In this document: positions 1 through 23,266 of the stretch, piece by piece
Position numbering within the stretch: position 1 is the first letter of the stretch
Layout of the letters: the number at the start of each line of letters is the position of its first letter
IMG/VR virus record: IMGVR_UViG_3300021959_000411
Span: 1-23,266 of that record
Origin: a virus
Length of the DNA stretch: 23,266 nucleotides
Strand: one strand, 5' to 3'
The notes under the pieces: model-generated
Seen by the model: the letters and a program-made list of their open reading frames with translations, nothing else
The model's database searches: none
What the model was told of the DNA's origin: nothing
Position numbers and translations under genes: made by a program

Positions 1-23
1 ACTAAAACAAAAACAATTAAAAA

Positions 24-983
24 ATGGCTACTACTACATCAATTACAAGTACTTATGCTGGCGAATTTGCAGGCAAGTACATTTCTGCTGCTTTATTATC
101 AGGTGTTACACTTGATAGAGGTGGTATCGAAATCAAACCAAACGTAAAGTATAAAGAAGTAATTAAAAAAATTGCTACTGATGCTAACGTAATTAAAGAT
201 GCAACTTGTGACTTTACTGACACTGCTGCTATTACATTAACTGAAAGAATCCTTCAGCCAGAAGAGTTCCAAGTAAACCTAGAACTTTGTAAGAAAGACT
301 TTAGAAGTGACTGGGAAGCTGTGTCAATGGGATACTCTGCATTTGATAACCTACCTCCAAAATTCTCTGACTATTTAATTGGTCACGTTTCTGGATTAGT
401 TGCTGAAAAAACAGAAAAGAATATCTGGTCTGGTGTTAACGCTAACGCTGGTGAATTTGATGGATTTGAAGCTTTATTAACTGCTGACAACACTGTTATT
501 GACGTTGCAAAAGCAACTGTAACCTCTTCTAACGTAATTGCAGAATTAGGAAAAATAGTTGATGCTATTCCTTCTGCTTTATATGGTAAAGAAGATTTAT
601 TTATCTATGTTTCTCAAAATATTGCTAGAGCTTATGTAAGAGCTTTAGGAGGATTTGGAATCTTAGAAAACGCTGCTGGTTCTGAAAACGTATCTAGCAT
701 TGGAGCTAATGGTGTGTCTAATCAAGGTACAATGTGGTGGCAAAACGGAGCATTATCTTTTGATGGTGTAAAATTATTTGTTGCTAATGGATTAGTTGAC
801 AATCACGCAGTAGCTGCTGAAAAATCTAACTTATTCTTTGGAACAGGTCTTTTATCTGACCATAACGAAGTTAAGCTGATTGACATGGCTGACTTAGACG
901 GTTCTCAAAATGTAAGAGTTGTTATGAGATTTACTGCTGGAGTACAGTATGGAATAGGTTCTGATATAGTTCTTTATTCTTAA
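24..983 (+). CDS. Major capsid protein
   Basis: This 319-residue protein is most likely the major capsid subunit that assembles into the icosahedral head. The length suits an HK97-fold shell protein without a large cleaved scaffold domain. The central stretch (about residues 70-125) with ERILQPEEFQVNLELCKK and the GFEALL motif near residue 148 resembles capsid proteins of Bacteroidota and marine phages as I recall them; no search was run. The ATG follows an A-rich leader and the second codon is GCT, a common arrangement in highly expressed flavobacterial genes. A strong terminator follows directly, so this gene may be expressed at a different level from those downstream. The portal gene lies about 1 kb downstream. 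No scaffold or protease gene is in view; it could lie before the window. The assignment is by family resemblance and position rather than a catalytic motif. Confidence 0.85.
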   Translation: MATTTSITSTYAGEFAGKYISAALLSGVTLDRGGIEIKPNVKYKEVIKKIATDANVIKDATCDFTDTAAITLTERILQPEEFQVNLELCKKDFRSDWEAVSMGYSAFDNLPPKFSDYLIGHVSGLVAEKTEKNIWSGVNANAGEFDGFEALLTADNTVIDVAKATVTSSNVIAELGKIVDAIPSALYGKEDLFIYVSQNIARAYVRALGGFGILENAAGSENVSSIGANGVSNQGTMWWQNGALSFDGVKLFVANGLVDNHAVAAEKSNLFFGTGLLSDHNEVKLIDMADLDGSQNVRVVMRFTAGVQYGIGSDIVLYS

Positions 984-1006
984 TAAATTAAATTAACCAA
1001 AAATTA

Positions 1007-1041
1007 GGGTAGGTAGGTGATTATCTGCTTACCCTTTTTTT
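1007..1041 (+). terminator. Intrinsic terminator after the capsid gene
   Basis: A 10-bp stem (1007-1016 with 1025-1034, two G-U pairs) closes an 8-nt loop and is followed at once by seven T residues. It sits 24 nt after the capsid stop codon and 20 nt before the next ATG. It would end or reduce transcripts coming from the capsid gene. Confidence 0.85.
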
Positions 1042-1060
1042 ATAATAAAAAACAAAAACT

Positions 1061-1618
1061 ATGGCTTGCGAATTATCATTAGGTAGAAAAGAACCTTGTA
1101 AAGACGTTGTTGGTGGGATTAAAAATGTTTATTTTGTAGATTTTGGAGACTTTAGTGCTATAACATACACTTCTAGTACAGATATTGTAGCTAGTGTAGG
1201 GAGTAATGTTGCTAGTTTTAAGTACGAGGTTAAAGGAAACTCATCTTTTGAACAAAACATAACCTCATCAAGAGAAAACGGCACTACATTCTTTGAACAA
1301 ACATTAAATTTAACACTACACAAATTAACTAAAGAAGACAACAAAGAACTTAAGCTTATGGCTTATGGTCGACCTCATGTTGTTGTGGAAGATTATAATA
1401 AAAACTTATTTCTTATGGGATTAGAAAACGGTGCTGATGTTTCTGGTGGAACAATAGTAACTGGAGCTGCGATGGGAGATTTAAGTGGATATACACTTAC
1501 ATTAACTGGTATGGAGAAAGTACCTGCTAATTTTCTTGATGTTGCTACTGACGGTACAGTTGCTACTGCATTAACAGATGCAGGATTTGCTACACCAACA
1601 GTAGGAAGTAATACATAA
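1061..1618 (+). CDS. Putative tail-tube-like virion protein
   Basis: This 185-residue protein is probably a virion component, possibly a tail-tube subunit. The N-terminal MACELSLGRKEPCKD followed by GGIKNVYFVDFG is a pattern I associate with structural proteins encoded next to the capsid gene in Bacteroidota phages. The middle is rich in beta-type sequence, and FLMGLENG, a glycine-rich turn and GYTLTLTGMEKVPANF (about residues 117-158) resemble the end of tail-tube proteins. It lies between two intrinsic terminators, which suggests individually tuned, abundant expression as expected for a major virion protein. No promoter is visible in the 20-nt gap before it, so it probably depends on read-through from the capsid gene. 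It could instead be another head or tail structural protein. Confidence 0.55.
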   Translation: MACELSLGRKEPCKDVVGGIKNVYFVDFGDFSAITYTSSTDIVASVGSNVASFKYEVKGNSSFEQNITSSRENGTTFFEQTLNLTLHKLTKEDNKELKLMAYGRPHVVVEDYNKNLFLMGLENGADVSGGTIVTGAAMGDLSGYTLTLTGMEKVPANFLDVATDGTVATALTDAGFATPTVGSNT

Positions 1619-1643
1619 TAACTAAATTTAATTAGGTAAAATT

Positions 1644-1670
1644 AAGGGGTGCTTCGGTGTCCCTTTTTTT
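1644..1670 (+). terminator. Intrinsic terminator with UUCG tetraloop
   Basis: A 9-bp stem (1644-1652 with 1657-1665, three G-U pairs) is closed by a C(UUCG)G tetraloop and runs into a T tract ending at 1670. It lies 25 nt after the stop codon of the tail-tube-like gene. The hairpin is unusually well formed for this AT-rich genome. Confidence 0.85.
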
Positions 1671-1706
1671 ATGAAAACAAATTAAAGATTATTTGTTACT
1701 TATAAT

Positions 1707-2042
1707 ATGGTAATATTAACTACATCAACAGGTGCTCAGAACTTTAAGGTAATTCCCAGAAGTACACCAAGCTCGGTTACATTTCAATTAACCGATAAGT
1801 CTAAAAGAACTACAAGTGCTGTTTCGGTTACTGTAGCTAATTCTAACGGTTATATGACGATTACAGGAAGCTTTTCTTTAGTTAAGGATAGGTTTTATTC
1901 ATTTTCAATTAAAAGTGGCTCTACGGTAATATATAGAGGTTCTATTTTCTGTACAAATCAAACTAATTTTAATACCTTTGATGTACATTCTGGAGAATAC
2001 ACTACAGAAAACACATACGATAACGATTTTGTAATAATATGA
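1707..2042 (+). CDS. Small beta-rich structural protein, unknown role
   Basis: This 111-residue protein has no recognised enzymatic motif. The sequence alternates in the way of beta strands and reads like a compact beta sandwich: a Ser/Thr-rich N-terminal half, RFYSFSIKSGSTVIYRGSIF around residues 62-81, and a C terminus ending in YDNDFVII. Similar small proteins occur beside portal or tail genes in Bacteroidota phages, as I recall. It follows the UUCG terminator and overlaps the portal start by 4 nt (ATGA), so it is translationally linked to the portal gene. A head-decoration, neck or tail-tip role is plausible; that is inference from position only. Confidence 0.6.
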   Translation: MVILTTSTGAQNFKVIPRSTPSSVTFQLTDKSKRTTSAVSVTVANSNGYMTITGSFSLVKDRFYSFSIKSGSTVIYRGSIFCTNQTNFNTFDVHSGEYTTENTYDNDFVII

Positions 2043-3289
2043 GAAAAGTAAATAAAATGGCAAAAAATAGATACAACAGCAAGTCTTTGCCAAAAGTAGA
2101 AAAAGGAAAGATACACATAGTCAATATGTCTTCTTACACAAGACCTGAAATCAAAGAACAATATAATAGAGATTGGGTAGAGTATGGAGATGACAATAAT
2201 TATTTTAGTTATTTAATAGATAGATATAATGGAAGTCCTACTAACAATGCTGCTATTAATGGTATTGCCGAAATGATATATGGAAAAGGAATTGATGCAG
2301 TTGACAGTAAAGAAAAAGAAGCTGACTATATAGAGATGAAAGAGCTATTCACAAAGCCCTGTATGAAGAAAGTATGTTACGATTACAAAATGATGGGTCA
2401 AGCTGCAATTCAAATAATCTATTCTAAGGACAGAAAAAAGATTGTACAAGTAGAACATATACCTGTAGAGACGTTAAGGGCAGAGAAGGCAAATAACAAG
2501 GGTGAAATACAAGCTTATTACTATGCTAAAGATTGGTCAGAGGTTACATTTAAAACACAACCTAAAAGAATACCTGCATTTGGTACAAGTAACTCAGGAT
2601 TAGAAATATTATATATTAAACCTTATAGAGCTGGATTTTATTACTATTCACCAGTAGATTATCAAGGAGGTTTACAATATGCAGAACTAGAAGAAGAGAT
2701 AGCGAACTATCACATAAATAACATACAGAATGGACTTGCTCCAAGTATGCTTATTAACTTTAATAATGGTGTTCCTACAGAAGAACAAAGGTCTCTTATA
2801 GAGCAAAACATACAAGAAAAATTTAGTGGTTCTTCTAATGCTGGTAGATTTATATTAGCATTTAACGATAGCAAAGAGCTTTCTGCAAGTATTGAGCCAG
2901 TTATACTAAGTGATGCACATGAGCAGTATAAATTTCTTAGTGATGAATCTATGAGAAAAGTTATGGTATCTCACAGAATTGTATCTCCTATGCTTGTAGG
3001 TATTAAAGATAATACTGGATTAGGTAACAATGCTGAAGAACTACAAACAGCTTCATTACTTATGGATAATACAGTTATTAGACCTATGCAAGTTACTATA
3101 CTAGATGAATTAGAAAAAGTATTAATGTATAACGGAATTGAATTAGATATATACTTTAAAACACTACAACCTTTAGAATTTACTGATTTAACTAATGCTG
3201 TTACAGATGCAGAAATAGAAAAAGAAACAGGAATAAAAAAAGATGATAGTGTACAAATAGAAGAAGAACAAATAAATATAGAAGAATAA
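2039..3289 (+). CDS. Portal protein
   Basis: This 416-residue protein is the likely portal, the dodecameric ring at one capsid vertex through which DNA enters and leaves. The N-terminal region has EQYNRDWVEYGDDNNYFSYL, then NNAAINGIAEMIYGKG, and the C-terminal half has SDESMRKVMVSHRIVSPMLVGI followed by a segment matching portal wing and clip regions. The length is typical of HK97-like portals. The C-terminal tail (after about residue 390) is acidic and probably disordered. The ATG at 2039 overlaps the previous stop; a second in-frame ATG at 2057 (MAKNRYNSK) is an equally good start and would shorten the protein by six residues. The connector gene follows with a one-base TAATG overlap, as expected for head-completion genes. 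Confidence 0.85.
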   Translation: MRKVNKMAKNRYNSKSLPKVEKGKIHIVNMSSYTRPEIKEQYNRDWVEYGDDNNYFSYLIDRYNGSPTNNAAINGIAEMIYGKGIDAVDSKEKEADYIEMKELFTKPCMKKVCYDYKMMGQAAIQIIYSKDRKKIVQVEHIPVETLRAEKANNKGEIQAYYYAKDWSEVTFKTQPKRIPAFGTSNSGLEILYIKPYRAGFYYYSPVDYQGGLQYAELEEEIANYHINNIQNGLAPSMLINFNNGVPTEEQRSLIEQNIQEKFSGSSNAGRFILAFNDSKELSASIEPVILSDAHEQYKFLSDESMRKVMVSHRIVSPMLVGIKDNTGLGNNAEELQTASLLMDNTVIRPMQVTILDELEKVLMYNGIELDIYFKTLQPLEFTDLTNAVTDAEIEKETGIKKDDSVQIEEEQINIEE

Positions 3290-3792
3290 TGGCAACAGCA
3301 CTATTTATAAAAAGGTCAGATTTAGTAAAAAATACTGCATTAAATTCAAATGTAGATACAGATAAGTTTATACAGTTTATTAGTTTGGCACAAGAAATTC
3401 ATGTACAAAATTATTTAGGCACAGATTTATATGACAAGATAAGTGCCGATATTATTGCAGGCAATTTGGGTGGAGATTACTTAGCTCTAGTAAATGATTA
3501 TATACAACCAATGCTTATACATTTTGCTATGGTAGAATACTTGCCGTTTGCAGCTTATTCTATATCAAATGGAGGTGTATATAAACATAACTCTGAAAAC
3601 AGTCAAATAGCTAATAAAGAAGAGATAGATTTCTTAATTCAAAAGGAGAGAGATTTTGCTGAGTATTATGCACAAAGATTTATTGATTATATGACTTACA
3701 ATGCACCATCTAAATTTGATGAGTATTATAGTAATTCTAATCAAGATATTTATCCAGATAAAGACACAGGATTTCACGGATGGGTATTATAA
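3289..3792 (+). CDS. Head-tail connector-like protein (DUF6712-like)
   Basis: This 167-residue protein is probably the adaptor that binds below the portal and receives the tail. It begins with ALFIKRSDLVKNTALNSNVD and has AQEIHVQNYLGTDLYDKI, a mostly helical pattern that I recognise from the family annotated as DUF6712 in Bacteroidota phages. It directly follows the portal gene, with its ATG sharing one base with the portal stop codon, which is where gp6-like connectors usually lie. The last 13 nt overlap the start of a small basic gene in another frame. The family assignment is from memory. Confidence 0.65.
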   Translation: MATALFIKRSDLVKNTALNSNVDTDKFIQFISLAQEIHVQNYLGTDLYDKISADIIAGNLGGDYLALVNDYIQPMLIHFAMVEYLPFAAYSISNGGVYKHNSENSQIANKEEIDFLIQKERDFAEYYAQRFIDYMTYNAPSKFDEYYSNSNQDIYPDKDTGFHGWVL

Positions 3793-3881
3793 AAAAGAAT
3801 TACAAACCCAAAGAGGTTAATGTCAAAAAATTACTAACTTATTTAAAAAAGAAAGACAATGGCTACACTTTCAGGAAATAA
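3780..3881 (+). CDS. 33-residue basic protein overlapping both neighbours
   Basis: This ORF encodes 33 residues, MGIIKKNYKPKEVNVKKLL and then TYLKKKDNGYTFRK. It overlaps the 3' end of the connector gene by 13 nt and the 5' end of the fibre gene by 23 nt, and fills the 66-nt gap between them. About a third of the residues are lysine or arginine. The frame is open exactly across the gap, and the overlaps match the tight packing elsewhere in the window. I do not recognise a function. A small virion-associated or DNA-binding peptide is possible, and a chance ORF cannot be ruled out. Confidence 0.5.
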   Translation: MGIIKKNYKPKEVNVKKLLTYLKKKDNGYTFRK

Positions 3882-6800
3882 AATAAAAAATACTTATCAG
3901 TCACTTGTAAAGTTTTCTGATAATGGAAATATAACTACTACAGCTAAACAATTAACTGATGGATTTGGTAATAACTCTCCTATGTTTGTATCAACAACAC
4001 AAATAGGAATAGGTGTTACACCAGAAACAGGATTAAACCTTCACGTTTTTGGAGATGCTAAAATAGGTAGCAATCTAACAGTCATAGGAAACTTAGTAGT
4101 TGAAGGAAGCACTACAACAGTAGGAACAGATACATTAACAGTTAAAGACCCTTTAATTGTATTAGCAAACAACAATACAGCATCAGATGCAGTTGATATA
4201 GGTTTTTATGGCAAATATCATCCTTCTAACACTACACTATACTCAGGACTGTTTAGAGAAGCTCTAACAGGTAAATACAGGTTATTTAAGGGATTACAAG
4301 TTGAACCTACTACAACAGTAAACACAAGTGGAACAGGATATGCAGTAGCTAGTTTAGTTGCTAATTTAGAAGGTAATTTTATAGGAGGTACTATTTCAGG
4401 TACTACAGGAACATTTAGTGGAAATATAATAGTTTCAGGAACAGTCGATGGTAGAGATGTTGCAACAGATGGAGCTAAGCTAGATGGTATTGAAGCAGGT
4501 GCAACTACTGACCAGACTGCTGCTGAAATTAAAACTGCTTATGAAAGTAATTCAAACACTAATGCTTTTACTGATGCTGATAAAACAAAATTAGATGGTA
4601 TTGAAGCGAGTGCTGATGTAACTGATGCTACTAATGTATTAGCAGCAGGTGCAGTAATGACTACTGGTAATCAATCTATTAGTGGAGTAAAAACATTTAG
4701 TGACCAAGTAACTATACCTGCTACTCCAAGTGCAAGTACAGATGCAGCTTCTAAAGGATATGTAGATTCTGCTATAGGTGATAACAATGAACTATCAGAA
4801 GTGCTAGCAAATGGCAACACTACAGGAGGAACTGATATAGATGTAAGTGCAGGAGATGATATAACATTTGCAGATAGTAGTAAAAGTATTTATGGTGATG
4901 ATTTTGATTTAAAAATATATCACGATAACTCAAAAGGTATTATTAGAAACACAACAGGTTCATTAGATATTCAAAGTGTTGAATTTTTAGTTGAAGATAC
5001 TTCAGGAAATAATTGGATAAAAACAGCAGTTGGTGGAGGAGTTCTTTTGTATTATAATGATAGTAAAAAGTTTGAAACAACAAGTTATGGAATAAATGTT
5101 ACAGGAGATATTTCTATTCCTGTTAGCAACAAAATACTTTTTGGTGGTAGCAGTCATACATATATAAGTGAAGATATTGACGACAGATTAAGGTTCTTTG
5201 TTGGTGGTGCTGAATTTATGAGGTTTACAGAGGGTGTTTCTGACACAATAAACTTTTATCAAGACGTAACTTTTTCTGGCGACCTTATTGTTCCAGAGTA
5301 TATTAAACACGAAGGAGATGCAGATACCTCTATAAGATTTACTACAAACACAATTAGATTTTATACAGCAAATAATGAAGTGTTAGAATTAGAAAGTGAT
5401 GGGCAAGTAAACGTAATATCTTCTGGTACGGCTACAAATCCTTGTATAACAATAGGAGATGATGTTAATACAGGTATATGGAGACCTGCATTAGACACTT
5501 TTGCAATATCTACAGCAGGAACAGAAAGAATGCGTATAAACAGTTCAGGAAACGCAACTTTTGCAGGAACTTTAAGTTCTGGTGCTATAACTTCTACTGG
5601 AGAAATTGAAGGTGGGTCTTTAGACATAAATGGTAATGCTGACATAACTGGAAATTTAAACATATTAGGTAGTACTGCTTTAAATGTTACAGGTAATGCA
5701 GATGACAATTGGATAGGAAGATTTGAAAATACAAATTCTGGAGGTTTTGGTATTTTAGCACAAATAGCAGGGACAAGTTCTAATGAAAGGATATTTGAAG
5801 CAAGAGTTGGAAGTAGTACTAAAATGCTTATTACAGGAGATGGAAATACAACTTTTGCAGGGAATGTAAAATCAAATTCAACAACTGCGTTTTCAGTTGG
5901 GACTGTTGGAAACATAGGAAACACAGCAGGAGATATAAATATTTATAGCACAAGTTCTGGTCATAATGGTTTAAGAATGCACGCTAATGGTATTTTACCT
6001 ACTGATAATGCAGGTACTATTATTGATAATGATGCAGATTTAGGTTTTCCAACTTATAGATTTAAAGATTTATATTTAGGTGGTTCTATTACAGCAGGTG
6101 GTGCAACTTTTGCAGGTAGTGTAACTGTAGATGGGGCATCAAATAGTAATGTATCTCAACTTGCATTAACAAGAACAGATTTTTCTTGGGGTATATTTAA
6201 TGAAACTGATTTAAGGTTTTATGTACAAAGTGGAAATACAACTACTCCAAATACACAAGTTCTTCAAATAGGAACAACTGGATTAACTACAATAAAAAGA
6301 ACTGGTATAACAGGAGTTGCTAAAGCTGATATGATTTTACAAATAGGTTATGAAGGCAATAATGGTCAAAATAACTTAATTGGTTTTGGATATAATGCAC
6401 AAACTAATATTCCTGCATATATTGGATATACTACAACAAGTGGTAGTGGAAGCACAAAAGGAGATTTAGTTTTTGGAACAAGAAGTGTAACTTCAGATAC
6501 TGCTCCATCAGAAAGAATGCGTATAACATCAGGAGGGGATATTCAATTTACTGGTAATAGTCATACACCATATATTCAACTTGTTAATAGTGGTAGAACT
6601 GAAGGAAATCCAGGCTTTACTTTTAATGGTGATACAAACACAGGAATGTTTCAACCTGCTGGAGTTGCTGACACTATTGCTTTTTCAACAGGTGGTTCAG
6701 AAAGAATGCGTATAACATCTGGTGGCAACGTAGGAATTGGAACTGATGACCCTGATTATACACTTCATTTGTTAAAATCATCTGGAGATACAGAAATGTA

Positions 6801-7794
6801 TATAAACGGTCAAAATGGTCAGTCAAGTTTAAGAATGGGATTAGATTTAAGAAATTGGCAAATTAAAACTGCTGCTGCACCATATCTTTGGTCGCTTAAT
6901 TATGTTGGGACTGATTTTCAAACTCCAAATATATTAACCGCTACTGTAGGAGGAAACGTAGGAATTGGAGTTACTTCTCCCACAACTACTTTAGATGCAA
7001 GAGGTTCTGGTGCAACATCAAATCCTGCAACATCAGGAACAACTGTCAGCACAGGTACAAGATTTAGACTTGGTAGCTCAACAAATGCAACAGCTGTTTT
7101 AGATTTTGGTATAAGCACAGGTGGAAAATCTTGGTTACAGGCTACAGACAAAAGCGATTTAAGTACTGGATATAATTTTTTAATTAATCCAAATGGAGGA
7201 AACGTAGGAATTGGAACAACTTCGCCTCAGAGACCTTTGCACGTTAATGGAACAGAAGGTGTCGCTAGATTTACTTCAACAGCATCAGGAAACAACGGTT
7301 TTGAGGTTGGAATTGGAACATCATCTCAAGCATTTTTATGGCAATCAGAAAATGCCCATATGGAATTTGCTACTAACAATGTAGAAAGAATGCGTATAAC
7401 ATCAACAGGAACTATTTTTATGTATGGGCTTGGTGGTTATACTTCAAGTAATGCTGATGTAAGGTATGCAACAAGTTCAAAGGAATTATATTATCAAACG
7501 AGTTCAAAAAGATATAAAACCAATATAGTAAACCTTGAAAATTCTTTAGATAAAATAGATTCATTAAGACCTGTAAGATATGTAGATATAAATACAAAAG
7601 AACCTGCTTGTGGTTTAATTGCAGAAGAAACAGTAGAGATAATTCCAGAAGTTGTATTTACAAAAGAAATTGAAGGTTTTGATGAACCACAAGTTGAGGG
7701 AATAAATTATTCAGATTTAGTACCTTTCTTAATCAAGTCAATACAAGAACTAAAAGCAGAAGTAGAACTATTAAAAACTCAAATAAATAATTAA
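3859..7794 (+). CDS. Tail fibre with C-terminal S74 chaperone
   Basis: This 1311-residue protein is the likely host-recognition fibre. The first 120 residues probably anchor it to the virion. Next come two copies of LDGIEA (starting at residues 208 and 245) in a region typical of marine phage fibres, then a long Gly/Ser/Thr-rich beta region. Four ERMRI motifs (residues 556, 885, 948, 1176) and three GGNVGIG motifs (955, 1031, 1113) mark a repetitive shaft. The last 97 residues (from about 1215) are an intramolecular chaperone of the peptidase S74 type: SSKRYKTNI supplies the Ser-Lys pair for self-cleavage, followed by LRPVRY, GLIAEE, VEGINYSDLVPFLIKSIQEL and a trimeric coiled coil. In that family the domain folds the trimer and then cuts itself off. 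The start follows an A-rich leader inside the 33-residue ORF. Confidence 0.92.
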   Translation: MATLSGNKIKNTYQSLVKFSDNGNITTTAKQLTDGFGNNSPMFVSTTQIGIGVTPETGLNLHVFGDAKIGSNLTVIGNLVVEGSTTTVGTDTLTVKDPLIVLANNNTASDAVDIGFYGKYHPSNTTLYSGLFREALTGKYRLFKGLQVEPTTTVNTSGTGYAVASLVANLEGNFIGGTISGTTGTFSGNIIVSGTVDGRDVATDGAKLDGIEAGATTDQTAAEIKTAYESNSNTNAFTDADKTKLDGIEASADVTDATNVLAAGAVMTTGNQSISGVKTFSDQVTIPATPSASTDAASKGYVDSAIGDNNELSEVLANGNTTGGTDIDVSAGDDITFADSSKSIYGDDFDLKIYHDNSKGIIRNTTGSLDIQSVEFLVEDTSGNNWIKTAVGGGVLLYYNDSKKFETTSYGINVTGDISIPVSNKILFGGSSHTYISEDIDDRLRFFVGGAEFMRFTEGVSDTINFYQDVTFSGDLIVPEYIKHEGDADTSIRFTTNTIRFYTANNEVLELESDGQVNVISSGTATNPCITIGDDVNTGIWRPALDTFAISTAGTERMRINSSGNATFAGTLSSGAITSTGEIEGGSLDINGNADITGNLNILGSTALNVTGNADDNWIGRFENTNSGGFGILAQIAGTSSNERIFEARVGSSTKMLITGDGNTTFAGNVKSNSTTAFSVGTVGNIGNTAGDINIYSTSSGHNGLRMHANGILPTDNAGTIIDNDADLGFPTYRFKDLYLGGSITAGGATFAGSVTVDGASNSNVSQLALTRTDFSWGIFNETDLRFYVQSGNTTTPNTQVLQIGTTGLTTIKRTGITGVAKADMILQIGYEGNNGQNNLIGFGYNAQTNIPAYIGYTTTSGSGSTKGDLVFGTRSVTSDTAPSERMRITSGGDIQFTGNSHTPYIQLVNSGRTEGNPGFTFNGDTNTGMFQPAGVADTIAFSTGGSERMRITSGGNVGIGTDDPDYTLHLLKSSGDTEMYINGQNGQSSLRMGLDLRNWQIKTAAAPYLWSLNYVGTDFQTPNILTATVGGNVGIGVTSPTTTLDARGSGATSNPATSGTTVSTGTRFRLGSSTNATAVLDFGISTGGKSWLQATDKSDLSTGYNFLINPNGGNVGIGTTSPQRPLHVNGTEGVARFTSTASGNNGFEVGIGTSSQAFLWQSENAHMEFATNNVERMRITSTGTIFMYGLGGYTSSNADVRYATSSKELYYQTSSKRYKTNIVNLENSLDKIDSLRPVRYVDINTKEPACGLIAEETVEIIPEVVFTKEIEGFDEPQVEGINYSDLVPFLIKSIQELKAEVELLKTQINN

Positions 7795-7795
7795 A

Positions 7796-8122
7796 ATGGC
7801 AAATACTTACTCTTGGAGAATAAACGCATTAGATGCTAAAATCCACGAAAATGATTTAGACAATGTAATATATACAATACATTGGTCTTTTATGGGTCAA
7901 GATGATTCAGAAGAACCTGTAATGGCAAGTTCAACAGGTACTTCAGGAGTACAATACAATCCTGAAAATCCTTTTATCTCTTATGATGATTTAACTAAAG
8001 AAGATGTAGTTGGATGGTTAGAAGCAGGATTAAATGTTGACAGTATGAAAGAAAGCTTAGATAAACAAATAGAACTAAAAAAGAATCCAGTAGATGAAAC
8101 ATTAAGACCTGACTGGGATTAA
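7796..8122 (+). CDS. Fibre-associated small protein (DUF7936-like)
   Basis: This 108-residue protein begins one base after the fibre stop codon and is surely co-expressed with it. The pattern NTYSWRINALDAKI, then DNVIYTIHWSFMGQDDSEEP, DLTKEDVVGWLEAGL and a C terminus with KNPVDETLRPDWD is one I know from small proteins placed after tail-fibre genes in marine phages, annotated as DUF7936. No catalytic motif is visible. A fibre assembly factor or fibre-tip component is the natural guess from its position; the biochemical role is not established. Confidence 0.7.
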   Translation: MANTYSWRINALDAKIHENDLDNVIYTIHWSFMGQDDSEEPVMASSTGTSGVQYNPENPFISYDDLTKEDVVGWLEAGLNVDSMKESLDKQIELKKNPVDETLRPDWD

Positions 8123-8127
8123 TTTAG

Positions 8128-8135
8128 TATATTTG
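8128..8135 (+). promoter_or_regulatory. Possible internal promoter -7 element
   Basis: TATATTTG matches the Bacteroidota -7 consensus TAnnTTTG in the 36-nt gap before the coiled-coil gene. The position 24 nt upstream of it holds no TTTG or TTG, so at best this is a weak or activator-dependent promoter for the envelope and lysis genes. Confidence 0.3.
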
Positions 8136-8158
8136 TATATAACTATAAATTTAATAAA

Positions 8159-8407
8159 ATGTCAAAAATTAGTAAAGAAGAATTAGAATCATTATTAGAA
8201 TCAGAAAAGAAGTTTTCTGCCATCAAACACGACTTAGGTACTTTAGAAGTACAGAAGCACGGACTGTTACACGCTTATGCACAAGTGCAAGAAGAAAGTA
8301 ACAAGGTTAAAGAAGAATTAGAAGGTAAGTATGGTAAGATTAATATCGACTTAAAAGATGGTTCTTACAAAGAGATTGTTGAAGAAGCTGAAGAAGTAAA
8401 AGAATAA
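8159..8407 (+). CDS. Small coiled-coil phage protein
   Basis: This 82-residue acidic protein is mostly predicted helix. Residues 1-58 have heptad-like spacing (ELESLLESEKKFSAIKHDLG, then VQKHGLLHAYAQVQEESNK), followed by YGKINIDLKDGSY and an acidic tail of EEAEEVKE. Similar small coiled-coil proteins with the ending YG-x-INI-x-DGSY occur in many marine phages, as I recall, without a known function. It heads the lysis and envelope cluster and lies 4 nt before the next small gene. A virion or scaffold-like role is possible. Confidence 0.65.
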   Translation: MSKISKEELESLLESEKKFSAIKHDLGTLEVQKHGLLHAYAQVQEESNKVKEELEGKYGKINIDLKDGSYKEIVEEAEEVKE

Positions 8408-8411
8408 CGCT

Positions 8412-8552
8412 ATGGATATTGCAGATATGAAGATATACCTTATAAATTCAATAGCCTTTATGGTTTCTTTAACTGAATTAGAGGTATGGCTAAAAATTAT
8501 ACTTCTTGTCTGTACCATTATTTATACTATTCAAAAAACAAAGAAATTATGA
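8412..8552 (+). CDS. 46-residue single-span membrane protein
   Basis: The ORF encodes MDIADMKIYLINSIAF and continues to a hydrophobic segment VWLKIILLVCTIIYTI (about residues 25-40) and a basic end QKTKKL. The topology is one membrane helix with a positive C terminus, like small holins, antiholins or membrane anchors. The start lies 4 nt after the coiled-coil gene stop, and the stop overlaps the next start as ATGA at 8549. The tight spacing and the classic overlap support a real gene even though it is short. It belongs to the lysis and envelope cluster; its exact function is unknown. Confidence 0.65.
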   Translation: MDIADMKIYLINSIAFMVSLTELEVWLKIILLVCTIIYTIQKTKKL

Positions 8553-8827
8553 GTGAATTAAGTGAAGACAGTAAATTTGAGATTAGTATAAAAACACTTA
8601 TTGCTATAGGAGTAGCATTATCTACCCTTATAGGTATGTGGTTTGCTTTACAAGCAGATATTGAGGAAGCCAAGAAACTACCAGAACCAGAGATTAGTAG
8701 AACTGAGTACGATTTAAAAGACCAGTTAATTAGAGAAACTATTATGAATACTGGCACTAAGGTAGAGGAGAACTCAAATGCTTTAAAGAAAATAGATGAT
8801 AAGCTATTTGAAATAATTAGTAAATGA
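8549..8827 (+). CDS. Membrane protein with coiled-coil tail, spanin-like topology
   Basis: This 92-residue protein has a short polar N terminus, one membrane helix at about residues 16-35 (LIAIGVALSTLIGMWFALQ), a proline break (KKLPEPEI) and a charged helical C-terminal half likely to form a coiled coil. The frame stays open upstream to 8486, but the ATG at 8549 is preferred because it forms an ATGA overlap with the 46-residue gene and gives a sensible N terminus. Its stop overlaps the next start by 4 nt. One N-terminal membrane helix with a periplasmic coiled coil is the architecture of inner-membrane spanins, and a lipoprotein gene lies just downstream. That role is an inference from topology and context. 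Confidence 0.7.
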   Translation: MSELSEDSKFEISIKTLIAIGVALSTLIGMWFALQADIEEAKKLPEPEISRTEYDLKDQLIRETIMNTGTKVEENSNALKKIDDKLFEIISK

Positions 8828-9144
8828 AAAATATATTATGTGCGATATTTGTATTGGTTGCGAGCTTTGTATATAGTCAGGATGTAACAGTCCTGCAAAT
8901 AAACGCAGAGTGGAATAAAAGAAACAACTATGATTTAAGTGGTATAACTGGTGCTACTGTAAAGTTTAGTTACCTAAAAGACCAACCTAAAGATGTTCAA
9001 AAAAGTATTGTTGCTGTTCCTGTTATTGTTATACTAGACAAAAAAGGTAGAGTAAGAATGCAATATGTAGCAGACATATCATTAAAAATTAAAGTAGGTA
9101 ATCTTGACATACAGAATAATGTCAATAGAATAAGTAAATTATGA
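8824..9144 (+). CDS. Secreted thioredoxin-fold-like protein lacking redox cysteines
   Basis: This 106-residue protein has a signal peptide (MKNILCAIFVLVASFVYS, cut likely before Q19). The mature part begins with VTVLQINAEWN and contains KDQPKDVQKSIVAVPVIVIL and DKKGRVRMQYV. The order strand, INA-W, helix, a proline before a beta strand and a charged turn matches the core of a thioredoxin fold, including the usual cis-proline position (AVPVIVIL). The CxxC pair expected after the W is absent, since the sequence there reads EWNKRNN, so it should not act as an oxidoreductase. It overlaps both neighbours by 4 nt (ATGA). A structural or binding role in the periplasm during lysis is possible. The fold assignment is my reading of the sequence. 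Confidence 0.65.
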   Translation: MKNILCAIFVLVASFVYSQDVTVLQINAEWNKRNNYDLSGITGATVKFSYLKDQPKDVQKSIVAVPVIVILDKKGRVRMQYVADISLKIKVGNLDIQNNVNRISKL

Positions 9145-9485
9145 GAGTATTAATAATATTATTTTTTATTGTTAGTTGTGGGACTTACACCCCTAAACCA
9201 ACTATAAAGCACGTTTTAGCTGTTACTTCTGAAGGTGATACTTTGTTATTACCAATAGATAGAATACGTCCTAATATATATCAATCTATATACCCTATTT
9301 ATGGTAGAAATTGGGATTCTTATTACTATAATGGATGGCAGTATAACACTAATATTTACTCAAATCATAGAAATTATGAACCTAGTTCTAATGCTAGTTC
9401 TAATAATAGTTTTAAAGCTAAACACGAATCTAAAGATATATCAAGGTTAGATGTAAATTCTGAAAAGGTTAAAATAAAGAATTAA
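9141..9485 (+). CDS. Predicted lipoprotein, candidate outer spanin
   Basis: This 114-residue protein has a short hydrophobic leader ending in a lipobox, FIVSCG, with C13 as the lipidated residue. The mature part has KHVLAVTSEGDTLLLPIDRI, then a stretch rich in Tyr, Asn and Trp (residues 50-75), a Ser/Asn-rich linker and a charged end. Similar lipoproteins with HVLAVTSEGDTLL are encoded next to lysis genes in flavobacterial phages, to my recollection. It overlaps the thioredoxin-like gene by 4 nt and lies 3 nt before the endolysin. Outer-membrane disruption at lysis or superinfection exclusion are both reasonable roles; neither is shown by the sequence. Confidence 0.7.
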   Translation: MRVLIILFFIVSCGTYTPKPTIKHVLAVTSEGDTLLLPIDRIRPNIYQSIYPIYGRNWDSYYYNGWQYNTNIYSNHRNYEPSSNASSNNSFKAKHESKDISRLDVNSEKVKIKN

Positions 9486-9488
9486 TAA

Positions 9489-9959
9489 ATGAATCGCATA
9501 AGTAAACACATAACCTACAAAGAAGCTACAAGAAGTGTCACAGCTCTACGCTTAGGTATTGAAAATAAACCTAGTGAGTATGAGCTTCAGAATATGGAAT
9601 TAATAGCAGAGAAGGTGTTTGAACCACTTAGAGAAGCTGTTAATGGTCCAATAAAAATTAACTCATTTTATAGAAGTGAAGAACTTAATAAATCAATTGG
9701 TGGAAGCAGTAGAAGTCAACATTGTCAAGGTAGAGCTATTGATATTGATGATTTTTATGGTTATGTTTCTAATTCTTATATGTATTACTATATTAAAGAT
9801 AATCTCGATTTTGACCAACTTATTTGGGAGTTTGGTACAGATGCTAACCCTGATTGGGTACACGTTAGTTATGTAGATAGTGACTCTAACAGAAAGAGAT
9901 GTTTACTTGCATATAAAGAAGATGGTAAAACTAAATATAAAGATATAAGTAATGTCTGA
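9489..9959 (+). CDS. Peptidase M15 endolysin
   Basis: This 156-residue protein is a zinc peptidase of the M15 family (D-Ala-D-Ala carboxypeptidase or endopeptidase type) and the likely phage endolysin that cuts peptidoglycan cross-links. The zinc motif is visible as SQHCQGRAIDID (H78 and D85, spacing HxxxxxxD), with E114 in LIWEFG as the likely general base and the third ligand H125 in DWVHVS. The fragment INSFYRSEELNKSIGG is the typical substrate-side region before the first ligand. There is no signal peptide, so it needs the downstream holin to reach the wall. The length is that of a single-domain M15 enzyme. Its end overlaps the holin gene start by 8 nt. Confidence 0.93.
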   Translation: MNRISKHITYKEATRSVTALRLGIENKPSEYELQNMELIAEKVFEPLREAVNGPIKINSFYRSEELNKSIGGSSRSQHCQGRAIDIDDFYGYVSNSYMYYYIKDNLDFDQLIWEFGTDANPDWVHVSYVDSDSNRKRCLLAYKEDGKTKYKDISNV

Positions 9960-10413
9960 TAAAAAGAAATTTAAAGAAACTACAGTAGGTAAATTGTTAT
10001 TTGGTGCTGCTAGTATGATTAATCCTACACTTGGAAAAGTATTAAGTGGTGTGACATCGCCACAAGAAGCTATTGCAGAGATAGGTAAATCTAAAATACC
10101 TAGTGCTGACAAGATTAAATTACAACAAATGATTTATGACCAGCAAAACAAAGAAATGGAATCTATAACTGCTAGATGGGAATCTGATAGTAATAGTGAT
10201 TCTTGGTTAGCTAAGAATGTACGTCCTATGGTTTTAGTATGGTGTATAGTTGTGTTTTCATTAGCAGGCATATTAGACAGTATAGAAAGCATACCTTTTC
10301 ATATTGGTGCAACTTGGAATGATACATTTGAAAAAGTAATGATGGCTGTTGTATTAGCATACTTTGGCGGAAGGTCTAGCGAAAAAGTTATTGACATATT
10401 TAAAAATAAATGA
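9952..10413 (+). CDS. Holin, 3TM GTA-holin type
   Basis: This 153-residue protein is the likely holin that permeabilises the inner membrane and releases the endolysin. An amphipathic N-terminal half is followed by SDSWLAKNVRPMVLVWCIVV, then a first membrane helix (about residues 90-110), a short loop around ESIPFHIGATWND, and a second helix ending in the motif YFGGRSSEKVID. The W-L-x-x-x-x-R-P signature before the first helix and the FGGRxxEK motif at the end are those of the GTA_holin_3TM family. It lies directly after the endolysin with an 8-nt overlap, and the next small gene overlaps its stop as ATGA. Confidence 0.82.
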   Translation: MSDKKKFKETTVGKLLFGAASMINPTLGKVLSGVTSPQEAIAEIGKSKIPSADKIKLQQMIYDQQNKEMESITARWESDSNSDSWLAKNVRPMVLVWCIVVFSLAGILDSIESIPFHIGATWNDTFEKVMMAVVLAYFGGRSSEKVIDIFKNK

Positions 10414-10547
10414 ACAAACTAGATAACGGTAATCCACAACTTAATTCACTGAGAACTGAATTTAATAATAGAGTTGAAAGGAAGATGATACTTGGTAAAG
10501 GTAAACGTATCACTTGGAACAATACAAGACGGCATAGAACAATATAG
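10410..10547 (+). CDS. 45-residue basic protein closing the late operon
   Basis: The ORF starts in an ATGA overlap with the holin stop and encodes MNKLDNGNPQLNSLRTEFNN and then RVERKMILGKGKRITWNNTRRHRTI. The C-terminal half is strongly basic with several Arg and Lys residues and a His. No membrane helix or cysteine motif is present. I do not recognise it. The overlap and the absence of any other frame here support it as the last gene of the late operon. A nucleic-acid-binding or virion-packaged peptide is conceivable. Confidence 0.55.
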   Translation: MNKLDNGNPQLNSLRTEFNNRVERKMILGKGKRITWNNTRRHRTI

Positions 10548-10557
10548 TTAATAACTA

Positions 10558-10611
10558 AATTCAATACCCTATGAATTTAATAGGGTTTTATATATATTTG
10601 TGAATTCAATA
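10558..10611 (+). repeat. AATTYAATA repeat cluster A around a -7 element
   Basis: Three copies of the 9-nt word AATTYAATA lie at 10558-10566, 10574-10582 and 10603-10611, each followed by C or G-rich bases (CCC or GGG). The first two also form an imperfect dyad with AAATTC and GAATTT arms. They flank TATATTTG at 10593-10600. The same word is clustered again near 21.7 kb. A repressor or activator binding site is the simplest reading. Confidence 0.5.
10593..10600 (+). promoter_or_regulatory. -7 element flanked by repeats
   Basis: TATATTTG fits TAnnTTTG exactly. No TTTG or TTG lies 24 nt upstream; that place is occupied by the AATTYAATA repeats. A transcript from here would meet the terminator at 10649-10681 before reaching any gene, giving an RNA of roughly 75 nt or a leader controlled by read-through. 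Confidence 0.4.
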
Positions 10612-10648
10612 GGGTGCGATATTCTGTTGATTTTCTTTGTTTTCAATG

Positions 10649-10681
10649 AAAAGGGGTAGCAAGATGTTACCTCTTTTTTTT
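10649..10681 (+). terminator. Strong intrinsic terminator at the end of the late block
   Basis: A 10-bp stem (10649-10658 with 10668-10677, one G-U pair) encloses a 9-nt loop and leads into a long uninterrupted T run through 10681. It separates the late virion and lysis genes from the recombination and replication genes. Confidence 0.85.
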
Positions 10682-10690
10682 GTCTTTTGT

Positions 10691-10722
10691 CTTGCACATG
10701 ACATATTTTATCTATATGTTTG
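10691..10722 (+). promoter_or_regulatory. Promoter for the ERF/replication operon
   Basis: CTTG at 10691-10694 and TATGTTTG at 10715-10722 are separated by exactly 20 nt, matching the Bacteroidota -33/-7 arrangement. The -7 element ends only 4 nt before the ATG at 10727, so the predicted start of the RNA is at or very near the start codon, implying a leaderless or almost leaderless message. It lies directly after the terminator that insulates it from the late genes. Confidence 0.6.
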
Positions 10723-10726
10723 TTGC

Positions 10727-11290
10727 ATGGAAAACTTAACAAAGAAGTTGGTGAAAGTTCAAGGGAGTTTGAAAGCACCAAAAAATCAAAGGAACAATTT
10801 CGGTAATTACAATTACAGGAGTTGTGAAGACATCTTAGAAGCAGTTAAACCTTTACTTATAAAAGAAGGGTTGTTATTGACTATCTCTGATTCTATTGCC
10901 CCAGAACCTTTATTTGTTAATGCAGTTGCTGAAATTACTGATGGTAAAGACAAGATTACCGTTAGAGCTCAAGCAGGTATTAACTTAAATAGAAAAGGAA
11001 TGGATGTAGCTCAATGCTATGGAGCATCAAGCAGTTATGCTAGAAAGTACGCTTTAAACGGTTTATTTTTAATTGATGATACCAAAGATGCAGATGCTAC
11101 TAATAATCACTCTAAGGTAGCTAAAAACGCCTCTACAGACGTATTAGAGCCTACTAAGGACTGGCTAGACGAAAAAGGAGACAAGTTTGATAAGGCAAAA
11201 GATGCCATAACAAAAAAAGGTTTTACTATAGCCGATATTAGAAAAAAATATAAAGTAAGTAAGAAAGTAGAAAAATTATTATTAACCTAA
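10727..11290 (+). CDS. ERF-family single-strand annealing protein
   Basis: This 187-residue protein is a phage recombinase of the ERF family, which anneals complementary single strands during recombination-dependent replication and genome circularisation. The family signature is clear: FGNYNYRSCEDILEAVKPLL (about residues 24-43), a glycine-linked hydrophobic stretch, ITVRAQAG, and GASSSYARKYALNGLFLIDD (residues 100-120), followed by DTKDAD. The C-terminal third is Lys-rich and probably a separate small helical domain. The frame stays open back to a TTG at 10637, but that extension would cross the terminator and promoter, so the ATG at 10727 (MENLTKKL) is chosen. The SSB-like gene follows after 14 nt. 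A RecE-like exonuclease encoded at 15.8 kb is the probable partner. Confidence 0.9.
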   Translation: MENLTKKLVKVQGSLKAPKNQRNNFGNYNYRSCEDILEAVKPLLIKEGLLLTISDSIAPEPLFVNAVAEITDGKDKITVRAQAGINLNRKGMDVAQCYGASSSYARKYALNGLFLIDDTKDADATNNHSKVAKNASTDVLEPTKDWLDEKGDKFDKAKDAITKKGFTIADIRKKYKVSKKVEKLLLT

Positions 11291-11304
11291 ATTAAATTAA
11301 AATT

Positions 11305-11562
11305 ATGAATGAAAAAAAGTATGTAGGAAGTGGTAAACAGCAAGGTAATTATGACCTAGTTAACTTTACTATTGCCGAAGAGAAAACAAAAGATGCATGG
11401 ATTGAGTACAACGGTAAAAGGTACTTAAAACTAACTATTGGCAAGAAAAAAGAAGTTGACCAATATGGTAAAAGCCATAGTGTATGGATAGATGAGTATG
11501 TGCCAGATAGTGCAAAGCAAGAACCTGCTAAGCCACTGCCTACCCCAGATTTACCATTTTAG
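11305..11562 (+). CDS. Putative ssDNA-binding protein (SSB-like)
   Basis: This 85-residue protein looks like a minimal OB-fold single-strand DNA-binding protein. The sequence begins YVGSGKQQGNYDLVNFTI, then EYNGKRYLKLTIGKKKEVD and YGKSHSVWIDEYVP, which alternates beta strands and basic turns as in an OB barrel. The last residues are Pro-rich and end in PTPDLPF, which resembles the acidic-hydrophobic tail (DDDIPF) through which bacterial SSB recruits repair and replication proteins. It sits between the ERF gene and the replication genes, the usual place for a phage SSB. It is shorter than standard SSBs and I cannot prove the fold from sequence alone; similar short proteins are widespread in Bacteroidota phages. 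Confidence 0.6.
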   Translation: MNEKKYVGSGKQQGNYDLVNFTIAEEKTKDAWIEYNGKRYLKLTIGKKKEVDQYGKSHSVWIDEYVPDSAKQEPAKPLPTPDLPF

Positions 11563-11572
11563 TTATTAACAT

Positions 11573-11600
11573 TCCCCTTAAGCTTAATCGTTTAGGGGGA
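11573..11600 (+). terminator. Weak hairpin, possible terminator
   Basis: A CCCC-rich arm at about 11574-11580 pairs with TTTAGGGG at 11591-11598 around an AT-rich loop. The following sequence is attattatc without a good T run, so this may be an RNA stability or attenuation hairpin rather than an efficient terminator. Confidence 0.35.
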
Positions 11601-11615
11601 TTATTATCTTAAATT

Positions 11616-11921
11616 ATGATACAAAGAAAAAACACAAAATACGTTAACATTAATTTAGCATTTATGAATACAAACTTAACAATATCGGAAGCTACAGTAT
11701 TATCTTATATAGATTCATTAGCAATTAAAAAAGGTTATTGTTTTGCCTCAAATGAAAGTATTTGCATGGCATTGAATTTAAATGACAGAACTTTATACAG
11801 AATATTAAAGAACTTAGAAAACAAAGAATACATAACAAGGAAGACAAAAAGCTTAGGAAATGACGGCAAAGAACGTAAGATTTACGTTAATCCAAGTGTC
11901 AGGAGTGTCAGTTCTATGTAA
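11616..11921 (+). CDS. Winged-helix DNA-binding protein, possible replication initiator
   Basis: This 101-residue protein contains a helix-turn-helix of the winged type: SEATVLSYIDSLAIKKGYCF is the first part, followed by ASNESICMALNLNDRTLYRI as the turn and recognition helix, and LKNLENKEYITRKTK as the wing approach. The pattern is that of the HTH_36-like domain found in plasmid and phage replication initiators and in regulators. Its stop codon lies inside the first of three 17-bp dyads, and the primase-helicase gene follows, so it could bind those dyads to start replication or to control its own operon. The start ATG follows an AT-rich leader. I cannot tell initiator from regulator from sequence. 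Confidence 0.7.
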   Translation: MIQRKNTKYVNINLAFMNTNLTISEATVLSYIDSLAIKKGYCFASNESICMALNLNDRTLYRILKNLENKEYITRKTKSLGNDGKERKIYVNPSVRSVSSM

Positions 11922-11979
11922 TACATAGTGTATTATATAAATAAATAATACATAGTGTATTATTATACATAGTGTATTA
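11919..11979. repeat. Three 17-bp dyads, candidate origin or operator
   Basis: TAATACATAGTGTATTA, a perfect dyad with 7-nt arms around TAG, occurs at 11919-11935 and 11946-11962. A third copy with one changed base in the left arm lies at 11963-11979, directly abutting the second. Centre-to-centre distances are 27 and 17 nt. The array is between the winged-helix gene and the primase-helicase gene and covers the whole gap from 11919 to 27 nt before the helicase start. The layout resembles iterons or operators for a dimeric HTH protein. Confidence 0.7.
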
Positions 11980-12005
11980 TAACAATATACATTTAAAATT
12001 GAACT

Positions 12006-13730
12006 ATGCAAGAAAACTTTGTAAAAATTGGAATCGTACCTAAAGGCAAATACTCACAACAGAAAGTAAAGTGCCCAAAATGTAGTCATACTCGCAAGAA
12101 AAAAGACGACTGCTCATTGTCTATAAATGTTGATGATGGTTTATATCATTGTCATCACTGTGGTTGGAACGGTTCTGTAAACCCTAATAATACTATGCAA
12201 GAAAAAACATATACTTTGCCAACTACAAATAACTTAAAAAAGATAAATTCTAAAGCTATTAAGTTTCTTAATGATAGGGGCATAACAAACGAAGTAATAG
12301 AAAGCAATAAGATTACCACTACAAAAGATGGTAGAAGTGTTGTATTTCCATACTTAAAACATAATGAACTTGTTAATTATAAAACAAGAGGCATTGATAA
12401 TAAAACATTTACACAATCTAAAAATGGAGAACCAATAATATTTAATTATGATAGGGTTGTAAATCAAGATTATGTAATACTATGTGAAGGTGAATTAGAC
12501 TCATTAAGTTGGGAAGTTGCAGGTTTTACTTGGCACACTTCTGTAAATATGGGTGCACCAAATGTAAAAGATAAAAACTTAGACAAGAAGCTTGAATGTA
12601 TTACAAACTCTTATGAGGTTTTTGATAATGCAAAAGTAGTTTACTTATGCACTGATAACGATGAAAACGGTAGATACTTAGAAGAAGAACTTGTAAGAAG
12701 AATTGGTGCAGAGAAAATTAGATTAATTGATACAAATCCATTTAAAGATGCTAACGAGGTTTTACTTAATGAAGGTGTAAAATCACTACAACATAGATTT
12801 AAATATGCTAGAGTACCAAAGGTTGAAGGTATATTTAGTGTAAATGATATTTATGATAGTATGTTAGATGGTTATAGGAACGGACAAGAAAGAGGTTCAA
12901 CAACTCACGTTGAATGTATTGACAGAGCTTGGACTTGGAGAAACGGAGAGGTAAATATTTGGACAGGTTACCAAAATGAAGGTAAAAGTATGTTCTTAAA
13001 TCAGCTATCAGTTTTAAAGGCATTTCATGAAGGATGGAAGTTTGCAGTGTTTAGCCCAGAGAATATGCCTATAAATGATTTCTTTCACGACTTAATAGAA
13101 ACTTACATTGGCAAGAGTTCTGACCCTTATTATAAAGATAATTATATGAGTGAAGATGAATTTAAAATAGCTATGGAGTTTATGAAAAAGCATTTTTTTA
13201 TTATATATCCAAAAAAAAGTTATAAATTAGAGGACATCTTTGAGAGAGCTAAGTTTTTAGTTAAGGCAAAAGGTATTCGTTCATTGATTATTGACCCTTA
13301 CAATACAGTACAACACCGTATGCAAAGAGGTGAAAGAGAAGATTTATACATTAGTAGATTTATGAGTGAACTTAAAAGGTTTGCCGTAGAAAACAAAATC
13401 TCTGTTCATTTAGTTGCACACCAAGTTACACCACAAAAAGATGATGGTGGCAGATATAATAAACCTGATGTCAACAGAATTAAAGGTGGTGGTACATTTG
13501 CAGATAAATCTGATAATGTATTATTTGTATGGAGACCTAATCGAGCATTAGACTTTAGTAATACAGCAGTTGTATTTGGAAGTCAAAAGATAAAGAAACA
13601 AAAACTTGTAGGTTATCCTCAAGAAGTTGAAGGCATAACTTACAGTAGAAAATCGAACAGATATTATTTCAATATGGAAACACCCTTTGATATTGTAGAT
13701 AATATAAGATGCGAATCAGAGCTAGAGTAG
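12006..13730 (+). CDS. Primase-helicase (T7 gp4-like)
   Basis: This 574-residue protein combines primase-type and helicase modules, unwinding the fork and probably priming it. The N terminus has a zinc ribbon, CPKC (C23, C26) and CHHC (C49, C52). A TOPRIM-like domain follows with VILCEGELDSLSWEVAG (about residues 158-174) and VVYLCTDNDENGR (about 213-225), giving the E and DxD acidic residues. The C-terminal half is a DnaB/RecA-type ATPase with Walker A GYQNEGKS (residues 321-328), Walker B LIIDPYN (D430), and HLVAHQ as the sensor motif. As no DNA polymerase gene is in the window, it must work with a host polymerase or one encoded elsewhere. Its 3' end overlaps the VRR-NUC gene by 22 nt. The start lies 27 nt after the dyad array. 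Confidence 0.93.
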   Translation: MQENFVKIGIVPKGKYSQQKVKCPKCSHTRKKKDDCSLSINVDDGLYHCHHCGWNGSVNPNNTMQEKTYTLPTTNNLKKINSKAIKFLNDRGITNEVIESNKITTTKDGRSVVFPYLKHNELVNYKTRGIDNKTFTQSKNGEPIIFNYDRVVNQDYVILCEGELDSLSWEVAGFTWHTSVNMGAPNVKDKNLDKKLECITNSYEVFDNAKVVYLCTDNDENGRYLEEELVRRIGAEKIRLIDTNPFKDANEVLLNEGVKSLQHRFKYARVPKVEGIFSVNDIYDSMLDGYRNGQERGSTTHVECIDRAWTWRNGEVNIWTGYQNEGKSMFLNQLSVLKAFHEGWKFAVFSPENMPINDFFHDLIETYIGKSSDPYYKDNYMSEDEFKIAMEFMKKHFFIIYPKKSYKLEDIFERAKFLVKAKGIRSLIIDPYNTVQHRMQRGEREDLYISRFMSELKRFAVENKISVHLVAHQVTPQKDDGGRYNKPDVNRIKGGGTFADKSDNVLFVWRPNRALDFSNTAVVFGSQKIKKQKLVGYPQEVEGITYSRKSNRYYFNMETPFDIVDNIRCESELE

Positions 13731-13999
13731 ATGCTAACCAGAAAAAAATAGTTGCCCAATTAAGAGGGGTAGGATGCTCTGTCCTCCATACTCACCAATT
13801 AGGAAAAGGTGCACCAGATATTATTGTAGGTTATAACTTTAATAATTACTTAATAGAAATTAAAGACGGTTCTAAACCTAAAGCACAACAAAAATTAACA
13901 CCAGATGAAGTTAGATTCCAATCTGAATGGAAAGGAAACTATTATGTTATAAATTCATTTGAACAACTTAGAAACATTGTATTTAAAGATGAGCTCTAA
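13709..13999 (+). CDS. VRR-NUC nuclease
   Basis: This 96-residue protein is a stand-alone VRR-NUC domain, a PD-(D/E)XK nuclease family found in phage and in Holliday junction or structure-specific nucleases. The core is present: an N-terminal helix with QKKIVAQLRGVGC, then KGAPDIIVG (D37), and YLIEIKDG (E50, K52) as the ExK part, followed by LTPDEVRFQSEWKGNYYVI. It starts inside the helicase gene (22-nt overlap), so the two are translationally linked. A likely role is processing branched DNA during recombination-dependent replication or packaging. Length and motifs fit the family well. Confidence 0.88.
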   Translation: MRIRARVDANQKKIVAQLRGVGCSVLHTHQLGKGAPDIIVGYNFNNYLIEIKDGSKPKAQQKLTPDEVRFQSEWKGNYYVINSFEQLRNIVFKDEL

Positions 14000-14558
14000 G
14001 ATACTTGACATATTAGCTAAAAGGCATAATGAATGGCTAAATATGGCTAAAAGTTTTAAATTGAATAATAGTGATGCTAATGAATTAGTTCAAGAGATGT
14101 ATTTAAGAATGTATGATTATACAAAAGATGTAAAAAGAATTATGTATAATGAAACAGAAATTAATACATTTTATATATATATTACATTAAGAAATTTATA
14201 TTATAGCAAGTTTACTAATTATAACAAAAATAAAAAAACAGTGTTATTTTCAGATATAGACACTGAAAAATTTAATTATATTATGAATCAAATAGTTTAT
14301 GATGTTGACCAACATAATGATAATTATAAAAAAAAAGTTAACTTAGAGGCATTGTACAATAAAATAGAAGGCGTAATTGAAGAGTGGTATTGGTACGATA
14401 AAAAGCTTACTAGGTTATATTTAAATACTAATATGAGTATGCGAGACATCAGTAAAGAAACAAAAATAAGTTTAAGTTCAATATTTAATACATTAACAAA
14501 TGCAAAAGAAAAAATTAGAAAGAAAACCAAAGAAGAATACAAAAAGTACAAAAGCTAA
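13989..14558 (+). CDS. Sigma-70-like factor
   Basis: This 189-residue protein resembles a small RNA polymerase sigma factor of the region 2 plus region 4 type. Residues about 23-48 (NSDANELVQEMYLRMYDYTKD) match region 2.1-2.2, and the C-terminal part with LTRLYLNTNMSMRDISKETK and SLSSIFNTLTNAKEKIRKK is a region 4-like HTH. The middle is Lys/Asn-rich and divergent. The reading frame is open from a TTG at 13959, but the ATG at 13989 is preferred, giving MSSKILDILAKRH and an 11-nt overlap with the nuclease gene. Proteins of this kind recur in Bacteroidota phages. Placed at the end of the replication block, it could direct host polymerase to late promoters. The base composition is even more AT-rich than its neighbours. 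Confidence 0.8.
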   Translation: MSSKILDILAKRHNEWLNMAKSFKLNNSDANELVQEMYLRMYDYTKDVKRIMYNETEINTFYIYITLRNLYYSKFTNYNKNKKTVLFSDIDTEKFNYIMNQIVYDVDQHNDNYKKKVNLEALYNKIEGVIEEWYWYDKKLTRLYLNTNMSMRDISKETKISLSSIFNTLTNAKEKIRKKTKEEYKKYKS

Positions 14559-14904
14559 AGGACTTGGAGATACAGTCGAAAAGGTACTAGAAAAAACAGG
14601 AATATCTAAAATAGCTAAGTGGGTTCTTGGTGAAGATTGTGGGTGTGAAAAAAGAAAAAAGATATTAAATGATTTATACCCATATTATACCCCCGAGTGT
14701 CTAACAGAAGATGAATATAAATACCTAGACAAATATTATACAGAATCTAAAAACACTATTCAGCCTGATGTACAGAAGAGTGTTTTAAAAATATACAATA
14801 GAGTATTTCATCAAAAGGCAACTTTAACAAGTTGTTCTTCTTGTTATAAGAAGACGGTGCATAATAAACTCAAAAATGTTTATAAAGAATATAACAATGA
14901 CTGA
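14500..14904 (+). CDS. Cys-rich conserved phage protein of unknown function
   Basis: This 134-residue protein starts 59 nt inside the sigma-like gene. After a very basic start (MQKKKLERKPKKNTKSTKAK) comes KGLGDTVEKVLEKTGISKIA, then EDCGCEKRKKILNDLYPY, and near the end TSCSSCYKK. The spacing of the CxC and CxxC pairs suggests a zinc site, although the ligands lie about 65 residues apart. I recall similar proteins with KGLGDT-x-EKV and CGC-x-x-RK in many Bacteroidota phages, without a known role. The only ATG is at the start, so the long overlap with the sigma-like gene seems real, although an alternative start near the KGLGDT motif is possible. Confidence 0.65.
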   Translation: MQKKKLERKPKKNTKSTKAKGLGDTVEKVLEKTGISKIAKWVLGEDCGCEKRKKILNDLYPYYTPECLTEDEYKYLDKYYTESKNTIQPDVQKSVLKIYNRVFHQKATLTSCSSCYKKTVHNKLKNVYKEYNND

Positions 14905-15304
14905 AGACAAAGGGTTAATTAGGAATCGAAAGCGTGTAAAACAAGTTATTGATTTTACTGGTATTCAAAACGGTAAGTTGCATCCCTCTGATATTGATGC
15001 CGTATTAGAGTTTGATAATGAAGTTTTAATACTTATAGAGGTTAAATATAAGTTTAATAAGATACCAATGGGACAAAGGTTATTATTAGAAAGGATATGT
15101 GATTCTTGGCATACTGATAAAAGTGTTGTCTTAAAAGTTGAACACGACTTTGACAATGATGATGAAAACATACCATTAGAAAAATGTAGAGTTTCTGGTA
15201 TATATTACGACAAGGTATGGAAGTATTATAAAGAAACTAAAGACTTCAAGAAGTTTATAAATAAAATGGGTGAAAAATGGGATTGCAAAAAATGTAGATT
15301 CTAA
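14897..15304 (+). CDS. PD-(D/E)XK nuclease-like protein
   Basis: This 135-residue protein has a compact nuclease core: KQVIDFTGIQNGKLHPSDID (D32 or D34) followed by EFDNEVLILIEVKY, in which E48 and K50 form the ExK pair of the PD-(D/E)XK fold. MGQRLLLERICDSW follows as a conserved helix, and the C terminus ends with CKKC. The frame is open upstream to 14876, but the ATG at 14897 gives MTEDKGLIRNRKRVKQVIDF, a start I associate with this family, and an 8-nt overlap with the previous gene. The DNA substrate is unknown. It is the second of three nuclease-like genes in the window. Confidence 0.7.
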   Translation: MTEDKGLIRNRKRVKQVIDFTGIQNGKLHPSDIDAVLEFDNEVLILIEVKYKFNKIPMGQRLLLERICDSWHTDKSVVLKVEHDFDNDDENIPLEKCRVSGIYYDKVWKYYKETKDFKKFINKMGEKWDCKKCRF

Positions 15305-15336
15305 AGTACACAATAAACTATAATTGTTATTTATAT

Positions 15337-15483
15337 ATGCCATTATTAAGACCAAAAAAATACGAAGAGAAAGCAAGTTTTTTAGCAAGGTTTATGAACA
15401 ATGCTAAAATGATATTAGAGTACCCAGACACTAAGCAACGCTATGCAGTTGGATTAGATGTTTGGAAAAAGAATTTCATGTAA
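15337..15483 (+). CDS. 48-residue conserved small phage protein
   Basis: This ORF encodes MPLLRPKKYEEKASFLARFM and continues with NNAKMILEYPDTKQRYAVG and LDVWKKNFM. The pattern MPLxxPK, an F-x-x-R-x-M helix, and E-x-P-D/N-x-x-Q-R-x-A-V is one I know from the start of many phage head-region proteins and from short stand-alone proteins. No enzyme motif is visible. It lies 32 nt after the nuclease gene and just before a predicted promoter at 15486. Its role is unknown. Confidence 0.65.
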   Translation: MPLLRPKKYEEKASFLARFMNNAKMILEYPDTKQRYAVGLDVWKKNFM

Positions 15484-15485
15484 TA

Positions 15486-15516
15486 CTTGTTTATATCAGT
15501 TCTTTTATTAACTTTG
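15486..15516 (+). promoter_or_regulatory. Promoter upstream of the exonuclease/terminase operon
   Basis: CTTG at 15486-15489 and TAACTTTG at 15509-15516 are 19 nt apart and match the Bacteroidota -33/-7 pattern. Predicted transcription would start about 15520, leaving a leader of about 15 nt before the lipoprotein ATG at 15535. It likely drives the lipoprotein, exonuclease and following genes through the terminase. Confidence 0.6.
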
Positions 15517-15534
15517 TGTTGAAAACAAAGAAAT

Positions 15535-15777
15535 ATGAGAACAATATTTTACACATTAACTTTATGTATGCTTTTAAGTTGTAGTGATAACTGCGACCTT
15601 AGTCATTACCCATCAGCACCTTACAACGAGCCTTATCACGTTGACTACGGAGACAACACTGTTAGATACGTTTATTTATGTAGAGATGGTTACAACAATG
15701 AGGTTTATACTTATTATGTATCAGGTGGGTGTTGGGAATACAGTTTGTCATATCAGTATAACTCAAATTGTAATTAA
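15535..15777 (+). CDS. Small phage lipoprotein
   Basis: This 80-residue protein has a hydrophobic leader and a lipobox, MLLSCS, with C16 as the lipid attachment site. The mature part is rich in Tyr, Asn and Asp with four further cysteines (C20, C49, C66, C79 by count), possibly forming disulfides in the periplasm or outer membrane. Its position directly behind a promoter, ahead of DNA metabolism genes, suggests early expression. Lipoproteins of this kind in phages often block receptors or superinfection; that is an inference. The start is the first ATG after the predicted promoter. Confidence 0.65.
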   Translation: MRTIFYTLTLCMLLSCSDNCDLSHYPSAPYNEPYHVDYGDNTVRYVYLCRDGYNNEVYTYYVSGGCWEYSLSYQYNSNCN

Positions 15778-15778
15778 T

Positions 15779-16594
15779 ATGAAAGAACCAATTATCACAC
15801 TAGACAATGAGATGCATGACAGACATGAGCTCACACAAAAAGCAATAGAAGACAGTTTCTATTATGGCTACTTAGCTAAAGCTTGTTTATCAAGTAGTGC
15901 AATAAGTCAACTACTTAAATCACCATTAGAATACTTAAATCAAATAAACCTACCTACTGAATCTGATGCACTTGCACAAGGTTATTTATTTCACGCCAGT
16001 ATATTAGAAGAGCATAAGTTTAATGAGTGTTTATTTTTAGATGTAAAAACAAAAGCAAATAAAGAATATAAACTAGCTAAACAAGAAAGGTGGGATGTGT
16101 TTACTGTTAAAGATAGAGATGTAGCTTTAAGAATGAGAGATAGATTTTATAATTGTGATGAGGCAAAAGAACTTATAGAGAATAGTAATTTTGAAGTGCC
16201 TATGGTAAACAATTTAATGGATTATCCATTTAGAGGCAAAGCAGATATTTTAGGGGAACACTTAATAGATTTAAAAAGCACTGCACAATTAAACAAGTCA
16301 TTCTATAATAAAAATGGAGAACTTATAGAATATAATAGTTTCAAGAGTAGTGCTAATAAATTTAATTACGATAGTCAATGTTTTATATATTGTAATTTAT
16401 TTGGCAAAAGTTATAAAGATTTTAAGTATATTGTAATCGACAAATCTCCTACAAATGAAATAGGCATATTTGATGTAAGCGAAGAGTTTTATTATAGTGG
16501 AGAACAAAAGGTTGAATATGCAATAAAAGTATATGAAAACTATATTAAAAATGAATACGACCTTGAAAATTATATTGTAAAAGCAACTTTATAA
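15779..16594 (+). CDS. RecE/Cas4-like exonuclease
   Basis: This 271-residue protein resembles PDDEXK_1-type exonucleases such as RecE and lambda-exonuclease-like phage enzymes, which resect double-stranded ends to feed an annealase. Visible motifs are SSSAISQLLKSPLEYLNQI near residue 38, QGYLFHASILEE (H72, E77), FRGKADILG (D156) and HLIDLKST (D164, K166), followed by a Tyr/Gln helix, NYDSQCFIYC, near residue 195. It is the probable partner of the ERF protein encoded 5 kb upstream. The open frame extends to 15584 through the lipoprotein gene, but the ATG at 15779, one base after the lipoprotein stop, is the sensible start. The next gene begins directly after its stop. Confidence 0.85.
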   Translation: MKEPIITLDNEMHDRHELTQKAIEDSFYYGYLAKACLSSSAISQLLKSPLEYLNQINLPTESDALAQGYLFHASILEEHKFNECLFLDVKTKANKEYKLAKQERWDVFTVKDRDVALRMRDRFYNCDEAKELIENSNFEVPMVNNLMDYPFRGKADILGEHLIDLKSTAQLNKSFYNKNGELIEYNSFKSSANKFNYDSQCFIYCNLFGKSYKDFKYIVIDKSPTNEIGIFDVSEEFYYSGEQKVEYAIKVYENYIKNEYDLENYIVKATL

Positions 16595-16786
16595 ATGGAA
16601 GACCAATACTTAGATTATTTAGATTGTTATGAAGACACTCTACTTTGTCTAAAGAAAAGAGTAATAACAGAAAAAGAAATACCATTATTAATCGAACAGT
16701 ATGAAAATGAAGAGCACTATGAATGTTGTGGTGCAATATTACACGCTTTAGAGGATTACAAGATTCAACAAAATTATTTACCATAA
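16595..16786 (+). CDS. 63-residue acidic protein, unknown
   Basis: This protein is rich in Glu, Asp, Tyr and Leu, with four cysteines, including CC in HYECCGAIL. It is probably helical. Its ATG follows the exonuclease stop with no gap, and its stop shares one base with the next ATG (TAATG). No homology is recognised. It could be a small modifier or inhibitor of the adjacent enzyme or of a host protein. Confidence 0.6.
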   Translation: MEDQYLDYLDCYEDTLLCLKKRVITEKEIPLLIEQYENEEHYECCGAILHALEDYKIQQNYLP

Positions 16787-17235
16787 TGATAACACAAAAA
16801 GAAATAGCAGACGAACTTAATAGAATATCTGGATTAGATGTATTTAGAGTAACAAGAAGAAGAGAATATGTTGAGGTCAGGTCTTTATTGAATCACATAC
16901 TTTACAACTATAAGAAAATGCCATTGAGTAAAATAACTAAATTCTATAACAATAACGGTTGGGATATAAATCATGCAACCCTTATACACTCTCTTAGAAC
17001 ATTTGATTTACACAAAAGGTATAATTCTAGTTTATTAATTTGGTTAGAACATATAGTTGACAATATAAATAAAATGGATAATTTTATTAAAAGAGAATAC
17101 ATTAGAGCTAAAATAAATAGCTTAGACAATAAAGACATTGATGAATTAACAATGGTCATTAGTAATATGCCAGAGAGAGAAATAGAATTAAAAAACAAGA
17201 AATACATTACAAGAAAATATGAAAAACAATTATAG
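16786..17235 (+). CDS. DnaA domain IV-like DNA-binding protein
   Basis: This 149-residue protein contains a segment like the C-terminal DNA-binding domain of DnaA: YVEVRSLLNHILYNYKKMPL, SKITKFYNNNGWDINHATLI and HSLRTFD. The spacing of the R-x-x-x-x-x-L helix, the SL-x-x-I-like helix and the final H-A/T-T-x-x-H-S signature fits DnaA domain IV (usual form DHTTVxHA). The ATPase domain is missing. The C-terminal half is Lys-rich and helical. The start at 16786 is chosen over the longer frame from 16723 because of the TAATG junction with the previous gene. Such free domains could bind origins or antagonise host DnaA. The similarity is moderate. Confidence 0.6.
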   Translation: MITQKEIADELNRISGLDVFRVTRRREYVEVRSLLNHILYNYKKMPLSKITKFYNNNGWDINHATLIHSLRTFDLHKRYNSSLLIWLEHIVDNINKMDNFIKREYIRAKINSLDNKDIDELTMVISNMPEREIELKNKKYITRKYEKQL

Positions 17236-17557
17236 AAAGCAATTACAAAAAGAAGCACCAAATCTTTATAAGAGTTATGAAAAGATTGTTGAAGAGCAGT
17301 TTGAATTATTTGCAAAGAAGCAATTAGATTATGGCATTGGTAATATAAGCACTGGTGCAAACCTAGAAACTAAAGAAGGTAAAGATTTTGCTTTACATGG
17401 TTTATGGTTTAGAATGAATGACAAAATAAGTAGATGGAAAAATCTAATTATTAAAAATCGTAAAGGCAATAATGAAACTTTAATAGATACATATCAGGAC
17501 TTAGGCAATTACTCTATTATATGCCAATTAATAAATAGAGGTTTATGGAAGGAATAG
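17219..17557 (+). CDS. DUF1599 / nucleotide-modification-associated domain protein
   Basis: This 112-residue protein matches the DUF1599 (Nmad1) family: YEKIVEEQFELFAKKQLDYG followed by IGNIS, WFRMNDKISRWKNLI, and ETLIDTYQDLGNYSIICQLI. It is all-helical with a pattern of Glu, Asp and Lys reminiscent of MazG-type nucleotide pyrophosphohydrolases. The family is often linked to phage base modification or nucleotide pool cleaning. No base-modifying enzyme is visible in the window, so its job here is unclear. The gene overlaps its upstream neighbour by 17 nt and its downstream neighbour by 13 nt. Confidence 0.75.
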   Translation: MKNNYRKQLQKEAPNLYKSYEKIVEEQFELFAKKQLDYGIGNISTGANLETKEGKDFALHGLWFRMNDKISRWKNLIIKNRKGNNETLIDTYQDLGNYSIICQLINRGLWKE

Positions 17558-17916
17558 AAGACGATAATAAAAAGAAAAAAGACGGAAGAGCAAACAACGG
17601 TGCTTTAAAGGGAGTGTCAAGAGGACAAGGACGACCACCAAAGGCAAGAGAAAAAAAGCTAGGTAACTATGCTTTAGGTGCCATGAAAAAAGTATTTGGT
17701 AGTGAAGAGAAAGCTTGGCTTGAATTAGCTAAACAATCTAAAGATAGCTTTCCACACATGAGATTACTTTGGGAATACAAGTATGGTAAACCAAAAGAAT
17801 TAAAAGAACTAAATGTTAAAACAGAAGTTAACATACCAATCATTAACTTTGCTGATAAAGAAAAAACTATTGATATAGAATCAGAAGATGTAAAAGATGA
17901 AGAAGCTAAATCTTAA
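17545..17916 (+). CDS. terS: Putative terminase small subunit
   Basis: This 123-residue protein lies directly before the large terminase gene (20-nt overlap). A Gly/Arg-rich start (GQGRPPKAREKKLGN) leads to a helix with MKKVFGSEEKAWLELAKQSK and then LLWEYKYGKPKELKEL, a pattern seen in small terminase-like proteins of Bacteroidota phages, where GRPPK and YGKPKE recur. The C terminus is acidic (about residues 90-123), as in TerS proteins that contact TerL. It would recognise phage DNA to start packaging. The assignment rests on position and these patterns. Confidence 0.75.
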   Translation: MEGIEDDNKKKKDGRANNGALKGVSRGQGRPPKAREKKLGNYALGAMKKVFGSEEKAWLELAKQSKDSFPHMRLLWEYKYGKPKELKELNVKTEVNIPIINFADKEKTIDIESEDVKDEEAKS

Positions 17917-19114
17917 TCCTAAATACCAAGCTCTATTCAATTCTAAAAGTCGTTACTATGTAATAACTGGGGGTAGAGGAAGTGGTAAGTCATTTGCCAC
18001 TAATACATTCTTGGTGTTACTTACATACGAAAAAGGACATAGAATATTGTTCACTCGTTATACAATGACTTCAGCAGGTATGTCTATTATTCCTGAGTTT
18101 ATAGAGAAGCTTGAATTGATGGGGATACTTGACCAGTTCACTGTAACTAAAACAGAAATCATTAATAATTTAACAGGCAGTTCAATATACTTTAGTGGTA
18201 TTAGAACTTCAAGTGGAGACCAAACTGCAAAGCTTAAATCTATACAGGGTGTTAGTTCGTTTGTGTTAGATGAAGCAGAGGAATTAACAGATGAAGAGAG
18301 TTTTGATAAGATAGATTTTAGTATTAGAGCAAAGAACGTAAAGAACAGATGTATATTAATTCTAAACCCTACAACAAAAGAGAATTGGATATATCAAAGA
18401 TTCTTTCAAAACAGAGGAGTTCCTGATGGATTTAATGGCACAAAAGAAAATATTACTTATATACATACTACATATTTAGATAACCTAGACCACTTGTCAG
18501 AATCCTTTGTGAATCAAATAGAGGATATGAAAGCAAGAAGACCTCTTAAATATAAGCATCAAATAATGGGTGGTTGGTTACAAAGAGCAGAAGGAGTTAT
18601 ATTTACTCATTGGAATATAGGTAAATTTAATACGGAAATAGATTCAATATTCGGTTTGGATTTTGGTTTCTCTGTTGACCCCTCAGCTTTAATAGAAGGT
18701 GCTATTGACAAAACTAGAAAAATTATTTGGTTTAAAGAACATCTTTATAAAAAAGGTTTAACTACTTCACAAATATATGATGCTTGTATTCGTAAGGCAG
18801 GTAAGAATTTAATTGTTGCCGATAATAGTGAGCCTCGTTTAATCAGTGAATTAAAAACAAAAGGATTAACAGGTATAGTTCCTACAATAAAAAAGAAAGG
18901 TAGTATTTTATCAGGTATTGCATTAATGCAAGATTATCAAATAGTAATTGATAGCAGTTCTATAAATTTAATTAGAGAGTTTAATAATTATTCTTGGAAG
19001 TTATCAGGCTCTATTCCAAATGATAATTTCAATCACGGAATAGATTCTTGTCGTTATCTGGTTCAGTACTTATTAACTAGGTCTGTACCTCATGGCAATT
19101 ACTTTATTAGGTAA
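17897..19114 (+). CDS. terL: Terminase large subunit (Terminase_3 type)
   Basis: This 405-residue protein is the packaging motor and headful or end-cutting nuclease. Walker A is GGRGSGKS (residues 25-32), Walker B is FVLDEAEEL (D125, E126), and the coupling motif is LNPTTKENW. The C-terminal RNase H-like nuclease begins at GLDFGFSVDP (D255), with VADNSEP and a final NHGIDSCRYLV carrying the other acidic residues. Length and motifs fit PBSX-like Terminase_3 proteins. It is encoded far downstream of the portal in this window, behind the recombination genes rather than ahead of portal. A 17-nt gap-free palindrome and a promoter for the next gene follow the stop codon. Confidence 0.96.
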   Translation: MKKLNLNPKYQALFNSKSRYYVITGGRGSGKSFATNTFLVLLTYEKGHRILFTRYTMTSAGMSIIPEFIEKLELMGILDQFTVTKTEIINNLTGSSIYFSGIRTSSGDQTAKLKSIQGVSSFVLDEAEELTDEESFDKIDFSIRAKNVKNRCILILNPTTKENWIYQRFFQNRGVPDGFNGTKENITYIHTTYLDNLDHLSESFVNQIEDMKARRPLKYKHQIMGGWLQRAEGVIFTHWNIGKFNTEIDSIFGLDFGFSVDPSALIEGAIDKTRKIIWFKEHLYKKGLTTSQIYDACIRKAGKNLIVADNSEPRLISELKTKGLTGIVPTIKKKGSILSGIALMQDYQIVIDSSSINLIREFNNYSWKLSGSIPNDNFNHGIDSCRYLVQYLLTRSVPHGNYFIR

Positions 19115-19115
19115 A

Positions 19116-19133
19116 TTGTTATATTTATAACAA
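19116..19133. promoter_or_regulatory. Perfect palindrome after terL
   Basis: TTGTTATA and TATAACAA form perfect 8-nt inverted arms around TT, starting 1 nt after the terL stop. A related half, TTGTTATATTT, recurs near 19145-19155, just before the -33 element of the next promoter. The pair looks like an operator for a dimeric repressor; it lacks the GC content of a terminator. Confidence 0.5.
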
Positions 19134-19165
19134 AAATTATTAAATTTGTTATATTTCTACATTTA

Positions 19166-19197
19166 TTTGTCAGTTGGAGAATTAATTACTATATTGA
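19166..19197 (+). promoter_or_regulatory. Promoter P1 with TCAGTTGGA element
   Basis: TTTG (19166-19169) and TATATTGA (19190-19197) are 20 nt apart. The spacer begins with TCAGTTGGA, shared with two other promoters in this region. RNA would start near 19201, about 40 nt before the ATG at 19241. The -7 element deviates from TAnnTTTG at its last two bases. Confidence 0.65.
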
Positions 19198-19240
19198 ACA
19201 CAGTTCATTGAAATATTGTTTAACCCATAAAATTGAAAAC

Positions 19241-19495
19241 ATGGAAAAATTAAAACTAGAGAAAGTTAACTCTAAAAAACAACTAGAATCACAAGGTTAT
19301 TTTAGAATAGATTTAAACAAAGGGATTTGGGATTTTGATGAGGGAAAGTATGTTATAACGAGTACCATACAAAACAAAAGTTCAGTTCTTTATTTTGGTG
19401 GAGATATTTTATCACAAACACCTGTTGAATCAATAGAAGAAGCTTTGTATCTGTACAACACTTATCATTACATTTGTCCAGAACACTACTTATAA
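19241..19495 (+). CDS. 84-residue protein of unknown function, single-gene unit
   Basis: This protein has VNSKKQLESQGYFRIDLNKG, WDFDEGKYVITST and SIEEALYLYNTYHYI. It looks like a small alpha/beta protein without membrane segments. The frame is open from a TTG at 19208, but the ATG at 19241 is preferred as it fits the promoter position. It forms an independent unit: its own promoter lies upstream (19166-19197) and a perfect terminator 7 nt after its stop. Stand-alone control of such a small gene is typical of early host-takeover or regulatory proteins; no function can be read from the sequence. Confidence 0.65.
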   Translation: MEKLKLEKVNSKKQLESQGYFRIDLNKGIWDFDEGKYVITSTIQNKSSVLYFGGDILSQTPVESIEEALYLYNTYHYICPEHYL

Positions 19496-19501
19496 GAAGT
19501 C

Positions 19502-19525
19502 AGGGAGGGTAAAACCTCCCTTTTT
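19502..19525 (+). terminator. Intrinsic terminator
   Basis: AGGGAGG (19502-19508) and CCTCCCT (19515-19521) form a perfect 7-bp stem around a 6-nt loop (GTAAAA), with the T run continuing through 19525. It ends the single-gene unit driven by P1, and is followed 10 nt later by promoter P2. Confidence 0.9.
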
Positions 19526-19535
19526 AAAAAAAAGA

Positions 19536-19567
19536 TTTGGTCAGTTGGAAATTATTAACTAAGTTTG
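19536..19567 (+). promoter_or_regulatory. Promoter P2 with TCAGTTGGA element
   Basis: TTTG (19536-19539) and TAAGTTTG (19560-19567) are 20 nt apart and match the Bacteroidota consensus fully. The spacer holds TCAGTTGGA one base further from the -33 element than in P1. RNA would start near 19571, about 19 nt before the ATG at 19590. It likely drives the chain of small genes to about 21.74 kb. Confidence 0.75.
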
Positions 19568-19589
19568 TGTATAACTAATAAAGAAAACA

Positions 19590-19793
19590 ATGAAAGCACT
19601 ATTTAACAAAACAATTAAAACTGCAATAGTATTAACCTATTGTATAATGACATCATCCTTATTATATCTTGTCTTTACTTTTAATGACAATTTATTTAAC
19701 AACGGAACACTAGGAATACAAACCTTGTTTCTTTGCCTATCCTTAACTATTGTAGTTGGTTTGGTTTTAGACACATATAAAAACAATAAGTAA
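19590..19793 (+). CDS. 67-residue membrane protein with two spans
   Basis: Two hydrophobic stretches, at about residues 12-30 (TAIVLTYCIMTSSLLYLVF) and 42-60 (IQTLFLCLSLTIVVGLVLD), are joined by a polar loop with NDNLFNNG. The ends are basic, which puts both termini in the cytoplasm. It is the first gene after promoter P2, so it should be among the most expressed of this cluster. Function is unknown; early phage membrane proteins often interfere with host envelope functions or other phages. Confidence 0.65.
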   Translation: MKALFNKTIKTAIVLTYCIMTSSLLYLVFTFNDNLFNNGTLGIQTLFLCLSLTIVVGLVLDTYKNNK

Positions 19794-19993
19794 TGATAGT
19801 AAAATTAGCAGTTCATTATGAACAACAAAGAACAAACAAAAAAGACAATAACAATGGTTTGTTGTATGGTATATATCATTATGATATACCTAAAAAAGAT
19901 TTAGATACAGATAATATGTTTAACAATGACATTGTTCATGTTGAATGGTATAAAACAAAATTAGAAAGAAATAAACAACTTAAAAATAAATAA
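19793..19993 (+). CDS. 66-residue protein of unknown function
   Basis: The ATG shares one base with the previous stop (TAATG). The protein has MIVKLAVHYEQQRTNKKD, an Asn/Gly turn, LLYGIYHYDIPKKDLDTD and a basic tail KLERNKQLKNK. It looks like a small soluble alpha/beta protein rich in Tyr, Lys and Asn. No family is recognised. Confidence 0.6.
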   Translation: MIVKLAVHYEQQRTNKKDNNNGLLYGIYHYDIPKKDLDTDNMFNNDIVHVEWYKTKLERNKQLKNK

Positions 19994-19995
19994 TT

Positions 19996-20154
19996 ATGAA
20001 CAAAGTAAACGCATTCGAGAACGAAATATTTGACCATTACAGAAAAAGAGTAAATCAAATAGGAAAGTCAATTAACCTATTAAAAAGTCATGGCTACACA
20101 GTTGTAGATTTAGAAGGCAAGATAATAGAAAACGAAATAGAATTAACTGAATAA
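19996..20154 (+). CDS. 52-residue helical protein
   Basis: The ORF runs from ATG at 19996, two bases after the previous stop, and ends in TAATG with the next gene. It encodes MNKVNAFENEIFDHYRKRVN, QIGKSINLLKSHGYTVVDLE and GKIIENEIELTE. The pattern is a long helix followed by a beta hairpin (GYTVVDLEGKII). The tight junctions on both sides support a real gene. Function is unknown. Confidence 0.65.
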   Translation: MNKVNAFENEIFDHYRKRVNQIGKSINLLKSHGYTVVDLEGKIIENEIELTE

Positions 20155-20351
20155 TGTCAGACATCAGAACTCAAGAACTATTAATTCTAAACATAAAAGA
20201 ATTAGAACAAGAGGTGGTAAGCTTACAATATGATATTAATTGGCAAAATCATTACATGGACTTCTTAGAGGGCAAGAATGACGAACTACATCATAAAGCT
20301 ACTGTACATGCTAACTACATTATGAACTCAACTAAAACCTATGAGATATGA
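20154..20351 (+). CDS. 65-residue coiled-coil protein
   Basis: The sequence LLILNIKELEQEVVSLQYDI followed by NWQNHYMDFLEGKNDELHHK has heptad spacing and probably forms a dimeric coiled coil. It is joined to its neighbours by TAATG upstream and ATGA downstream. No other feature is visible. Confidence 0.62.
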   Translation: MSDIRTQELLILNIKELEQEVVSLQYDINWQNHYMDFLEGKNDELHHKATVHANYIMNSTKTYEI

Positions 20352-20644
20352 AAACAATAATAAAGAAAATCAAAGATTATAACCAAAAAATGATGAGTCA
20401 AGTAAAAAAGACAAGGCATGAACTACAAGATGATGTTAAAATTGAAGTTAGTTCTAATTACAGGATAGAGGGCGACAAGGAAGCAAAGAAAGATGTGTTA
20501 GCAAGTTTAGAAATATATTCTTACACCATCACACCAGAAGAACTAGAGGTGCTTGTAGAAGCTCTTAAATGCGTTTATTCAAATCATCCTGATGGAGAGA
20601 TTAAAATGTCTGTTACACATAATCACGAATACTTAAATTGTTAA
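20348..20644 (+). CDS. 98-residue protein of unknown function
   Basis: A Lys-rich N-terminal helix (MKTIIKKIKDYNQKMMSQVK) is followed by DDVKIEVSSNYRI, a second helical region, SYTITPEELEVLVEALKCVY, and a His/Asn-rich end, VTHNHEYLNC. It is likely soluble. The start overlaps the previous stop by 4 nt. I do not recognise a family. Confidence 0.6.
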   Translation: MKTIIKKIKDYNQKMMSQVKKTRHELQDDVKIEVSSNYRIEGDKEAKKDVLASLEIYSYTITPEELEVLVEALKCVYSNHPDGEIKMSVTHNHEYLNC

Positions 20645-20646
20645 TT

Positions 20647-20784
20647 ATGAGAAAGTGTAATAAATGTGCAACAATAATAGAACAGAAAGCAAAGCAACTA
20701 TTCTGTTATAATTGCAAAGGGTATAAACTGCGTTACGAAACTTATGAGTTTTATTCAATAGCAAATCAATTTAATAATAAATAA
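20647..20784 (+). CDS. 45-residue zinc-ribbon protein
   Basis: The ORF encodes MRKCNKCATIIEQKAKQLFC and then YNCKGYKLRYETYEFYS. C4, C7, C20 and C23 form two CxxC knuckles 12 residues apart, the classic treble or ribbon zinc site. The start lies 2 nt after the previous stop (TAATTATGA) and the end is followed by the same TAATTATGA spacing. Such tiny zinc ribbons in phages often bind nucleic acid or a host protein such as RNA polymerase; which one cannot be told here. Confidence 0.7.
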   Translation: MRKCNKCATIIEQKAKQLFCYNCKGYKLRYETYEFYSIANQFNNK

Positions 20785-20786
20785 TT

Positions 20787-20954
20787 ATGACACAAAATAA
20801 AATAATAAAAGATAATGCAATTAGTATTTTAGATTCAGCATATTCTGGAATACTAAGAATGGTCAGAAGCGATGATGACTATGAAACTATTAACCTAATC
20901 CAACCAATCCTTGACAAGATTGATGAGATACAAAACGAAATAGAAGAATTATGA
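20787..20954 (+). CDS. 55-residue acidic helical protein
   Basis: The ORF encodes MTQNKIIKDNAISILDSAYS, GILRMVRSDDDYETINLIQP and ILDKIDEIQNEIEEL. It is likely two helices joined by the acidic turn SDDDYE. It overlaps the next gene as ATGA. Function is unknown. Confidence 0.62.
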   Translation: MTQNKIIKDNAISILDSAYSGILRMVRSDDDYETINLIQPILDKIDEIQNEIEEL

Positions 20955-21160
20955 AAGTAAACAGAGTATATAAAGTAGTGCGACCTATGAGAAGGTTTGG
21001 TAATTTAATAAAGGACATTATAAATCCAAGAGAATCAAAATATGCTTGGTGTAGATACCCTTTGTATGCCAAAACTAAAAAACAAAAGGAATTGTATATG
21101 GCTACAATAATAGAACACTTAGACAATAGAATAGAAATTAACCCAGAAATAGAAATTTAA
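20951..21160 (+). CDS. 69-residue basic protein
   Basis: The N-terminal half is strongly basic (MKVNRVYKVVRPMRRFGNLI), followed by YAWCRYPLYAKTKKQKEL and an acidic end, EINPEIEI. It could bind nucleic acid. It overlaps the previous gene by 4 nt and lies 4 nt before the next ATG. No family is recognised. Confidence 0.6.
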   Translation: MKVNRVYKVVRPMRRFGNLIKDIINPRESKYAWCRYPLYAKTKKQKELYMATIIEHLDNRIEINPEIEI

Positions 21161-21164
21161 TAAT

Positions 21165-21356
21165 ATGACACACCTTGAGGATTTAAACAGAATTGAAATC
21201 AGACACCTTAGAGATACAGTAAATATCTTTGAAAGTGAGATTAGAAAACTAAGAAAACTACTTAAAACAATTAAGGAAGAGAACGAAACACTTAGAGCAA
21301 AAAATGAATTGCATAGGCAACAATTAGAATCAGAATATAGAAAAAGTAAAGTTTAA
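21165..21356 (+). CDS. 63-residue leucine-zipper-like protein
   Basis: Almost the whole protein is a charged coiled coil: LNRIEIRHLRDTVNIFESEI, RKLRKLLKTIKEENETLRAK and NELHRQQLE, with Leu or Ile at heptad positions. It probably dimerises. It is followed after 3 nt by the next gene. Confidence 0.65.
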   Translation: MTHLEDLNRIEIRHLRDTVNIFESEIRKLRKLLKTIKEENETLRAKNELHRQQLESEYRKSKV

Positions 21357-21359
21357 AAG

Positions 21360-21605
21360 ATGCAACATAAATTTATTAGGGAGTTGGTAGAGTTTAAATT
21401 TAAAGCTATTAGAACTGCCACAAAGAAAGCTAAACTATTTATCGAGTATGATAATTCAATGGTATGGATTCCAAACTATATGATATTTAGATTTAGTTGG
21501 GATAAAGAAAATAATATAGTTAGGGTATTATGTCCTAAAAAACATTTGGTTAGTATTATAAACCAACCCAGAGAAAAGCGTAAATATAGAGAACGTAAAT
21601 CATGA
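21360..21605 (+). CDS. 81-residue basic protein of unknown function
   Basis: The protein has FIRELVEFKFKAIRTATKKA, then KLFIEYDNSMVWIPNYMIFR, and a basic tail, QPREKRKYRERKS. The middle part looks like a beta meander (VWIPNYMIFRFSWDKENNIV). The stop overlaps the next gene as ATGA. It may bind RNA or DNA; no family is recognised. Confidence 0.62.
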   Translation: MQHKFIRELVEFKFKAIRTATKKAKLFIEYDNSMVWIPNYMIFRFSWDKENNIVRVLCPKKHLVSIINQPREKRKYRERKS

Positions 21606-21742
21606 AGCAACTAACCTTTGAGATAAAAGAAGTAGGACAAGAAGTTTATACTAAGCAATTCAATACGGATAGGTCAATTCAATACACCATTGAGCAATAC
21701 TCAAGGCATCGCCAAATTCAATACATGAATTTAATAGAGTAG
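21602..21742 (+). CDS. 46-residue protein with embedded AATTCAATAC repeats
   Basis: The ORF starts in an ATGA overlap and encodes MKQLTFEIKEVGQEVYTKQF, NTDRSIQYTIEQYSRHRQIQ and YMNLIE. The beta strand followed by KQFNTDR and a helix is a pattern I have seen in small Flavobacterium proteins. Three of the four AATTCAATAC repeats of cluster B lie inside this coding sequence, read in two different frames (QFNT versus IQY), so they are not simply a protein repeat. This suggests that the DNA word itself is under selection here. It is the last gene before the 380-nt gap. Confidence 0.6.
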   Translation: MKQLTFEIKEVGQEVYTKQFNTDRSIQYTIEQYSRHRQIQYMNLIE

Positions 21743-21770
21743 ATTATAAATTCAATACATAAATTTAATA
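21657..21770. repeat. AATTYAATA repeat cluster B
   Basis: AATTCAATAC occurs at 21657-21666, 21676-21685, 21715-21724 and 21749-21758. The last two are each followed after 3 nt by AATTTAATA (21728-21736, 21762-21770), so that two units of about 22 nt repeat with a 34-nt period. The same word forms cluster A at 10558-10611. The array spans the end of a small gene and the start of the gene-free region. Confidence 0.55.
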
Positions 21771-21893
21771 TACCCCACCCATTCAAAAAATATCTGTTTT
21801 CTGTTCGGCTCTTCTTGGGCAATTTGCAAAGCTAAAAACAAATAAAGCATAAAAGCAAAATAATATTCTTATTTAGAATTAATATAAATTAAC

Positions 21894-22025
21894 ATGAATA
21901 ATCAACTTTGTTTGTTAATTGTTTTGTCAGTTGGAATATTTATATATATATTTGTAGTGTTGTTAAAGTCAAAGCTTCAATATATTCAAGCTGGTAGAGT
22001 GAGCAAAGGTCAAAGCGAAACCTAA
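21894..22025 (+). CDS. Possible 43-residue membrane protein overlapping P3
   Basis: The ORF encodes MNNQLCLLIVLSVGIFIYIF and VVLLKSKLQYIQAGRVSKGQ, then SET. It would be a single membrane helix followed by a basic tail, a credible small membrane protein, and its ATG has an A/T-rich leader like other genes here. However, the promoter P3 (21923-21954) lies inside it and shares TCAGTTGGA with two intergenic promoters, and an AT-rich promoter read in frame naturally yields hydrophobic residues. Either or both could be real. Confidence 0.3.
   Translation: MNNQLCLLIVLSVGIFIYIFVVLLKSKLQYIQAGRVSKGQSET
21923..21954 (+). promoter_or_regulatory. Promoter P3 with TCAGTTGGA element
   Basis: TTTG (21923-21926) and TATATTTG (21947-21954) are 20 nt apart, both exact consensus matches, and TCAGTTGGA fills the first half of the spacer exactly as in P1. 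RNA would start near 21958, giving a leader of about 165 nt before the ATG at 22124. It likely drives the second block of small genes to the end of the window. Confidence 0.72.
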
Positions 22026-22110
22026 CGAGGCGACAAAAGAGTTATCTTAGAATAGCAAAAAGGTGTAAAAAAGTGGCACCTACTCATAGACAAATCAAAA
22101 CACTTATAAT
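21958..22110 (+). ncRNA. Possible structured leader or small RNA
   Basis: After P3 the sequence contains three short inverted repeats: AGCTT/AAGCT (21973-21977, 21988-21992), AGGT/ACCT (22007-22010, 22020-22023) and AGGTG/CACCT (22061-22065, 22077-22081). No T-run terminator follows, so it may be a 5' leader of the gene at 22124. It matches no riboswitch or tRNA that I recognise. The extent is approximate. Confidence 0.3.
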
Positions 22111-22123
22111 TTAAATTAATACT

Positions 22124-22456
22124 ATGAAAACATTAAAATTAAATCTTAATCAAGAAGTTACAAATCTTTTTTTAAGTGGTGGAATTCTTGTTAAATCTTG
22201 CATTTCATCAGATGAAAAATTCTTTGTTGGTGTTGTTAAAATGCCAAAAGATAATTTAGCAAATGATAATATTTATAAAACAAACAGAAAGTTTGAGTTT
22301 GTTATGATTTCAAATTATATTTATGATTCTGAAATTGTTATTACTTCTTACCATAATCAAAGCATGAGAAAGGTAAAAACCTTATGTATTGAACAATACG
22401 AGGAAGATATGCAAGCATATAGAAGAAAAATAAAATCTATTGAATATATTTATTAA
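22124..22456 (+). CDS. 110-residue protein of unknown function
   Basis: The sequence has LKLNLNQEVTNLFLSGGILV, SSDEKFFVGVVKMPKDN, FEFVMISNYIYDSEIVITSY and EDMQAYRRKIKSIEYIY. It looks like a beta-rich domain followed by a C-terminal helix. It is the first clear gene after P3. No family is recognised. The next gene follows after 2 nt. Confidence 0.65.
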   Translation: MKTLKLNLNQEVTNLFLSGGILVKSCISSDEKFFVGVVKMPKDNLANDNIYKTNRKFEFVMISNYIYDSEIVITSYHNQSMRKVKTLCIEQYEEDMQAYRRKIKSIEYIY

Positions 22457-22458
22457 AT

Positions 22459-22560
22459 ATGAAAAACTTATTTAAAATATTATCCGAAATTTTCGCATTT
22501 GGTTTGTTCGCCTTTGTTATGGGCGTTTGCCTTATCTTATTAATTAACTTATTTATATAA
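22459..22560 (+). CDS. 33-residue membrane peptide
   Basis: The ORF encodes MKNLFKILSEIFAFGLFAFV and MGVCLILLINLFI. One membrane helix covers about residues 9-32, after a basic N terminus. It starts 2 nt after the previous stop and ends 2 nt before the next ATG, which supports a real gene. Function is unknown; a toxin-like or membrane-perturbing peptide cannot be excluded. Confidence 0.55.
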   Translation: MKNLFKILSEIFAFGLFAFVMGVCLILLINLFI

Positions 22561-22562
22561 CT

Positions 22563-22736
22563 ATGAAATATATTAAAATTCCTTTAGCATATCTTCCAAC
22601 TGAAAACAATGAATATGAATATGATTATGATTATATGAGAATCATGTTTGAAAAACAATTAGAATTATTATTTCATTTACAAAGTGGAACTAAACCAGAA
22701 TCAAAAAACCATATTAATTATAATTTAACAAAATGA
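22563..22736 (+). CDS. 57-residue Tyr-rich protein
   Basis: The ORF encodes MKYIKIPLAYLPTENNEYEY, DYDYMRIMFEKQLELLFHLQ and SGTKPESKNHINYNLTK. An acidic Tyr/Asp/Glu run at residues 14-24 leads into a helix. It overlaps the next gene as ATGA. No family is recognised. Confidence 0.6.
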   Translation: MKYIKIPLAYLPTENNEYEYDYDYMRIMFEKQLELLFHLQSGTKPESKNHINYNLTK

Positions 22737-22918
22737 AAACAAAAAGAATCAAAGAACTAAACAACCTTTATGCAGTGCCAACAGGCAAAATGTACAAAGT
22801 AAAAAGTAACACGCTAAAAACTATCTTAAAACGTGTTTTATTGCACCCTTTCACGGTAGCGTTAACCGTTTATTCATTAATAATATTATCAATTATTATT
22901 TTAACCATAAAAATCTAA
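22733..22918 (+). CDS. 61-residue single-span membrane protein
   Basis: A basic N-terminal half (MKTKRIKELNNLYAVPTGKM, TLKTILKRVLLHPF) is followed by one membrane helix, about residues 41-59 (TVALTVYSLIILSIIILTI), and a very short end. The topology is N terminus inside. It overlaps its upstream neighbour by 4 nt. Function is unknown. Confidence 0.62.
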   Translation: MKTKRIKELNNLYAVPTGKMYKVKSNTLKTILKRVLLHPFTVALTVYSLIILSIIILTIKI

Positions 22919-22920
22919 AT

Positions 22921-23253
22921 ATGAAAACAAAAACTATTGACGTAAACGCAAAAGAATGGTATGATAAAATTAATGGCAATTCTTATTTTTGTGGCACAAT
23001 AACCCTTAATTATTTAATGGATAATGAGGAAACTTTTTTAATGCCGTTTCAATATGGTTACGGCTCTTCCTATGAATGTGAAGCTAAAGCAATATTAACA
23101 GAGTTTAATAAAATAAGTGGCAATTGGTTTCAAGGTTTATATACTTATTGTAAAGACAATAATATTATTTACAGGTCAAACATAAAAAGAAACTCATTAA
23201 AAAGAGAATTAAAACAAATTGAAACTGATTATAATAATAACCTAAATAAATAA
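22921..23253 (+). CDS. 110-residue conserved-looking phage protein
   Basis: The protein has EWYDKINGNSYFCGTITLNY, then EETFLMPFQYGYGSSYECEA and KAILTEFNKI, with a Lys/Asn-rich C terminus. The pattern NGNSYF followed by a YGYGSSYE segment and a helix is one I have met in Bacteroidota phage and plasmid proteins without a known function. It starts 2 nt after the previous stop. It is probably soluble and alpha/beta. Confidence 0.65.
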   Translation: MKTKTIDVNAKEWYDKINGNSYFCGTITLNYLMDNEETFLMPFQYGYGSSYECEAKAILTEFNKISGNWFQGLYTYCKDNNIIYRSNIKRNSLKRELKQIETDYNNNLNK

Positions 23254-23257
23254 ACAA

Positions 23258-23266
23258 ATGAAAACA
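23258..23266 (+). CDS. Start of a gene cut by the window end
   Basis: ATGAAAACA follows the previous stop by 4 nt and an A-rich leader, like the other genes here, three of which also start with Met-Lys-Thr. Only three codons are visible, so nothing can be said about the product. Confidence 0.4.

Follow-up and report, generated by a model that had tools for sequence, protein, structure and literature searches.

A single protein, very probably the 101-residue winged-helix (HTH) protein encoded just upstream of the primase-helicase, appears to read two arrays of short palindromic dyads in a group of uncultured phages, one array lying between its own gene and the helicase gene and the other before the late operon. 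We put the probability at roughly one half that the pair works like that of Bacillus phage SPP1, array 1 being an initiator-bound origin of replication and array 2 a second origin or a replication fork barrier. The main rival explanation is a transcription switch, and a dual role of the arrays as origin and operator is possible. The window, i.e. the whole 23,266-nucleotide stretch of viral DNA that was analysed, contains array 1; array 2 is seen in relatives. The phage belongs to an uncultured family of marine phages whose hosts are probably flavobacteria. No prophage relatives were found in 84,980 species genomes, and that route therefore gave no host assignment. A literature search on replication initiation in phages of this kind found nothing, and the subject seems to be almost undescribed for them.

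Array 1 and its neighbouring genes

The features of the window that bear on the two arrays are the following:

10712-11290, + strand, ERF single-strand annealing protein (E 4.3e-35), upstream part of the replication-recombination module
11305-11562, + strand, 85-aa protein in the usual SSB position, without family match
11573-11600, + strand, intrinsic-terminator-like hairpin directly 5' of the HTH gene
11616-11921, + strand, winged-helix (HTH_36) protein of 101 aa, DNA-binding domain only, the proposed dyad reader
11907-11913, + strand, GTCAGTT promoter-type element within the final codons of the HTH gene, five bases 5' of dyad 1
11919-11935, no strand, dyad 1 of array 1, TAATACA-TAG-TGTATTA, shared by clade A relatives, in some with base changes
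11936-11945, no strand, AT-only spacer of 10 bp between dyads 1 and 2
11946-11962, no strand, dyad 2 of array 1, perfect copy
11963-11979, no strand, dyad 3 of array 1, one mismatch
12006-13730, + strand, primase-helicase (Toprim + DnaB_C; phrog_239 E 4.5e-81), directly 3' of array 1
22921-23253, + strand, last open reading frame of the window

The earlier note on this DNA had described three 17-bp dyads, two perfect and one near-perfect, and their coordinates and sequences agree with those found here. The two identical dyads, TAATACATAGTGTATTA at 11919-11935 and 11946-11962, are perfect 7-3-7 palindromes whose 7-bp arms are perfectly complementary and flank TAG; the third, TTATACATAGTGTATTA at 11963-11979, has a single mismatch. 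Dyad 3 abuts dyad 2 and dyad 1 overlaps the HTH stop codon, both as had been described: the TAA stop of the 101-codon gene (11919-11921) is also the first three bases of dyad 1. The dyads do lie in the gap between the HTH gene and the helicase, as claimed, and do not fill it, as a 10-bp AT-only spacer and a 26-bp leader between dyad 3 and the helicase ATG remain. When the whole window was searched on both strands with up to three mismatches, all 5 matches fell inside array 1, versus a mean of 0.66 in shuffled sequences (0 of 100 shuffles reached 5); the window thus holds no copy outside array 1 and hence none 5' of the HTH gene. Of all 50-bp windows in the record, array 1 is among the 0.01% that are least stable.

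The protein encoded at 11616-11921 matches HTH_36 in Pfam well above the curated cut-off (E 1.3e-10, 41.4 bits vs 25), which bears out its earlier description as HTH_36-like. The PHROG families that it matches best are of replication-initiation and DnaD-like type (phrog_428 5e-13, phrog_186 6.5e-10 and phrog_270 5e-9). In Foldseek the AlphaFold model (pLDDT 76.5) has RepA initiator domains of plasmids among its top rows, on a par with MarR-type repressors and others; the values against RepA_N initiators are E 1.1e-3 to 4.8e-3 and Z 9.7-9.8 with 22-26% identity. The protein ends at residue 101, immediately past the winged-helix domain, and has no C-terminal domain. The hairpin before its start has equivalents in L037, L163 and L170, and in more distant clades it is a canonical GC stem with a T run, which suggests that the HTH gene owes its expression to limited read-through of a terminator located a few bases before the start codon.

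Neither a DNA polymerase nor a helicase loader was matched among the ~17 window open reading frames scanned. A sigma-factor-like protein is encoded at 13959-14558 (phrog_1740 E 1.7e-4); the corresponding position of Nonlabens phage P12024S, before its terminase, is taken by a Sigma-70 region 2 protein. A second short repeat family, AATTCAATA/AATTTAATA, is unrelated to the dyads; it occurs in 17 copies versus 4.1 expected, 16 of them on the + strand, with clusters at 10558-10611 upstream of ERF and at 21657-21770 in a 518-bp non-coding gap.

Lineage-specific dyads in the relatives

A scan of IMG/VR yielded 48 loci with the HTH protein, to which an alignment-based scan added more distant ones. 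Wherever the sequence downstream of the HTH gene was read, dyad-like repeats were found between this gene and the helicase, and their sequence differs by lineage. Clade A, 80-100% identical to the window protein, has three dyads of the form TACA-N3-TGTA; clade A70 (about 70%) has N3 or degenerate dyads; clade B (about 55%) has about five dyads TACA-N1-TGTA; and clade E (54%) has TACACT-N1-AGTGTA, i.e. TACA-N5-TGTA. Clades C and D show different, less regular palindromes to which no single spacer could be assigned. In clades B and E the first dyad is already within the final codons of the HTH gene, an overlap also seen in origins that lie in initiator genes. In the alignment of the HTH proteins the key residues of the recognition helix, DRTxYR, are invariant save for L or F in position x, and the two ends of the protein vary, a pattern that would fit constant half-sites with changed spacing. 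One helicase, that of IMGVR_UViG_3300046167_000393 (L122, G002 24940-25245), was split in tblastn, which suggests a frameshift or an assembly error.

A second array before the late operon

The second array was first met in a pattern scan for paired dyads, in which several long contigs matched twice. In relatives that span both regions it consists of the same dyads and lies 11-13 kb from array 1, just 5' of the late (tail-side) operon, whose first gene encodes 236-238 aa. The window itself ends about 1.17 kb short of this site, and contig L073, 100% identical to window positions 19628-23266 (3,639 bp), continues into it: nine dyads are found there at 4811-4958, following one another at steps of 17, 17, 17, 17, 17, 12, 17 and 17 bases. 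When genomes were searched blindly with the 9-mers of array 1 only, the best 150-bp window elsewhere was array 2 in 16 of the 16 genomes that have it. The scores were 16-76 for array 2 versus 6-12 for the next best site, clade D being weakest (16 vs 9); the exception to the next-best range is one record that runs past full circle and shows array 2 twice. Both arrays are within the least stable 1% of the 50-bp windows of their genomes, often at the very top, in part because the dyads themselves are AT-rich.

In the genomes read at this place, array 2 is preceded by the gene of a small conserved protein (about 66-98 aa, phrog_5945 E 2e-5; L121:289-531 and equivalents). In P12024S a relative of the late gene that follows array 2 is found directly behind the terminase (L192:23136); no HTH_36 relative was found in that phage, the HTH gene and array 2 being missing together.

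The spacer between the half-sites changes in step at the two loci. Counts of TACA-Nk-TGTA in array 1 and array 2, respectively, are 15 and 18 for N3 in clade A, 11 and 16 for N3 in A70, 12 and 15 for N1 in clade B, and 4 and 5 for N5 in clade E, and no peak of such sites is seen in the rest of each genome. By its words, array 2 is far closer to array 1 of the same clade than to that of most other clades; A and A70 resemble each other, which was expected. The comparison of dyad conservation with HTH divergence that the earlier note had proposed thus supports a pairing of protein and sites.

The reader of the dyads

Since the spacer is the same within a genome and specific to the lineage between genomes, both arrays are very probably read by one protein, and the adjacent winged-helix protein is the best candidate. 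Gene conversion between the arrays could contribute to their likeness, and would still imply that both must match one reader. Another phage protein might be that reader, such as the small terminase subunit acting at packaging sites or the sigma-like protein, with the HTH gene a mere neighbour; the terminase small subunit and the sigma-like protein are likewise present in nearly all array-bearing clades checked, and the co-variation of array and HTH protein tracks the whole phylogeny. We nevertheless consider this improbable, as the dyads are joined to the stop codon or the coding end of the HTH gene, the symmetry of the dyads suits a winged-helix dimer, and the terminase genes are about 5 kb from array 2.

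A packaging or partition site was set aside on the same distance of the terminase and on the lack of partition genes among the proteins scanned. A 170-aa protein encoded at 16723-17235 resembles DnaA DNA-binding domain IV (PF08299 E 0.019, below the cut-off). Clade A has it and parts of B and E give weak matches, but A70 gave none, which makes it an unlikely general reader.

The palindromes could also act in the transcript as tandem hairpins between the HTH gene and the helicase. Folding of the transcript does beat that of shuffled sequences (z -3.25), as is expected of any palindromes, but many dyads carry one-sided changes that break the outer pairs (TAATACA...TGTAATA), the spacer is altered in every copy at two distant loci simultaneously, and Rfam gave no match; a role as an RNA element is accordingly very improbable. 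A tRNA search found nothing.

Origin or operator

If the arrays serve replication, the HTH protein would occupy the dyads of both loci in the form of a symmetric dimer. Array 1, where the HTH gene ends and before the primase-helicase, would be the initiator-binding part of an origin; once it is filled, the AT-only stretches among and next to the dyads would open, and the self-contained primase-helicase would be brought to the bubble. Array 2 would be a second binding region like oriR, either a second origin or a fork barrier that feeds ERF-dependent concatemer synthesis.

The position of the HTH gene is the context that favours this proposal. The helicase of Tenacibaculum phage JQ is an orthologue (51% identity), and the gene directly 5' of it encodes a 247-aa initiator-like protein (phrog_1701 7e-20, phrog_270 1e-19). 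Among JQ-type contigs read far enough upstream a two-domain protein of 218-290 aa fills this slot in nearly all, the exceptions being one contig with an extra gene between and one that is truncated. Most of the ten slot proteins tested match replication-initiation, DnaD or primosomal PHROGs, or else phrog_29280, other members of which here carry such replication-initiation, DnaD or primosomal matches. The genes of Staphylococcus phage 85 follow the same arrangement, with annealing protein, SSB, HTH_36 initiator and helicase loader in this order. An hhalign comparison of the HTH alignment with the initiator-like protein of one JQ-type contig showed no homology. The repeats near the initiator gene of JQ have no resemblance to the dyads; a 391-bp non-coding stretch of that phage (L193:34705-35096) holds three 20-nt repeats at 46-47-base steps and is a candidate origin or regulatory region.

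Against an origin, the HTH protein has no helicase-loader domain, unlike the slot proteins of the JQ-type phages, and array 2 is weak in clade D. The GC skew shows no turn at either array; it is positive throughout because all genes are on one strand, and a version computed from fourfold sites was too noisy. DnaA boxes form no cluster near either array. The layout of an iteron origin with its initiator, proposed in the earlier note, is supported in part, by the PHROG initiation matches, the initiator slot and the pairing of protein and sites; a GC-skew signature of an origin is absent at 11.95 kb.

A second, larger array 5' of the late operon makes possible both a two-origin system and a two-operon switch. 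In the latter the HTH protein would be a regulator that covers the promoter start region of the helicase operon at array 1 and acts on the late-operon promoter at array 2, timing early and late expression, and replication would start elsewhere. Each array is indeed immediately 5' of an operon and bordered by GTCAGTT promoter-type elements, which gives both the look of operators, and the protein is a DNA-binding domain only, with a model that matches MarR-type repressors as well as RepA. GTCAGTT is the core of promoters of the type TTTGTCAGTTGG-N-TAnnTTTG; the TTTGTCAGTTGG motif occurs at window positions 19169, 19540 and 21926, with TAnnTTTG, or something close to it as at 19.17 kb, 8-14 bases further on, and in clades B, D and E a motif of this type also stands 5' of ERF. 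The GTCAGTT next to array 1 matches those at 19.17, 19.54 and 21.93 kb and is kept at the nucleotide level, its Val codon GTC (1.9% of Val codons) being invariant in 26 of 26 distinct clade A genes and 22 of 22 clade A70 loci. Array 2 is flanked by TAGTCAG on its 5' side and TTCAGTTGG on its 3' side.

Several features speak against the switch. The HTH gene sits in the initiator slot; no TAnnTTTG -7 box is present in or near either array in any genome; clades B-E lack GTCAGTT before array 1; and nine dyads at 17-bp steps in array 2 exceed the usual operators. Nor is there autoregulation of the simple kind that the earlier note had offered as an alternative, as no dyad is found 5' of the HTH gene and all lie downstream of its start. 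On balance we regard the switch as somewhat less probable than the origin.

The origin reading can be carried a step further. A single initiator of 101 residues, comprising only a DNA-binding domain, may serve two dyad origins together with a self-loading primase-helicase, the spacing having shifted by two bases at a time (1, 3, 5) at both loci at once while the key recognition-helix residues stayed nearly unchanged; these phages would then offer a natural series of initiator-origin co-evolution, a proposal that we make tentatively, at somewhat less than even odds. A defined protein, two arrays of sites and natural variants with spacers of 1, 3 and 5 make binding, dimer geometry and the choice between origin and operator directly testable, and the paired changes 11-13 kb apart are a clear example of concerted change in a protein and its dispersed sites.

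Comparison with known systems

The initiator gp38 (G38P) of phage SPP1 binds two regions 12-13 kb apart, oriL inside gene 38 and oriR in the late region, and stalling at oriR has been proposed to trigger annealing-protein-dependent sigma replication (PMC3485210, PMC6316719). Compared by description, the phages considered here likewise have one AT-rich array at or in the candidate initiator gene and a second at a similar distance in the late region, and both systems include an annealing protein in the replication-recombination set, gp35 in SPP1 and ERF here (PMC3485210, PMC6316719). Unlike SPP1, with its separate loader gp39 and DnaB-like gp40, the window has a fused primase-helicase and a protein that is a DNA-binding domain only; the SPP1 sites are described as direct repeats, whereas those of the window are symmetric dyads. 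The likeness may thus be one of working like SPP1 oriL/oriR, short of proven membership.

The iterons of phage lambda are 19-bp imperfect inverted repeats beside an AT-rich region at the O gene, and oriLambda therefore resembles array 1 in having inverted-repeat iterons next to AT-rich DNA at an initiator gene (PMC7466680). The lambda iterons are confined to a single locus, unlike the two loci of the window family. They lie in the middle of O, and the O protein has a second domain for the loader P. The term plasmid-type initiation, applied to this DNA in the earlier note, is needless, since in lambda and SPP1 it is usual for dyad iterons to lie beside or within the gene of the initiator (PMC7466680, PMC6316719).

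RepA_N initiators (pSK41, pTZ2162) and the RepA of PLE recognize semi-palindromic iterons that are bound by dimers (PMC7145576). The N-terminal winged helix of RepA_N initiators is among the Foldseek top rows of the HTH model at E about 1e-3, tied with MarR-type folds; unlike these initiators, the window protein has no C-terminal domain. With the DnaD/DUF7833-type initiator-like proteins of the JQ-type phages it shares the slot and an orthologous helicase. The JQ-type proteins differ in their 218-290 aa with a C-terminal domain, and in most of those phages the helicase gene follows with hardly any gap or none, and no dyad array lies in front of it. An initiator with iterons at two loci is of a known kind, and what would be new here is a candidate initiator consisting of a DNA-binding domain only and dyads that switch their spacer.

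Follow-up and report, generated by a model that had tools for sequence, protein, structure and literature searches.

What does a nine-base word do that recurs within three promoter-like sites of one phage genome, and what reads it? Primary-sigma (sigma-ABfr) promoters of Bacteroidota carry a TTTG at -33 and a TAnnTTTG at -7 (PMC7366714); the same boxes, one of them degenerate, occur at three sites of the window, a 23,266-base stretch that makes up an entire virus record, together with a 9-bp spacer word that lies outside that consensus (Table 1). The takeover of a transcription machinery that uses such unusual boxes seems to be little studied for Bacteroidota phages, and a limited literature search turned up no phage-specific promoter element described for them.

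Promoter-like sites with a shared spacer word

Table 1. Positions of promoter-like sites, a leader sequence and a candidate reader of the word in the window.
Feature	Position	Strand	Details
Erf promoter	10691..10722	+	(C)TTG at -33; -7 TATGTTTG 10715-10722; erf ATG 10727
ECF-like sigma factor, 189 aa	13989..14558	+	NCBIfam, PHROG and fold matches; candidate word reader
Exo promoter, doubtful member	15486..15516	+	CTTG; -7 TAACTTTG
Site 1, promoter-like	19166..19197	+	reads TTTGTCAGTTGGAGAATTAATTACTATATTGA; -33 TTTG 19166-19169; word TCAGTTGGA 19170-19178; degenerate -7 TATATTGA 19190-19197
GTTCATTGAAATA in site-1 leader	19203..19215	+	sequence kept with the promoter in G003, G004, G006, G008, G014
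Site 2, promoter-like	19536..19567	+	reads TTTGGTCAGTTGGAAATTATTAACTAAGTTTG; -33 TTTG 19536-19539; word 19541-19549; -7 TAAGTTTG 19560-19567
Site 3, promoter-like	21923..21954	+	reads TTTGTCAGTTGGAATATTTATATATATATTTG; -33 TTTG 21923-21926; word 21927-21935; -7 TATATTTG 21947-21954

As the original prediction stated, the three sites share a 32-nt geometry in which TCAGTTGGA lies 0 or 1 base 3′ of the -33 TTTG. They occupy gaps of 126, 94 and 381 nt, respectively, with site 3 ahead of a gene block that starts at 22124. The predicted host boxes hold in part. In particular, all three sites follow the Bacteroidota primary-sigma layout (TTTG at about -33, TAnnTTTG at about -7 and a spacer of about 19-21) and have its TTTG; sites 2 and 3 match the -7 box fully, whereas that of site 1 is degenerate (TATATTGA, 2 mismatches). 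Judged from their sequence, the three are very probably promoters. Site 1 has an ORF downstream (19241-19495) and is kept in relatives G003, G004, G006, G008 and G014; site 2 lies 22 nt before the first ATG of a small-gene block (19590-21742) and has orthologues in many terminase-selected loci; in relatives, site 3 is found about 50 nt upstream of an ATG, with a spacer of 19 or 20. The site-1 leader also holds GTTCATTGAAATA, which we take to resemble the boxA antitermination signal. The long leader of site 3 showed no structure when folded as RNA (z 0.48), and Rfam and tRNA searches of the window returned no matches.

Could the word recur by chance, or as a by-product of coding sequence? The DNA is AT-rich, a fourth copy of TCAGTTGGA lies within a gene on the - strand (22595-22603), and site 3 overlaps a 43-aa ORF (21894-22025). 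However, a trinucleotide model expects 0.10 copies on the + strand, which has 3, all in the same promoter geometry, and the sites show orthologous placement in relatives with a variable spacer. Moreover, the 43-aa ORF is unmatched in the relatives searched, which, together with the variation of its spacer between 19 and 20, indicates that site 3 is not conserved as coding sequence, and the coding explanation was rejected. Chance or coding coincidence is scarcely credible.

The word across the phage lineage

The lineage is large, uncultured and composed of Bacteroidota-type phages, distant kin of Nonlabens phage P12024L. Conservation of the word upstream of genes in relatives, on which the original prediction had staked itself, is found: the word or a close variant occurs within 900 nt after the terminase gene in 65 of 69 terminase-selected relatives, compared to 0 of 69 for a reversed-word control. 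In IMG/VR, the full pattern returned 97 exact stretches versus 12 when the word was reversed. Common descent of the relatives explains part of this conservation. Further, the word is present in 33 of 46 promoter-like sites of the lineage and in 0 of 13 from nine phages outside it (P12024L and eight other named phages, a small control with 13 promoter-like sites in total), which argues against a feature common to promoters in general; the word also appears in 2 of 28 further promoter-like sites of unrelated contigs.

Across the lineage, the consensus loosens to KCANNTG[GC]A, with a variable NN centre and constant TCA and TG. Intergenic copies of TCANNTG[GC]A number 48, 24 of them without a preceding TTTG, whereas patterns with permuted letters have a median of 3; two of the 60 permuted patterns also have high intergenic counts (57 and 22), perhaps due to other repeats, for example TACATAGTGTA arrays. 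A perfect dyad, CANNTG, was considered as a universal core and rejected, as it fits the near clades and fails in the distant ones, where decay of the TG half (CAGTTAGA, CAGTTCTA) weakens the dyad reading.

The word is not limited, as had been proposed, to the early small-gene region: the erf promoter has it too, and so does the late operon promoter in relatives. At the erf promoter it is reversed (TTGCACATGACA, 10692-10703; reverse strand TGTCATGTGCAA), as it is in three near clades, while distant clades carry it forward in the same place (TTTGTCAGTTGGA). A second geometry, TTG-N6-word-N5-TAnnATTG, moves the word along the spacer; the exo promoter has a weak word at this second position (TCAGTTC, 15496-15502), which reads TCGGTTC in many relatives and is thus poorly kept. 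The late tail-operon promoter has the word in 12 of 12 comparable relatives, where it is accompanied by an inverted partner (CTGACATATATTCAG and variants); this promoter lacks both host boxes. Taken as a set, the class I, second-position, reversed erf and late sites are distributed as dispersed operators are, at several promoters and in any orientation or exact position. The second position, the reversed erf copy and the late promoter without host boxes favor a regulator site over an extended -33 element. Because early, recombination and late promoters across the virus family all carry the word, a gene-switch protein made by the virus most likely lands on it, a putative role that we read from sequence comparisons.

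Candidate readers of the word

An extended element read by a modified polymerase had been offered as an alternative to a regulator site. If the host polymerase with its primary sigma factor were the reader, the word would extend the -33 box and the phage promoters would just be unusually strong. In unrelated Bacteroidota-type viruses, TTTG-[GT]CAGTT stands in a promoter context in 39 of 103 cases versus 3 of 100 for a scrambled word (the 39 include some lineage members, and these looser scans compare the fraction in promoter context among the matches listed), and promoters neighboring those matches show looser GYAGTT forms; the looser TTTG-GYAGTT of these viruses may reflect a mild polymerase preference at this position. 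These enriched matches suggested that an extended -33 element might be general in Bacteroidota; promoters that had not been selected by the word failed to support this, as shown by the absence of the word from the nine named outside phages (0/13 sites) and its scarcity in unrelated contigs (2/28). The NN gap, the reversed copies, the second position and the late promoter without TTTG or TAnnTTTG are also left unexplained. An extended polymerase element should hold one orientation and position, and the word varies in both, with 24 copies lacking the TTTG; this reading is therefore unsupported and we consider it unlikely, although a modified polymerase, carrying a phage ECF-like sigma factor, remains a candidate.

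The proposed phage or host regulator fared better, as the word behaves like a regulator site; a host origin is less likely. Against a host transcription factor borrowed by the phage, KCAGTT with both boxes had 22 matches in 149 Flavobacteriaceae genomes compared to 10 when scrambled, counts that are small and not decisive, and the 54 exact genome matches fall mainly in Bacteroidales of gut or rumen and in other phyla, and none is in a marine flavobacterium. We regard a borrowed host factor as quite improbable.

The reading that we prefer, and that holds about half of our confidence, is that KCANNTG[GC]A is the putative site of a phage-encoded, sequence-specific transcription regulator with a lineage-wide regulon. 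What the sequences show is the promoter-like sites, the word with its conservation, two positions and two orientations, and its occurrence at the late promoter of relatives; binding by a protein, the phage origin and identity of that protein and the direction in which it acts are inferred. At the early and recombination promoters, the word would fall within the footprint of host RNA polymerase, mostly right after the -33 TTTG, and the bound regulator would either block the polymerase or make direct contact with it. Transcription from the late tail-operon promoter, where both host boxes are absent, would need this same protein to start. One phage protein could then act as a temporal switch, lowering or re-programming the host-type early promoters and turning the late genes on, by a mechanism that may resemble those of T4 MotA or phi29 p4. 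An HTH_36 protein (11616-11921) was considered as the reader and is less likely; it diverges to about 50%, and it adjoins TACATAGTGTA repeats that also diverge.

The leading named candidate, as yet unproven, is the phage ECF-like sigma factor. Its family matches are to NCBIfam sigma70-ECF (2.3e-5; 24.1 bits, below the curated cut-off of 42.9), Pfam Sigma70_r2 (14, below the cut-off of 24) and a PHROG sigma factor (1.5e-4), and its top Foldseek matches are ECF sigma factors (best E 2.9e-3). Both sigma regions of the ECF fold are present: region 4 aligns with E. coli sigmaE region 4 on -35 DNA (2h27; Z 9.5, rmsd 2.6, 71 residues) and region 2 with SigR (1h3l; Z 8.5, rmsd 2.8, 71 residues). A sequence search of the PDB found no sigma factor for this protein, and fold comparison alone gave one. 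Across the family, TKISLSSIFNTL of region 4 changes little or not at all, whereas identity elsewhere falls to about 45%.

This sigma factor could read the word as a -35 element, which would make class I promoters dual, with TTTG and TAnnTTTG for the host sigma and TCANNTGGA plus a TA about 19 nt downstream for the phage sigma, and the late promoter would belong to the phage sigma only. The ECF fold in both domains, its NCBIfam match and the frozen region-4 helix in an otherwise diverged protein are consistent with such a role, as is a word-to-TA spacing of 18-20 in late and class I promoters alike; P12024L has a sigma-like protein with a different region 4 and is without the word, but is one distant case. 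Against it, the reverse strand lacks a consistent -10 for the reversed erf copies, the TA of the second geometry is just 14 nt from the word, and early promoters (TAnnTTTG) do not share their -10-like sequence with late ones (GATAC/GTAC). Overall, reading of the word by this sigma factor is possible though doubtful. Slightly more doubtful is a fuller version, in which the whole phage programme is run by its own ECF-like sigma, with the frozen region 4 reading TCANNTGGA, the early promoters being 32-bp host/phage overlays and the late ones carrying the phage word only; if true, control would move from host to phage sigma without a change of promoters. A lineage-wide box at early, recombination and late promoters, combined with a phage ECF-like sigma whose DNA-reading helix is frozen, makes the early-to-late switch directly testable, because there is now a named DNA site and, with it, a named candidate protein.

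Comparison with known systems

The nearest named phage, Nonlabens phage P12024L (Inhavirus), has a terminase that is 54% identical, a portal that is 42% identical and ERF, as well as a gene noted as Sigma-70 region 2; in contrast, it has no word copy in promoter position. The ECF-like protein of the window resembles ECF sigma factors in the folds of sigma regions 2 and 4 and matches their families weakly, but it is highly diverged and its NCBIfam score is sub-cut-off.

T4 middle promoters work by sigma appropriation. Their MotA box is centered at -30, with 12 ± 1 bp between it and the host -10 box (PMC2988021). As in T4, a phage-specific box lies in the spacer or -35 region and the host downstream box is kept, and the spacing agrees, with the word ending 9-11 bp upstream of the host -7 box at class I sites. 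However, the T4 box replaces the host -35 element, whereas class I sites keep the -33 TTTG, and the word also stands reversed and at a late promoter where host boxes are absent. Scans of window proteins against PHROGs and Pfam, which covered part of the ORFs of an incomplete window, gave no match to MotA or AsiA.

Dispersed phage operators are bound by P1 C1 and by gp71 of mycobacteriophage L5, and phi29 p4 controls an early/late switch. The system described here differs from these in that the word-binding protein is putative, no repressor gene was recognised and no integrase was seen in the parts examined; it resembles them in having a short, not fully symmetric word at many promoters, in either orientation, in both early and late regions.

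Promoter-like sites of the window and their counterparts in relatives

The geometry claimed in the original prediction is present at all three sites, in each of which 20 nt separate TTTG from a -7 box. In particular, the word TCAGTTGGA directly follows TTTG at sites 1 and 3 and is separated from it by one G at site 2, while the -7 box of site 1, TATATTGA, has two mismatches to TAnnTTTG. Three copies lie on the window's + strand, where 0.10 are expected. The window is a 23,266-base fragment of a virus with terminase, portal, tail fibre, primase/helicase, Erf annealing protein and exonuclease genes; among named phages, Nonlabens phage P12024L is the closest, with 54% identity in the terminase.

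An exact search of IMG/VR with the whole pattern found 97 stretches, as against 12 for the reversed word with the same boxes; the window's lineage of uncultured phages (membership by terminase, about 69-100% identity) accounts for most of the 97, many of these contigs being near-duplicates and the relatives sharing common ancestry. Moreover, when loci were picked by terminase alone, disregarding the word, it was found kept at orthologous places: within 900 nt after the terminase, 51 of 69 loci have the exact word and 65 have KCA[GT]NTG[GC]A behind TTG/TATG (control, 0). Conservation at site 3 is not coding, because the spacer is 19 or 20 nt depending on the relative and an overlapping 43-aa ORF has no match in the relatives searched. 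The promoters are constant among relatives, and the gene cassettes downstream are exchanged.

Features of the window and of related records
Feature	Record, position (strand)	Observation
Sites 1, 2, 3	window 19166-19197, 19536-19567, 21923-21954 (+)	promoter-like
erf promoter	window 10692-10703	reversed-word kind; coordinates are those of the word
Sigma-like protein	window 13989-14558	diverged, ECF-like; lineage-encoded; sequence and fold matches
48-aa ORF	window 15337-15483	contains GCAGTTGGA, by coding; kept across whole lineage (identity 54-96%); no family match
TACATAGTGTATTATA repeats	window 11922-12005	between HTH_36 (replication-initiator-like) gene and primase; arrays also upstream of late tail operon in relatives; possible origin or second regulator array
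AAATTCAATAC..GAATTTAATAGGG repeats	window 10548-10636, 21714-21770	similar GAATTCAATACC stretches upstream of 81-aa gene in relatives
TTTGCTTTTATGCTTTATTTGTTTTTAGCTTTG	window 21827-21859 (-)	just upstream of site 3; kept in many relatives; either reverse-strand promoter-like or a putative element of another kind
GTTCATTGAAATA / GTTCTTTGACATA	window 19203-19215; G004 8640; G006 958	leaders after some of these promoters; boxA-like
Small early genes	window 19241-23253	swapped freely among relatives, promoters retained
81-aa gene	G014 13996-14241, and homologs	found throughout the lineage; PHROG 5945 (unknown function) matches weakly; late promoter downstream

The boxA-like leaders suggest possible antitermination of early transcripts.

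Forms and settings of the word

When the window was compared with 15 longer virus records and P12024L, the variants (TCATGTGGA, TCATATGGA, TCAGGTGGA, TCAGTTGCA, TCAGTTGTA, GCAGTTGGA) differ in the central two bases, with TCA and TG mostly constant. The setting of the original prediction (class I) reads, over the lineage, TTTG, 0-1 nt, word, 9-11 nt, TAnnTTTG; in a second, the word lies about 6 bases further in (TTG-N6-word-N5-TAnnATTG). At the erf promoter, distant clades have forward TTTGTCAGTTGGA just before erf, and three nearer clades have the word reversed, TTGCANNTGACA, in the same place. Further, at the late tail-operon promoter, which like most of the relatives' sites lies outside the window and is seen in relatives only, the word stands without TTTG/TAnnTTTG in 12 of 12 comparable relatives, an inverted partner (CTGACATATATTCAGTTGGAATAAGTAAAGTAC, ATGCCACTGAGTCATTTGAGTTAGTGAGATAC) usually accompanying it. 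Another conserved reversed word, adjoined by a conserved TTACTCCACTCTCTCTACA block, lies upstream of the 81-aa gene. Overall, TCANNTG[GC]A has 48 intergenic copies, 24 of them without a preceding TTTG, whereas the median among permuted patterns is 3 in both counts; two of 60 permuted patterns also gave high counts (57 and 22).

Lineage trait or general promoter feature

In a looser scan with TTTG-[GT]CAGTT and a -7 box, 39 of the 103 matches listed were promoter-like in context, compared with 3 of 100 listed for a scrambled word; the matches span many unrelated viruses, some of the 39 being lineage members, and a universal extended -33 element was therefore considered. Promoter-like TTTGGCAGTT..TAnnTTTG stands just before ATG in unrelated contigs (L427, L430, L448, L463, L493, L499, L513, L521), which hints that such sequence behind the -33 box may be mildly favoured in general. 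Promoter-like sites picked regardless of the word speak against the universal element: the word occurs at 0 of 13 in nine named phages that do not belong to the lineage (a small control) and at 2 of 28 others in unrelated contigs, versus 33 of 46 inside the lineage. Of the original alternatives, a regulator is favoured over an extended element. Promoters neighbouring the looser-scan sites in unrelated contigs have only looser GYAGTT forms, and 149 Flavobacteriaceae genomes hold 22 chromosomal copies of the looser motif (scrambled word, 10). The polymerase may therefore have a mild preference at this position, but by sequence comparison the fixed nine-base word is a lineage trait. Reading of the word by the host polymerase is improbable in our estimate, and reading by a host factor very improbable.

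Candidate readers of the word

Sequence evidence for the sigma-like protein is weak and one-sided: it matches NCBIfam sigma70-ECF at 2.3e-5, two Bacteroidota sigma families near 1e-5 and a PHROG sigma factor at 1.5e-4 (3e-6 for the best member), with every NCBIfam and Pfam score below its curated cut-off. When the domains of its predicted AlphaFold2 model (mean pLDDT 81.6, pTM 0.43) are compared singly, each matches an ECF sigma factor: region 4 aligns with sigmaE on -35 DNA (Z 9.5, rmsd 2.6, 71 residues) and region 2 with SigR (Z 8.5, rmsd 2.8, 71 residues). In the homologs examined, the region-4 helix TKISLSSIFNTL shows little or no variation while identity over the whole protein falls to about 45%. 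P12024L has another region 4 and does not carry the word. This frozen helix, the P12024L contrast and the ECF matches make the sigma factor the best named candidate; however, the lack of a -10 at reversed copies, the word's second position and the unlike -10 sequences of early and late promoters speak against it, and we rate it a rather unlikely reader. A phage-encoded regulator other than sigma has about an even chance, and a separate DNA-binding protein better fits the word's freedom of orientation and position.

We infer that such a regulator would sit in the spacer of host-type early promoters, meeting RNA polymerase there, and that the same protein would act at the late promoter, which could not work by host boxes alone; all of these sites are predicted promoters. 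The word's placement resembles that of T4 MotA boxes, whose distance to the -10 element is 12 +/- 1 bp (PMC2988021). The class I sites retain their host -33 box and are therefore not T4-type middle promoters. The phi29 protein p4 serves both early and late promoters, as the proposed regulator would.
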